51,722 nucleotides of DNA from Candidatus Igneacidithiobacillus taupoensis (GTDB taxonomy: Bacteria > Pseudomonadota > Gammaproteobacteria > Acidithiobacillales > Acidithiobacillaceae). Where the stretch lies: NCBI GenBank assembly GCA_021375695.1, contig JAEPKX010000009.1, forward strand, positions 1 through 51,722. The letters are read 5' to 3'. Each line of letters starts with the position of its first letter. Within the stretch, counting starts at the first letter, position 1. Under the pieces are notes generated by a model. The model was not told where the DNA came from. It saw only the letters and a program-made list of their open reading frames with translations, and did not search any database. Position numbers and translations under genes: made by a program. This document shows, piece after piece, positions 1 to 51,722 of the stretch.

Positions 1-2
1 AT

Positions 3-87
3 TGGTGCGAAAGGGGAGATTCGAACTCCCACGCCTTGCGGCGCTGGAACCTAAATCCAGTGCGTCTACCAATTCCGCCACTCTCGC
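3..87 (-). tRNA. tRNA-Leu (anticodon UAG)
   Basis: Read on the minus strand this folds as a complete class II tRNA. The acceptor 5' strand GCGAGAG pairs with CTTTCGC, the D-loop region is GGTAGAC, the anticodon stem is CTGGA/TCCAG around loop TTTAGGT (anticodon TAG, decoding CUN Leu), a long variable arm is present, the T-loop is TTCGAAT, and CCA is encoded. No neighbouring gene is clearly co-transcribed with it; the next gene runs divergently from 140. Confidence 0.97.
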
Positions 88-139
88 AACTCAGGTATCT
101 TAGCTGGAGACGGTCCGTAGGACAAACCGGGAGGTTGTT

Positions 140-751
140 ATGGCAAAATCGCCTACACGAATGCGCCGCTTACTGGCGATGGAGGCGGCACGGATCATGG
201 TGGAAGATGCGGTGAGTGATTACCGCATGGCCAAAGAAAAAGCGGCCCGGCATATGGGTATGACGGCCCAGCAATATTGGCCGAGCAATATGGAAATATA
301 TCAGGAGTTGCAGGCCAGGCTGCAGCTCTTTCATGGGCAAACCCAGCCCAGGATATTGCGCAGACTGCGCCAAACGGCCTTGGCAGCAATGGAATGGCTC
401 CAGGACTTTCAGCCGCGCCTGGTGGGTGCGGTCCTCGAGGGGGATGCTACGGAACATAGCAAGATCACCCTTCACCTCTTCGCCGACACCCCCGAAAGCG
501 TAATGTTCTATCTCCTGGATCAGGAAATTCCCTTTACCGAGGATTGGCAAAGGCTTCGTTATAGGGAGGGTCCCGCAATGGACTATCCGCTCTTTGTGCT
601 GGATTTTCAGGAGGTGCCTTTGCGTTTGGTAGTTTTTTCCCCCGATGAGGATCGCCGTAGTCCCGCCTCACCACGGGATGGGAAACCCCTACGTCGGGCC
701 AGTGCCGCGCAATTAGGCAAGCTTTTGGCGGCTGAGCCCGATTATTCCTGA
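140..751 (+). CDS. Conserved hypothetical protein (proteobacterial family, cytosolic)
   Basis: 203 residues, no signal peptide or membrane segment. The start is ATG at 140, behind a strong GGGAGG at 129-134. The N-terminal third is helical and basic (DYRMAKEKAARHMG, then an NMEIYQEL block). A conserved core reads PRLVGAVLEGDATEHSKI followed by LHLFADTPESV, and the C-terminus has LRLVVFSPDEDRRSPASP and DGKP. I recognise this as a family of uncharacterised proteins common in beta- and gammaproteobacteria; the core resembles a nucleotidyltransferase-like fold. No function can be assigned. It lies alone, divergent from the tRNA-Leu gene and convergent with the EamA gene, with which it overlaps by 10 bases. 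Confidence 0.85.
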   Translation: MAKSPTRMRRLLAMEAARIMVEDAVSDYRMAKEKAARHMGMTAQQYWPSNMEIYQELQARLQLFHGQTQPRILRRLRQTALAAMEWLQDFQPRLVGAVLEGDATEHSKITLHLFADTPESVMFYLLDQEIPFTEDWQRLRYREGPAMDYPLFVLDFQEVPLRLVVFSPDEDRRSPASPRDGKPLRRASAAQLGKLLAAEPDYS

Positions 752-1650
752 GGTTGGGGAAGAATGCTATCTTCCTTGGGGCGGAGGTGTTGCCAGCTTA
801 CCAATAACAAAGCGGCAATGATTCCCATCATCCCAACGGTTTCCCAATGATTGGGTTGTTCTCCCAGTTGCCACCAGGCGGCAATCACGCCAATGATGGG
901 AGCGAGCAAGGTGGCGATTCCCGCTACTCCGGAAGGCAAATTGCGTAGCGCATACAGCCACAATACATAGGCCAGTGCCGTCCCGGGTATGACGTTATAG
1001 GCCAGGGCAAGAACAAAAAGATGGGTCCAGCGCACCTGCCAACCCTCCAGACCAAGTGCGAGGGCAATCAACACAAGTCCACCAATGAGGGCCTGCCAAA
1101 AAGTGGCATTAATCAGATCTTGTCCGGGAGGAGCAAAGCGTTTGTGCCAGACGGCCGAAGCGGCCCAGGAGAAGCCCGAAACAATAGCAAAAAAAGCCCC
1201 ATACCAGGAGCCACCAGCGGCTTTCCATGGTTCCAGAACCGCGAGAAGCCCCAAAATTGCCAGGAGCAGCGCGGGTTTTTGGAGCCCATGGAGCCGTTCC
1301 CCCAAAAAAGGCCACGCCAACAGCATCAGCCAGATGGGCATCATATACACCAGAATGGCTGTTTTACCGGCCCCGGCGTAGTGCAGGGCTAGCATACTCC
1401 CCCCGACAAAAAAGGTACTTTGCAAGAGAGCATAGGGCACAATATAGTGCCATGGAGGAATCTGTAAACTTCGGCGCAAGACGAGCGATAGCCCAAAGAG
1501 AATGGGGGCACTAAGCAAGATCCGCAGGGCAGCAAAGAGTAAAGGGGAGCAATCAGCCACCCCCAGCTTCATGACCACCCAGTTATACCCCCAAATCAAG
1601 GCAAGCAAAAAGATCGCTGCAAAGGGAAGGGCGGAGCTGCGGGAAGACAT
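742..1650 (-). CDS. EamA/DMT-family inner-membrane transporter
   Basis: 302 residues with about ten hydrophobic segments arranged as two EamA repeats, each with the family pattern AxxWGxNW near its start (first repeat ALIWGYNWVVMKLG, second repeat FSWAASAVWHKR). Drug/metabolite transporters of this type export amino acids or small metabolites; the substrate cannot be read here. I chose ATG 1650 (MSSRSSALPF) because the longer frame back to 1830 would run into the upstream oxidoreductase gene. No clear ribosome binding site precedes 1650. A terminator hairpin separates it from the upstream oxidoreductase gene, so it probably has its own promoter in 1651-1675. Confidence 0.9.
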   Translation of the reverse strand: MSSRSSALPFAAIFLLALIWGYNWVVMKLGVADCSPLLFAALRILLSAPILFGLSLVLRRSLQIPPWHYIVPYALLQSTFFVGGSMLALHYAGAGKTAILVYMMPIWLMLLAWPFLGERLHGLQKPALLLAILGLLAVLEPWKAAGGSWYGAFFAIVSGFSWAASAVWHKRFAPPGQDLINATFWQALIGGLVLIALALGLEGWQVRWTHLFVLALAYNVIPGTALAYVLWLYALRNLPSGVAGIATLLAPIIGVIAAWWQLGEQPNHWETVGMMGIIAALLLVSWQHLRPKEDSILPQPQE

Positions 1651-1674
1651 AGGGTATTTTCCAATGAAAACAAG

Positions 1675-1698
1675 AGACCAGAGCCTGAACTCTGGTCT
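1675..1698 (-). terminator. Rho-independent terminator after the OYE gene
   Basis: Perfect 9-bp inverted repeat AGACCAGAG / CTCTGGTCT with a 6-base loop, 10 bases past the oxidoreductase stop. On the minus strand the stem is followed by the T-rich tract CTTGTTTTC. It ends the dienelactone hydrolase/OYE operon just before the EamA gene. Confidence 0.8.
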
Positions 1699-1708
1699 GC
1701 GGCAAATG

Positions 1709-2785
1709 TTAGTGGGTAGGCCTTGCGCGTTCGTACTGTGGTGGCCAAGGAAAATCCACTCCCAAGGCCTGTGCAGCCTGCAGGGGCCAATAGGGATTGC
1801 GCAGCAGTTCCCGCGCCAGGGCAATGCCATCGGCCTGACCGGTTAGCAGGATTTGCTCGGCTTGCAAAGGATGCGTAATCAATCCAACTGCCACAGTCGG
1901 AATCTGGACTTCCTGGCGGATGCGGGCGGCAAAGGGAACCTGAAAGCCAGGACCGGCCGGAATGGGGGCATCGGGGGTCATGCCGCCGCTGCTACAGTCA
2001 ATGACATCGATGCCCAATTTCTGGAGTTCCCGAGCCAAAACCAGGGATTGCTCTAGGTCCCAGCCACCCGCAACCCAGTCCGTAGCCGAGATGCGAACCC
2101 AAAGCGGAAGCTCTGCCGGCCATTGGGCGCGAACGGCGGCAGCAACTTCCAGGGGAAAGCGCAGACGATTTTCCAGGGAAGCACCGTAGGCGTCTTGGCG
2201 CTGGTTGCTAATGGGGGAGAGAAAACTGTGGAGCAGATAGCCGTGGGCCATGTGCAGTTCCAGGACACGAAAGCCCGCTTGTTCTGCACGCTTGGCGGCA
2301 GCAACAAAGTCATCACGAACCCGCTGGAGGTCGTCCAGACTCATTTCTTTGGGAGGGGTATGGCTGGAGCTAAAGGGAAGGGGGCTGGGGCCGATGGGTT
2401 GCCAGCCCCGTTCGCTTTGGGGAGGTAGTGGTGCGCCGCCATGAAAGGGGGCAGCGGTAGAGGCTTTGCGACCTGCATGGGCAATCTGGATCGCAGCAAC
2501 GGCTCCATGCTGGTGCAGAAATTGAACAATGGGGCGCATGGCGTGGGCCTGTTGCTCCGTCCAAATCCCTAGATCATCGGGAGAGATTCTTCCTTCGGGA
2601 GAAACCGCCGCGGCCTCGACCATCACCAGCCCGGCACCACCGACGGCGCGACTGCCCAAGTGGACGAGGTGCCAGTTGCCGGCAACGCCATCGGGGGTGG
2701 AATACTGACACATGGGGGACATGATGATGCGATTACGTAGGGTCACATCACGCATTTGCCATGGCTGAAACAGGAGCTTGCTCAC
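1709..2785 (-). CDS. NADH:flavin oxidoreductase, YqjM-like old yellow enzyme
   Basis: 358 residues, an FMN-dependent TIM-barrel ene-reductase of the class III (YqjM-like) group. Near the N-terminus MSPMCQYS holds the redox-tuning Cys. HAGRKAS is the YqjM-type motif after the third strand, followed by HGYLLHSFLSPISNQR and, near the C-terminus, AVGLI. Enzymes of this group reduce activated alkenes such as unsaturated carbonyls and nitro compounds with NAD(P)H. The start is GTG 2785, not the upstream ATG: GTG forms a GTGA overlap with the dienelactone hydrolase stop and has GGGAGG six bases upstream. This makes it the second gene of a translationally coupled operon controlled by the TetR operator at 3548. 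A role in electrophile detoxification is inferred. Confidence 0.93.
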   Translation of the reverse strand: MSKLLFQPWQMRDVTLRNRIIMSPMCQYSTPDGVAGNWHLVHLGSRAVGGAGLVMVEAAAVSPEGRISPDDLGIWTEQQAHAMRPIVQFLHQHGAVAAIQIAHAGRKASTAAPFHGGAPLPPQSERGWQPIGPSPLPFSSSHTPPKEMSLDDLQRVRDDFVAAAKRAEQAGFRVLELHMAHGYLLHSFLSPISNQRQDAYGASLENRLRFPLEVAAAVRAQWPAELPLWVRISATDWVAGGWDLEQSLVLARELQKLGIDVIDCSSGGMTPDAPIPAGPGFQVPFAARIRQEVQIPTVAVGLITHPLQAEQILLTGQADGIALARELLRNPYWPLQAAQALGVDFPWPPQYERARPTH

Positions 2786-3510
2786 CCTTGTCCTCCCAGA
2801 TAATGCGCAAACCATTGCTGGGTCATCTCCCAAGCCTCTTTGGCAGCTTGTGGGTGATAACTGTCGCGTCGGTCACTGAAAAAGCCATGGGGGGCACCCG
2901 GGAAGACACTCAGCGTATAGCGTTTGCCGGCTGAACTGAGAGCTTCGACAATGCGGGCGTGTTCGTCGGGAGCAATGGAATGGTCCTTGCTTCCATAGTG
3001 CAGCAGGAGGGGAGCCTGCATGGCAGGAATTTGATCCAATAACGGCGGACGGCCTGCCGGATCGGACTTGGGAGCAATCCCACCGCCATAGAAGGCAACT
3101 GCACAAGCCACGTCTGGAGCCAGAGCGGCATTGGCCAAAAAGGTGTAGCGCCCGCCCATGCAAAAACCGAGCACCCCAACGGTGCCCTGGGCGATTTCCG
3201 TACGCTGCCGCAGGGTCGAAAGCGTGGCACGGGCTTCGCTCATTACTTGTTCATCGCGCAGGGTACGAAGGTGGCCAATGGCATTGTCGAAATCCTGGTA
3301 ATCGTAGACCTTGCCGTGGTAGATGTCGGGGATGACAGCGGCATATCCTTCCCGTGCAAGTCGGTGGGCGAGATCCTGAAAATGTTCATTGACGCCAAAG
3401 GCTTCAATGAAGACCATCACCAGGGGGAACGGACCCTTCCCTTCTGGGTGGGCAAGATAGGCACGAAGTTCGGGGGTGACAGAGAACCACTCGGAATGTA
3501 CAGATGTCAT
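2782..3510 (-). CDS. Dienelactone hydrolase family protein (alpha/beta hydrolase)
   Basis: 242 residues, the usual size for the family, cytosolic. The catalytic triad is visible: nucleophile Cys in GFCMGG, Asp in YGSKDHSI, His in GAPHGF. Members hydrolyse lactone or ester bonds such as those of dienelactone; the natural substrate here is unknown. It starts at ATG 3510 and overlaps the following old yellow enzyme gene by four bases (GTGA). Its upstream region carries a 16-bp perfect dyad matching one in front of the tetR gene, so it is probably repressed by that regulator. With the ene-reductase it would form a small detoxification or catabolic unit. Confidence 0.92.
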   Translation of the reverse strand: MTSVHSEWFSVTPELRAYLAHPEGKGPFPLVMVFIEAFGVNEHFQDLAHRLAREGYAAVIPDIYHGKVYDYQDFDNAIGHLRTLRDEQVMSEARATLSTLRQRTEIAQGTVGVLGFCMGGRYTFLANAALAPDVACAVAFYGGGIAPKSDPAGRPPLLDQIPAMQAPLLLHYGSKDHSIAPDEHARIVEALSSAGKRYTLSVFPGAPHGFFSDRRDSYHPQAAKEAWEMTQQWFAHYLGGQG

Positions 3511-3547
3511 GTTGCACTCCTGGAGGGGATAAATTCGTCCATAAGGG

Positions 3548-3563
3548 TACCGACCAATCGGTA
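3548..3563. promoter_or_regulatory. TetR-type operator upstream of the hydrolase/OYE operon
   Basis: TACCGACCAATCGGTA is a perfect inverted repeat (TACCGA/TCGGTA, 4-base spacer), 38 bases before the hydrolase start. A near-identical copy lies at 4221-4236 in front of the divergently placed regulator gene, which argues that both are bound by the same TetR protein. Confidence 0.8.
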
Positions 3564-3591
3564 TCTTGGCAAGGAGGGAGCCCGTAGCCTC

Positions 3592-4209
3592 CTAGGGGGC
3601 GAGGCTACGGATGTAACTTTGCAGTTGCCTGAGGCAGTTCTGATAGCTGGAAAGAGATTGGGCGTTTTTTCCCAAACCCACACACCCTTCTACCGCCGCG
3701 ATGATGAACAAGGCAGCTTCCGTAGGAAGAATATCAGCGCGAACCAGATTGCTGGCCTGACCTTTCCGCAGTGCTTCGGCGATGGTAGCAATCCAGCGGT
3801 CCAGGATTCGTTGCAGGCCTTGGCGAAAATTTTCATCCAGTGGACTCATTTCTTGCATAAGATTGTTGAGAGGACACCCGTAACGAATGACCCGTTCATC
3901 GGCTGCTGCAATTTTTTCGTCGAGCAACTGGATGAGCCCATCAAGGGGATTTTTGGCCTGCTGCAGAGGGGTAAACCAGCGCTCAGCCAGTTGTGGACCA
4001 ATGACGTCCTCCACCACGGCCAGACCAAGATCCTGCTTGGTACCAAAGTGGTGATATAGTGCGCCCTTGCTTACCGAAGTCTTGGCTAAAATGCGGTCGA
4101 GGCTTGCGGCCTGGAAACCGCTTTCCAAGATTTCCGCGTAGGCGGCCTGCAGCAAGTCCTCCCGAGTTTGTTCGGGATTGCGGACCTTACGAACGGTTGT
4201 GGTGCTCAT
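3592..4209 (-). CDS. TetR/AcrR-family transcriptional repressor
   Basis: 205 residues. The N-terminal TetR helix-turn-helix is clear: TREDLLQAAYAEILESGF, then LDRILAKTSVSKGALYHHFG with the invariant YxxF block around residues 50-55. The C-terminal ligand domain carries a Cys in RYGCPLNNLMQE, a pattern common in TetR proteins that sit next to NAD(P)H oxidoreductases. It lies upstream of the hydrolase/OYE pair on the same strand, separated from it by 81 bases. It has its own copy of the operator 12 bases before its start, so autoregulation is likely. The inducer is unknown; an electrophile is a reasonable guess given the neighbouring genes. Confidence 0.93.
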   Translation of the reverse strand: MSTTTVRKVRNPEQTREDLLQAAYAEILESGFQAASLDRILAKTSVSKGALYHHFGTKQDLGLAVVEDVIGPQLAERWFTPLQQAKNPLDGLIQLLDEKIAAADERVIRYGCPLNNLMQEMSPLDENFRQGLQRILDRWIATIAEALRKGQASNLVRADILPTEAALFIIAAVEGCVGLGKNAQSLSSYQNCLRQLQSYIRSLAP

Positions 4210-4220
4210 GTATCATTAAA

Positions 4221-4236
4221 TACCTACCAATCGGTA
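4221..4236. promoter_or_regulatory. TetR-type operator (autoregulatory copy)
   Basis: TACCTACCAATCGGTA differs from the 3548 dyad at one base. It sits between tetR (start 4209, minus) and tatD (start about 4267, plus), so binding could repress tetR and also affect tatD transcription. Confidence 0.78.
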
Positions 4237-4253
4237 TTTTGTCAATCTGGGCA

Positions 4254-4258
4254 GGAGG
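4254..4258 (+). promoter_or_regulatory. Shine-Dalgarno GGAGG that decides the tatD start
   Basis: GGAGG ends 8 bases before CTG 4267 and 2 bases before ATG 4261-phase (ATG at 4260-4262). The ATG is in another frame and opens only a six-codon reading frame (MYPGTI) that stops at TGA 4278-4280. The in-frame candidate at normal spacing is CTG. Confidence 0.6.
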
Positions 4259-4266
4259 TATGTATC

Positions 4267-5034
4267 CTGGAACTATTTGATAGTCATTGCCATCTGGACG
4301 AAGAGCTTTTTCAGCCAGAGCTGGATAGCATCCTGCGTCGGGCCCAGGAGCAGGGCGTACAGGGGTTTCTGGTACCTGGGTATTCTCCCCGGTACTGGCC
4401 ACGACTGCAACAGTTGCAACGGGTTTGGCCGGATCGTATCTGCTTAGCCTATGGAATTCACCCTTGCTATGTATCCGAGATACAAGGGGAAGATACCTGG
4501 TCCAGCCTGGCGGGTTATTTGGCCGAAGCGGTGGCGGTCGGAGAGGTGGGGCTGGACCGAGGGCATTCCGCGCCGCCATTGTCTGCCCAGTATCCGGTGC
4601 TCGAGCGGCAACTGGGCTTGGCCCGTGCCCTGGGACTGCCGGTGGTCTTGCATGCCCGCCAGAGCACCGAGGAGTTACTACAGTTTCTTCGACCCTGGCG
4701 GGGACTGCGGGGGGTCTTCCATAGTTTTTCTGGTAGTCGCGAGCAAGCCCACCAGGTATTGGATCTGGGCTTTCATCTGGGAATTGGTGGAAGCATCACC
4801 TATCCCCGTGCCCGTCGCTTGCAGGAGCTGGTTCGCACCCTTCCTGCAGCATCGTTACTGCTAGAAACTGATGCCCCCTGGCAAAGCCCGTATGCTCATC
4901 GTGGGCAGCGGAATGAGCCGGGTTTTTTACCCGAAATCCTGCAGGCTCTGGCAGACTTGCGCAACGAAAATCCCAGGAGTCTGGCAGAACAATGTAGCGC
5001 CAACGCGCGGAGGCTTTTTTCCACAGGAGGGTAA
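4267..5034 (+). CDS. tatD: TatD-family metal-dependent hydrolase/DNase (likely CTG start)
   Basis: 255 residues from CTG 4267, the family length. Metal-binding motifs are present in order: DSHCHLD at the N-terminus, EVGLD, HARQS, HSFSGS and ETDAPW. TatD proteins are Mg-dependent 3'-5' exonucleases linked to DNA repair and RNA quality control. The frame has no in-frame ATG, GTG or TTG between 4168 and the DSHCHLD motif. ATG 4168 lies inside the opposing tetR gene and would add 33 residues with no family counterpart. CTG gives MELFDSHCHLD, the typical N-terminus. tcdA follows after 4 bases, so the two are probably co-transcribed. Confidence 0.88.
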   Translation: MELFDSHCHLDEELFQPELDSILRRAQEQGVQGFLVPGYSPRYWPRLQQLQRVWPDRICLAYGIHPCYVSEIQGEDTWSSLAGYLAEAVAVGEVGLDRGHSAPPLSAQYPVLERQLGLARALGLPVVLHARQSTEELLQFLRPWRGLRGVFHSFSGSREQAHQVLDLGFHLGIGGSITYPRARRLQELVRTLPAASLLLETDAPWQSPYAHRGQRNEPGFLPEILQALADLRNENPRSLAEQCSANARRLFSTGG

Positions 5035-5038
5035 ACCC

Positions 5039-5788
5039 ATGCGAGAATTTCCTTTGCTTCGTACGCAGATTCTACTGGGAGAAGATGCCCTTGAGGTGCT
5101 ATCCCGAAGCCATGTGGTCATTGCCGGCCTGGGGGGAGTGGGGGGCTATGTGGCCGAAAATCTGGCCCGCGCGGGAATTGGCCGACTGAGCCTGATTGAC
5201 CATGACCGGGTAGGACTTAGCAATCTCAATCGACAGCTGCTTGCGCTGTACTCGACCCTGGGAAGGCCGAAGGTCGAGGTCATGGCCGAACGCATCGCCG
5301 ATATGGCGCCCCAATGCCAGGTGGATGTCTTGCAGGAATTCATTGGTGCAGAAAACGCTCCTACCCTGTTGGGGCGATTGGGTGCTCCCATTCTGGCAGA
5401 CTGCATTGATTCCATTGCTTGCAAGGCCCTCTTGATCCAGGCTGCCCAGGGTCGCGGCATGCGCATTTTCTCAAGCATGGGGGCCGGCAATCGTCTGGAT
5501 CCCGCCCAAGTCCGTGTGGCCAAACTCAACCAGACCGAAGGATGTCCTTTGGCTCGTGAGCTACGTGCCCAATTACGGCAGGCTGGCGCCTCCTTGGATC
5601 TCTGGGCAATATTCTCCAGGGAACCGCCACGTCCTACAGCTCCTCCTGCACTGCCCGATTGCGGTCCCCAGGGGCGGGCAAAAACTGTCAACGGGACCAT
5701 TTCCTATATGCCCGCTTTTTTTGGCGTTTGGATGGCGGGTGCAATAGTGCAGAGTTTGCTTGCAGAGACGTCAGATTCGGCTATATAA
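5039..5788 (+). CDS. tcdA: tRNA threonylcarbamoyladenosine dehydratase TcdA
   Basis: 249 residues, E1-like fold. The ATP-binding loop is GLGGVGGYVAENLARAGIG, followed by LIDHDRV and NLNRQ, which are the hallmark of the TcdA/CsdL branch; CPLARELR and the late TVNGTISYMPAFFG segment also fit. TcdA cyclises t6A37 to ct6A37 in tRNAs reading ANN codons, using ATP. The start is ATG 5039 behind GGAGGG at 5026-5031; the longer frame from 4871 would lie mostly inside tatD. It is four bases downstream of tatD. Confidence 0.93.
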   Translation: MREFPLLRTQILLGEDALEVLSRSHVVIAGLGGVGGYVAENLARAGIGRLSLIDHDRVGLSNLNRQLLALYSTLGRPKVEVMAERIADMAPQCQVDVLQEFIGAENAPTLLGRLGAPILADCIDSIACKALLIQAAQGRGMRIFSSMGAGNRLDPAQVRVAKLNQTEGCPLARELRAQLRQAGASLDLWAIFSREPPRPTAPPALPDCGPQGRAKTVNGTISYMPAFFGVWMAGAIVQSLLAETSDSAI

Positions 5789-5851
5789 ACTCCATAAGAC
5801 CGTTTTTCTGGTAATTAAGATTATTAAACTATTCTGATGTTGGAGGCGTTG

Positions 5852-6244
5852 ATGGCTCCCAAGTTCCTGAGTAACGAGTGGATTCGTCTGGTGGGTAAGC
5901 AATGGGATAACCACCCAGAGATCCAGAAGGATTTGAAAAATTTCAACGCCACATGGGAGTATTACATCGAGGATCGTCCTGACGTTACCCATGTCATGCT
6001 TTTTTGCAAGGCCGGGAAAATAATTTACGCCGGCCCTTCCGATGGGCGGCGACGGGATTTTATCATGGGTGCGACTCTGGAGAACTGGAAAAAAATCCTC
6101 CATGGTGAGTTGAGCGGAAAATCAGCATTGTTGACCAGAAAACTGAAATTCCAGGGCTCCATGATGACGGCAATGAAATATATGACACCATTCAATATCC
6201 ATTTGAGTATATTGGGTGAAATTCCGGTGGATTTTGATATCTGA
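5852..6244 (+). CDS. Small SCP2-like (sterol carrier fold) protein
   Basis: 130 residues, cytosolic. The spacing of W/G landmarks (NATWEYYIE, the strand KAGKIIYAGPSD, DFIMGATLENWKKILHGELSG, KLKFQGSMMTAMKY) fits the SCP2 sterol-transfer fold, which binds lipids or other hydrophobic ligands in bacteria. I chose ATG 5852 over the in-frame ATG 5837 because GGAGG at 5842-5846 serves the later one. The 63 bases before it hold no terminator I can see. The next gene, a PhnD-like binding protein, starts 28 bases on in the same direction, so the pair likely works together. Its ligand is unknown. Confidence 0.72.
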   Translation: MAPKFLSNEWIRLVGKQWDNHPEIQKDLKNFNATWEYYIEDRPDVTHVMLFCKAGKIIYAGPSDGRRRDFIMGATLENWKKILHGELSGKSALLTRKLKFQGSMMTAMKYMTPFNIHLSILGEIPVDFDI

Positions 6245-6272
6245 ATGATACGGTAAAGAGAGCTTCCCGATC

Positions 6273-7118
6273 GTGGAAAAAGAACTATATCATTTTACTG
6301 TTGACCCCAATTATTCTGGAAAAAATCTCCCTGGATGGTTTTTGTTCAACACCTACTTGCAGCGACAATTGGGTTTGGCTTTTCATTTTACCCCCTTTGA
6401 TGATTTTGCGAAATGTCGAGAAGCGGTACTTGCCGGAGAGGTGGATCTGGTGTACGCCAATCCCTTTGATTGGGTGCAATATGTGGAAAAGGCTGGTTTT
6501 CATCCCATCGCCAAGGCCAAAGACCATTACGATGAAGTCTATCTCTGCACCGCACAACATTCCGCCATCCGCAGCATAGAGGACTTGCCGGCACGGATAC
6601 GCATCGCCTCAGCCAGTCCCGAGACCCTCGTCCATATGGTGGGACTGTTCCAACTGGATAAGGCAGAGATCGACAGGGCTCGTCTGGAATTTGTGTTTAC
6701 GGGTACTTATCAGTCAGCACTCAAGACCCTGCTACAAGGGAATGTCGATTTGGCATTCGTCTTTAATGAAGTCTACGATGCCGCCAGCCGGATTACCCAG
6801 GATGCCTTGCGAATCATTTCCGCTTCTGCCGATGCCTTTGCCTTTCATGCCTTTTGTCATTCGCCTCGCCTGGAAGAGAGCAGTGCCAAGCTCTGCGGGG
6901 TTCTCAGTCAGATGGGCAAAGACCCGCGTAGTGCACAGTTGTTGCAGGATGTTGGTTTTGCTGGCTTTGCTGCCGTCACTCCAGAGGAAGTTGCCTGTTT
7001 GACCACCCTCGCCCAGGAATACATTACCGGTCACGAGGCTATCGATCTGCGGGCCACCAGTAGTATTGCCATCGATGACAGCGCCTTTGTAGTCGCGCGG
7101 GAGGATCCTTCCCAATAG
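6273..7118 (+). CDS. PhnD/SsuA-like substrate-binding protein without signal peptide
   Basis: 281 residues with the PhnD-type periplasmic-binding-protein fold: an early VDPNYSG, FTPFDDFAKCREAVLAGEVDLVYANPFDW, then RIRIASASPETLVHM and GNVDLAFVFNEVYDAA. Family members bind phosphonate, phosphite or related anions for ABC import. Here the N-terminus (MEKELYHFTVDP, start GTG 6273) is charged and lacks a signal peptide, and no ABC permease or ATPase is adjacent. It is therefore probably a cytosolic ligand-binding or sensor protein. It is paired with the SCP2-like gene upstream and followed by ubiD after 36 bases. The ligand is unknown. Confidence 0.75.
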   Translation: MEKELYHFTVDPNYSGKNLPGWFLFNTYLQRQLGLAFHFTPFDDFAKCREAVLAGEVDLVYANPFDWVQYVEKAGFHPIAKAKDHYDEVYLCTAQHSAIRSIEDLPARIRIASASPETLVHMVGLFQLDKAEIDRARLEFVFTGTYQSALKTLLQGNVDLAFVFNEVYDAASRITQDALRIISASADAFAFHAFCHSPRLEESSAKLCGVLSQMGKDPRSAQLLQDVGFAGFAAVTPEEVACLTTLAQEYITGHEAIDLRATSSIAIDDSAFVVAREDPSQ

Positions 7119-7154
7119 GAGACAGGTTGATGCTGGGTCGGCTATGATCAGGGC

Positions 7155-8627
7155 ATGAGTTACCCTGACTTACGGGCCTTCCTGGCCGATCTGGAACGCC
7201 ATGGCGAACTGCGAAAAATTGCTGAGCCCGTCTCTCCTGTCCTGGAGATGACGGAAATTTGTGATCGCACCCTGCGTGCTGGCGGTCCAGCCATCCTCTT
7301 TACGCAGCCCCGCGATTTTTCTATCCCCGTACTGGGAAATCTCTTTGGCACGACCCGAAGGGTAGCCTTGGGGATGGGCGCTGAGTCCCTGGAAGACCTG
7401 CGGGAAATCGGCCGCTTGTTGGCCTATCTCAAGGAACCAGATCCTCCCAAGGGAATCCGCGATCTCTGGGAAAAGCTGCCGACCCTGCGAAAAGTCTTGC
7501 ACATGGCCCCCCGTGTGGTTCATCGACCCCCCTGTCAGGAGGTGGTCCTCCAGGGTGCAGAAATCGATTTGACCCAATGGCCGATTCAGACCTGCTGGCC
7601 AGAAGATGTGGGCCCATTGCTCACCTGGGGGCTGACCATCAGCAAAGGGCCCCTGAAAAAACGTGCGAATATGGGCATCTATCGCCAGCAGCTCCTGGGT
7701 CCCAATCGGATCATCATGCGCTGGTTGGCCCATCGGGGCGGGGCCCAGGATCTCCGCGAATTCCAGCGGCAAAACCCCGGAAAGCCCTTTCCGGTGGCGG
7801 TGGCCTTTGGCGCGGATCCGGCTACCATTCTCGCCGCGGTCATCCCCATTCCCGATACCCTCTCCGAGCATCAGTTTGCGGGCCTCCTGCGTGGTAGTAG
7901 AACAGAGCTGGCCAATGCCCTGACGGTGCCCCTACAGGTCCCGGCGACGGCGGAACTCGTCCTAGAGGGGCATATCTATCCCGATGATTTTGCGGTGGAA
8001 GGACCCTTTGGTGATCATACCGGCTACTACAATGAGACTGATCGTTTTCCGGTCTTGACCATTGAGCGACTAACCCATCGGCGAGATCCCATTTACCATA
8101 GTACCTACACCGGCAGACCCCCTGATGAGCCAGCCGTATTGGGGGTAGCCTTGAACGAAGTGTTCGTTCCGCTGCTTCAGAAACAATATCCCGAAATTTT
8201 GGATTTCTATTTGCCAGCAGAGGGATGCTCCTACCGCATGGCCATCGTGCGCATTCGCAAGGGCTATCCTGGCCACGCCAAGCGGGTTATGTTTGGCGTC
8301 TGGGGGTTTCTGCGCCAGTTCATGTACACCAAATTTATCATTGTGGTGGACGAAGACATCGATGCGCGCAGCTGGCCCGATGTGATCTGGGCCATGACGA
8401 CCCGCATGGATCCGGTTCGGGACACACTGCTCATCGAGAATACCCCCATTGATTACCTGGACTTTGCCTCCCCCGTAGCCGGTTTGGGGGGCAAGGTGGG
8501 TTTCGATGCGACCAACAAATTACCGGGAGAAACCCAACGGGAATGGGGTCGCCCCATTCGGATGGACCCCGCTGTACAAAAACGGGTGGATGAGATCCTG
8601 CAGCGCCTGGACCGACCATTGTTTTGA
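7155..8627 (+). CDS. ubiD: UbiD decarboxylase (prenylated-FMN dependent)
   Basis: 490 residues, full UbiD length. It begins [17 protein letters not shown] and contains the [17 protein letters not shown] and [11 protein letters not shown] segments typical of UbiD, the last carrying catalytic acidic residues, and [11 protein letters not shown] upstream of it. The C-terminus has KVGFDATNK. UbiD decarboxylates 3-octaprenyl-4-hydroxybenzoate in ubiquinone synthesis and needs prenyl-FMN from UbiX, which is not in this window. ATG 7155 is used; the upstream region has no strong promoter, so it may be read with the PhnD-like gene. Confidence 0.95.
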
Positions 8628-8661
8628 GTGGTCGGGCACTATGCGGGAAAAATGGAAGATT

Positions 8662-8735
8662 TGGAGCGGGTGAAGGGAATCGAACCCTCGTGTGCAGCTT
8701 GGGAAGCTGCCGTTCTACCATTGAACTACACCCGC
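8662..8735 (-). tRNA. tRNA-Gly (anticodon CCC)
   Basis: On the minus strand: acceptor GCGGGTG pairs with CACCCGC, D-loop with GGTAGA, anticodon stem GCAGC/GCTGC around loop TTCCCAA (anticodon CCC), T-loop TTCGATT, and an encoded CCA. It lies in the 209-base gap between ubiD and the ArsR gene. Confidence 0.97.
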
Positions 8736-8836
8736 GGTTTGATCCATTCTATGGATATAGCCCCAGCAAGGCAAGGCGTAGTACCGCGCCCCAAGGGTAT
8801 GGGTCCAAAAACAGAAACCTAACGAGAGGACGTGTC

Positions 8837-9139
8837 ATGGAAAATTTACCTACCCGCGAAGAAGATATTGAGCAGGCATCTCGATCTTTGAAGGCAATGG
8901 CTCATCCCTTGCGTCTGAAGGTTCTTTGTGTGCTAGGTGCAGAAGAAATGAGTGTGCAGGATATCGTTGCTGCGGTTGGTACTACCCAAAGTAATATCTC
9001 CCAGCACCTGGCTATTCTCCGGGAAAAAGATATCCTCAAAGCCCGTAAGGATGCCAACAAGGTATATTATCGTGTTGGTGATCCCCGCACCCTGCGTTTG
9101 ATTTCCATGATGAGTGAAGTGTTCTGTAGCATTCACTGA
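8837..9139 (+). CDS. ArsR-family regulator of the BigR/SqrR/YgaV persulfide-sensor type
   Basis: 100 residues, winged helix-turn-helix repressor. The sequence LKAMAHPLRLKVLCVLG, then SVQDIVAAVGTTQSNISQHLAILREKDIL and YYRVGDPRTLRLI matches BigR/SqrR closely. It has exactly two cysteines, Cys31 and Cys97, 66 residues apart. The sulfide- and persulfide-sensing cysteine pairs known in BigR and SqrR have the same spacing, so a disulfide/tetrasulfide switch is likely. ATG 8837 follows GAGAGGA at 8824-8830. It heads a co-oriented efflux/rhodanese cluster and an AT-rich dyad lies just behind it. Control of that cluster is inferred. Confidence 0.9.
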   Translation: MENLPTREEDIEQASRSLKAMAHPLRLKVLCVLGAEEMSVQDIVAAVGTTQSNISQHLAILREKDILKARKDANKVYYRVGDPRTLRLISMMSEVFCSIH

Positions 9140-9152
9140 GATGCTATTGAAG

Positions 9153-9176
9153 CCTAACAATATTATGATATTCTAA
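9153..9176. promoter_or_regulatory. AT-rich dyad, candidate ArsR operator before the efflux operon
   Basis: The core AATAT-TATG-ATATT (9159-9172) is a perfect inverted repeat, extended imperfectly to about 24 bases (CTAAC/CTAAT flanks). It lies between the BigR-like gene and the TolC-like gene. AT-rich dyads are typical ArsR/BigR targets. No equivalent is visible upstream of the regulator itself. Confidence 0.5.
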
Positions 9177-9240
9177 TACACTCTGGGACCTGAAAGGCCC
9201 CGTATGCTTACGCCCAAACCGTGGAGGAGTCTAAAGTGGT

Positions 9241-10650
9241 ATGCGTCCCTTCCAGCAGAAACTGATCCTGGCAGCAATCGTGACTGCAGGATTGTTGCCA
9301 TCACTGGCGCAAGCTGTGGATTTCAGTACCTGTGTGCACGATGCCCTACGCCGGAATCCAGAGGCACTCCTGGCCCAGGCCCAGGTCGCCGAAGCACAGG
9401 GAGTGCACAAAGCGGCCGTGGGACATCTCCTCCCCAAGCTTTCGTTACAATTTTCTGGCGCGCAATCCAACAATGCGCTGACCGTTTTTGGGATGAAACT
9501 TTCCCAGCGCGTGGCAACCTTCAACGATTTTGGTGCCGGCCAATTCACCGGTCCCGAATCTTTGGGAATTGCGCCCGGCAATCTGGATCATCCTGGCGGA
9601 TACCACAATCTCGGGACGGAAATCACCCTGGCCATTCCGATCTGGAACGGTGGCGAAGTCCGCAGTGGCATCAGCGAAGCCCAAGCCATGCTTCGTGCTG
9701 CCCAGGCGGGCGACCGCGCTGCAAAGCAAAAGCTGATCTTTACTATTCTAGAAGCCTACGATGGTTTGATTGCCGCCAATGCCGGGGTGGAGGTGGCGCA
9801 AAAAGCTGTCCAGGCTGCTGATTCCTATGTCCAGACCACTCGCGAGCTCTTGGCCCGCGGTGTCGTGGTCAAAAGCGATCTGCTTTCAGCTGAAGTCCAT
9901 CGAGAGGAGGCCCAACTCGCCCTGCAAGAAGCGCGCAATCAACAGTCGACGGCCCGTAGCAACCTGGCCCTGCTCATTGGCAGACCCATAGATGCACCCC
10001 TGGAGGTGGAGAATCCGGTTTTGCCCCCATTGCCTGCCGGTGATGAAGCTGCCCTCCAGCAGACCGCGCTCCGGAATAACCCGGGTATCCTTGCCTTGCA
10101 GCAGAAACTTCGTGCCGCCCAGGCGGGTGTTGGGGTAGCGCGTGCAGCCTATCTGCCCCATATCAACGCCATGGCCAAGCAGGAATGGAATGGCACGACA
10201 CTGGGCAATGCCGTTCCGTCTTACACCGTCGGCGGACAGATCCGGTGGGACGCGCTGGATTTTTCCCGCGGCGGACAACTGGATGCTGCCCATGCCAAGG
10301 TACAAGAGGCCGAGGCCAACCTGGAAAAGGCCCAGGATCAGATCCGGTTACAGGTACAAAAAATGTTGCTGGCGGCAACCCTTGCCGCGCAACGGGTTCG
10401 CGCTCGGCAATTGGCGGTAGAGCAGAGTGAAGAGGCCCAACGCCTGGTTCGATTGCGCTATAAAAATGGTGTGGAGACACTGACGGGCCTCTTGCGAGGT
10501 CAGGCGGCTTTGGATGCCAGTCGAGCTGAATTGGTTAAGGCCCACTATGAAGAGGCGGTAGCGCGAGGAGCATTACTGCTGGCTTTGGGAAAGATGGATC
10601 TGTCATCGGTACTGGGCCCGGCCAGTACCAGCAAGGGGGTTGTGCAGTGA
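9241..10650 (+). CDS. TolC-family outer-membrane efflux channel
   Basis: 469 residues with an N-terminal signal peptide (hydrophobic core LILAAIVTAGLLPSLAQA, cleavage after AQA). The rest has two OEP repeats with long helical stretches rich in Ala, Gln and Glu (VAEAQGVHKAAVGHLLPKL in the first; RAAQAGVGVARAAYLPHI in the second). It would form the trimeric outer-membrane duct of a tripartite pump with the two genes that follow; its stop overlaps the next start by four bases (GTGA). ATG 9241 is served by GGAGGAG at about 9222-9228. The AT-rich dyad in front of it is the likely operator. Confidence 0.92.
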   Translation: MRPFQQKLILAAIVTAGLLPSLAQAVDFSTCVHDALRRNPEALLAQAQVAEAQGVHKAAVGHLLPKLSLQFSGAQSNNALTVFGMKLSQRVATFNDFGAGQFTGPESLGIAPGNLDHPGGYHNLGTEITLAIPIWNGGEVRSGISEAQAMLRAAQAGDRAAKQKLIFTILEAYDGLIAANAGVEVAQKAVQAADSYVQTTRELLARGVVVKSDLLSAEVHREEAQLALQEARNQQSTARSNLALLIGRPIDAPLEVENPVLPPLPAGDEAALQQTALRNNPGILALQQKLRAAQAGVGVARAAYLPHINAMAKQEWNGTTLGNAVPSYTVGGQIRWDALDFSRGGQLDAAHAKVQEAEANLEKAQDQIRLQVQKMLLAATLAAQRVRARQLAVEQSEEAQRLVRLRYKNGVETLTGLLRGQAALDASRAELVKAHYEEAVARGALLLALGKMDLSSVLGPASTSKGVVQ

Positions 10651-11735
10651 AAAGTCGACATTGGTCATGCTTGACCGGCCTTGGAGCTTTGTTTGTCATT
10701 TCGCTGGCTGGATGTAGTCAGCAGCCACCCCAGGCGCCAGAGCATCATCCCTCTGTGCGGGCGCAGGTGATGACCGTAACCGTAGGTCAGGGCATATCCT
10801 ATGAACCCGTTCCTGGTACGGTGTTACCCACAGAGCAGGTCCAGCTCAGCTCCCGACTCAGCGGCTATCTCCACGGACTGAAGGTCCATGTGGGACAGTC
10901 GGTGCAGGCAGGACAGTTACTCTTTCAGGTTGATCCTCGCCAGGTGGATAGTCAAGTTGCCCAAGCCCAGGCCGGTCTGGCCCAGGCCCAGGCCAATCTT
11001 GCGGATGCCAAAAGTAATTACCAACGCTTTCAAAAACTCTACCAAGCCCAGGCGATCCCAGAAAAGCAATGGGATCAGATCAAAAGCCAGTATGAAACTG
11101 CCAGGGCCCAAGTTGCAGCGGCCATGGCGGAAGCCGGCAGCGCCCAGTCTCAGTTGCGCTACGCACGGGTTACGGCCCCTTTTGCTGGCATCATTACGGA
11201 AAAATTTCTCCAGGACGGGGACTTGGTGGCACCGGGTCGCCCGGTTCTGACCCTGGCCAATCCCAATGTGCTAGAAGTCCAGTGCAGCGTGGGTTCCAGG
11301 GCTTTTGCATTGTTATCCCTGGGGGAGAGGATTCCTGTGCAGGCCAATGGGCGGTTGCTGGAAGCAAGGGTGCAGGATCTGGTGCCTGTGGCTGATCCGA
11401 TGACCCACAGTCACCTGGTGAAGCTCAGTCTTCCATCCCCAGACGGGGTCCAGGCAGGAGACTTTGTTCAGGTACAAATCCCGGATAGTGAGAACAGCAA
11501 CGCAAGTCTCCAAATACCCAGTACCGCACTGCTCAACCGGGCGGGTATTCCCGGCGTATTTGTGGTCAACGAGCACGGAATTGCCGAATATCGGATGGTA
11601 CGTCCTGGTGTTGTAAGTGGGGGACAAGTGACGATCCTGGCTGGGCTGAATCCAGGGGACCGGATCGTGGTGAAAAATGCTGCGGCCGTGAATAACGGGG
11701 ATCGGATTGTGCAGATCGAGGGAAGCCATGACTGA
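10647..11735 (+). CDS. RND efflux periplasmic adaptor, lipoprotein
   Basis: 362 residues. The N-terminal signal ends in a lipobox (ISLAGCSQQ), so the protein is lipid-anchored in the inner membrane. It has the membrane-fusion order: beta-barrel start (PGTVLPTEQVQLSSRLSG), lipoyl half (HVGQSVQAGQLLFQVD), coiled-coil hairpin of Ala/Gln heptads from about 95 to 165, second lipoyl half (ARVTAPFAGIITEKFLQDGD) and a C-terminal barrel (IVVKNAAAV). The start GTG 10647 overlaps the TolC-like stop. It ends inside the permease gene (8-base overlap ATGACTGA), so the three pump genes are translationally coupled. Confidence 0.92.
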   Translation: MKSRHWSCLTGLGALFVISLAGCSQQPPQAPEHHPSVRAQVMTVTVGQGISYEPVPGTVLPTEQVQLSSRLSGYLHGLKVHVGQSVQAGQLLFQVDPRQVDSQVAQAQAGLAQAQANLADAKSNYQRFQKLYQAQAIPEKQWDQIKSQYETARAQVAAAMAEAGSAQSQLRYARVTAPFAGIITEKFLQDGDLVAPGRPVLTLANPNVLEVQCSVGSRAFALLSLGERIPVQANGRLLEARVQDLVPVADPMTHSHLVKLSLPSPDGVQAGDFVQVQIPDSENSNASLQIPSTALLNRAGIPGVFVVNEHGIAEYRMVRPGVVSGGQVTILAGLNPGDRIVVKNAAAVNNGDRIVQIEGSHD

Positions 11736-14700
11736 CTTTCCCTTTCGGCTCAATCTGGCTGGGCGGCTGGCAAGCACCTTCTTTCAGTCCAAAATTACCG
11801 TGTTGGTGATGATTGCCATTGGCCTTTTTGGTGCCTTGGCGATCATGGTCACTCCGCGTCTTTATAACCCGGAAATCGTTGTGCCCGCCGCTGAGATATT
11901 TGTCATGCGGCCCGGCTCCAATAGTACGGAGATCCACAATCTGGTAGTGCGTCCCCTGGAGGCCCTGATGGCCTCTTTGCCGGGCGTGCATCACACCTAC
12001 GGCTACTCCATGAATGACATGGGCATCGTTACGGTGCAGTTTCAGGTGGGTGCCAATGAAGTGAAAAGCTTGTTGGAAGTCTATAACCAGCTGAGTCGCA
12101 ACATCGATCGGATGCCACCGGGAACGATGCAACCTCTGGTTAAATCCATTGGCATCAATGATGTCCCGATTCTGGATGTGACCTTGAGTTCTGATCGCCT
12201 GAACCAGGTACAACTTCGGGAAGTGGCAGTGCGGGTAATGGATCAGCTGCAAAATGTCCCCGATGTGGCCAACGCCGGGCTCATTGGTGGCGCGCCGCGG
12301 GTCGTGAACGTCTGGATCAATCCGGCGCAGCTTGCCAGTAGCGGGCTTTCCCTCGGGGATCTCAAACGGGCTTTGCAGGGCAGCAACCTCATCCTGCCCG
12401 GTGGCCACCTGGTCGCCAATAACCAGAAAATACCACTGCGGATCAATGCGGCACTGGGATCTGCGCAAGCGGTGGGTAATGTGATTGTGGGCGTTCACGA
12501 CGGGCGACCCATCTTTCTCCATGATGTCGCACGGGTCGAGGAGGGAGCAGCCGAGACCGACACGCTGGTAACGAACACCTTTGGCATGGCCAATGCCCAG
12601 GGCCTGCCATCAGGAACCAGTGCCCCGGCGGTAACCATTACCCTCGCCAAGCGTCCCGGTACCAATGCAGTTGTCGTTGCCGATGCCATCAAGGCCAAGT
12701 TGCAGCGGCTCCAGACGGAGGCCATCCCTCAGGGAGTCCAGGTGGCGGTTACCCGTGACTACGGTGCCAGAGCCAATGACGCGGTGACTACGCTGTTTGA
12801 GCATCTGAGCATTGCCGTCGGTGTGGTGGGCTTGATTTTATTGATATTTTTGGGTTGGCGTGAGGCCGGGATCGTCATTCTTACCGTGCCGTTAACCTTG
12901 GGAGTGGTGCTGGGGATAGGCTGGCTATTGGGGCAGACCATCAATCGAATTACCTTGTTTGCCTTGATCTTGTCCTTGGGCCTTTTGGTGGATGGTGGCA
13001 TTGTGGTCATCGAGAACATCCATCGACATATGAGTCATGGCGGCCAGACAAGCTTTGCCAACAAGATCATTTTAGCCACCAACGAGATCGGTAATCCTAC
13101 CAATATTGCGACATTGGCAGTGATTTTGGCCTTTATCCCTATGGCGTTCGTTACCGGGATGATGGGACCGTTCATGTTGCCTATTCCGATCTTTGTCCCC
13201 ATTGCCATGATCGCCTCCGTCCTCCTCGCCTATACGGTGGTACCCTGGGGCGCAAATCGGTTTTTGCAGAGCAAGGCTGCCCGCCATGCCCTCAGCCAGC
13301 ATCCGGTTGACAGCCATGGGCAGGTGCAGAAGGATCCTTTGCAGCGGGCCTATTTACGAATCTTTACACCCTTGTTGCGCTCAGGGCGAAAGCGAAATCT
13401 CTTTTTCCTGGTAGTGATCATCCTGCTGCTACTGGCCATGCTCATGCCTGCCTGGCAATTCATTCGGCCCTCGGGAATGAATGGCCCCTTGAGCCCGCTG
13501 GGAGTCAACGTCAAGATGCTGCCAGCCGGTAATGTCAGCGATTTTATGATCCAGGTCGATACGCCAGCCGGCACGGCCCTGGCCCAGACGGCCCGCGTAG
13601 TTCAGGCTGTGGGGGAGGTTTTACAACAAAACCCCTATATCAAGAATTTTCAAAGCTATGTGGGACGCTCGGCACCGGTGGACTTTGCCGGCTTGGTCCG
13701 TGGAGACATGATGCGAAAGGGCAGTAACTATGCCCAGATTCAGGTCAATCTGGTGCCTAAGGACCAGCGTCCCATGTCCCACGAGGTGGGGGTCGAGGTC
13801 TATCGACAATTTGGCAAAATCGAAAAACGTTTCCCGGGAACGGTGATCAAACTCTTTGAAGTGCCACCTGGACCTCCTGTTCGCGCCCAGGTGGTTGCCG
13901 AGCTCTATGGGCCCGATTATCAGAAATTGCGGGAAATGGCTGCCGAGGTTGAAAATAGGTTTCGGCAAATCTACCACATGATCAATGTCGACGACTCGGT
14001 GACCGGGACTGTTGCCGAATACCGGATTGTCGTGGATAAGCAAAAGGCTATGCTGGCTGGAGTGGCGCCGGCGCAAGTTGCGGAGCTGGTCCATGATTAT
14101 ATTGATGGTATGAAATTAGGTACCATTACCGTACCCAAGGCGCGGGAGCCGGTTGATATTCTGTTACGGGTCCCCCCCGAAGATCGGGCATGGAAATCCC
14201 AGATTCTTGGCTTACGCATCCAGAATCAAAGTGGGCAGCAAGTGGACCTCTCCAGCATCGTTCAGATTCAGCGGACGACGGAGGATAAACCCATCGTTGA
14301 CCGCGACCAGCATCAAGTAGTGTATGTAACCGGGGATCTCCTGGGGTCTAGTCCAGTCTATGCTACCTATACCCTCAACCATTGGCTGAATGGCGCCATC
14401 CTTGCGGGTGAGAAGGTGCACACCGGGAACCTGGGTTTCTTGCCCGTGCAACCCCATGACATCAGTCATTACCAGATCCTCTGGGGGGGGGACATGCGCT
14501 TGACCCTGGATGTCTTCCGGGATCTGGGAGCCGCCTTCATCGTTGCCCTGGTGTTCATCTACCTGATGCTGGTGGCTTATTATCAATCTTTTGTCATGCC
14601 TATCATCGTGATGGGTGCTATTCCCTTGACCCTGGTGGGAGTATTTCCAGGACATTGGCTCTTGCATACGCCCTTCAATGCCACGTCCATGATTGGGGTC

Positions 14701-15018
14701 ATTGCCCTGGCGGGGGTGGTGGTACGTAATTCTCTCCTGCTCATTGATTTTATCATTGAGTACCGGAGGGAGGGCTTTAGCCTGGAGGAGGCCGTCCTGG
14801 AGGCCGGTGCCGTTCGTTTTCGCCCCATCCTGCTTACCGCGCTTGCCATTATGTTTGGTTCTGCCATCATGGTGACGGACCCGGTTTTTGGCGGATTGGC
14901 GGTCTCCTTGATTTTTGGCACTTTCGCCTCCACCATGCTGACATTGATCGTCATTCCCTTACTCTATTACCTCTGGGAAAGACGCTTGGCTCAGACATCG
15001 CAAGGAGTTGTATCATGA
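11728..15018 (+). CDS. RND efflux permease (AcrB superfamily, non-classical subgroup)
   Basis: 1096 residues with RND topology: TM1 near residues 20-40, a large periplasmic loop (VMRPGSNSTEIHNLVVRPLEALM; LSRNIDRMPPG), a TM2-6 block from about 360, a second loop and TM8-12. In TM4 the usual Asp-Asp proton pair reads VDGGIVVIEN (Asp422 then Gly), as in metal-type RND pumps with a single Asp. TM10 has VRNSLLLIDFI. It is therefore proton driven but not an ordinary AcrB. The substrate is unknown; neighbouring rhodanese and redox genes suggest a sulfur-related or thiol-reactive compound. ATG 11728 is chosen over the frame start 11707 for its 8-base overlap with the adaptor. Confidence 0.93.
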   Translation: MTDFPFRLNLAGRLASTFFQSKITVLVMIAIGLFGALAIMVTPRLYNPEIVVPAAEIFVMRPGSNSTEIHNLVVRPLEALMASLPGVHHTYGYSMNDMGIVTVQFQVGANEVKSLLEVYNQLSRNIDRMPPGTMQPLVKSIGINDVPILDVTLSSDRLNQVQLREVAVRVMDQLQNVPDVANAGLIGGAPRVVNVWINPAQLASSGLSLGDLKRALQGSNLILPGGHLVANNQKIPLRINAALGSAQAVGNVIVGVHDGRPIFLHDVARVEEGAAETDTLVTNTFGMANAQGLPSGTSAPAVTITLAKRPGTNAVVVADAIKAKLQRLQTEAIPQGVQVAVTRDYGARANDAVTTLFEHLSIAVGVVGLILLIFLGWREAGIVILTVPLTLGVVLGIGWLLGQTINRITLFALILSLGLLVDGGIVVIENIHRHMSHGGQTSFANKIILATNEIGNPTNIATLAVILAFIPMAFVTGMMGPFMLPIPIFVPIAMIASVLLAYTVVPWGANRFLQSKAARHALSQHPVDSHGQVQKDPLQRAYLRIFTPLLRSGRKRNLFFLVVIILLLLAMLMPAWQFIRPSGMNGPLSPLGVNVKMLPAGNVSDFMIQVDTPAGTALAQTARVVQAVGEVLQQNPYIKNFQSYVGRSAPVDFAGLVRGDMMRKGSNYAQIQVNLVPKDQRPMSHEVGVEVYRQFGKIEKRFPGTVIKLFEVPPGPPVRAQVVAELYGPDYQKLREMAAEVENRFRQIYHMINVDDSVTGTVAEYRIVVDKQKAMLAGVAPAQVAELVHDYIDGMKLGTITVPKAREPVDILLRVPPEDRAWKSQILGLRIQNQSGQQVDLSSIVQIQRTTEDKPIVDRDQHQVVYVTGDLLGSSPVYATYTLNHWLNGAILAGEKVHTGNLGFLPVQPHDISHYQILWGGDMRLTLDVFRDLGAAFIVALVFIYLMLVAYYQSFVMPIIVMGAIPLTLVGVFPGHWLLHTPFNATSMIGVIALAGVVVRNSLLLIDFIIEYRREGFSLEEAVLEAGAVRFRPILLTALAIMFGSAIMVTDPVFGGLAVSLIFGTFASTMLTLIVIPLLYYLWERRLAQTSQGVVS

Positions 15019-15236
15019 CAACGGAAAATTGGGTACGCTTCGTAGCAGGTATCTTTGTCATGCTGAGTGTAGCTTTGGGGGCACCAGCGAGCCCGGTCTT
15101 TGTGAGCCAGTGGTTTTTGGCATTTACCCTGTTCGTTGGCCTGAATCTCTTCCAAAGCAGTCTCAGCGGCTTTTGTCCGCTGGTCACCATCCTGCACCGT
15201 ATGGGTGTGCGTGATTCGGCGAGTTGTTCGAGATAA
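15015..15236 (+). CDS. DUF2892 (YgaP-type) small membrane protein
   Basis: 73 residues with two hydrophobic segments (FVAGIFVMLSVALG and WFLAFTLFVGLNLFQ), then the family motif GFCPLVTILHRMG. In E. coli YgaP this domain is fused to a rhodanese domain; here the two are adjacent genes. ATG 15015 overlaps the permease stop (ATGA). It probably partners the membrane-anchored rhodanese three bases downstream. Confidence 0.9.
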   Translation: MTTENWVRFVAGIFVMLSVALGAPASPVFVSQWFLAFTLFVGLNLFQSSLSGFCPLVTILHRMGVRDSASCSR

Positions 15237-15239
15237 CCC

Positions 15240-15662
15240 ATGAATCTCTATACGGAACTGACTATGCACTGGCCCCTGCTATTGGTGGCTATCGGCTTTT
15301 TGCTCCTGCTCTTCAAGGGTCCATTGAGTCGCAAACTGGCAGGTGTGCAAGAGATCAGTCCGCAACAGGCGGTCCAATTGATCAATCAGGAAGATGCACT
15401 GGTGATCGACGTGCGCGAACAACACGAATGGTCCAAAGGCCACCTTGCCAATGCGAAACATATCCCCATTGGAGATTTGCAAAAGTATCTGCAAGATCTC
15501 CACAAGCACAAGGAACGTCATGTGATTTGTCAGTGTGCCAGTGGCATGCGCTCCCTTCGTGCTGCGGGAATTCTCCATCGGGCTGGATTTTCCAGGGTTT
15601 ACAGTTTGAAAGGCGGTATTCAGGCCTGGCGGAGCGCCGGGTTACCGGTCCACAAAGGATGA
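15240..15662 (+). CDS. Membrane-anchored single-domain rhodanese (sulfurtransferase)
   Basis: 140 residues. One N-terminal membrane segment (LLLVAIGFLLLLF, residues 13-25) is followed by a rhodanese domain: VIDVREQHEWSKGHLANAKHIPIGDL and the active-site loop CASGMRS, with its catalytic Cys and the six-residue loop size of sulfane-sulfur rhodaneses, then GGIQAWRSAGLP. The domain would face the cytosol and carry sulfane sulfur as a persulfide. Its stop overlaps the glutaredoxin start (ATGA). With the DUF2892 gene this recreates E. coli YgaP as two proteins. Confidence 0.94.
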   Translation: MNLYTELTMHWPLLLVAIGFLLLLFKGPLSRKLAGVQEISPQQAVQLINQEDALVIDVREQHEWSKGHLANAKHIPIGDLQKYLQDLHKHKERHVICQCASGMRSLRAAGILHRAGFSRVYSLKGGIQAWRSAGLPVHKG

Positions 15663-15913
15663 GCACTGTGGTTGTCGTCTATGCTACCCATGTCTGCCCA
15701 TACTGCCGGCGAGCTTTGGCGCTCTTAGATCAGAAGGGGGTCCAATCACAAATTCTCTGGGTCGATCGGCAGCCAGAGTTGCGGACCGAGATGCAAAGGC
15801 GTTCTGGCCGCCATACGGTGCCACAAATCTTTGTGGGAGATCGGCACCTGGGTGGTTGCGATGATTTATATGAACTGGATCGTCGGGGAGAGTTGGATTC
15901 CCTGCTCCGATGA
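15659..15913 (+). CDS. Glutaredoxin, GrxC type
   Basis: 84 residues, the class I dithiol glutaredoxin size. The redox centre is CPYC near residue 13, followed by the cis-Pro segment HTVPQIFVGDRHLGGCDDLYELDRRGELDSLL, which binds glutathione. It reduces protein-glutathione disulfides and, in this context, could turn over glutathione persulfide made or used by the rhodanese. The true start is ATG 15659 (MSTVVVVYAT), overlapping the rhodanese stop; the longer frame is not coding there. Confidence 0.93.
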   Translation: MSTVVVVYATHVCPYCRRALALLDQKGVQSQILWVDRQPELRTEMQRRSGRHTVPQIFVGDRHLGGCDDLYELDRRGELDSLLR

Positions 15914-15937
15914 CCGCAACTAGGATGGAGCTTGGCC

Positions 15938-16363
15938 ATGCATGTCGTTTGCCCTCATTGTTTTACTGTCAATTCGGTCCCTTCGGAACGTTTGCAGCAG
16001 CACCCCAAGTGCGGCAAGTGTCACCAGCAATTGCTTACCGATCATCCCGTCGAACTTGCGGGAAAAAACTTCACAAGCTTTGTGCAACGCAATGATCTCC
16101 CGGTGCTGGTGGATTTCTGGGCAGACTGGTGCGGGCCCTGCAAAATGATGGCCCCTCACTTTGCCCAGGCAGCCAGGGCGTATGTGGGCCGCTGCCTCTT
16201 TGCTAAACTCAATACGGAAAAAGATCAGGCAACGGCAGCTACCTATCAGATCCGATCCATCCCGACCCTGATCCTGTTTCGTTCGGGGCGAGAGCTGGCA
16301 CGCCAGAGTGGAGCATTATCGGCTGCCGATCTGCAACGCTGGCTTGCTGGCCAAGGGATCTAA
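15938..16363 (+). CDS. trxC: Thioredoxin 2 (TrxC type, zinc-binding N-terminus)
   Basis: 141 residues. The N-terminal zinc ribbon (CPHC ... CGKC, residues 6-30) marks it as thioredoxin 2; the thioredoxin domain follows with active site WCGPC and cis-Pro in IRSIPTLILF. It reduces disulfides and persulfides in the cytosol. ATG 15938 is preferred over TTG 15932 because GGAG at 15927-15930 gives seven-base spacing. It lies 24 bases behind the glutaredoxin gene. A rhodanese, a glutaredoxin and a thioredoxin in one run suggest handling of sulfane sulfur. Confidence 0.95.
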   Translation: MHVVCPHCFTVNSVPSERLQQHPKCGKCHQQLLTDHPVELAGKNFTSFVQRNDLPVLVDFWADWCGPCKMMAPHFAQAARAYVGRCLFAKLNTEKDQATAATYQIRSIPTLILFRSGRELARQSGALSAADLQRWLAGQGI

Positions 16364-16368
16364 AATCA

Positions 16369-17172
16369 GTGCAGTCCTCCGAGCTAGTCTGCGCAGTGGT
16401 CCAAATGGTCTCCGGACCCGTGTGGGAGGAAAATCGTCAACAAGCCGAATACCTGCTCCAGCAAGCCGTGGCGCAGGGGGCCCAATGGGTCCTGCTCCCG
16501 GAAAACTTTGCCTTTATGGGTCTACAGGATGCCGATAAGCTGGCGTTGGCAGAAGAGGAAGGGCAAGGACCGATCCAGACCTGGTTAACAGAGCAAGCCA
16601 AAGGGCTGGGCATCTGGCTCCTGGGTGGGAGTATTCCCTTGCGCGCCCCCCATGGGCGCTGCACTGCGAGTCTGCTGGGCTTGGATCCCACAGGGAGAAT
16701 TCGGGCGCGCTACGACAAGATCCATCTCTTTGATGTCAGTCTGGCGGATGGAGAAAGCTACTGTGAATCCAAAACCATTGCCCCTGGCTTGAATCCCGTT
16801 ACGCTGGATAGTCCCTGGGGCCAGTGGGGCCTATCCATTTGTTACGATCTCCGCTTCCCGGAACTGTACCGAAGTTACGCTGGAGCCAACTTTCTGGCGG
16901 TTCCGAGTGCTTTTACCCGCCAAACTGGCCAGGCCCATTGGGAAGTATTGCTCCGCGCCCGAGCCATTGAAAATCAAAGTTTTGTTTTGGCCGCAAACCA
17001 AGGTGGTCGCCACGCCAATGGCCGCGAAACCTGGGGCCATAGCATGATCATTGATCCGTGGGGGCAAGTCCTTGCCCGTTGGGAAACGGGACCAGGGCTT
17101 GCGCTGGCAAACTGTTCCCTCACGCAGCTCCAGCAAGTTCGCACGGCCATACCAGCCTTACAACACCGCTAA
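16369..17172 (+). CDS. Carbon-nitrogen hydrolase, Nit1-like (deaminated-glutathione amidase type)
   Basis: 267 residues with the nitrilase Glu-Lys-Cys triad: Glu in LLPENFAFMG, Lys in RYDKIHLFDV, Cys in SICYDLRFPELY. The KIHLFDV and CYDLRFPE motifs are those of the Nit1/YbeM branch, whose members hydrolyse deaminated glutathione formed by transaminase side reactions. The start is GTG 16369, five bases past the thioredoxin stop. A glutathione-repair enzyme at the end of a rhodanese/glutaredoxin run fits a thiol-metabolism theme. The substrate assignment is by family only. Confidence 0.88.
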   Translation: MQSSELVCAVVQMVSGPVWEENRQQAEYLLQQAVAQGAQWVLLPENFAFMGLQDADKLALAEEEGQGPIQTWLTEQAKGLGIWLLGGSIPLRAPHGRCTASLLGLDPTGRIRARYDKIHLFDVSLADGESYCESKTIAPGLNPVTLDSPWGQWGLSICYDLRFPELYRSYAGANFLAVPSAFTRQTGQAHWEVLLRARAIENQSFVLAANQGGRHANGRETWGHSMIIDPWGQVLARWETGPGLALANCSLTQLQQVRTAIPALQHR

Positions 17173-17181
17173 TTTCCGATC

Positions 17182-17670
17182 TTACCAGGCTATATAGGCA
17201 TAGCCCTGCTGCTGCAAGGTGATCAACTCCACGGCGCCGCTAAATACCTTCCTGGCCTCGGGAATCAGGTCGGCATCGCTGAGTTTGACCGTTTTCATGG
17301 TTTGTTCGCAGGCGGCAAACTCTACCCCATACATGTGTAGGCTGGATACCTGCTCCTCGACGAACTTGCTATAGCGGACTTGACTTTTTTCAGGCTTCAC
17401 CAAGAGCCAGATCCCAGGACCAAAGCAATCCATGACCACCGAAACATCATTATTGTAATGCTGCAAAACCACGGCCGCACTGTGCAGAATATCGAGGATG
17501 TAGGCGCTGTCTGACTTGTTGACCTGATAGACAACTTTATTTTTACTTGGTCCCATCATGTCCATCCCCATACCCTGTCCCTGTGCCGCAACGGCCACTG
17601 CCGAGGCTGCACTGGCAGCGACCAGGCCACCCAGGAAACGGCGGCGTGAATGGTTTTTCTCTTCGTCCAT
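17182..17670 (-). CDS. Tat-exported DsrE-like protein
   Basis: 162 residues. The N-terminus SRRRFLGGLVAASAASAVAVAA is a twin-arginine signal, so the protein is exported folded. The mature part has the DsrE/DsrF-like fold: VVYQVNKSDSAYILDILHSAAVVLQHY, VVMDCFGPGIWLLV, VEFAACEQTM and GAVELITLQQQGYAYI. It carries Cys at two places (DCFG, ACEQT) that could bind persulfide, as DsrE-family sulfur carriers do in sulfur oxidisers. It converges on the Nit-like gene with a 9-base gap and is divergent from the ABC transporter gene, its promoter being in 17671-17770. Confidence 0.88.
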   Translation of the reverse strand: MDEEKNHSRRRFLGGLVAASAASAVAVAAQGQGMGMDMMGPSKNKVVYQVNKSDSAYILDILHSAAVVLQHYNNDVSVVMDCFGPGIWLLVKPEKSQVRYSKFVEEQVSSLHMYGVEFAACEQTMKTVKLSDADLIPEARKVFSGAVELITLQQQGYAYIAW

Positions 17671-17770
17671 GGTATTCTCCTGTGCTGTTGCGGAAACTTA
17701 CGGTGGAATCTAGCAAAAAGCACGCCGCTTTGGACTGGTTCTGCCAAGGTTGTGGCTGAAGGGAGCGGGT

Positions 17771-19546
17771 ATGCGACAATTCAATCGCGAGTTTTTTCGC
17801 GATCTTTGGCAGATCAGCAAGCCGTATTGGCTCAGTTCGGAAGATCGTTGGCTGGCACGGGGCGTGTTTGCCTTGATCATCTTCTTGAATCTTTTCATGG
17901 TCTTTATTTCATACCGTATTACCCAGTGGTATGCGGTATTCTGGAACGCGCTGCAACACTACCAAAGTAGTGCTGCCTGGTCACAAATCCTGATCTTTTG
18001 TGTCCTGGCCACGGTATACATCATTGCGGCAGTATCGCAGAGTTTTTTTACCGAGATGTTGGTGATCCGCTGGCGGCGTTGGCTAACGCACAATTATCTC
18101 GATGCCTGGCTGGAACGAAAAACCTACTATCACATGCAGGTATTGGGCGATGGTACCGATAACCCCGATCAGCGGATCAGTGAAGATCTGGCCTCCTTTA
18201 CCAATCAAACCCTCAATATCGTTATTGGGATTTTTAGCTCGGTGGTGACCTTGGCGACCTTTCTTTTCATGCTTTGGGAGTTGTCCAGCATGATTTGGAT
18301 CCCGATCTATAGCCAGATCTTTCTGATCCCCGGATACCTGGTTTGGGCGGCATTGATTTATTCCGTGCTGGGGACCGTAATTACTGCGTGGATCGGCCGC
18401 CCCCTGATCCGGCTGAATTTTATGCAGGAGCGTTATCAGGCAGATTTTCGTTTCAGCATGATGCGCTTACGGGAGAATAGCGAGAGCGTCGCGCTATATG
18501 ATGGAGAGAGGCAAGAAAGAAAGGGCTTCCGTGATCGTTTCGCTGCAGTCTATGAAAACTTCTGGAGGATCATTTGGCGAAGTATGCGGCTGAACTGGTG
18601 GACCTCGGGATATGCGCAGGTAGCGATCATTTTTCCGTTGATTGTTTGTATGCCGGCCTATTTCGCCAATAAAAGTATTGGCGTGGGTGGTTTGCAGCAA
18701 ATCATGTCAGCTTTTGCCCAGGTGCAAGGCGCCCTTTCCTTTATTGTAAGTAGTTATACTACCCTGGCCAATTGGCACGCAGTAGTGGACCGCTTACGTT
18801 TCTTTCGTCGCTCCATGGGCGAGGTTCACCAGATTCAAGACCATTACTATCGAATTCAACGCTTTGATGCGCCGCATTTGATCTTGCAAGGCTTGGACGT
18901 GCGGCTACCCGATGGTCGGACGTTGGTTCATGATCTCAATCTGGAGGTGCGTGCCGGAGAGCATTTACTGATTATGGGGGCTTCCGGTAGCGGAAAAAGT
19001 ACATTGATTCGCGCCCTGGCGGGAATCTGGCCCTATGGGGAAGGGAGAATAGGGATGCCTGGCAATGACCGGCCCCTGTTTCTGCCCCAACGCCCCTATC
19101 TTCCCATGGGTAGCCTGCGAAATGCCCTGATTTATCCCTTTGGGCTCTCTCCAGGCGAGGACGAGTCTGTCGTTGCCGAGGCACTCCGGGCGGTGGGGAT
19201 GGTTAAATTCTTGGCGCAGCTGGATGAGGAACGACTCTGGTCCCATGTGCTTTCGCTGGGAGAACAGCAGCGTTTGGCCTTTGCCAGGGTCTTGATCCAG
19301 AAGCCACGTTGGCTTTTCCTGGATGAGGCCAGTTCGGCCCTGGATGAGACTGCCGAGGGGGAACTGTATCGGCTCATCGAGCAGCAGCTGCCAGAAACTG
19401 CTATCATCAGCGTCGGGCATCGCTCTAGCCTGTGGCGCTATCACCAGCGATGCTTACGCCTTCTTTCAGATGGGCAATGGCGCCTGGAAAGTCAGGCCGA
19501 GGGTCCAGAAGCTGCACTGGCTTTTGGTCGATTCCTCCCTGCATAA
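17771..19546 (+). CDS. ABC transporter, fused permease-ATPase (SbmA/BacA-YddA type)
   Basis: 591 residues. The N-terminal 340 residues hold about six membrane segments and the SbmA/BacA hallmark WRRWLTHNYLDAWLERKTYY; the ATPase follows with Walker A GASGSGKST, signature LSLGEQQRLAFARV and Walker B WLFLDEASSALD. Proteins of this group import peptides, vitamin B12 or similar, and some E. coli YddA-like members are uncharacterised. ATG 17771 (MRQFNREFFRDLW) is chosen over 17750 since it follows GGGAGCGGGT. It is divergent from the DsrE-like gene. The substrate is unknown. Confidence 0.92.
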   Translation: MRQFNREFFRDLWQISKPYWLSSEDRWLARGVFALIIFLNLFMVFISYRITQWYAVFWNALQHYQSSAAWSQILIFCVLATVYIIAAVSQSFFTEMLVIRWRRWLTHNYLDAWLERKTYYHMQVLGDGTDNPDQRISEDLASFTNQTLNIVIGIFSSVVTLATFLFMLWELSSMIWIPIYSQIFLIPGYLVWAALIYSVLGTVITAWIGRPLIRLNFMQERYQADFRFSMMRLRENSESVALYDGERQERKGFRDRFAAVYENFWRIIWRSMRLNWWTSGYAQVAIIFPLIVCMPAYFANKSIGVGGLQQIMSAFAQVQGALSFIVSSYTTLANWHAVVDRLRFFRRSMGEVHQIQDHYYRIQRFDAPHLILQGLDVRLPDGRTLVHDLNLEVRAGEHLLIMGASGSGKSTLIRALAGIWPYGEGRIGMPGNDRPLFLPQRPYLPMGSLRNALIYPFGLSPGEDESVVAEALRAVGMVKFLAQLDEERLWSHVLSLGEQQRLAFARVLIQKPRWLFLDEASSALDETAEGELYRLIEQQLPETAIISVGHRSSLWRYHQRCLRLLSDGQWRLESQAEGPEAALAFGRFLPA

Positions 19547-19576
19547 TGATATTTTACGGAGAACAGGAGGTGCTGC

Positions 19577-20143
19577 ATGGCGATGACAGGACATGACTTA
19601 CCTTTGGGAACTCCCTTGCCGAGCTTTCGCTTGCCATTGGGCGGGAAGAGAGGGGAGTGGTCTACCAGCGAGGCGGCAGGGAGGCCGCTGCTGGTGCTCT
19701 TTCTTTGCAACCATTGTCCCTATGTGCTTCATATTTCTGCCAAGTTGGGAGAGTTGGCGCGGAAGTGGCAGGAACAGGGAGTTGTTGTCGTCGGTATCAA
19801 TAGTAATGATCCCAAGACCTATCCCGAGGATGCCCCGGAAAAGATGCCCGCGGAGGCTTTGCGGGCGGGCTATACCTTTCCCTATCTCTTCGATGAGGAT
19901 CAATCCGTAGCCAAGGCTTTTCGGGCGGCCTGTACTCCAGACATTTTCCTTTTCGATGCCGAAGGTAAACTCTATTATCACGGCCAATTTGATGGCGCCC
20001 GACCTAAAAATGATCTACCGGTAACGGGAGCAGATCTCGATGAAGCAATACAAGGGCTTCTGACTGGACGGCCCGCCCCAGGCAACGTGCATGCTTGCAT
20101 GGGCTGCAGCATCAAATGGCGGCCCGGTAACGAGCCCGCGTAG
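19577..20143 (+). CDS. Thioredoxin-fold (AhpC/TSA-like) protein
   Basis: 188 residues, cytosolic. LPLGTPLPSFRLPLGGKRGEW opens a peroxiredoxin/TlpA-like domain with the redox motif CNHCPYV and the family segment VVVGINSNDPKTYPEDAPEKM, then cis-Pro in ACTPDIFLFDAEGKLYY. It belongs to the thioredoxin-family proteins with a CNHCPY centre. The last 15 residues hold another CxxC (ACMGCSIKW), which may be a metal or redox site. ATG 19577 has an AGGAGG six bases upstream. It is 30 bases behind the ABC transporter and may be co-transcribed. Confidence 0.88.
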   Translation: MAMTGHDLPLGTPLPSFRLPLGGKRGEWSTSEAAGRPLLVLFLCNHCPYVLHISAKLGELARKWQEQGVVVVGINSNDPKTYPEDAPEKMPAEALRAGYTFPYLFDEDQSVAKAFRAACTPDIFLFDAEGKLYYHGQFDGARPKNDLPVTGADLDEAIQGLLTGRPAPGNVHACMGCSIKWRPGNEPA

Positions 20144-20185
20144 CAGCTTGTCGAGTGCAGGTTTTCGTTGCCTGCTGGGTAGAGG

Positions 20186-20383
20186 TTAATACATTTGCCG
20201 CAGTAAGACCCGACGGAAAAAGGCCAGGCCAGTGGCGGTGCTGTGCCGATATCGAATATCCAGCAGCCGCCGCTGCAACTGCCGTTTGATCCGCTCCCTT
20301 TCCTGGGTTGCCATGAAGGAGTGATAACTGGGGTTGTGGCGCACCCGGCGCAAGGCTGCAAGTAGTTTGGCTCGATTTTCCAT
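20186..20383 (-). CDS. Small, highly basic hypothetical protein
   Basis: 65 residues, rich in Arg (RAKLLAALRRVRHNP, QERERIKRQLQRRLLDIRYRH, FFRRVLLRQMY), no signal peptide. I do not recognise a family. The start is ATG 20383 behind AGGAG at the proper distance; the longer frame to 20566 has no such support. What makes it notable is the promoter: a sigma-54-like -24/-12 element ending about 22 bases before the start and an IHF-like site behind it. It converges on the thioredoxin-fold gene and follows lspA on the same strand. Confidence 0.7.
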   Translation of the reverse strand: MENRAKLLAALRRVRHNPSYHSFMATQERERIKRQLQRRLLDIRYRHSTATGLAFFRRVLLRQMY

Positions 20384-20416
20384 GGGCTGCTCCTGAAATC
20401 TGTCAATTTCAGTAAA

Positions 20417-20431
20417 GCAATAAGCGTGCCA
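20417..20431 (-). promoter_or_regulatory. Sigma-54-like promoter (-24/-12) of the 65-residue gene
   Basis: On the minus strand TGGCACGCTTATTGC matches TGGCACGnnnnTTGC, with GG and GC ten bases apart. The predicted start of transcription near 20405 leaves about 22 bases to ATG 20383. Confidence 0.7.
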
Positions 20432-20436
20432 CAATG

Positions 20437-20449
20437 CAAGATATTGATT
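20437..20449 (-). promoter_or_regulatory. IHF-like site next to the sigma-54 promoter
   Basis: On the minus strand AATCAATATCTTG fits the IHF consensus WATCAANNNNTTR at every defined position. It ends 5 bases upstream of the -24 element in an AT-rich stretch. IHF bending is common at sigma-54 promoters. Confidence 0.55.
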
Positions 20450-20510
20450 ATAATTGATTATACTGAAGGCAAATAGGCTCCGCTGTTGGCATCTTGCGAC
20501 AACCGACTTT

Positions 20511-20969
20511 TTATTTCCGGCGAAATGCGTCCAGAATGAGCATAACGGCGCCAATGCTGATAGCACTATCGGCTATATTGAAGTAGGGCCAGTACAGGCT
20601 ACCCCAATGTACGCCGATAAAATCCACTACATAGCCCAAACGTATCCGATCAATGACGTTGCCCAAAGCCCCGCCCAGAATCAATGCTAGTGCTATGGCA
20701 GTCCAATGGGAGCCAGGTTTGAGTCGTCGTAAAATAGCGACAAGGGCAATGGTTACCACCAAGGCGATGAGAATGAGCAACCAGCGTTGCCAGCCGCCCG
20801 CACCAGCCAAGAAGCTGAAGGCAGCCCCGGTATTGTGGACCAAACGCAAATTCAGGAAGCCCGGAATCAGAACGACTCCTTGACCGACCCGCCAAATCTG
20901 GCTGAGCCAGAGCTTGATTCCCTGGTCCAGAAGAACAACAAAAGCAGACAACCACAAATAACGCAACAT
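20511..20969 (-). CDS. lspA: Lipoprotein signal peptidase II
   Basis: 152 residues, four membrane segments. Aspartyl protease motifs are visible: LDQGIKLWL at the N-terminus, RLVHNTGAAFSFL, GGALGNVIDRIRLGYVVDFI (catalytic Asp) and FNIADSAISIG (second Asp). It cleaves prolipoprotein signal peptides. ATG 20969 overlaps the ileS stop as TGATG, so the two are translationally coupled; the longer frame to 21026 is discarded. It is the last gene of the murJ-ribF-ileS-lspA group. Confidence 0.97.
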   Translation of the reverse strand: MLRYLWLSAFVVLLDQGIKLWLSQIWRVGQGVVLIPGFLNLRLVHNTGAAFSFLAGAGGWQRWLLILIALVVTIALVAILRRLKPGSHWTAIALALILGGALGNVIDRIRLGYVVDFIGVHWGSLYWPYFNIADSAISIGAVMLILDAFRRK

Positions 20970-23779
20970 CAGCAGAACTCCCGTCGTTCTCCCGGACCAG
21001 AGAGATTTTCGATACAGCGACTGCAAAGGCTTGGATGCTGTTCATTTTGGCCGACATCTTGACGCCGGTGCCAGCAGCGAGAACATTTCTTGGCCTCACT
21101 GGCTGTAACCACAATGAACAGGCCGGGAAGCTGTTCCTCTCTTGGTGCTGTTATCAGGCGTTCCAGGCTGAGATCAGAGCAGAGAAAGAGAAAGCGCAGT
21201 TCCTGGGCCATGGGTTGGAGGAGTTCCAGCCAGGATGCGTTGGCCTGAATCGTGATGCAAGCATCCAGGGCCGAACCAATTTTTTTGTCTTGTCGCAACC
21301 GTTCCAGTTCTCCATTGACTGCCTCGCGCACTTGCAAAAGCCGTTGCCAACGCTCATCCAGTTTGCTGTCCGCTGGTGGGAGCTCTGGATACTGAAGAAA
21401 AAAGACGCTTTCCTGATCCCGCCAGGGGAGATGCTGCCAGATCTCCTCGGCGGTAAAGCTCAGAATAGGAGCCATCCAGGCCAACAGACAGTGGAGGATC
21501 TGGGTCAGTACGGTCTGGGCAGAGCGCCTGGGTAGGGAGGATGCCGGTGTGGTATAAAGGCGATCCTTGAGGACATCCAGGTATAGTCCACCCAGATCCA
21601 CGGAGCAAAAATGGTGTATGGCTTGTACCACTCGATGAAAATGGAAGTCTTCATAGGCCCCACGGATCTCGTCTTGCACCTGCCGCAGTCGGGTGAGCAG
21701 CCAGCGATCCATTTCCAGCAGCTGTGCCACGGGCACTGCGTCGCTCTGGGGAGCGAAATCAAAGGTATTGCCAAGGATGTAGCGGGCAGTGTTGCGAATC
21801 CTGCGATAGCTTTCGCTCAAACGCAGGAGAATGGCATCGGATATGGGGATTTCTCCCCGATAGTCTTCAGAGGCCACCCAAAGCCGCAGAATATCGGCAC
21901 CAAAACGGTCGATGATTTCCTGCGGAGCAATGACATTGCCTACGGATTTGCTCATTTTGCGTCCCTGGCCATCGACGGTGAAGCCATGGGTGAGTACGGC
22001 CCGGTAGGGTGCGCGATAGCGGGTTGCCACCGATTCCAGCAACGAAGACTGAAACCAGCCACGATGCTGGTCAGCGCCTTCCAAATATAAATCCGCTGGG
22101 CTGTGAAGCTCCGCGCGGCGTTCCAGGACAAAGGCGTGGGTAGTGCCGGAATCGAACCAGACGTCCAGAATGTCGGTGACCTTTTCGAAATGCCCGTGTC
22201 CGCAAGCGGGGCAGTGCCAGGGGTTTTCTCCCAGGAAATCCCCATCGGGCCGTTCAAACCAAGCATCGACCCCTTCGGCGGCAACGATTTTGGCAATTCG
22301 CTCAAAAACAGTTGCTTCGCGCAGGGGTTCGCCACACTGGCTGCAGGCGAAGAGGGCGACCGGGACGCCCCAGGAGCGTTGCCGGGAAATACACCAGTCC
22401 GGGCGCTTGCGCACCATGTCGGTAATCCGTTCTTCCCCCCAGTTGGGGATCCAGCGGGTCTGGCCGATGGCCTCCAGGGCATGGGCACGAAGATCATTGC
22501 GCTCCATGCTGATGAACCATTGGGGAGTGGCACGGAACAGCAAGGGCGTTTTGTGTCGCCAGCAATGGGGATAACTATGATGGATCATTTCCTGATGGAT
22601 CAGGCGACCCCGTTCGTGAAGCAGGGCGGGTACGGCTTCGTTGGCGGCCTGCACAGATATCCCCCCCAGGCCATTGCCAAGATCGTCGCGATATCGACCC
22701 GATCCCAGCACGGGGGTATCGGTGGATAAATGATAGGGTGCTGCCACCTGGTAGTCTTCCACCCCATGGGCAGGGGCTGTATGGACACAACCGGTGCCAG
22801 CCTCCAAGGTGACGTGTTCGCCCAGAACGACAGGTACCTGTCGATCTTCGAAGGGATGCCGAAGGGAGAGTCCCGCCAGGATTCGTCCTGGCACCATAGC
22901 CAGGATTTGATGGGCAGGCTCCCCATAGCGGGTGAGTGCCGATGGACATAGTTCGGCGGCCAGAATCAGGCGACGATGGGGGGTGGCAAGGAGGACGTAG
23001 TCGTATTCGGGATGGAGGGCAACGGCCTGATTGGCTGGGAGGGTCCATGGGGTCGTGGTCCAGATCACCACTTCCGCCTGCGCGCAGGCTGCTGGATCCA
23101 CTCCCAGACGCTGGGCCAGGTCATGGGTGTCGTTCACCAAAAACCCTACATCGATGGCCGGATCATTACGATCCCGGTATTCCACTTCGGCCTCGGCCAG
23201 GGCACTAGCACAGTCCACGCACCAATGAACGGGTTTGGCACCTCGATAGACCTGACCGTTGACCACCAGTTTTCCCAATTCCCGGATAATGTCTGCCTCG
23301 GCGGCAAAATCCATGGTTTGGTAGGGCCGTTGCCAATCTCCCAGGATCCCCAGGCGGATGAAGTCAGCCTTCTGCCCCTCAATCTGTTGGGCGGCATAGA
23401 CCCTGCATGCCTCGCGAAAGGCCCTCGGACTCAATTCGATGCCTGGACGACCCTGGCTTTTTTCCACCTGGATTTCGATAGGCAGACCATGGCAATCCCA
23501 TCCAGGTACAAAAGGCACCCGCATCCCTTCCAGCAGACGTGACTTGTTGATGATGTCCTTGAGGATTTTGTTGACGGCATGACCAATGTGAATGTGCCCA
23601 TTGGCATAGGGAGGTCCATCGTGGAGGAGGAAGCCTGGCGCTTGCGCCCGCGTCGTCAAGAGTTTCTGATACAGGTCCAGGCGTTGCCAAAGCTCCAGGT
23701 ACAATGGTTCGCGACTGGGCAACTTGCCCTGCATGGGAAAATCGGTTTGGGGAAGATTGAGGGTATTTTTGTAGTCCAT
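20969..23779 (-). CDS. ileS: Isoleucyl-tRNA synthetase
   Basis: 936 residues, full length for bacterial IleS type 1. Class I signatures are present: HIGH as GHIHIGHAVNKI near residue 60 and KMSKS as RKMSKSVGNV near residue 600; the C-terminal zinc site is CSRCWHRRQDVGQ...LCSRC. It charges tRNA-Ile and edits Val. It starts at ATG 23779, six bases after the ribF stop, and its stop overlaps lspA. Confidence 0.98.
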   Translation of the reverse strand: MDYKNTLNLPQTDFPMQGKLPSREPLYLELWQRLDLYQKLLTTRAQAPGFLLHDGPPYANGHIHIGHAVNKILKDIINKSRLLEGMRVPFVPGWDCHGLPIEIQVEKSQGRPGIELSPRAFREACRVYAAQQIEGQKADFIRLGILGDWQRPYQTMDFAAEADIIRELGKLVVNGQVYRGAKPVHWCVDCASALAEAEVEYRDRNDPAIDVGFLVNDTHDLAQRLGVDPAACAQAEVVIWTTTPWTLPANQAVALHPEYDYVLLATPHRRLILAAELCPSALTRYGEPAHQILAMVPGRILAGLSLRHPFEDRQVPVVLGEHVTLEAGTGCVHTAPAHGVEDYQVAAPYHLSTDTPVLGSGRYRDDLGNGLGGISVQAANEAVPALLHERGRLIHQEMIHHSYPHCWRHKTPLLFRATPQWFISMERNDLRAHALEAIGQTRWIPNWGEERITDMVRKRPDWCISRQRSWGVPVALFACSQCGEPLREATVFERIAKIVAAEGVDAWFERPDGDFLGENPWHCPACGHGHFEKVTDILDVWFDSGTTHAFVLERRAELHSPADLYLEGADQHRGWFQSSLLESVATRYRAPYRAVLTHGFTVDGQGRKMSKSVGNVIAPQEIIDRFGADILRLWVASEDYRGEIPISDAILLRLSESYRRIRNTARYILGNTFDFAPQSDAVPVAQLLEMDRWLLTRLRQVQDEIRGAYEDFHFHRVVQAIHHFCSVDLGGLYLDVLKDRLYTTPASSLPRRSAQTVLTQILHCLLAWMAPILSFTAEEIWQHLPWRDQESVFFLQYPELPPADSKLDERWQRLLQVREAVNGELERLRQDKKIGSALDACITIQANASWLELLQPMAQELRFLFLCSDLSLERLITAPREEQLPGLFIVVTASEAKKCSRCWHRRQDVGQNEQHPSLCSRCIENLSGPGERREFC

Positions 23780-23785
23780 GGGCCC

Positions 23786-24721
23786 TTAGATCACTACAGG
23801 TTGGGAAAAATAGCTGCGTACGGCGCGCACGTCATCGGCAATGGCAGCCTGAAGGATGTCGAGATTCGGATATTTTCGTTCGTCGTGGAGTTTTTGATGC
23901 AGTTCCACTTCGACCATCTGACCATATAGATTGGGATCATTGGCATCCAGACAATGGGCTTCGAGGACCAGATCCCTGCCAGCAACAGTGGGGCGAATCC
24001 CTACACTGATGGCAGCGATCCATTCCCCTTGGGCGCAGCGGAGTCGACCGGCAAAGATGCCCCGTAAGGGCAAAGGTCGATTCTTAAGGGGTACATTGGC
24101 CGTGGGAAAGCCCAATTGGCGGCCAAGCTGGTCGCCCCGACGGACTCGACCACAAACACTATAGGGCCGCCCAAGCCAATTACGGGCGCGGGTGAGATCT
24201 CCTGCCTCCAGGGCTTGCCGAATCCCCGTGCTGCTGACCCGTTCCCCTCCCAGACAAAAGGGCGGCTCTTCGTGCACCGTAAAGCCCCATTGCCGTCCCA
24301 GGCGCTGCAAGAGTTCCGTGTCCCCATGACGGTCATTGCCAAAGCGGAAATCGTGACCCACATAGATGGCGCGGGCATGAAGTCGTCGACAGAGGATCTC
24401 TCGAACGAAGTCTTTGGCAGAAAGAGACGCCCAGTGGGCATCAAAGCGTCCCAGATACAGCCGGTGGATCCCGCTGGCAAAAAGCGCATGCGTCTTTTCC
24501 CGCAGGCTAGTGAGGCGGATCGGGGCATCTCTACCCTGGAAAAATTCCCGGGGAAGTGGATTAAAGGTCAATACGGCCCGGGGGTATTCCGAATCTTTCA
24601 TACGCTGGAGCAGGCGTTGATGTCCTCGATGCACGCCATCAAAATTGCCAATGGAAAGGGCTTGCTCGACTGGGAGCGGGGCCTTCTTGGGCAGAATACG
24701 GATACGCAGGGACAGATTCAT
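23786..24721 (-). CDS. ribF: Bifunctional riboflavin kinase/FAD synthetase
   Basis: 311 residues. The N-terminal FAD-synthetase half has SIGNFDGVHRGHQRLL and the STGIRQALEAGDL segment; the C-terminal flavokinase half has GRQLGFPTANVPL and DPNLYGQMVEVELHQKLHDERKY. It makes FMN, then FAD. ATG 24721 has no strong ribosome binding site, so the exact start is a little uncertain. It sits between murJ (95-base gap) and ileS (6-base gap), the order common in gammaproteobacteria. Confidence 0.96.
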   Translation of the reverse strand: MNLSLRIRILPKKAPLPVEQALSIGNFDGVHRGHQRLLQRMKDSEYPRAVLTFNPLPREFFQGRDAPIRLTSLREKTHALFASGIHRLYLGRFDAHWASLSAKDFVREILCRRLHARAIYVGHDFRFGNDRHGDTELLQRLGRQWGFTVHEEPPFCLGGERVSSTGIRQALEAGDLTRARNWLGRPYSVCGRVRRGDQLGRQLGFPTANVPLKNRPLPLRGIFAGRLRCAQGEWIAAISVGIRPTVAGRDLVLEAHCLDANDPNLYGQMVEVELHQKLHDERKYPNLDILQAAIADDVRAVRSYFSQPVVI

Positions 24722-24815
24722 GCCGGGTTGCTGCTACTTCCAAAAGGTAACAGTGTACCTGAAAGAAAGCATAGCTGCATGCTGGGCCCCGGTTGGGCTG
24801 CTTGCCAAAGGATGG

Positions 24816-26348
24816 TCATTGGCGGCGCCATTGGCGTAATTCCGGAAGACGCAAGAACCACAAGATGGCGAGATAAAGAAAAAAACCCATCAGCACCAGA
24901 AGCAGCAGGTGCAAAAGCCGTTGTTTCACTGACCAGGCGAGCCATTGGACAGTCTCTGCCTGCGCAAGACGCAGAACGAGTCCCATGATGAGTGCGGCCG
25001 ATGCCGTTTTGAGGAGAAAAAGTGGCCACCCTTTTTGCCGTTGGTAGTGGCCTACCTGCTGTAAGTTCCGATAGAGCAGGATAGCATTGACCAATGCTGC
25101 GAGACTGGTGGCCAGCGCCAGACCCAGCTGTTGCAATGGCCAAGCCAAGGCAACACTGACCAGGACATTGACCCCGACGCTGATCAAGGCAAAGCGCATG
25201 GGGGTACGGGTGTCCTGGCGCGCGTAAAAGGCAGGGGCCAGAACCCGGGCGGCAATAATGGGTACAATTCCCAAACCATAACCCAGGAGGCTCCTGGCGC
25301 TTTGGGCAGCGTCTCCGGCCGTATAGGCGCCGTAACGAAAGAGAGAGATCAGCAGGGGTTCTGCCAAACACAGCAGTCCAACAGTGGCTGGAAGACCCAC
25401 CAGCCAGGTCCAGCGAAGTGCCCAATCCAGTGTTTTTGGATAGTCCGGACTATTTTGGCTGGCTTGGCGGGAGAGTAAGGGGAGTACCACGGTACCCAAG
25501 GCCACGCCAAAAACGCCCAAGGGAAACTCTACCAGCCGATCGGAATAATACAAATAGGAAACTACATTGGCCCCCACCAGGGAAGCCAGAATAGTATTGA
25601 GAAAGAGATTGACTTGCGCGACCGAAGCTGAAAAGGCGGCGGGGCCCATGAGTTTGAGCACTCTGGCTACCCCCGGGTCTCCACGTCCAAGCCGCGGCCA
25701 ATGGAGCTGCCCCACCCGAGCCAAGGCAGGAATCTGAAAGAGAAGCTGGGCAATGCCGCCAAAGATCATGCCCCAGGCCACGGCAATGGCAGGTTCTTGG
25801 GAGTGCGGTGCCCAAAACAGGGCGGCGCCAATGATGCCTAGATTCAAGAAGACCGGCGTGAAGGCGGGTACTGCGAATTTCCCCAAGCTATTGAGGATGC
25901 CCCCAGACAGGGCTACCAAGGAGACCAGTAACAGGTATGGAAAGGTAATGCGGGTGAGGGTGACGGTCAGGGCAAATTTGGCGGGATCGGCCAAAAAGCC
26001 TGGGGCGAGGAGGGTGACGAAGAGGCTGGCGGCCAGGATCCCTAGGACGGTCAGGATGAGCAGGCTTAGGGTCAGCCAGCCAGTCACATCGGCAATAAAG
26101 ACGCGGGTCTCTTCTGGACTTCGCTTTTCGAGATACTCACTCAACACCGGCACGAAGGACTGGGAAAAGGCCCCCTCCCCAAAGAGTCGGCGAAAGAGAT
26201 TGGGGATGCGCTGGGCGACAAAGAAGGCATCGGCAGCCATGCCCGCGCCAAAGAGATGGGCTAGAATGACATCCCGAACAAAGCCCAGCAGGCGGGAGAC
26301 AAAGGTATTGCCCGCAACCCGGAAGACGTTGCCTAGTAAAACCGCCAT
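24816..26348 (-). CDS. murJ: Lipid II flippase MurJ
   Basis: 510 residues with 14 hydrophobic segments and the MurJ opening LLGNVFRVAGNTFVSRLLGFVRDVILAHLFGAG, then DAFFVAQRIPNLFRRLFGEGAFSQSFVPVL. It moves lipid II across the inner membrane for peptidoglycan synthesis. I chose ATG 26348 (MAVLLGN), the family N-terminus; an extension to TTG 26402 would overlap the PilZ-TPR stop and adds residues not seen in the family. First gene of the murJ-ribF-ileS-lspA group. Confidence 0.96.
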   Translation of the reverse strand: MAVLLGNVFRVAGNTFVSRLLGFVRDVILAHLFGAGMAADAFFVAQRIPNLFRRLFGEGAFSQSFVPVLSEYLEKRSPEETRVFIADVTGWLTLSLLILTVLGILAASLFVTLLAPGFLADPAKFALTVTLTRITFPYLLLVSLVALSGGILNSLGKFAVPAFTPVFLNLGIIGAALFWAPHSQEPAIAVAWGMIFGGIAQLLFQIPALARVGQLHWPRLGRGDPGVARVLKLMGPAAFSASVAQVNLFLNTILASLVGANVVSYLYYSDRLVEFPLGVFGVALGTVVLPLLSRQASQNSPDYPKTLDWALRWTWLVGLPATVGLLCLAEPLLISLFRYGAYTAGDAAQSARSLLGYGLGIVPIIAARVLAPAFYARQDTRTPMRFALISVGVNVLVSVALAWPLQQLGLALATSLAALVNAILLYRNLQQVGHYQRQKGWPLFLLKTASAALIMGLVLRLAQAETVQWLAWSVKQRLLHLLLLVLMGFFLYLAILWFLRLPELRQWRRQ

Positions 26349-26391
26349 GGAAAATGATGGGATTACGTGCGCTGGGGCAAGGCAAGATCCA

Positions 26392-28833
26392 TCAGGCGGC
26401 AAGGACCTGCTGGGCTTGATCCATGGCGGCTAAAGCTGCCTGATGGTCCCCCAGGGCACGGTAGACCTTGCCGGTGAAGAGAATGGCTGATCCCAGTAAG
26501 TCTCGCATTTCCAGGGAGAAAGCATTACCAAGTTGCTGCGCAAGAGAGCGCAAAATGGCAATGGCAGATTCCGCCTCCCGCAGGGCATGGGGAGCGTTTC
26601 CTTGCGCCATGGTAATTTCTGCCTCCAGGTGGTGCAGGGTGGCGAGACGATGTTGGATAGCAGGTGGCAACGCCTCTCCATGCTGGTTTTGCAGGCGCTC
26701 CAAGATGGTACGAGCCTGTTCCAGGGCTTGTTGGGCTTGGGGAATTCTTTCTAGCCCCCACAGCTGTGCAGCTACTTGCAGATGCGCAGCAGCCAGTTGG
26801 TTCCACTGACTGACCGTAAATTGCTCACCCAGGCGTTGTTGGATGGCAAGCCAGGTTTCAAGACCTTGGGAAGTGAGGGTTTCCGCTTCTTCTTCTCGAC
26901 CCATTTGGAAGTAAATACTAGCCTTTTGCAGGAGGCTTACGGCCTTGCTGGTTTCGGGTGACCAGCGTACTGCATCGGGTACTCGCTCCAGGGCAAGATG
27001 GCTATACTCTAAAGCTGATTCAATGGATTGGAGGGATTCGACATATTGCCCCTCCTGCTCGTACAAGCGACTCTGACACAAGGCCAGACGGGCACGTAGA
27101 TTCAATGTATCTGGTGCTTCATTTTCTTTGCCCAGGCGTTCCCCGATGGTATCCAGGATTTCTTGGGCGCGATGATAGTCCTGAATGGCTTCGGACATCG
27201 ACCGATCGCCTTGTAGGATTGCACGAAGCAAAAATGCTTGTGCCAGTTCTCGGCCTAGATGCGGCCGCCGTAAGGCTCCTCCCTGCCATGCAGGCTCCAG
27301 AAGCGCAATGCTCTGGTTCACAGCCTGGATTGCCTGGCTATCACCCAGCGCAAAGAGGGCATTGGCGCGGCCCAGATGGCAACGGGCCTGAAAATCCAGG
27401 AGCCGGGGAAGTTTAGCATCTGCGCCTGGTAATTCCTTGAGCATTTGCAAGGCCTCGTCAAATCCATGCAGGGCCTCCAGAGCGCGATCGGTTTCCGCCA
27501 GAATTTCGGCTCGACTACAGAGTAATTCGGCATGATCCAGAAGGATCCGCCAACGATGCTCTGCACGGGGTGGGGCAAAGGTAGGGGTAGGGATCTCGTT
27601 GGTGGATGGATTTGGCAAGATTTCTTCGGACATGTGGGGCTCCGGGGATGGTTTCGGATCAATCGAAGGAAGTTGTTGAGGCGAATCCTGTATGAGCGAC
27701 TCTGACTTTGCAAGGGGGAAGGTCAAATCCGGTGGCTGGTGAGCAAGCAGCTGTTTTTCCTCTTTTACCTCGGCAGTGTTCTCGCCTGTGCTCGCCATGG
27801 ATAAGGACTCGGCTAACGGCATGTAATCCACCTCTTCCCGCATCGTCCCGAAGGAGATTGGTGGCGTCTGCTCCTGGATCGAAGGGGAATCCATTTCCTT
27901 CTTTTCCGGTGTTGGACTTTCGGGCAGGGCAAAGTTGGGTTGATAGGGCAAAGCAAGATTAAGAATCGTAGAGATTTGCACCGAGTCGACACTCGCAGCA
28001 AGCTCATTACGCGAAGGCTGTTCTGCTAAAGCCGTATCCTGGGGCACAGCCAGGAATGCCTCCTGGGAGCCTGGAGATTGGCTTGGGAGTGATCTCGGAA
28101 GGAGGAGAGAGGATGCCCCGGATAGGGTATGTAGTATATGTTGCAACGAATGCCGTTGTCCCCTCGTCAAGAGTAAACGGGCTGCAAAAAAAAGGCGATA
28201 GTTACGGTGAATCTGGTTCTCCCGACGAACCACTAGCGCCGTACTTTCGAATTGGGGATATCTGGGGATCCGGATCTCCAGCAGGACCATTTCGCCAATG
28301 CCAAGATCGGTTTCAGCGAGAAGAAAACTCGCTCCCGAAGAGCTGATATCGTGGAGTTTGCCCAGCAACGCTGCTTGGTTATTGCGCCGCAAAACGATCA
28401 CTTCACCATCGGTCTGGATGCGGTTGCGGATTCTTTTTTTCCGCCAATTCACCACCTTGGGTCGAGCAAAAAGAAATGCATCAGAATTCTTCTCCAGGGC
28501 AATGAAATTTGCAAAAAAGCTGGAGAGAAATCCTTTGCCATCCAGACAAATCAAGCACTGTTCATATACCCTTCCCAGAGCAGTTTCCTGCGGAAGAAAA
28601 CGAAGAGATTCACCCTCGCAACCATCAAAGAGGAATAAACTGCCCTCGTCGTCTTCATCAGCAGAAAAGATGATACTGCTGTTGCCCTGGTCAGCGCAGA
28701 GATCCATGGGATCACGAAAACCGGCTGGCGAAAAATCATTAATCAGGAGCTGATGATATAGTCCCAACTCCAGGGACGAACGAGCAGGAAGAACGCTTCG
28801 TAACTCCAGGAAGTCGCCAGGGCGAATGGTCAT
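26392..28833 (-). CDS. PilZ-domain protein with C-terminal TPR-like repeats
   Basis: 813 residues, no signal peptide. An N-terminal domain (1-125) resembles the PilZN/YcgR-type front module. A PilZ domain at about 130-250 has both c-di-GMP binding parts: RIRNR (Arg134 and Arg138) and DISSSG (162-167). A Ser/Pro/Glu-rich linker with low complexity spans about 250-440. The C-terminal half (about 440-810) is alpha-helical with Ala/Leu/Gln TPR-like repeats. It is likely a cytosolic c-di-GMP effector that uses its TPR part to bind a partner. The partner is unknown; there are no motility or cellulose genes nearby. murJ lies directly downstream. Confidence 0.82.
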   Translation of the reverse strand: MTIRPGDFLELRSVLPARSSLELGLYHQLLINDFSPAGFRDPMDLCADQGNSSIIFSADEDDEGSLFLFDGCEGESLRFLPQETALGRVYEQCLICLDGKGFLSSFFANFIALEKNSDAFLFARPKVVNWRKKRIRNRIQTDGEVIVLRRNNQAALLGKLHDISSSGASFLLAETDLGIGEMVLLEIRIPRYPQFESTALVVRRENQIHRNYRLFFAARLLLTRGQRHSLQHILHTLSGASSLLLPRSLPSQSPGSQEAFLAVPQDTALAEQPSRNELAASVDSVQISTILNLALPYQPNFALPESPTPEKKEMDSPSIQEQTPPISFGTMREEVDYMPLAESLSMASTGENTAEVKEEKQLLAHQPPDLTFPLAKSESLIQDSPQQLPSIDPKPSPEPHMSEEILPNPSTNEIPTPTFAPPRAEHRWRILLDHAELLCSRAEILAETDRALEALHGFDEALQMLKELPGADAKLPRLLDFQARCHLGRANALFALGDSQAIQAVNQSIALLEPAWQGGALRRPHLGRELAQAFLLRAILQGDRSMSEAIQDYHRAQEILDTIGERLGKENEAPDTLNLRARLALCQSRLYEQEGQYVESLQSIESALEYSHLALERVPDAVRWSPETSKAVSLLQKASIYFQMGREEEAETLTSQGLETWLAIQQRLGEQFTVSQWNQLAAAHLQVAAQLWGLERIPQAQQALEQARTILERLQNQHGEALPPAIQHRLATLHHLEAEITMAQGNAPHALREAESAIAILRSLAQQLGNAFSLEMRDLLGSAILFTGKVYRALGDHQAALAAMDQAQQVLAA

Positions 28834-28951
28834 AAATTGGCAGCTTCCTTCCTAATTACACCAAAACATGTTGTGAATGTACCATAAACCAAGAGGTTGC
28901 CAAAGCCAATCCGGGTGCTGGGACCTTGTCTGAGATTGTGGATTCCAGGTT

Positions 28952-30886
28952 TCAAGAGAGCTGCCAATAGCCAAGGGCATTGACCACTGTGCCATGCAGT
29001 AGCAACTGATAGACGATCATATTGGCGAGTACGGCAAGGACATAGTCGCGGGTTTGCTGATAGGGAATATTGGCTGCAAAGATGGCTCCGGCCCAGGGCC
29101 CAGCACCTTGCGGAATTTGTTGCAACCACTTGCGGACAGCGTTGGGACCTGCATTATAGGCTGCTGCCACCAACAAGGGGGATGGGCCCAGACGCTGCTG
29201 GAGGTGGGCAAGATACGCACTGCCAATCTGAATATTTCCAGCTACGCTCTGGGGATCAGCCCCAGCAGCCTGGGGTAGATGACGCACGACCCAATTGGCC
29301 GTGGCTGGCATGATCTGCATTATTCCTTGTGCACCAGCCGAAGACAGAATCTTGGGGGCAAAGCCTGATTCCTGGCGCATGACGCCGGCAAGCAACGCGA
29401 TGGGAAGATCGTTTTCTTGCGCCGCGCTTTCAATGTAATCCCGGTAGGGTAACACGTAACCCTGCCGCCAATCGGCATTCTGGGCAATCGCCGTGCTTGC
29501 ATTGATACTCAAGAGCCAGGCCTGCTCCTGTGCGGCACGGGTTGCCAGACTTTGGATGAATTGCGGGGCTCTATCTTTTGCCAGCAAGTGGCGCCATTCC
29601 CAAAGGGCATCAAAATACAGACCAAGCCGGTAGAGGGTAATGGCTCGCTGAAAGCTGGATAGTGTACTGATATCAGAAGAGAATGTGGATGATGAAGCAG
29701 GAAGGGTTGTCCCTGCTGGGAGCTGGACAGGTTTGCCCAATGCTGCCAGGGCAAGCTGCCCATAGGCATCAAAAGGCGAAGAAATTTCCTGCCAGATCCT
29801 CTCGGCCTTGGAGAAATTACCTTGTTGTTGCAAGGCAAGCGCCTGCCAGAACCGCCAGCGCGATAATTGTTGTTCTGCTGCTGGAAGTCGAGCAAAGGCA
29901 GCTAGGACCAGGGCCCAGTTATGCTCGAGGAGGGCGCTACGCAATAGCCACTTTACAGTGTTTTCTGAGGGCGTGAGTGTAGGATCCAAGGCAAGGGCCT
30001 GTTGAAACCAGGCCATGGCTTGTGCGCTTTGGTACTGTTTGGCTGCTTGTCCAGCTGCGGTATACAGAACCCTGGCTTGCAGGCGGCGGGAAAGGGTAGA
30101 TGCTGCGGCCAGCTGAGAAACCGCCTGCGCTGGCGTCGTCCACGCCATTTGCAAGTAGGCTAGTGCGGTCAGCTCGTGGGAATGTTTGTCATTTCCCTGT
30201 TGTAACCAGGCTTGGGGATGGTCGAGAACCGACGGAAGCTGGATAGAGTCTGGGAAAGGAAGATAGGATGCAAAGTTCTTCGCATGTTGCGCAGCTCCCT
30301 CCTCAACCATGGTGCGGAGTTTTTCCCAAAGTTCGTTGGTCGGGATGGTTCCGGCTGCCAGAGCCTGGCGCGCCATTTGATTGCAGGCTTGATTGTCGGG
30401 GGAGGCGGTTAGCCAGAGCCTGCTCGCTTCATCTGCCATAGCCAGAGCCGGAACCATTGCTGCATAGCAGCGAGCACTGCGGTTTTCCGGTGCTGGCCCG
30501 GCAAGATAGACCTGCTGGAAGTGGGTCCAGTCCTGGCGTTTGCCCAGTTCCAGCAGCCACTGGCGGCGGAGTAATTCGTAGGCCGCGCCATGGGGGAATT
30601 GTTCTGAGAATTGTTGGAATTGTTTGGGCTTAAGCTGTTGCAGACGGGGTTGTAGACTCCAATAGGCGACCCAGGGGCCCATCGTCGTGGATGCCAGGGC
30701 AGGGAGTGCGGCTGCTGCCGGTCGATAATTTCCCTGGGCAAAGCCATTGGCAGCTTGCTGCAGGAGTTCTTGCTGGGCGGGAGAAAAATTTTCGGCATGA
30801 CCAGGATCGGAGTGCATCCCCAGCCAGAAGATGGAACCCAGAAGGAAAATGCCCAGGGAGCTTATTTTTGTTTGAGATGCAGCCAT
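28952..30886 (-). CDS. slt: Soluble lytic murein transglycosylase (Slt70 type)
   Basis: 644 residues. An N-terminal signal (ISSLGIFLLGSIFWLGM, cleavage near GHAEN) sends it to the periplasm. A helical superhelix (AQ/LQ-rich, residues 30-440) precedes the goose-lysozyme-like catalytic domain with ALLAGVMRQESGFAPKILSSAGAQGIMQIMPATA (catalytic Glu in RQESGF), then AAYNAGPNAVRKWLQQIP. It cuts glycan strands to 1,6-anhydro ends in peptidoglycan turnover. Its start overlaps the small gene upstream by 25 bases. Confidence 0.93.
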   Translation of the reverse strand: MAASQTKISSLGIFLLGSIFWLGMHSDPGHAENFSPAQQELLQQAANGFAQGNYRPAAAALPALASTTMGPWVAYWSLQPRLQQLKPKQFQQFSEQFPHGAAYELLRRQWLLELGKRQDWTHFQQVYLAGPAPENRSARCYAAMVPALAMADEASRLWLTASPDNQACNQMARQALAAGTIPTNELWEKLRTMVEEGAAQHAKNFASYLPFPDSIQLPSVLDHPQAWLQQGNDKHSHELTALAYLQMAWTTPAQAVSQLAAASTLSRRLQARVLYTAAGQAAKQYQSAQAMAWFQQALALDPTLTPSENTVKWLLRSALLEHNWALVLAAFARLPAAEQQLSRWRFWQALALQQQGNFSKAERIWQEISSPFDAYGQLALAALGKPVQLPAGTTLPASSSTFSSDISTLSSFQRAITLYRLGLYFDALWEWRHLLAKDRAPQFIQSLATRAAQEQAWLLSINASTAIAQNADWRQGYVLPYRDYIESAAQENDLPIALLAGVMRQESGFAPKILSSAGAQGIMQIMPATANWVVRHLPQAAGADPQSVAGNIQIGSAYLAHLQQRLGPSPLLVAAAYNAGPNAVRKWLQQIPQGAGPWAGAIFAANIPYQQTRDYVLAVLANMIVYQLLLHGTVVNALGYWQLS

Positions 30887-31230
30887 CGACCGAGATGCTT
30901 GCTTAAAGATTCCTTTCTTCTGGGATGATCATTGGCCAAAGGTCCCACATGGAGATTGAGAGGCTCGCAATGATCCTTGCCATGACAAATAACGCCATGG
31001 GATTCGCAGTTGTTGCCAGCCTGCTGTAAAATGGAAACCATTTTCTCTTCGGCTTCGGCGCCGCAGCGGCCATCATACTGAATCAGGGCAAGGGCCTTTT
31101 CCGGCAAGTAATCTACATGACCACCCATCTGCTCGAATTCTCGTAATTTCTCACGAGCCTCAAGGGTGACTCCATGCAATGCGCCGCTGATGATAAAGCG
31201 GCTGGGACGCTGACTGTTGTTGGAGTTCAT
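30862..31230 (-). CDS. Hypothetical 122-residue Cys/His-containing protein
   Basis: 122 residues, cytosolic, no family recognised. It has an FIISGALHGVTLEAREKLREFEQMGG segment and a cluster NCESHGVICHGKDHCEPLNLH (four... three Cys with His, residues about 74-92) that could bind a metal, plus a basic C-terminus (HPRRKESLSKHLGRWLHLKQK). ATG 31230 follows GAGGA at the right distance; the longer frame from 31416 lies in the metal ABC permease region. It overlaps slt by 25 bases, so it may be co-transcribed with it. Confidence 0.6.
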   Translation of the reverse strand: MNSNNSQRPSRFIISGALHGVTLEAREKLREFEQMGGHVDYLPEKALALIQYDGRCGAEAEEKMVSILQQAGNNCESHGVICHGKDHCEPLNLHVGPLANDHPRRKESLSKHLGRWLHLKQK

Positions 31231-31327
31231 GAGATCCTCACTTAACCTCCTGATTTCTGGCTGTGGGAAAGAATGATGCCACTGAGGGCAGGGGGAGGGA
31301 AGGGTTTCGGAATCTTTACAGCTTCCT

Positions 31328-32098
31328 TTACCACCGCCGGCTTGACAAAAAGAGCCCAGCTCCCAGGGTGCCAATGAAAAACCCCAAGGGCCAATTGGAC
31401 CAATAGGATAAAGCAAGGGCGGACCACACCAGGATTTCCGCCAGCAACATGGACAGGAGCCATGCTGCCAAAGGGCGTGCCAGTAAACGTTGTGCGGCTG
31501 CGGCAGGGCTCACGAGCAAGGTAAAGACCAGCAGTGTTCCCACCAGAGGCACGGCTGCAGCGCACACAATGGCTAGGAGCAGCAGAAAGAACCAATCCAT
31601 CCGATCCATGGGAATGGCGGCGGCACTTGCCAGGGCTGGACTACTGGACTGGAGCAACAACGGTCGAAATTGCCAGAGCAGGAGAAGCAAGAGCAGTACA
31701 CAGAGAACAGCGAGGGGTTGGAGGCTTTGGGCCGGGATCGCCCAGGCCTCTCCAAAAAGCAACCCATAGACCCGCGCCGCGTATTCTCTCCCCAGGCTCA
31801 GCAACAAACCGCCCAGCGCCAAAAAAGAGCTAAGCAAGAGACCAATGGCAACATCTCGGCGCCCCTGTCGGCTAAACAATCGGAGAAAAAGCACTCCCAG
31901 CAGCGCAAACCCCGCCAATCCCAGGAGGGGAGAAATACCGAGAAAGGTTGCCAGCGCCCCGCCAGGAAAGGCGGCCAGGGGTAAGGCGTGGGCGGCAAAG
32001 GCGTTGCGGCGAAGAATGACAAAAAATCCCAAACTACCTGCTGCAAGAGCAAGGAGACTGGCAGCCAGCCACGTATTCCAATAGAAGGTAGCAAACAT
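31328..32098 (-). CDS. Metal ABC transporter permease (ABC-3, ZnuB/SitD type)
   Basis: 256 residues, about eight hydrophobic segments, family ABC-3: LGFFVILRRNAFAAHALPLAAFPGGALATFLG opens with the motif where His lines the channel, and SPAAAAQRLLARPL follows late. It starts at ATG 32098 overlapping the upstream permease stop (TAATG). It is the second of two different permeases behind one ATPase, implying a heterodimeric channel as in Mn/Fe/Zn ABC systems. No solute-binding protein gene is in the cluster. Confidence 0.9.
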   Translation of the reverse strand: MFATFYWNTWLAASLLALAAGSLGFFVILRRNAFAAHALPLAAFPGGALATFLGISPLLGLAGFALLGVLFLRLFSRQGRRDVAIGLLLSSFLALGGLLLSLGREYAARVYGLLFGEAWAIPAQSLQPLAVLCVLLLLLLLWQFRPLLLQSSSPALASAAAIPMDRMDWFFLLLLAIVCAAAVPLVGTLLVFTLLVSPAAAAQRLLARPLAAWLLSMLLAEILVWSALALSYWSNWPLGFFIGTLGAGLFLSSRRW

Positions 32099-32958
32099 TA
32101 GCTGGATCGGACTGGGCGGGGTCGCCAATAAAGCGAAGTAAGATAGGCGAGCAGGAGGAGAACGACCACAAAAAAACTAACGGGCCAGCTGGTTCCTTGG
32201 TTGTAATAATAACTTGCAAAGGCCAGGTAGATGCCCAGCCAGACCGATCCAAGGGCGATGAGAAAGGCGTACAGGAAACATTGCCATGGGCGTCTAGCCA
32301 AGCGCAGGGCGGCGGCAGCGGGCCCGAGCAGCAGGGCCGTGGCAAGGATTACCCCAATGGATAATGCCGATAATGCCGCCGCCGTGCCCAGCAGCAATAG
32401 ATACAAGAGTTCCAGGCGGCGGACAGGAACTCCCGAGGCCTGGGCGAGTTGGGGATCGGCAGCAATGAGCAGTAATTGTCGGTAAAAAATCAAGACGAGG
32501 GCAATGGCCAAAAAAACCGTGAGAAAAATGGGAAGAAGGAGCTTGGGAGCAACGGCAAAGAGGGACCCGAACATGACATCTACCGTTGCCCCACTATATT
32601 GGGTGACGGTGACATCAAAATAGAGGAACAGGGCGGAAACGCCCAGGGTGGCACCTAGGACAACCCCCGTACTGAGATCGCGGGATTGGGCCCGACCCAG
32701 TCCCAGCCAGCCCATGACCAGGGCCGCGATCCAGGCCATCCCGAGAAAGCCCCACAGGGAGCCGATGCCCAGGAATATGGACAGGGAGCCTCCCGCACTA
32801 CTGCTATCGCCCAGGGCATGACCAGCAAAACCATGATGCCGCAGCACGGTAAAAACCCCCACGACCGCATTAAGCAGCGCCGCTACCGCACCAATCCACA
32901 GGGCAGTACGGACGGCTTCATTCTGCCAAAAGGTAAGCAGATGCAAGGGATCAGTCAT
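32098..32958 (-). CDS. Metal ABC transporter permease (ABC-3, SitC type)
   Basis: 286 residues with about eight membrane segments and the ABC-3 features FTVLRHHGFAGHALGDSSSAGGSLSIFLG, VDVMFGSLF, and GPAAAALRLARRP. The true start is ATG 32958, which overlaps the ATPase stop (ATGACTGA), the frame start at 32970 being upstream. It pairs with the following permease to make the channel. Substrate metal (Mn, Zn or Fe) cannot be told from sequence. Confidence 0.9.
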   Translation of the reverse strand: MTDPLHLLTFWQNEAVRTALWIGAVAALLNAVVGVFTVLRHHGFAGHALGDSSSAGGSLSIFLGIGSLWGFLGMAWIAALVMGWLGLGRAQSRDLSTGVVLGATLGVSALFLYFDVTVTQYSGATVDVMFGSLFAVAPKLLLPIFLTVFLAIALVLIFYRQLLLIAADPQLAQASGVPVRRLELLYLLLLGTAAALSALSIGVILATALLLGPAAAALRLARRPWQCFLYAFLIALGSVWLGIYLAFASYYYNQGTSWPVSFFVVVLLLLAYLTSLYWRPRPVRSS

Positions 32959-33769
32959 GATCGTGGGCATAACAGGGGATTTCTAAGCCCTGACGGGGAT
33001 TTTCGGGTAAGACCAACAAGCGTCCATGATGCTGGAGAACTTCGACGGGATAGCCATAGAGCTTGGTTAACACTTCCGTACGCACCACCTCCGCCACGCT
33101 GCCGGTAGCCGCACGCCCGCCAACCAGATAGACCAGTTGATCCAAAATGGGTAGCAACGGGTTCATATCGTGGGCCGTGACCACGATGCTGATCCCTTGC
33201 TCTTTGGCGAGACGACCCAACAATTGGACCAGATGATTGGCACTGGCAAAATCCAGGTTGGCCAGCGGTTCATCCAGAAGCAGCAATTTCGGTTTGCGGG
33301 CCAAAGCATGGGCAATCACGGCCCGCTGCTGTTGTCCTCCCGAAAGTCTACCCACCCGTTGATTGGCAAAGCCCTCGCCATCTACGGCATGGATCGCTTC
33401 GGCAACGGCATGGGGGTCTGGTGGGCGCCAGCGCCAAAAAGGCCGAGGAATTCCCAAATCCACCAAGTCTCGCGTGCGCAGGGGCAAATCGGGATCAAAG
33501 CTTATTTTCTGGGGCACATAGCCCAAGCGATGGAGCTGACGGGTGGCAGGTTGTCCGAGAATCTGAATCGTGCCCGATTGCAGGCTTTGGACCCCCAGGA
33601 TACTGCGCAGCAGGGTGGTTTTCCCTGCGCCGTTTTCGCCAATCAGGGCGCAAACTTGACCGCTGGCAACAGCAAAGTGGATGTCGGTGAGAATTGCCTT
33701 GGCCTCGATCCGTACCGAGACACCGGCAACCTGCAGGATTGGCAAGGAAGGAGGAGGTACGGGCGGCAT
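32951..33769 (-). CDS. Metal ABC transporter ATPase (ZnuC/SitB type)
   Basis: 272 residues. Walker A is GENGAGKTT, the signature is LSGGQQQRAVIAHAL, Walker B LLLLDEPLANLD, and the switch His is in VTAHDMNPLLP; the LGYVPQK Q-loop is typical of metal ABC ATPases. ATG 33769 (MPPVPPPSLP) is preferred; the upstream residues in the longer frame have no counterpart. A GCAAC-AAA-GTTGC dyad lies 15 bases before it. It heads the ATPase-permease-permease operon. Confidence 0.92.
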   Translation of the reverse strand: MPPVPPPSLPILQVAGVSVRIEAKAILTDIHFAVASGQVCALIGENGAGKTTLLRSILGVQSLQSGTIQILGQPATRQLHRLGYVPQKISFDPDLPLRTRDLVDLGIPRPFWRWRPPDPHAVAEAIHAVDGEGFANQRVGRLSGGQQQRAVIAHALARKPKLLLLDEPLANLDFASANHLVQLLGRLAKEQGISIVVTAHDMNPLLPILDQLVYLVGGRAATGSVAEVVRTEVLTKLYGYPVEVLQHHGRLLVLPENPRQGLEIPCYAHDHD

Positions 33770-33783
33770 CGAACCTACATTAT

Positions 33784-33796
33784 GCAACAAAGTTGC
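33784..33796. promoter_or_regulatory. Dyad upstream of the metal ABC operon (candidate metalloregulator site)
   Basis: GCAAC-AAA-GTTGC is a perfect inverted repeat, 14 bases before the ABC ATPase start and overlapping a possible -10 (CATAAT). Its position fits repression by a Zur-, Mur- or MntR-like protein, but the sequence does not settle which. Confidence 0.4.
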
Positions 33797-33886
33797 GAAA
33801 ATGTACGGGGAGAATCTTGCCTTGTCAAGGCATGGTCCGGAGCACACTCATGTTATGATAAAACTTTGCAAAAGGGAGGGGAAAGC

Positions 33887-35335
33887 ATGGCGGCATTTGG
33901 TACCAGCGGTCTGCGGGCTTTGGTCTCGGAGCTTCGGGATTCCCTGGTCTATACCTACGTGCAGGCTTATCTACGGTATCTCGAAACTTTGGGTGAGTTT
34001 CGGCCAGGCATGGAAGTCCTTGTGGGAGGGGACTTGCGCCCCAGTACCCCAGCCATCCTCGAGGCTGCCTGGCAGGCCATTGGCGACTTGGGAGGCGAAG
34101 CCCGCTTTGCGGGGATGCTGCCCTCACCTGCACTGGCTTTGGCTGGCTTCCAGGCCAAGGTTCCTTCGTTGATGATTACCGGCAGTCATATCCCCTTTGA
34201 TCGCAATGGGATCAAGTTCAATCGACCGGCAGGGGAGCTTGCCAAAGCCGATGAGATCGGCATTCAGGCGGCGTTGCAGGCGCCAGATCCCGATCTGTTT
34301 ACTGCGGCTGGGCAGTTGCGGTCGCGGCCTAGGCTTCCTGCCGCCGATCCTCTTCCTCTATCTGCCTATTTGCGGCGTTACCAGGATTTTTTCCCGAATC
34401 GTCCCTTGGCCCGGTGGCGTGTTGGCGTCTATCAGCATTCAGGGGTAGCACGGGATCTGCTACCCCAACTATTGACATCCTTGGGCGCGCAAGTGATTAC
34501 GCTGGGACGCTCGGAAGAATTCGTACCCATGGATACAGAGGCACTGCGGCCGGAGGATCGGGCGCGAGCCATGGAGTGGACTCGGGAACATGGCCTGGAT
34601 GCACTGCTCAGTACCGATGGCGATGCCGATCGCCCCATGTTGGCCGATGAACGTGGGCTATGGTGGCGAGGCGATCAATTGGGCCTGCTCTGTGCTGCCA
34701 TCCTGGGTGCGGATGCCGTGGTTACTCCCATTTCCAGTAATACGGCCCTGGAACGCAGCGGTCTGTTTGCCCATTGTGTACGTACGCGGATTGGTTCCCC
34801 CTATGTCATCGCAGGAATGGAGCAGGCTTTGCAGTTGGGTTATCGGCGGGTGATCGGCTATGAGGCCAATGGTGGTCTCCTCTTGGGCGCAGACCTGATC
34901 GAGCAAGGACGGCACCTGACAGCGTTGCCAACCCGGGATGCGATGTTGCCCATGCTGGCAGCCCTGGTGGCTGCCTCTAAGGAAAATAAACCGTTGTCCG
35001 CCTTGTTGGAAAACTTGCCCAAGCGGTATACGGCAAGTGATCGAGTGCAAGATTTTCCGACGGATCGGAGCCAGAAGATTCTGGAGCAGTATGCCGATGG
35101 GGAAAAGGGTTTGGCTGCTTTTACGGCAGATTTTGCCCATCTGGGTTTTCGTGCCATTGCAGCTGACACCACCGATGGGGTGCGGATGCGCAGCGATCTT
35201 GATGAGTATCTCCATTTGCGTCCCTCGGGTAACGCCCCGGAGTTGCGCTGTTATGTGGAGGCCAGTACCAGTCAGCGGGCCGATGCATTGCTGCAAGGTG
35301 CCATGGTGCGACTCCATTCCTGGCAACAGGCCTAG
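33887..35335 (+). CDS. Phosphohexomutase (phosphomannomutase/phosphoglucomutase family)
   Basis: 482 residues with alpha-D-phosphohexomutase landmarks: FGTSGLR at the N-terminus, the phosphoserine loop TGSHIPFDRNGIKFN (Ser nucleophile; family usually TASHNP), the metal loop STDGDADRP, EANGGLLL (sugar loop) and the RPSGNAPELR phosphate-binding loop. It interconverts hexose-1- and hexose-6-phosphates, probably for LPS or exopolysaccharide precursors. ATG 33887 follows AAGGGAGGGG. It is divergent from the metal ABC operon. Confidence 0.9.
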   Translation: MAAFGTSGLRALVSELRDSLVYTYVQAYLRYLETLGEFRPGMEVLVGGDLRPSTPAILEAAWQAIGDLGGEARFAGMLPSPALALAGFQAKVPSLMITGSHIPFDRNGIKFNRPAGELAKADEIGIQAALQAPDPDLFTAAGQLRSRPRLPAADPLPLSAYLRRYQDFFPNRPLARWRVGVYQHSGVARDLLPQLLTSLGAQVITLGRSEEFVPMDTEALRPEDRARAMEWTREHGLDALLSTDGDADRPMLADERGLWWRGDQLGLLCAAILGADAVVTPISSNTALERSGLFAHCVRTRIGSPYVIAGMEQALQLGYRRVIGYEANGGLLLGADLIEQGRHLTALPTRDAMLPMLAALVAASKENKPLSALLENLPKRYTASDRVQDFPTDRSQKILEQYADGEKGLAAFTADFAHLGFRAIAADTTDGVRMRSDLDEYLHLRPSGNAPELRCYVEASTSQRADALLQGAMVRLHSWQQA

Positions 35336-35342
35336 GTAGCCC

Positions 35343-35627
35343 ATGCGTTGGCGACGGCGATCCGGACTGATCTATACGGGTCTGTTCCTCTTTGCGCTGG
35401 TGCTGATTCTGATGGTCATGCGCTATTTGGGGGTGGTTTTTGAGACCAACGCCAAGGCTCAGTTGGCCCTCAATGGCCCTGGGCAGACGGTAACGGCACT
35501 GCTCCATCTGGCCATGGTGCTCAACTGGTTTCGTTGGCGTTGGATTCTTGATTTGTTCTTGCTCGCATGCTTGTTGACCGTTTTGGGTTTGGGACGGGAC
35601 TGGTGGCGATGGCGCCATCCCCACTAA
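35343..35627 (+). CDS. Small two-segment membrane protein, hypothetical
   Basis: 94 residues with two or three hydrophobic stretches (LIYTGLFLFALVLILMVM, TVTALLHLAMVLNWF, WILDLFLLACLLTVLGLG) flanked by basic ends (MRWRRR and WRWRHPH). No family recognised. ATG 35343 is 7 bases past the phosphohexomutase stop, so it probably belongs to the same transcript. It converges on sqdB with a 3-base gap. Confidence 0.6.
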   Translation: MRWRRRSGLIYTGLFLFALVLILMVMRYLGVVFETNAKAQLALNGPGQTVTALLHLAMVLNWFRWRWILDLFLLACLLTVLGLGRDWWRWRHPH

Positions 35628-35630
35628 GGA

Positions 35631-36815
35631 TTACCTGGGGATACGCCAGCGGGAGCGTGCCGGGATCTTGGCCAGGTTGCAGCGATGACGATACTTGCCA
35701 GCAATCTCCGATACCTCGGCCAACAGTCCGTTGCTCAGGGTGATGGGTTCCAGGCCTAAGTTTTGTAATCCCTGATTCTCCACCCGTAGTTCATTTTCCT
35801 GAGCTTCCTTGCGGGGATTGTCCAAAAATTCGATCTCGGCACCAGTGAGCTCTTGGATTAATAGAGCTAGATCACGAACTCGATGGGTTTCCGTGGTTTG
35901 GTTGAAAACCCGGACCCGATCACCCTGGGCAGGCGGGTGTTCGATGGCAAGCTCGATACACTTTACCGTATCACGGATATGGATAAAGGCTCTGGTCTGT
36001 CCGCCGGTACCATGGACGGTGAGGGGATGGCCCACCGCTGCTTGCATGATGAATCGATTGAGTACCGTGCCAAAATCTCCGTCGTAATCAAAGCGATTGA
36101 TAAGCCGTTCATCCTGTTGGGTGGCCGCGGTTTCGGTTCCCCAAACGATCCCCTGATGCAGATCCGTGATCCGTAAGCCATCATTCTTGTTGTAATAATA
36201 GAAAAACAATTGATCCTGGGTCTTGGTCATGTGGTAGATGGAGCCCGGATCCGATGGGTAGAGGATCTCGGTTTCTTCACTCTCTTCGTTGTCGGGTGAG
36301 AGTAACCGGACCCGCTGGTAGCCCTCAGGCAAGCTAAATCGTGAGGTTTTGTAGCCATATACACCCATCGTCCCGAGATGTACCAAATGACAGGTCTCCT
36401 CAAGACCATTTTCGACGATGGCACACAAAACGTTATGGGTGGCATTGAGATTATTGTCCACGGTATAGCGCTTGTGCCAGGGAGATTTCATGGAATAGGG
36501 CGCTGACCGTTGCTCGGCAAAATGGACGATGGCATCGGGTTGCAGGCGGTGCAGGAGTTTCTTGAGTTCCCCATAATCCTTGGCAATATCCAGGATGGAG
36601 ACGCCAATCTCCTCGCCAGTCAATTCCTTCCAGGCGCTGATCCGTTCCACCAACGATGAGATGGGAGTGAGGGATTGGACCCCCAATTCCTCGTCCTGAC
36701 GGCGGCGCACCAGATTGTCAACGATGTGCACTTGGTGACCGCGAGAAGAGAGATGCAGGCTGGTGGGCCAGCCACAAAATCCATCTCCACCTAGGACCAA
36801 AATTTTTTGAGGCAC
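35631..36815 (-). CDS. sqdB: UDP-sulfoquinovose synthase SqdB (sulfolipid pathway)
   Basis: 394 residues, extended short-chain dehydrogenase. The NAD loop is GGDGFCGWPTSLHL and the SQD1/SqdB blocks follow: SLTPISS, VHFAEQRSAPYSM, HLGTMGVYG (catalytic Thr), YHMTK (Tyr-Lys pair), DLHQGIVWG, FGTVLNRF, QAAVGHPLTVHG, GGQTRAFIHIRDTV. SqdB makes UDP-sulfoquinovose from UDP-glucose and sulfite, the precursor of sulfolipid SQDG. The start is GTG 36815 (VPQKILVLGG), with AAGGAG at 36823-36828 seven bases before it; the longer frame is unsupported. It is divergent from an MFS gene, and the Pho-box-like repeats lie between them. Confidence 0.93.
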   Translation of the reverse strand: MPQKILVLGGDGFCGWPTSLHLSSRGHQVHIVDNLVRRRQDEELGVQSLTPISSLVERISAWKELTGEEIGVSILDIAKDYGELKKLLHRLQPDAIVHFAEQRSAPYSMKSPWHKRYTVDNNLNATHNVLCAIVENGLEETCHLVHLGTMGVYGYKTSRFSLPEGYQRVRLLSPDNEESEETEILYPSDPGSIYHMTKTQDQLFFYYYNKNDGLRITDLHQGIVWGTETAATQQDERLINRFDYDGDFGTVLNRFIMQAAVGHPLTVHGTGGQTRAFIHIRDTVKCIELAIEHPPAQGDRVRVFNQTTETHRVRDLALLIQELTGAEIEFLDNPRKEAQENELRVENQGLQNLGLEPITLSNGLLAEVSEIAGKYRHRCNLAKIPARSRWRIPR

Positions 36816-36822
36816 TATTTTT

Positions 36823-36828
36823 CTCCTT
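36823..36828 (-). promoter_or_regulatory. Shine-Dalgarno that sets the sqdB GTG start
   Basis: Minus-strand AAGGAG, seven bases before GTG 36815. It supports the GTG over upstream in-frame start codons and gives the typical SqdB N-terminus. Confidence 0.7.
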
Positions 36829-36897
36829 TGCATGCGCTGAGGAAAAGAGTAGGCGAGTAGGACCCTTGTCGCAATTGCTGGGGCAAGCTGGCATCCC

Positions 36898-36931
36898 AGT
36901 GTCATATTAGTGTCATATTGGCATGCTATGC
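36898..36931 (+). promoter_or_regulatory. Pho-box-like promoter: perfect 11-bp tandem repeat
   Basis: AGTGTCATATT occurs twice, back to back, at 36898-36908 and 36909-36919; each contains TGTCATA as in the PhoB half-site, at the 11-bp period of a Pho box. A possible -10 (TATGCT, 36926-36931) follows at the right distance for activation toward the MFS gene at 36965. The repeat also lies upstream of the divergent sqdB. Confidence 0.75.
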
Positions 36932-36964
36932 TTTACAAGTTTGTTCTAGCCGGGAGCTTGCAGC

Positions 36965-38347
36965 ATGACCCAGATCCAGATTTTGGATGATCAGAGCGTT
37001 ACCCGCCGTCATCGACGGATTTTGTGGGCCTCTGGCCTTGGAATTTTTTTGGATGGGTATGACCTGAGCATTATGGCGGTGGCCCTCATCGTGCTCAAGG
37101 AGCAATGGCATTTGACGCCCAGCGAGTTGGGGGGGTTGGGCACCGCCGCCCTGGTCGGGGCCCTGGTAGGCGGACTCTTCGGCGGTCCCATTGCCGACCG
37201 CTGGGGGCGCAAGAGCATTTACCTGATCGATATCGCCACATTCTTTTTTGCAGCTGTGTTCTCTGGTTTGGCCTGGGATGCTACCTCACTCATTGTTTTT
37301 CGTTTTCTTTTGGGTCTGGGGGTTGGTGCCGATTACCCACTGAGTTCTACGTACATGGCTGAGTTCTTGCCCAAAAAATCCCGCGGTTCGGCCATGACCT
37401 GGATATTTGGTCTATGGATGGGGGGAGCCCTGGTTTCAAGCCTGGTAGGCCTGGCCCTCTTGCACACCGGCCCCGATGCCTGGCGATGGATGCTGATCTC
37501 CGGAGCCATTCCGGCAGTCCTGGTACTATGGCTGCGACGCAATCTACCCGAATCTCCCCGTTGGTTTCTGCGGCGTGGGCGCTGGGAGGAGGCGGATCAG
37601 GTAGTGCAATGGTTGGCGCCCCAACTCAACTTTCAGGAACGGCAAGCGGCCATGCAGGAGCTAGCCAAAAGCATGGAGGGAGCCCGGCGGCATACCTGGT
37701 TTGATCTCTTTGGCAGGAAATACCTCAAAAGAACCCTCTATGCAGCCATCCCCTGGTTTTTGATGGATGTCATGGGTTACGCCATGGCCATCTTTTTGCC
37801 CATTATGTTGTTACATCTGGGGTTACGGACCAGCGAGCAGGCACTGATTGGCAATACCTTGTTCACGGCGAGCTTTGTGTTGGGTTGGGTTCCCCTGGCG
37901 CTGCTCATCGATCGTATTGGTCGCCGCCAGGCGCAATTCTGGGGTTTTGTGGGGGATGCCCTGGGCTTGGGACTGGTTGGCGCCTTTGCGTTGAGTGGAG
38001 AGCCTCCTTTTGCCATTGCTGCCATCGGGCTGATTGTTTTTCAGGTTGCCAATAGTTTTGGTCCAGGGAACACTACCTGGATTATCCCTTCTGAGCTCTA
38101 CCCCACCGAATTGCGAGCCAGTGGTCATGGTTTTAGTACCGCCTTCAGCCGGGTTGGTGCTGCGATCAGTGTCTATTTGCTTCCCACGGTGCAGGCCAAG
38201 TTTGGTATTGGTGGTCTGCTGCTAATTCTCGCCTCGGCCGGGCTGCTGGGTGCTATCCTTACCAAGATTCTGGGAGTGGAAATGGCCGGCGAGGGGCTGC
38301 CGGAAGGTGGCGCAAAACCAGAGGTTTTGCAAAGAGAAGCGGCATGA
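36965..38347 (+). CDS. MFS transporter (sugar-porter/metabolite:H+ symporter-like)
   Basis: 460 residues, 12 membrane segments. MFS motif A appears as GPIADRWGRKSIYL; LPESPRWFLRRGR after TM6 and PSELYPTELRASGHG late are sugar-porter/phosphate-symporter hallmarks; the TM1 segment is FLDGYDLS. ATG 36965 lies behind GGGAGC. It sits behind the Pho-box-like repeat and beside sqdB, so it may import a phosphorus compound or a sugar phosphate; the substrate is not known. Its stop TGA abuts the stop of the convergent glycosyltransferase with no base between (TGA/TCA). Confidence 0.85.
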   Translation: MTQIQILDDQSVTRRHRRILWASGLGIFLDGYDLSIMAVALIVLKEQWHLTPSELGGLGTAALVGALVGGLFGGPIADRWGRKSIYLIDIATFFFAAVFSGLAWDATSLIVFRFLLGLGVGADYPLSSTYMAEFLPKKSRGSAMTWIFGLWMGGALVSSLVGLALLHTGPDAWRWMLISGAIPAVLVLWLRRNLPESPRWFLRRGRWEEADQVVQWLAPQLNFQERQAAMQELAKSMEGARRHTWFDLFGRKYLKRTLYAAIPWFLMDVMGYAMAIFLPIMLLHLGLRTSEQALIGNTLFTASFVLGWVPLALLIDRIGRRQAQFWGFVGDALGLGLVGAFALSGEPPFAIAAIGLIVFQVANSFGPGNTTWIIPSELYPTELRASGHGFSTAFSRVGAAISVYLLPTVQAKFGIGGLLLILASAGLLGAILTKILGVEMAGEGLPEGGAKPEVLQREAA

Positions 38348-39364
38348 TCAGTTTGCTTTTGCTGGAGTTAGATGGGATAAAAATCCATCGGTGCAATGAG
38401 ACCAATCGTGGGCCAGGGCAGCAGCCCGGCAGTCTTCCCGACGGAGTGCCAGGGCAGCCATTGCGGCTGCGGCAAGGTCCTCGCTAAGGATACCATTGTA
38501 TCCCGATTGAATGCTGGCCGCGGGGCCCAAAACCGGGTAAGCAGCCACCGGTACTCCGCAGGCGTTGGCCTCCCGAACCACCAATCCCAGGGTATCGGTT
38601 CGGCTTGGAAAAATCATGACGTCGGCGGCAGCAAGATGGCGACTCAAGGTTTCACCCTGCATCATGCCATGCCAGTGGACTTCCGGATAGTTGGCGCGTA
38701 GTTTGGGAGCCAAGGGTCCATCCCCAATGACATGCTTGCTGCCGGGAAGATTCAGCTGCAGAAATGCCTCTACATTTTTTTCCACTGCAACCCTACCAAA
38801 GTAGACAAAGGCGGGGCGCGGACCTGGCAGTAGAGAACGCAGATCATGATTTTCCCAGGGATGAAAGAGTTCCGCATCCACCCCTCTGCTCCACAGGACC
38901 AAATTTTTCATACCCCGTTGCGAAAGTTCAGTGGCCAGTGCCTGACTGGAAACCATGGTGGCAGCAGCAGCGCCATGAAACCAGCGCAAAAAGGCATATC
39001 CCCAGTCCACAGGCACGGGGAAGCGGGCTGCCACATACTCCGGAAACCGGGTATGGAAAGAGGTGGTAAAGGCGAGACCCTGGCCTACGCACCAGATCCG
39101 CGCTGCCAGTCCCAAGGGGCCTTCGGTAGCAATGTGAATCGCTTCGGGAACAAAACCCGTTAGTGCCTCCCGTACCTGACGAAAAGGTTCCAAAGCCAGG
39201 GGAATTTCCGGGTAGGTAGGGCAGGGCATGCTGGGTACATCGGCTGCATGGATCACCAGCACATCATGACCTTTACGGCGCAGATGCAGTACGGTTTGCT
39301 CCAGGGCACGCACCACCCCATTGATTTGTGGGGACCACGCATCGGTAATCAAGGCGATCTTCAT
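38348..39364 (-). CDS. Glycosyltransferase family 4, Agt/SqdX-like (glycolipid synthesis)
   Basis: 338 residues, GT-B fold. It opens IALITDAWSPQINGVVRALEQTV and has PCPTYPEI, EAIHIATEGPLGLAARIWC, SFHTRFPEYVAARFPVPVDW, LWSRGVD, FVYFGRVAVEKN and the C-terminal EX7E-type segment FPSRTDTLGLVVREANACG. This is the pattern of Agt, the transferase that makes monoglycosyl-diacylglycerols in PlcP-Agt phospholipid remodelling, and it also resembles SqdX. ATG 39364 overlaps the plcP-like stop (ATGA), so it is translated with it. It is one MFS gene away from sqdB; whether it transfers glucose, glucuronate or sulfoquinovose is not decidable. Confidence 0.82.
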   Translation of the reverse strand: MKIALITDAWSPQINGVVRALEQTVLHLRRKGHDVLVIHAADVPSMPCPTYPEIPLALEPFRQVREALTGFVPEAIHIATEGPLGLAARIWCVGQGLAFTTSFHTRFPEYVAARFPVPVDWGYAFLRWFHGAAAATMVSSQALATELSQRGMKNLVLWSRGVDAELFHPWENHDLRSLLPGPRPAFVYFGRVAVEKNVEAFLQLNLPGSKHVIGDGPLAPKLRANYPEVHWHGMMQGETLSRHLAAADVMIFPSRTDTLGLVVREANACGVPVAAYPVLGPAASIQSGYNGILSEDLAAAAMAALALRREDCRAAALAHDWSHCTDGFLSHLTPAKAN

Positions 39365-40200
39365 GAAGTCTCCATTGGAGGGGATGATGGGGAGGAAGGA
39401 GTGGCTTCAGGCCAGTGCAACAAGCGCAAGGTGCCATCAAAATCTTCGATCAAAGCCGTGCAGCTTTCGACCCAGTCGCCGTCGTTATAATAGGTAATAC
39501 CTTGGATTTCCTTGATTTCTGCGTGATGAATGTGACCACAGACCACCCCATCATAGCCAGAACGGTGGCACTCCATGGCCAAAAAATGTTCATACTGACT
39601 GATGAACTGGACGGCGCGTTTGATGCGGTGTTTGATGAAGGCGCTCAAGGACCAACGACTGCGGATCCCGAATCTCCGGTTGAAGTTTTGATGCCAGCGA
39701 TTGAGGTTCAGGAGCAGGGAATAGCCGCGGTCACCCAGATGGGTTAACCAGCGGGCATAATGCATGCTGAGATCGAATTGATCACCATGGGTTATCCACA
39801 GGCGCCGCCCGGTAGCAGTGGTATGCACCCATTGGGGGACGATCTGAATCTCCCCCAGGGCAAATTCCCGCTCTTCGGTCTCGAGAAAATTGCGAAAGAA
39901 GCCGAGCAGGGGGTCATGATTTCCTTGTACATAGACGACCCGGACACCGTTGCGGGCTTGCCTGAGGATCTTCTGGACTACGGTGCTGTGACTGCTGGGC
40001 CAATACCAGCGCCGTTTCAAAGACCAAAAATCAATGATATCGCCAATCAGATACAGATGCTGGCATTGGTAATGACGGAAAAAGTCCAGGAGTAGCTCTG
40101 CCTGGCAGCCTTTGCTGCCCAAATGGATATCGGAAACAAAAATGCTACGACAAAGAACCGGAGAGAGAATTTTCGCTGAGTCTCTTGGATCAGGGGTCAT
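39361..40200 (-). CDS. PlcP-like metallophosphoesterase (phospholipase C for lipid remodelling)
   Basis: 279 residues, calcineurin-like fold with metal motifs FVSDIHLG, YLIGDIIDFW, YVQGNHD, ITHGDQFD and CGHIHHAEI. Features that mark PlcP rather than LpxH are GCQAELLLDFFRHY, WYWPSSHSTVVQKILRQAR, and YYNDGDWVESCTALIEDFDG. PlcP of alphaproteobacteria and marine bacteria cuts phospholipids to diacylglycerol at low phosphate, for Agt to glycosylate. Automatic annotation would call this UDP-2,3-diacylglucosamine diphosphatase. It overlaps the Agt-like gene by four bases. No signal peptide; it would act on the inner membrane from the cytosol. Confidence 0.85.
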   Translation of the reverse strand: MTPDPRDSAKILSPVLCRSIFVSDIHLGSKGCQAELLLDFFRHYQCQHLYLIGDIIDFWSLKRRWYWPSSHSTVVQKILRQARNGVRVVYVQGNHDPLLGFFRNFLETEEREFALGEIQIVPQWVHTTATGRRLWITHGDQFDLSMHYARWLTHLGDRGYSLLLNLNRWHQNFNRRFGIRSRWSLSAFIKHRIKRAVQFISQYEHFLAMECHRSGYDGVVCGHIHHAEIKEIQGITYYNDGDWVESCTALIEDFDGTLRLLHWPEATPSSPSSPPMETS

Positions 40201-40295
40201 GGATGGACGGTAAATGGCCGCTGGTAAGCCTAGAGTATATGCCTTCCAAGGTCTCCTTGTCTTGTTGAGAGAAGCTTCCTGAGTGTAACAAAAAT

Positions 40296-40338
40296 GTCAT
40301 AAAAGATTCATCACACTGTCACAATCAGACTGTATAGT
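40296..40338 (+). promoter_or_regulatory. Pho-box-like array (three 11-bp units) with -10
   Basis: Three 11-bp units starting GTCAT (40296), TTCAT (40307) and GTCAC (40318) sit in phase, then TATAGT at 40333-40338 as a -10. The units nearly repeat those at 41212-41240 in front of exbB. Transcription is toward the regulator at 40398; the divergent plcP-like gene at 40200 could also respond. Confidence 0.72.
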
Positions 40339-40397
40339 TACTTCTAAAATGAGTGTGAATGTAGATATGACATGTACCGCAAACCCTCGAGGTGCCG

Positions 40398-41207
40398 ATG
40401 ATTGATACTTCATTGCTGGCTTCCTTTTTCCCGGTTTCCCATCTGATTGAAATGATGGGTGTGGTGGGCACGACGCGATGGGATGAGGCCGATCTTTTTT
40501 CCCATTCTCGTATTCTGCTGGCGGGTCAGGAGAGCTCCGCCAGAACTCTGGAAATGACTCTACGTCGACAGCATGCCCAAGTGCGATGGGTCCTGGAGCC
40601 TGCAAAACTGGCCAAATTGCTTGGTCACTGGTGCCCACAATTGCTGATTTTGCTGGAGTGGGGTGATCTTTGGTGCGAGGCGCTGGGCGAAAGCCAGGCA
40701 ATGCTGCAGCATGTCGGTACGACGGTGATGGCTCTTGGTCCTGATTGTGAAGAAGATGCAATGGCGGCTCTCCAGGCTGGGGTGAGTGCGTATGTGGGCT
40801 CCTTCCAGGGAGAAAGCCTGGTTCTTGCCCAAGCGAGCGCCCTGTTACGGCGTGGACATCAGTGGGAACTTGGGATCATCGACATACCTGGAGTACTGCG
40901 CATTGATCCCCAGAGTCATCGGGTCTTTGTGTTGGGGCAGGAACTCCAACTGAGCCGGAGAATCTTTCGCCTGTTTCATTACCTGGCACAGCGATCGGAA
41001 TATACGGTCTCTACCCTCGAAATTACCCAACAGCTTGTTGGCAACAAAGGCGTTGTGCACAGCAATACCATAGCCGCACAGATTCATCGTTTGCGCAAAG
41101 CGCTGGAAGAGGTTGGTGCGGATCGTTGGTTGCAAACCGTTCATGGAATTGGTTACCGCTTAACCTTGCCGACCGCTTCGGAGAGCAAGTCCAAAAAAGC
41201 GTCATAA
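40398..41207 (+). CDS. Orphan OmpR/PhoB-type regulator with degenerate receiver
   Basis: 269 residues. The N-terminal ~160 residues look like a response-regulator receiver (SRILLAGQESSARTLEMTLRR..., LLILLEWGD..., MALGPD), but the acidic pocket is gone (GQE for the Asp pair), the phospho-acceptor position reads Glu87 (LLEW; PhoB has LLDW), and no KPF lysine is seen. The C-terminal winged helix is intact: LQLSRRIFRLFHYLAQR, HSNTIAAQIHRLRKALEEVG and TVHGIGYRL. It may therefore act in a fixed active state. No kinase gene is adjacent. ATG 40398 is used (GAGGT just upstream); GTG 40392 is an alternative. A Pho-box-like array precedes it and another overlaps its last codons. Confidence 0.85.
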   Translation: MIDTSLLASFFPVSHLIEMMGVVGTTRWDEADLFSHSRILLAGQESSARTLEMTLRRQHAQVRWVLEPAKLAKLLGHWCPQLLILLEWGDLWCEALGESQAMLQHVGTTVMALGPDCEEDAMAALQAGVSAYVGSFQGESLVLAQASALLRRGHQWELGIIDIPGVLRIDPQSHRVFVLGQELQLSRRIFRLFHYLAQRSEYTVSTLEITQQLVGNKGVVHSNTIAAQIHRLRKALEEVGADRWLQTVHGIGYRLTLPTASESKSKKAS

Positions 41208-41244
41208 AACTGTCATAAAAAGTTCATCAAACTGTCATATAGAT
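41201..41244 (+). promoter_or_regulatory. Pho-box-like array (four 11-bp units) before exbB
   Basis: Units begin GTCAT (41201), GTCAT (41212), TTCAT (41223) and GTCAT (41234), exactly 11 bases apart. Units two to four repeat the three-unit array at 40296 almost base for base. The first unit overlaps the end of the regulator gene. A possible extended -10, TGTACAAT, is at 41261-41268. Confidence 0.75.
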
Positions 41245-41285
41245 TTGTTACATTCTCTATTGTACAATATAGGAGTAAAAATCCC

Positions 41286-41975
41286 GTGAACATTGACTAC
41301 ATTGTCCATCTTGCCAACTATTCCGATGGTATTATTTACATCCTTGCCCTGTTGCTGCTTGTCGAGCTGGCGGTGATGATTGATCGGTTCTGGTATCTAC
41401 GCCGCACCCTGGCGCGTGGCGATGCAGTGGTCCATGAGCTGGCGGTGCAGGGGCGGTTGGACTACAAAGGCTTGACGCAATTGGCCGAGCATTCTGCGGG
41501 CCTTCCCGAAGAAAGCCTCTTTCGGATGGCTGCCAACCACGTTGGCCAGGTCAAGGGCGAGGCCATGGCCAATCGTCTGGAAGAGGCGGTCATTACCCTG
41601 GCGCCCCAGCTGGATCGGCGCCTGTGGTTGCTGGATACCATCATCACCCTGGCTCCTCTGCTGGGGCTGCTCGGTACCATCATTGGCATGTTCCATGCGT
41701 TCCATGTCCTTGCCACACCGGGGCACGCGCCCACCGATGTCACCGGAGGGGTGGCCGATGCCTTGGTAGCAACGGCTTCGGGTCTGTTTATCGCCATATT
41801 GGGTCTGCTGACCTTCAACGCCTTCAACAACCAGGTGCGGATGATCCTGCTCCAGTTGGATTCTATCAAGACCATGTTGATCAACCGCCTGGATGGGCAA
41901 CCCATCAACCACCCCGGTGCGGACCCCAGTGATGAGCGTTCGGCGCAGGTCCTGTCGGTAGCGAGGGCCGGCTGA
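41286..41975 (+). CDS. exbB: ExbB-like proton channel subunit (MotA/TolQ/ExbB family)
   Basis: 229 residues, three membrane segments: one near the start (YILALLLLVELAVMI), and a pair around 110-180 with LDTIITLAPLLGLLGTIIGMFHAF and GVADALVATASGLFIAILGLL. The pattern LLGTIIGM is the ExbB/TolQ hallmark. It forms, with ExbD, the pmf-driven motor for TonB. The start is GTG 41286, with AGGAG at 41271-41275. The stop overlaps exbD (TGATG). Confidence 0.92.
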   Translation: MNIDYIVHLANYSDGIIYILALLLLVELAVMIDRFWYLRRTLARGDAVVHELAVQGRLDYKGLTQLAEHSAGLPEESLFRMAANHVGQVKGEAMANRLEEAVITLAPQLDRRLWLLDTIITLAPLLGLLGTIIGMFHAFHVLATPGHAPTDVTGGVADALVATASGLFIAILGLLTFNAFNNQVRMILLQLDSIKTMLINRLDGQPINHPGADPSDERSAQVLSVARAG

Positions 41976-42373
41976 TGGAGCGTCGGTATTTTGAATACAG
42001 GAAGGGGCGGGTAGAGATCATTCCGATGATCGATATCATGCTCTTTTTGCTGGTCTTCTTCATTATGATCACCCTGCAGATGATCCCGGACCAGGGACTG
42101 AATCTCCAGCTTCCTGCCTCCAGCCAGGCAAAAGAGTTACCTCGACCCCATCTCACCATCAATATTCAAAAAGACGGTACGGTGGTGGTGGACAAGCGGC
42201 ACTATGACCTCGCTGGTCTTGAAAATCTGATCCGCAGCGATGGCAATCCTAGCAAGACGGTGATCACCATTGCGGCGGACAAAGCCGTGCCCTATCAGAA
42301 ATTCATCAACGTGATGGATACCTGCCAGAAGGCGGGGGCCAGTGATATTGGTCTGGCGGCCAAGGCGGATTGA
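41975..42373 (+). CDS. exbD: ExbD-like biopolymer transport protein
   Basis: 132 residues. A single membrane segment near the N-terminus carries the channel Asp (VEIIPMIDIMLFLLVFFIMI); the C-terminal periplasmic domain follows (TINIQKDGTVVVD; IAADKAVPYQKFINVMDTCQKAG). ATG 41975 is coupled to the exbB stop. tonB follows after one base. Confidence 0.93.
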   Translation: MERRYFEYRKGRVEIIPMIDIMLFLLVFFIMITLQMIPDQGLNLQLPASSQAKELPRPHLTINIQKDGTVVVDKRHYDLAGLENLIRSDGNPSKTVITIAADKAVPYQKFINVMDTCQKAGASDIGLAAKAD

Positions 42374-42374
42374 G

Positions 42375-43112
42375 ATGGGCACGGTACTATCCTCTCCTCC
42401 CCTGGCACCACAGCCCAAGGATTTTTTTGGTCGGGCCCTGCTCCTTGGCGCCGTGCTGGAAGTGGGTTTGCTGGCCGGACTCCTCTGGATCAGTGCGCAG
42501 AAAAGTCCACCGCCTCCACCCAAGCCCAAACGCATTGCCATCCACATGGTAGAGCCGCCCAAGCCTAAGCCCATTCCCCCCAAGCCCAAGCCTAAGCCCA
42601 AGCCCGTGGTGCAGCCCAAGCCGGTTCCCAAACCCATCCCCCATCCCGTACCACGGCCCATTCCCCATCCCGTGCCGCACCCAGTGGTCCATCACCAGGT
42701 CACGCCCAAACCCCTGGTGGCCAAGGCCCCGCTGCCCACGGCCCCGGTTGCGCCACCAGCACCCCCGGTCACGCCGCCACCGCCACCACCCCCTCCGGCA
42801 CCCAGCCCAGCGCTGGCACAAGAGGCCATCGCTCAATACGCCGCCATGGTTCGGGAACAGGTACAATCCCAGGCCCGCGTACCCGAGGCGGTACGGCTCA
42901 TGCATCTGAGCGGCACCGCGGTCATTCGCTTTGAGTTGCTTCCCAGTGGACAATTGGTCTGGGCCCGGTTGGCAAATTCCAGCGGTGTGGGGGCCATCGA
43001 TCGGGCGGCCCTGGCGGCTGTGAAAGCGGGCAATTACCCACCCTTTACCAAGAATATGCCCAAAAAACCTACCCAATTCGATGTGGAGGTCCATCTTTCG
43101 GCCGATTCCTGA
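42375..43112 (+). CDS. tonB: TonB-family energy transducer with Pro-rich span
   Basis: 245 residues. One N-terminal membrane segment (LLLGAVLEVGLLAGLLWI) is followed by a long Pro/Lys spacer (KPKPIPPKPKPKPKP, then HPVPRP repeats and a run of Pro near residue 140) and a C-terminal TonB domain (VRLMHLSGTAVIRFELLPSGQLVWARLANSSGVGAIDRAALAAVK). It carries pmf energy from ExbBD to an outer-membrane receptor, which is not encoded in this window. ATG 42375 follows the exbD stop immediately; the longer frame lies inside exbD. Confidence 0.9.
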   Translation: MGTVLSSPPLAPQPKDFFGRALLLGAVLEVGLLAGLLWISAQKSPPPPPKPKRIAIHMVEPPKPKPIPPKPKPKPKPVVQPKPVPKPIPHPVPRPIPHPVPHPVVHHQVTPKPLVAKAPLPTAPVAPPAPPVTPPPPPPPPAPSPALAQEAIAQYAAMVREQVQSQARVPEAVRLMHLSGTAVIRFELLPSGQLVWARLANSSGVGAIDRAALAAVKAGNYPPFTKNMPKKPTQFDVEVHLSADS

Positions 43113-43151
43113 GGGTGCGGCCCATGGCACGAACTATTGAGAAGGGAGCAT

Positions 43152-43943
43152 ATGAGAAGACTGTTGCAGGCCATCTTATCCATGATGATCCTGCTTTGTC
43201 TGGTGCAAGGGGCTTTTGCGAAGGACGGAGCAGGAATGCAGTTTCAACACTACACCTTCGCCATGCTGTGGCAACCAGGTGTGTGCGCCACATGGACCGA
43301 GACGGGACCTGCCTGTGCAGGTCTGACACCCCAGTCGAAGGCCAGCCAGCAATGGAGTCTGCATGGGCTCTGGCCCAGTCGCCCAGCGCAACTCGTTGCC
43401 AGGGGCATGGAAGCAAAAAGCTGGTGGCAACACGGCTGCTTCTGGTTCCAGAACCAAAGTTTTCCACCCCACGACAGTTGCTCCTTACCTCCCTTGGAAT
43501 TGTCTCCCAGGGTGCGTGAGGAATTGAGTGAGAACATGCCCATGCAGAAGGTCTGCCTGGACCGGCATGAATACTACAAGCATGAAGCCTGCTTCGGAGT
43601 AAAGCCTTCTCCCTACTTCCAAACGGCGCTGGAACTCCTGGGAGATGTGAATGCCAGTAGCTTCACCGCCTTCGTCCGTGACCATCGGGGCCAATGGGTT
43701 TCCCGCAATGCCCTGCTGAAGGCCTATAGCGATGCCTTTCATCTCGCCGATGCCTCCTCTTTGGAGCTGCGCTGCGAAACCGATCCGCGTAGCAGGCCAA
43801 GGCATAAAAATCAGGAAGGTACCATACTGACCGAGGCGTGGATTACCATCCGATCGGACCGCGTCCATGAGTTTCCCAAGCCCAGTGCCATTATGGCGGG
43901 AAGGAAGGGCAACTGTGCCAAAATGATCCATATCTTACCATAG
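43152..43943 (+). CDS. Secreted RNase T2 family ribonuclease
   Basis: 263 residues with a signal peptide (LLQAILSMMILLCLVQGAFA). The two active-site blocks of RNase T2 are visible: HGLWPS (His71) and CLDRHEYYKHEAC (His139/Glu140/His144), with several Cys for disulfides. It would degrade RNA outside the cytoplasm to 3'-nucleotides that phosphatases can use. ATG 43152 is preferred over TTG 43137 as it follows AAGGGAG and leads straight into the signal peptide. It lies behind the tonB gene and before the phosphoesterase, so a phosphate-scavenging role is likely. Confidence 0.9.
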   Translation: MRRLLQAILSMMILLCLVQGAFAKDGAGMQFQHYTFAMLWQPGVCATWTETGPACAGLTPQSKASQQWSLHGLWPSRPAQLVARGMEAKSWWQHGCFWFQNQSFPPHDSCSLPPLELSPRVREELSENMPMQKVCLDRHEYYKHEACFGVKPSPYFQTALELLGDVNASSFTAFVRDHRGQWVSRNALLKAYSDAFHLADASSLELRCETDPRSRPRHKNQEGTILTEAWITIRSDRVHEFPKPSAIMAGRKGNCAKMIHILP

Positions 43944-43957
43944 TCAACGAGGGAGCA

Positions 43958-45517
43958 ATGCTAAGAAGACAATTTTTACAGCGGATGGGAGCCGGGACCG
44001 CGACTGCGCTCGCCGCCCCGAGGATTTTGGCAGGCGCACGCTCAGGCATCGGCGCGCAGAATCAGGTACGCGCCAAGATCGACCATGTGGTGGTAATCTT
44101 TCAGGAGAATCGTTCCTTCAGCCACTATTTTGGGACTTTTCAGCCCCGTAATGGACAGGGGGTTTTCAATCTTCTCGATCACGAGGGCAAGATCGACCCC
44201 CACTATATTGGGCTGCAAAAGAATCCGGTCGGAATTCCCTATGCCAATCTGCCTTTGCCTTTGGAAATCAATGGCTTTAGCAAAGCCATTCTACCCAACC
44301 AGCCCTTTCCACTGGCGCCTTATATCCCGGCCAATGGTACCGTGCGTTGGGATCCCAAGCATCGCTTTTTCCGGATGATGGCTGAGATCAACCAGGGCAA
44401 GATGGACCGGTTTGTGGCCTTGGCAGGGAGTTCCCATCGGACGTTGAGTCGGGAGGAGTTCCAGAAACTGACCCCCGCGCAGATCGCGTTTGCTCTGGCC
44501 AAACCGAGCGGACCGGTGCTTGGTTACTACCAGGAGCAGGATTTACCTTTTTATCACCGTCTGGCCCACCAATATGTACTCTTTGATCATTTTTTCCAGG
44601 CCATGAGTGGGGGAAGTACGGGCAATGCCATGTATCTGGCGGCCTGTCGCTCCGCTGTGCATCCTGGGGTTGCAGAGAAATTTACAGCACCTTTCGATCC
44701 CAGGGCCCAGGGCCTGGATCTGACCTTTTTCGATCTGCCCTATGATCATCAGCGGGTTATGGTCAATGACCTCCCACCCATTCAGGGGCCGACCGATGCT
44801 GGGCGAGAGAAAGAGTTGCGCATCAGCCCACCCCCCGAAGCACAACAATACGATAACATTGGCGATCGACTGAGGCGTGCCAATGTGGACTGGGCCTGGT
44901 ACAACGAAAACTGGAATCGCGTCAAGCCATGGGCACTCAAGACCGCTTTTGGTCCTGGCGATGGCTCAGCGGTCATTGATACCCATCAGCTGTATGTGCC
45001 TCACCACAATCCCTTTCAGTATTACCCCCGTTGGCCAGCCTATGTGCAGGATGGACACCTGCGGGATGCCGAGGATTTTCTGGAAGATGCGCGGCAGGGA
45101 AAATTACCGGGGGTTTCTTTTCTGAAGGCCAGCGCCGCTCACGATGAGCATCCAGCCGATTCTGCTCCAGCCGTGGGCATGGCTTGGGTAGAGCGGCTGG
45201 TACGGGCAGTAGCGGAAGGGCCGGCCTGGGAGAAGACTGCTATTTTCATCACCTATGACGAAGGAGGAGGTTTCTGGGATCCATTGCCTCCGAAGATGGT
45301 CGATAACTATGGGTATGGTACCCGCGTCCCAGCCCTTTTGGTGAGCCCCTGGGCCCGGAGCGGATGGGTGGATCATCACCAGGCCAGTAGCGCGAGCATT
45401 CTCAAATTCATCGAGAACCGCTTTGGCTTGGCCCCGTTAACGGCTCGCGATCGGGATGCCTATGACTTGCTCGATGCCTTCGATTGGGAGCAACGGCCCA
45501 AATCTTTGCAGGTTTAG
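43958..45517 (+). CDS. Secreted phosphoesterase, phospholipase C/acid phosphatase family (PF04185)
   Basis: 519 residues. The N-terminus MLRRQFLQRMGAGTATALAA looks like a Tat-type signal. The metal-binding core is IDHVVVIFQENRSFSHYFGTF, with SSHRTLS and FFQAMSGGSTGNAMYL, and later AIFITYDEGGGFWDPL and GYGTRVPALLVSPWA. This family contains phospholipase C and acid phosphatase AcpA-type enzymes. It is 14 bases behind the RNase T2 gene. A role in releasing phosphate from organic phosphates outside the inner membrane is inferred. Confidence 0.87.
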   Translation: MLRRQFLQRMGAGTATALAAPRILAGARSGIGAQNQVRAKIDHVVVIFQENRSFSHYFGTFQPRNGQGVFNLLDHEGKIDPHYIGLQKNPVGIPYANLPLPLEINGFSKAILPNQPFPLAPYIPANGTVRWDPKHRFFRMMAEINQGKMDRFVALAGSSHRTLSREEFQKLTPAQIAFALAKPSGPVLGYYQEQDLPFYHRLAHQYVLFDHFFQAMSGGSTGNAMYLAACRSAVHPGVAEKFTAPFDPRAQGLDLTFFDLPYDHQRVMVNDLPPIQGPTDAGREKELRISPPPEAQQYDNIGDRLRRANVDWAWYNENWNRVKPWALKTAFGPGDGSAVIDTHQLYVPHHNPFQYYPRWPAYVQDGHLRDAEDFLEDARQGKLPGVSFLKASAAHDEHPADSAPAVGMAWVERLVRAVAEGPAWEKTAIFITYDEGGGFWDPLPPKMVDNYGYGTRVPALLVSPWARSGWVDHHQASSASILKFIENRFGLAPLTARDRDAYDLLDAFDWEQRPKSLQV

Positions 45518-45582
45518 AATGTTACAGGGTAGCTCCTGGGCGCCAGTGCTGGATTTGGATTTTTTTTGATGGTTCTGCTCAG

Positions 45583-45610
45583 GTTACCTTACAATTAAGA
45601 TTATGGTAAC
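45583..45610. promoter_or_regulatory. Inverted repeat upstream of the DHA2 MFS gene
   Basis: GTTACC (45583-45588) and GGTAAC (45605-45610) form an inverted repeat around a 16-base AT-rich centre, with partial symmetry further in. It ends 9 bases before the MFS start at 45620. It may be a repressor site of a MarR- or TetR-like protein not in this window. Confidence 0.35.
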
Positions 45611-45619
45611 TGAGCTGAT

Positions 45620-47152
45620 ATGACTGCAAGCGTACCGGAGTTCTCTAGCTGGTATCCGTATCTTACGCAAAGATCCCGACAGTGGGCTTGGAACCTTGGC
45701 CGCATCCTGGGCTTTTGGATAGTGCTTTTCAATGCCGGGGCCTACCTAGCCATGGTTCCCGCGATCTCCGGTAGTCTGGGGCGTAGCGTTGATTATGGAA
45801 TCTGGACCCAGGACTTCTATTTTCTGTCCCTGGGACTTTCCTTACCCTTGCTTCCGTGGATACATGCCCGTTGGGGAAGGCAACGGATCTTGCTCTTGAG
45901 TTTTGGTTTTTTTGCCCTTTGTTCAGTGCTCGTTGCCAGTACTTCGAAGTTTTGCTTACTGCTGCTGGCGCGGGTCGTGGCTGCTTGGGTTGGTGGATGG
46001 AGTCTTCCGCTGCTTGCCCAAGAGGGTGCAAGCCCCGGGAGTGCTCGACACCAACAAGCGGGAAATCTTTTCTGGACCTGGGCGGCCACGATTCCTTTTG
46101 CTTTGGGCCCTTTTTGGGGGGGTTGGATTACGGATACCTGGGGTTGGAGATGGCTTTTTGTTCTGGATATTCCGTTCTCAGCACTGATAATGTTGGGCGT
46201 GGTCCTAGGGGGGCAGGAGGAATGGCATCCCACTAAGCTTTCTTTTGATTGGGTGGGGTATCTGTTGTTGAGTCTAGCAGCGATACTTGCAGAGATGCTG
46301 CTAAACTTGGGTAATATTCGCGATTGGTGGCATTCTAGCCTCTTACAAGTGCTATTTTGGCTTGCGTTTTGGGCTGCTTTGGCAAGCTTTCTATGGTTAT
46401 GGTCTCATCCGTATCCGGCGTTGCGCGTTTCCTTGCTGGGGTCTTGGAATTTTTTGATCGCGGCGGTGGGAACTTGGCTCGGTGCCCTGTTGTTTGTGGG
46501 GGGGCTGGCTTTGTTGGTGGTGCACTATCAATTGAGTTTTGGTTATAGCGCTGAGCAGATCGGATACTATGTCCTCCCCATGGCCATTTTGGGCCCAGTG
46601 ATACTGATCCTTGCACAAAGCCATTGGCGCTTGCTATTCCCCCGTTTTTTTCTTGGGTTGCCATCACTCTTATTGGCCGCAGCCGCTTTTGCTATGGCCA
46701 GTTTCGCCCTGCCCATTTCGCCTGGGGCGCTTTTTGTTCCCATGTTGCTGGCGGGTGGTGGTCTGGGATGGTTGTTTCCGGCATGGAACAGCCTGGCACT
46801 GGATTCGCTTCCCAAAGAGAGAAAAGAGGAAGGCGCGCGATTGCTCAATTGGCTCCGGTATCTGGGTTTGAGTATGGGCATACCGGCTGCCAGTGGGTTT
46901 TGGGAGCGGCGTGTGGTCTTGCACCGCCATTTTTTGGTGGAAGACCGAGCCTGGCAAAATCAGCTTTGGGAGCATACCTTGCAGCATTTTTCCAAGGGAC
47001 TGTCGGTCCCGGGGGCAGAACAGTTCCTTGCCAGGCAAATTGCAATACAGGCGCAGATGCTGGCCTTTAATGAGGTCTTCTGGGTAGCGGCTTGGGGTTT
47101 TTTGGGGCTTGGGCTATGGAGTGTGTTGGCGCGATTTTCCGTTTCCAGCTAA
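45620..47152 (+). CDS. MFS exporter, DHA2 (EmrB/QacA-like) type
   Basis: 510 residues with about 14 hydrophobic segments. It has the DHA2-type order: LPWIHARWGRQRILLLSFGFFALCSVLVA (motif A), LLARVVAAWVGG, and RWLFVLDIPFSALIML (the [WF]RW-FxxNxP block of the family). Such pumps expel drugs, fatty acids or organic acids. ATG 45620 has no strong ribosome binding site; an inverted repeat lies just upstream. The C-terminal domain has an unusual extra soluble stretch (VLHRHFLVEDRAWQNQLWEHTLQHFSKG) before the last segment, as in other EmrB proteins. It is not obviously part of the phosphate group. Confidence 0.82.
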   Translation: MTASVPEFSSWYPYLTQRSRQWAWNLGRILGFWIVLFNAGAYLAMVPAISGSLGRSVDYGIWTQDFYFLSLGLSLPLLPWIHARWGRQRILLLSFGFFALCSVLVASTSKFCLLLLARVVAAWVGGWSLPLLAQEGASPGSARHQQAGNLFWTWAATIPFALGPFWGGWITDTWGWRWLFVLDIPFSALIMLGVVLGGQEEWHPTKLSFDWVGYLLLSLAAILAEMLLNLGNIRDWWHSSLLQVLFWLAFWAALASFLWLWSHPYPALRVSLLGSWNFLIAAVGTWLGALLFVGGLALLVVHYQLSFGYSAEQIGYYVLPMAILGPVILILAQSHWRLLFPRFFLGLPSLLLAAAAFAMASFALPISPGALFVPMLLAGGGLGWLFPAWNSLALDSLPKERKEEGARLLNWLRYLGLSMGIPAASGFWERRVVLHRHFLVEDRAWQNQLWEHTLQHFSKGLSVPGAEQFLARQIAIQAQMLAFNEVFWVAAWGFLGLGLWSVLARFSVSS

Positions 47153-47332
47153 GAACCCATTGCTAAGCAAATGGTTGCGGTCGCCAAGAGGCGTTCTTGT
47201 GGCAGGGTAGCGGATGTGGTCGAGGTCGTAGCGCAACAGATTGTTTTTCCAGGTTGCGGCGGCAGCGGCGTGCTCCCGGCTGTTATCACACTCCGCCACT
47301 ACCTTGTGGTTTGTCATGAGGAACTTGGCCAT
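47114..47332 (-). CDS. Unassigned ORF in frame behind merR (possible remnant)
   Basis: 72 residues from ATG 47332, overlapping the MFS 3' end by 39 bases. The same frame is open upstream to the merR stop codon at 47432-47434, so about 106 codons in all follow merR in frame (segments PIENYYWAKFGEMAKF, NHKVVAECDNSREHA, TWKNNLLRYDLDH). Codon use looks coding (many C/G third bases). No family recognised and no ribosome binding site before 47332. It may be a remnant of an accessory gene, or read-through of merR. Confidence 0.3.
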   Translation of the reverse strand: MAKFLMTNHKVVAECDNSREHAAAAATWKNNLLRYDLDHIRYPATRTPLGDRNHLLSNGFLAGNGKSRQHTP

Positions 47333-47431
47333 TTCGCCGAATTTGGCCCAATAGTAATTTTCGATCGGCTTGGCCAGAGTCTTTGTTGGGAGAAATCTGC
47401 AACTATTCTGCGGCAGCTTGTATCGATATTG

Positions 47432-47917
47432 TCAGGTTATTTTTCTGGTCTTCTTAACCATCAACGGATCGGCTGGATTCGTCAGGCTGCTATCTGCTGA
47501 CTGCTGCAGCACCTCCAGAATAGGGCAGAGATGATTTTGAGGAATATCCTGATCGCAAGACGTAATCAATTCTGCAAGTACTTTCTCCATTCTCTGCAAA
47601 GCGGCAATCTTGTCACGAACCATCGCGAGTTTGTTTTGAGCACATTGTTGAACCGCTTTGCAGGCATCGGCACTATCAGCACGTAACGATAACAGATCCT
47701 GTATTTCCTGCAGAGTAAATCCCAAGCTTTGGGCGTGTTTGATGAAACGGATTCGCGCAACAATCTCCATGGGATACCGACGAAACGCCATAGCCGGCTT
47801 CTTCGGTTGCTGAATGAGCCCCTGGCGCTCATAGAATCGCACCGTTTCCACATGAACTCCTGCAGCTTTTGCTACTTGTCCGATGCGGAGTTCGGACTGT
47901 GTGGGCTCGTTGCTCAT
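47432..47917 (-). CDS. merR: Mercury-responsive MerR regulator
   Basis: 161 residues. The N-terminal winged helix is RIGQVAKAAGVHVETVRFYERQGLI, then the dimer helix. Cys86, Cys121 and Cys131 take the place of the Hg(II) ligands Cys82, Cys117 and Cys126 of Tn501 MerR: the first spacing is the same (35), the second is one residue longer. Cys92 is extra. It is encoded downstream of merA on the same strand (25-base gap), not divergently as in classical mer operons, so it is probably transcribed from the merA promoter. It should bind the operator at 49675. Confidence 0.92.
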   Translation of the reverse strand: MSNEPTQSELRIGQVAKAAGVHVETVRFYERQGLIQQPKKPAMAFRRYPMEIVARIRFIKHAQSLGFTLQEIQDLLSLRADSADACKAVQQCAQNKLAMVRDKIAALQRMEKVLAELITSCDQDIPQNHLCPILEVLQQSADSSLTNPADPLMVKKTRKIT

Positions 47918-47942
47918 TTGCTAGCTCCGGTAATAGAGATGG

Positions 47943-49583
47943 TTACCCAGCACAGCAAGACAGTTGCGAGACGTCTTTGGTGAAGGTCTGGGCACAGAGC
48001 TTGAGACCCTCCACCATGGTGAGATAGGGGAAGAGTTGATCAGCCAGATCCTGAATCGTTAGTCCACCCCGGAGGGCCAGTGCGGCTGCCTGGACAATCT
48101 CTCCCCCCTCCGCCGCCAAGATTTGTGCACCGACGAGTTTCCCACTGCCTTTTTCGGCTACCAGCTTGATAAAGCCCTGGGTGTTGAAATTGGCCAGGGC
48201 GCGGGGAACATTGTCCAAGCCCAAGGTTCGGCTTTCGACATCGAGCCCTTGTTTGCGGGCCTGCTGCTCATCGAGGCCCACCGTAGCCACCTGGGGATCG
48301 GTAAATACCACCGCAGGCATGACTGAAAGATCCAACCGGGCATTGCCACCCAAGAGATTGACCGCTGCCCGGGTGCCACCGGCTGCGGCCACATAGACAA
48401 ACTGCGGTAGGCTTGTACAGTCTCCGGCGGCATAGATATGGGGCACATTGCTTTGCATGCGTTCATTGACCGGGATTGCCCCGTTGGGTAGGGTCTCCAC
48501 CCCGATTTCCGCCAGACCCAAATCCTGGGTATTGGCGATCCGCCCCGTAGCCACCAACAAGCGATCGCCGTGAATGGTCCCAGACCCGCATTCCAGGGTG
48601 AAGACTCCCTCTTCATAGCGTACAGAACGGGGAACCGTGTGGGTGTGAATCTGGACTCCTTCGTTTTCCAGGGCGGTCTGCAGGCCATGGCCCAAGGCTG
48701 GATCCTCTTTGGAAAGTAGGGTGCTGCGGGCCAGAATGGTGACCTCGCTGCCCAAGCGGCGGAAGGCTTGGGCCAATTCCAGGGCAACTACGGAACCACC
48801 CAATACCAGGAGATGGCGAGGGAGTTCTTCGGCTACCAGTGCTTCGGTCGAGGTCCAATAGGGGGTTTCGGCAAGTCCTGCTATGGCGGGAACTTGCGGG
48901 CGGGCGCCCACGGCAATCAAAAAACGATCGGCCTGGATGGCCTGCCTCGTGCCATCGTTTTTTTCGACCAGGAGGGTATGGGTATCTGCAAAGCGGGCGT
49001 ATCCTGACACGAAGGAAATATCTGGATGACTGGTAAGAACGTGGGCATATTTTGCTTCCCGCAGTGCAAGCACGCGCTCTTGTTGTTGTTTCACCAAGGC
49101 TTTCCGATCAATGATCGGCTCGCAATGCCGCAGACCCAAAAAGGGATGGGCCCGCTGATCCTGGGCCATTTGGGCTTGTCGAATCAAAATCTTGGAGGGC
49201 ACACAACCCACATTGACACAAGTGCCACCCAAGGTTCCCCCTTCGATCATGGTCACTCGCGCCCCACCTTCCACGGCCCGAATGGCGCAAGCAAAGGCAG
49301 CGGAGCCAGACCCAATGATGGCCAGATGCAAGGGCACTGCCTGGATCGGAGTGGTAGACGGTTCGGTTGTTGGACTTACCCTGGCGCCATAGCCCGCTTT
49401 TTGCACCGCTTCCAACAGAAATTGGATGGGGAATTCGTTCTCGCTGATCACCCGCGCAGTCCCTTCCGGGAATGAAACGCTTGCCTCACGTACACCTTTA
49501 ACACCTCGTAAGGCCTTCTCCACCGTAACTGCACAATGCTTGCAGGTCATTCCGGTAATTTTCAGTTCTTGCTGGACAGCCAT
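47943..49583 (-). CDS. merA: Mercuric reductase with N-terminal HMA domain
   Basis: 546 residues, close to the Tn501 enzyme. The N-terminal NmerA/HMA domain has GMTCKHC; the FAD domain has GSGSAAFACAIRAVEGGARVTMIEG; the redox centre is GTCVNVGCVPSK; the C-terminal vicinal pair that receives Hg(II) is SCCAG. It reduces Hg(II) to Hg(0) with NADPH. ATG 49583 (MAVQQELKITG) is set by GGAGGGG just upstream, not the frame start 49640. It is preceded by a mer operator and followed by merR. There is no merT, merP or merC nearby, so Hg(II) import is not encoded here. Confidence 0.96.
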   Translation of the reverse strand: MAVQQELKITGMTCKHCAVTVEKALRGVKGVREASVSFPEGTARVISENEFPIQFLLEAVQKAGYGARVSPTTEPSTTPIQAVPLHLAIIGSGSAAFACAIRAVEGGARVTMIEGGTLGGTCVNVGCVPSKILIRQAQMAQDQRAHPFLGLRHCEPIIDRKALVKQQQERVLALREAKYAHVLTSHPDISFVSGYARFADTHTLLVEKNDGTRQAIQADRFLIAVGARPQVPAIAGLAETPYWTSTEALVAEELPRHLLVLGGSVVALELAQAFRRLGSEVTILARSTLLSKEDPALGHGLQTALENEGVQIHTHTVPRSVRYEEGVFTLECGSGTIHGDRLLVATGRIANTQDLGLAEIGVETLPNGAIPVNERMQSNVPHIYAAGDCTSLPQFVYVAAAGGTRAAVNLLGGNARLDLSVMPAVVFTDPQVATVGLDEQQARKQGLDVESRTLGLDNVPRALANFNTQGFIKLVAEKGSGKLVGAQILAAEGGEIVQAAALALRGGLTIQDLADQLFPYLTMVEGLKLCAQTFTKDVSQLSCCAG

Positions 49584-49666
49584 TTCCCCTCCGTAGGTTA
49601 CGGTACAATCATCCTCTTGGGATTGCCCCGTTTCAGTCAAACTGCTGTGTAATACCCATTATAGTT

Positions 49667-49698
49667 ATTTTAAACTCTGTACTTTAGTACGGAGTCAA
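49667..49698 (-). promoter_or_regulatory. mer operator/promoter of merA
   Basis: On the minus strand -35 TTGACT, then dyad CTCCGTAC-TAAA-GTACAGAG (49675-49694), then -10 TAAAAT after a 20-base spacer. The overlong spacer with a central dyad is the MerR-type arrangement and the dyad matches the Tn501 mer operator closely. The 5' leader before merA is about 80 bases. Confidence 0.88.
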
Positions 49699-49786
49699 TA
49701 GGGATGTCCCAAGGATTCTGGCCTTTATACACCAGTGTGCATCCATCGCGTTCGTGGTTAACGCATAAGCATGTTGGAAACTTTCC

Positions 49787-49815
49787 CTGACATAACTCAT
49801 CTAATGGCGTAGAAT
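49787..49815 (+). promoter_or_regulatory. Sigma-70 promoter of the secreted hypothetical gene
   Basis: CTGACA (49787-49792), 17-base spacer, TAGAAT (49810-49815), 22 bases before the start at 49838. Confidence 0.6.
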
Positions 49816-49837
49816 AGCTGGTAGAGGAGGCTAGTAG

Positions 49838-50428
49838 ATGATGAAGCAGTTTGGAAAGAAACCACTCATCCTTGGCTTGCTTGCGGCTGTAATGGGATTG
49901 GCTGGTACAGGGGCTGCATATGCCCAACAGCCGGAGGTGTTAGCCGCAAACAACCCCCAGGTAGTAGTTCGAGAGGCCCAACTTCCCGGTGGCGGATTCG
50001 TGCGAATGGAAACGATCCACTGGAATAACACTCCGGCCCAGGTTCGTGTGGAGCGTTTGACACCGGAGCAAGCCCAAGCCCTGTGGAAGCAATCCATGGC
50101 CCAATTCCAAAATATGCAGACTGCTCTGTCGCAACAACTGATCCAGATGCAGAAGCTTTTATCTGCAGCATATTTTAATCCTTATGGAGCCATGGCACCC
50201 ATGGTAACGCAGGTGAGCGAATCTCCACTTTTTGGAGTGCCTTTTTGGGTGCAGATCTCCACGCCGCAGATATTTGGTGTAGAGATCCCACAGTCGACGG
50301 TCAGGATTCCCTCTACTCCGTCGCAGCATCCAGTATCGCCGCAAAGTGGAGCTCCATGGCCCCCACATGGCACTACGGCAGTTGGCGATCTACATCCTGC
50401 TGCAAAGAATCCCAAGTTACCCATATAG
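49838..50428 (+). CDS. Secreted hypothetical protein
   Basis: 196 residues with a clear signal peptide (LILGLLAAVMGLAGTGAAYAQQ, cleavage after AYA). The mature part has a Gln/Met-rich helical stretch (PEQAQALWKQSMAQFQNMQTALSQQLIQMQKLL), then a Pro/Ser-rich tail (IPSTPSQHPVSPQSGAPWPP). No family recognised. ATG 49838 has GAGGAGG in front. It is divergent from merA and may be a periplasmic protein with a helper role, but nothing ties it to mercury. Confidence 0.75.
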   Translation: MMKQFGKKPLILGLLAAVMGLAGTGAAYAQQPEVLAANNPQVVVREAQLPGGGFVRMETIHWNNTPAQVRVERLTPEQAQALWKQSMAQFQNMQTALSQQLIQMQKLLSAAYFNPYGAMAPMVTQVSESPLFGVPFWVQISTPQIFGVEIPQSTVRIPSTPSQHPVSPQSGAPWPPHGTTAVGDLHPAAKNPKLPI

Positions 50429-50458
50429 CTGGTAGCTACTTCCAGATCTTCCTGCTGG

Positions 50459-50477
50459 GACGCTCCCTGGGAGCGTC
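50459..50477. terminator. Hairpin after the secreted hypothetical gene (possible terminator)
   Basis: GACGCTCC/GGAGCGTC is a perfect 8-bp stem with a 3-base loop, 30 bases past the stop. No T-tract follows, so intrinsic termination is uncertain. The rest of the 341-base gap to 50770 is AT-rich. Confidence 0.4.
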
Positions 50478-50639
50478 ACCTGAATAATATTAACAACAAG
50501 CTCTCAACCCAAATCAATGGATAGATAATATACCGGGTAATATTTTTTTCAGTAGTATAAAAAAGCGAGTGCCGAGACAGCTTGAGTAAATAGAAAGAAT
50601 GGCAATCATTACCTGCCGGAAGAGAGATTATCTATCTAT

Positions 50640-50747
50640 TTATCCCAGTATGAGACAACCAAGATGCCAATCTGCTTTCTGTCCTTCTTGCCAAATTGCA
50701 TTGGCCAGTGAAGGATATTCCGAACCAGGAGGGTCAATCAACAGCAT
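50640..50747 (-). CDS. Possible 35-residue ORF downstream of psiE-like gene
   Basis: ATG 50747 to stop 50642-50640. Composition (LLIDPPGSEYPSLANAIWQEG...) looks protein-like and it lies 22 bases past the psiE-like stop on the same strand, but it has no ribosome binding site and no recognised family. It could be a remnant or a chance frame. Confidence 0.2.
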   Translation of the reverse strand: MLLIDPPGSEYPSLANAIWQEGQKADWHLGCLILG

Positions 50748-50769
50748 AATCAAATTATAACCAGGAAAC

Positions 50770-51384
50770 TTATCGCTCCCGATTTTCTTTCAGATACCCA
50801 TGTCTGAATCTATTGCTGTACAACTTCAACAATGGTCCATTATCCTGTATTTTGCGATAATGTCTGGCAGGCAATCTATCCTTGGTAACGCCATTTTCTT
50901 GCTTTAATCTGTCTTGTTTATCCATAAGATAATATACGATTCCCAAAAAGAGTACAGCAAATGCAAAAGCAATTAGCCGTAATGCTGTGGTAGGTTCGTT
51001 TTCTAGAACAATAAATTGTCGGGACATGGCAAGTATGGCGATGAGGACTACCGTCTTGACTCTTACAATTTGACCACGATGAGTGACAGTATGAAAAATT
51101 GTATGATTAAATTCCATGGCGATGAGTAAACCTAAAACATCGTCAAAAAATACCGAAATGGTGCTTCGAAATGAAGCAGCTTGATTTATATTCACAAGCA
51201 ATCTATATGTGGCGATACCCAGATGCCAGAGGGCTATTATAATTACTATGGCAAGGAAAAATGAAAGTATCAGGGCAATAATCTGTTCAAAACGTTCATA
51301 AAAGTCAAGGATTGGCCAGCGCCTTCGTAAATTGCCGAATAACCATGGGTAGGGTTGATTTTTTTGCTGGGTTAGATTCGGCAT
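50770..51384 (-). CDS. PsiE-family (phosphate-starvation-inducible) membrane protein
   Basis: 204 residues with four hydrophobic segments: IIALILSFFLAIVIIIALWHLG, FFDDVLGLLIAMEFNHTIF, VKTVVLIAILAMSRQFIVLE and LIAFAFAVLFLGIVYYLM. The EFNHTI motif and the RFEQIIALILSF opening identify the PsiE family (E. coli PsiE is induced by phosphate starvation). ATG 51384 follows AGGAGGATGAAAT. No Pho-box-like repeat is visible upstream, so phosphate control is not shown here. Function is unknown; the C-terminus is basic. Confidence 0.85.
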   Translation of the reverse strand: MPNLTQQKNQPYPWLFGNLRRRWPILDFYERFEQIIALILSFFLAIVIIIALWHLGIATYRLLVNINQAASFRSTISVFFDDVLGLLIAMEFNHTIFHTVTHRGQIVRVKTVVLIAILAMSRQFIVLENEPTTALRLIAFAFAVLFLGIVYYLMDKQDRLKQENGVTKDRLPARHYRKIQDNGPLLKLYSNRFRHGYLKENRER

Positions 51385-51722
51385 ATTTCATCCTCCTGAT
51401 TTTTGGGCTTGCCTGCTACAATTTACCATGGTTCAGAACTTATGGCGAAGAGCAGAAATCCTAGGGTCCAATTCGCCCCCCTCACCAGGCTGTGGCAGCA
51501 GTTTCTCTGAACAGTTTGCCCCAAATCCGAATTTTAGCATAGCTTGTGCCGGAAAGATTGTACGCTGATTGCAGGGTAAACATCTTGATGCTCTTTGGCT
51601 GAATCCTGGAGGAAAGTCTAAGCTAAGAAAGCGCGGCGGAAGCTATGGTTACCTATCGATAAGTTCCAGTTCCGGTTTTTGGTTCCTGAAGGGTTCCAGC
51701 AACCCGGTTGTTTCTACAACAA
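51385..51722. other. 338-base stretch with no gene I can support
   Basis: No frame on either strand has both a start with ribosome binding site and a recognisable product. It must hold the promoter of the psiE-like gene (minus strand). A short inverted repeat TTGTT-TCTAC-AACAA is at the very end. A GGAGGAAAGTC string near 51610 resembles the RNase P RNA start of P4 but the rest does not fit. Confidence 0.5.

Follow-up and report, generated by a model that had tools for sequence, protein, structure and literature searches.

The closest described counterpart of the repeats analysed here is the Pho regulon of Escherichia coli, in which PhoB-PhoR controls genes such as phoA and pstS. PHO boxes are 11-nt direct repeats, with the core CTGTCAT in E. 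coli, and PHO boxes lacking phosphate regulation exist as well (PMC4415409). In acidithiobacilli, Osorio et al. (2008) described clusters of exbBD-tonB and phosphatase genes located 3′ of PhoB-like regulators of the OmpR family and proposed that they serve iron uptake coordinated by Fur and PhoB; the term Pho box is absent from the text of that paper (PMC2631029). Two further groups of described systems are relevant. Atypical OmpR/PhoB regulators with pseudo-receivers, including ChxR (PMC3960148), HP1043 (PMC8345958), and Campylobacter CosR (8uvk/8uvx), keep the receiver fold and the winged helix with loss of catalytic residues. PlcP-Agt gene pairs replace phospholipids by glycolipids under phosphate stress (PMC4796936).

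The locus described here lies in the window (the whole 51,722-nucleotide stretch of DNA that was analysed) and comprises the following features.

40284..40327, + strand: PHO-box array 1, four 11-bp units TGTAACAAAAA TGTCATAAAAG ATTCATCACAC TGTCACAATCA; front unit at 40284-40294, 33-bp core of the last three units at 40295-40327
40333..40338, + strand: -10 hexamer TATAGT of the regulator promoter, starting 16 nt past the beginning of the final unit of array 1
40398..41207, + strand: OmpR/PhoB-type regulator, degenerate receiver at about residues 38-153 and winged helix at about 160-256; ATG at 40398, alternative GTG at 40392
41200..41243, + strand: PHO-box array 2, four 11-bp units CGTCATAAAAC TGTCATAAAAA GTTCATCAAAC TGTCATATAGA; front unit at 41200-41210, 33-bp core of the last three units at 41211-41243
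41249..41254, + strand: -10 hexamer TACATT of the exbB promoter, starting 16 nt past the beginning of the final unit of array 2
41286..41975, + strand: exbB (MotA/TolQ/ExbB family, PF01618), the first gene behind array 2
41975..42373, + strand: exbD (PF02472)
42375..43112, + strand: tonB (PF03544; TIGR01352 over cut-off)
43152..43943, + strand: RNase T2-family protein (PF00445), in an order conserved in the family
43958..45517, + strand: phosphoesterase of the phospholipase C / acid phosphatase type (PF04185; TIGR03397/TIGR03396 below cut-off)

As in the E. coli Pho regulon, the repeats are TGTCA-type 11-bp direct repeats arranged head to tail with the last unit 16 nt before the -10 element, and the genome has PhoB, PhoR, and pst genes with a box. 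Unlike their E. coli counterparts, most arrays of this family comprise three or four units, the penultimate one being a TTCAT variant, and their predicted targets include a TonB-ExbBD operon and a second, PhoB-like regulator. The locus shares exbBD-tonB and phosphoesterase genes 3′ of a PhoB-like regulator with the clusters of Osorio et al.; the present analysis maps PHO boxes with -10 elements and sets the regulator apart from PhoB. In contrast to ChxR, HP1043, and CosR, the regulator gene of the window itself stands behind PHO boxes and adjoins exbB. The gene cluster is already known (as an iron uptake cluster), and its boxes are ordinary PHO boxes; this analysis adds where the boxes lie, a promoter geometry that is conserved, and a pseudo-receiver regulator linked to Pho. 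We found no prior report of PHO boxes at the exbBD-tonB/regulator loci of this family in the open-access papers searched.

Both arrays consist of 11-bp units placed head to tail, four per array, where at least two 11-nt direct repeats with a TGTCA-type core are expected of a PHO box. The first-pass annotation had reported two matching three-unit arrays with few changed bases, and both were found where it placed them, their 33-bp cores being identical at 26 of 33 positions. It had also described an extra front unit as peculiar to array 2. The overlap of that unit with the 3′ end of the regulator gene holds, as it contains the final Ser codon and the stop (TCA TAA, 41202-41207), but the exclusivity does not, since array 1 has a fourth unit of its own. 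With up to three mismatches allowed, the pattern common to both arrays occurs at no third place in the whole window, and it was absent from all 100 dinucleotide-preserving shuffles. Scored by the 11-bp unit, both arrays reached 19.0-19.5, compared with a top score of 17.0 among 40 simulated windows. The two-array observation is real and well beyond chance.

Because the -10 hexamers sit after the last units, both promoters read along the plus strand, and array 1 is predicted to read into the regulator gene and array 2 into exbB. To evaluate the spacing, 74 distinct arrays were gathered in this genome and its relatives, blind to the -10 element, and offsets 8 to 29 were compared. The motif TANNNT was present at offset 16 in 63 of the 74 arrays, and at every other offset in no more than eight; the -10 elements of E. 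coli phoA (TATAGT) and pstS (TATTTT) lie at the identical offset. The arrays thus have the fixed placement ahead of a -10 hexamer, in place of a -35 element, that marks PHO boxes, even though the exbB hexamer TACATT matches just four of six consensus positions. On the minus strand at array 1, we detected neither a unit nor a -10 of the PHO type, and only a weak sigma-70-like match at 40263-40234. Additional service of array 1 to the divergent phosphoesterase gene was rejected on this ground.

Having located the two arrays, we searched the genome, a 1.73-Mb draft in 62 contigs, by pattern-based scans. The two-unit pattern followed by a -10 element occurs at 15 sites, compared with none for the reversed-pattern control in the same 1.73 Mb. 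Sites of this kind stand ahead of canonical phosphate genes, namely pstS (contig C14) and pstB-phoU-ppx (C29, directly 3′ of phoR); others precede genes for MFS and ABC transport, for OprD-like porins, and for three TonB-dependent receptors. The genome also encodes a PhoB/PhoR pair, both on C29 and adjoining, with PhoB scoring 309.6 bits (cut-off 296.2) and PhoR 366.8 bits (cut-off 334.2). Four TonB-dependent receptors with a Plug domain were detected, three of which carry a box. For the fourth, on C62, no box was found within the 146 bases available, and a box at all TonB receptors was therefore rejected. At the ends of C14 (20574-20628) and C25 (66607-66661), a TonB-receptor promoter and its Pho box are identical, and these sites are probably a single place split by the assembly.

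In C26, a Pho array at 41184-41210 (L025) lies about 65 bases ahead of a gene for an OlsB-like acyltransferase, which is followed by a PlsC-like gene. This arrangement suggests phosphate control of ornithine lipids, the ornithine-lipid type of the acyltransferase being assigned by reading its sequence, with no profile model behind it.

The same promoter signature recurs across the family. A stricter pattern of three units plus a -10 element was found in 26 of 29 family genomes, and its reversed control had no match in the 29. In 585 kb of retrieved loci, a non-random sample enriched for Pho genes, we counted 110 arrays versus seven in the reversed sequence, and 83 versus none when a -10 element was included. 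The gene order regulator-exbB-exbD-(an extra gene in some)-tonB-RNase T2-phosphoesterase is widely conserved, and each exbBD-tonB ortholog examined has a box ahead of exbB; at two more distant exbB loci (L131, L132), the box is about 900 bp upstream or weak. That the repeats are a coincidence of chance or assembly with no regulatory role is a negligible prospect: the identical C14 and C25 contig-end sites, maybe one place seen twice, speak for it, but the zero control matches and the conservation family-wide and across genera speak against it.

Because the pattern recurs genome- and family-wide with no match in the reversed controls, and because the genome encodes PhoB and PhoR, we regard it as very probable that both arrays are PHO boxes, with PhoB as the expected binder. 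The first-pass annotation had proposed that either PhoB or the regulator binds both boxes. Its PhoB half is borne out by the units, their spacing, the distance to the -10 element, the pst sites, and the PhoB/PhoR pair, while its regulator half lost ground, as the exbB box outlives the adjacent regulator (see below). Its further proposal that the second box controls exbBD-tonB is supported by the box at every ortholog examined.

Profile matches over cut-off for ExbB, ExbD, and TonB (PF01618, PF02472, and PF03544) fall in a single cluster behind array 2, and the RNase T2 gene probably belongs to the exbB transcription unit, as judged from the arrangement of the genes. The window TonB was rejected as the sole TonB of the genome, as TonB_C also matches on C44, on C60, and once, within a Tol-type cluster, on C3. 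The 2008 proposal for acidithiobacilli would assign the boxes to iron control and have Fur govern the cluster as a ferric uptake system linked to phosphate. It derives from the placement of such TonB clusters, 3′ of PhoB-like regulators and some with predicted Fur sites, under iron uptake (PMC2631029). However, the top Fur-consensus match in 40150-41300 is 11/19, a value reached in 93% of simulations, and a Fur box in this interval was rejected. In addition, unit, spacing, and -10 distance all match PHO boxes, and the surrounding genes encode RNase T2, a phosphoesterase, and proteins of the lipid-remodelling type. We therefore consider iron control of the boxes most unlikely.

The regulator at 40398 is not PhoB: against the PhoB equivalog model it scores 76.9 bits, far below the cut-off of 296.2. 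Pfam recovered the DNA-binding domain alone, which the first annotation had noted as PhoB-type. The receiver model PF00072 was not reported for the window protein and matched one of 13 orthologs at E 0.09. A fold predicted from the single sequence (pLDDT 40) was discarded. The alignment-based structure model, built from 13 sequences (the window protein and 12 orthologs; mean pLDDT 77), predicts alternating strands and helices at 38-153, as in a receiver fold, with a winged helix C-terminal to them. It matched full-length regulators at E 1e-13 and the BfmR receiver with a TMt of 0.83; the best full-length matches include DNA-bound CosR, and PhoB effector domains matched at about 2 Å.

Aligned with the genome's own PhoB, the regulator has all five catalytic positions of the receiver replaced (E-D, D, T, K by G-Q, E, G, S), and the phospho-acceptor position is variable among orthologs (D, E, N, G, S, P). 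A pseudo-receiver is defined by the loss of at least one of the five catalytic residues (PMC12632262), a definition that the predicted receiver fits. As all five positions are lost, phosphorylation is less likely than protein abundance to set the output of the regulator. The recognition helix reads AAQIHRLR (invariant among orthologs as AAQ[IV]HRLR) versus VDVHIRRLR in PhoB, and the wing VHG versus VRG. The Trp of the PhoB transactivation loop is absent from the regulator. The protein is thus PhoB-like, its receiver degenerate and its recognition helix altered, and the altered helix suggests a DNA preference different from that of PhoB.

The regulator genes are themselves tied to Pho arrays. 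An array stands directly ahead of the gene in the genus of the window, which by shared contigs is that of Candidatus Igneacidithiobacillus taiwanensis and Acidithiobacillus sp. YTS05. The same holds for the caldus-like and ferrooxidans-like genomes and for another genus besides. In a thiooxidans-like clade (L073-L077, L080, L081), no box directly precedes the regulator, but an upstream MFS gene has a Pho array about 1.6 kb upstream of the regulator. In this clade, the regulator would be co-transcribed with the MFS gene, and the Pho linkage appears to be retained though the box has moved. Altogether, each of the 24 examined regulator copies has a Pho array upstream, either directly or via a Pho-fronted MFS gene; this count includes L066, whose array is under the automatic threshold and visible on inspection. 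Since all 24 copies are so placed, the regulator is probably a PhoB target.

Is the regulator, then, the main binder of both boxes, which would autoregulate and activate exbBD-tonB? Its PhoB-type winged helix speaks for this, the solved structures that it matches best by sequence being effector domains of E. coli PhoB, one of them bound to pho box DNA, and so does its position next to exbB in most family genomes. However, the recognition helix and wing differ from PhoB at ortholog-invariant positions, the transactivation-loop Trp is absent, and boxes of the same kind stand at pstS and further genes unlinked to the regulator. In seven genomes (L116-L122), moreover, the adjacent regulator is missing or truncated, often as a stop-bearing remnant, while the exbB box and its -10 element are intact. 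Similarly, a diverged array with a -10 element is still discernible upstream of exbB in two genomes of the same genus with no adjacent regulator (L125, L126). Because the exbB box is kept where the adjacent regulator is lost, array 2 appears independent of the regulator in cis, and this survival is the strongest evidence for such independence. Genomes with no adjacent copy retain divergent regulator paralogs elsewhere, at about 34-39% identity, and one of these may bind the box in trans. The thiooxidans-like clade, with no box immediately ahead of the regulator, is evidence against simple autoregulation. We therefore consider it very unlikely that the regulator is the main binder, and the binding and autoregulation first proposed for it found no positive support.

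Among the genomes with remnants, L118, L119, L120, and L121 carry truncated regulator genes upstream of exbB, most of them interrupted by in-frame stops, and the exbB boxes next to them are intact; in this clade the neighbouring regulator has decayed.

A second layer of control, compatible with the PhoB reading, is a tentative possibility. Here PhoB would activate both promoters, and the regulator would act on some PHO arrays as a co-activator or as a damping, non-activating competitor. The position of all examined copies behind a Pho array would create a feed-forward or feedback loop, and the modelled PhoB-like fold could read 11-bp repeats; the altered recognition helix argues against it, as does the exbB box, which is unchanged in genomes that lost the adjacent regulator. 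We likewise offer as a speculative proposal that the regulator is a family-specific, phosphorylation-blind relative of PhoB that is induced by PhoB and feeds back on the Pho network or supplies the TonB operon with another input. Such feedback could operate, for instance, by occupation of PHO arrays with no activation, the transactivation-loop Trp being absent. If true, this would constitute a two-layer phosphate circuit in Acidithiobacillaceae.

Under the preferred PhoB reading, phosphate limitation would lead PhoR to phosphorylate PhoB, dimers of which would occupy the 11-bp units head to tail. Bound there, they would substitute for the -35 element of the two sigma-70 promoters and bring RNA polymerase to the -10 hexamers that begin at 40333 and 41249. 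Array 1 would then drive the regulator gene, making the regulator a product of the Pho response and not its sensor, and array 2 would drive exbB-exbD-tonB, probably together with the RNase T2 and phosphoesterase genes, the operon extent being read from gene order. The induced TonB complex would energise the box-carrying TonB-dependent receptors encoded elsewhere in the genome, and secreted enzymes would free phosphate from RNA and organophosphates. TonB import machinery is thus probably switched on at low phosphate in this acid-loving bacterium. This recasts a TonB cluster of bioleaching bacteria, so far filed under iron uptake, as a likely part of the phosphate response. If confirmed, it would make three of the four TonB-dependent receptors of the genome candidate importers of phosphorus compounds. 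The promoter signature predicts the Pho regulon family-wide, and it flags a PhoB-like pseudo-receiver regulator of which all examined genes are under Pho arrays.

Another array lies upstream in the window.

36900..36921, + strand: third Pho array, TGTCATATTAG TGTCATATTGG, with a weak front unit at 36889 and the -10 hexamer TATGCT at 36927-36932; precedes an MFS gene (36965-38347)

With its -10 element (36900-36932), it occupies the gap between the MFS gene and a divergent UDP-sulfoquinovose-synthase-like gene (35634-36905), which scored 340 bits with NF041015, under the cut-off of 575. On the minus strand at 38348-40200, a calcineurin-type phosphoesterase gene overlaps a GT4 glycosyltransferase gene. 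As in lipid remodelling loci (PMC4796936), this PlcP-Agt-like pair lies beside a Pho box, but here array 1 points away from the pair, and no Pho array for it was found on the minus strand. Further downstream, also on the minus strand (47432-49640), open reading frame translations indicate a MerR-type regulator gene adjoining a gene for a MerA-like reductase with an N-terminal metal-binding domain.
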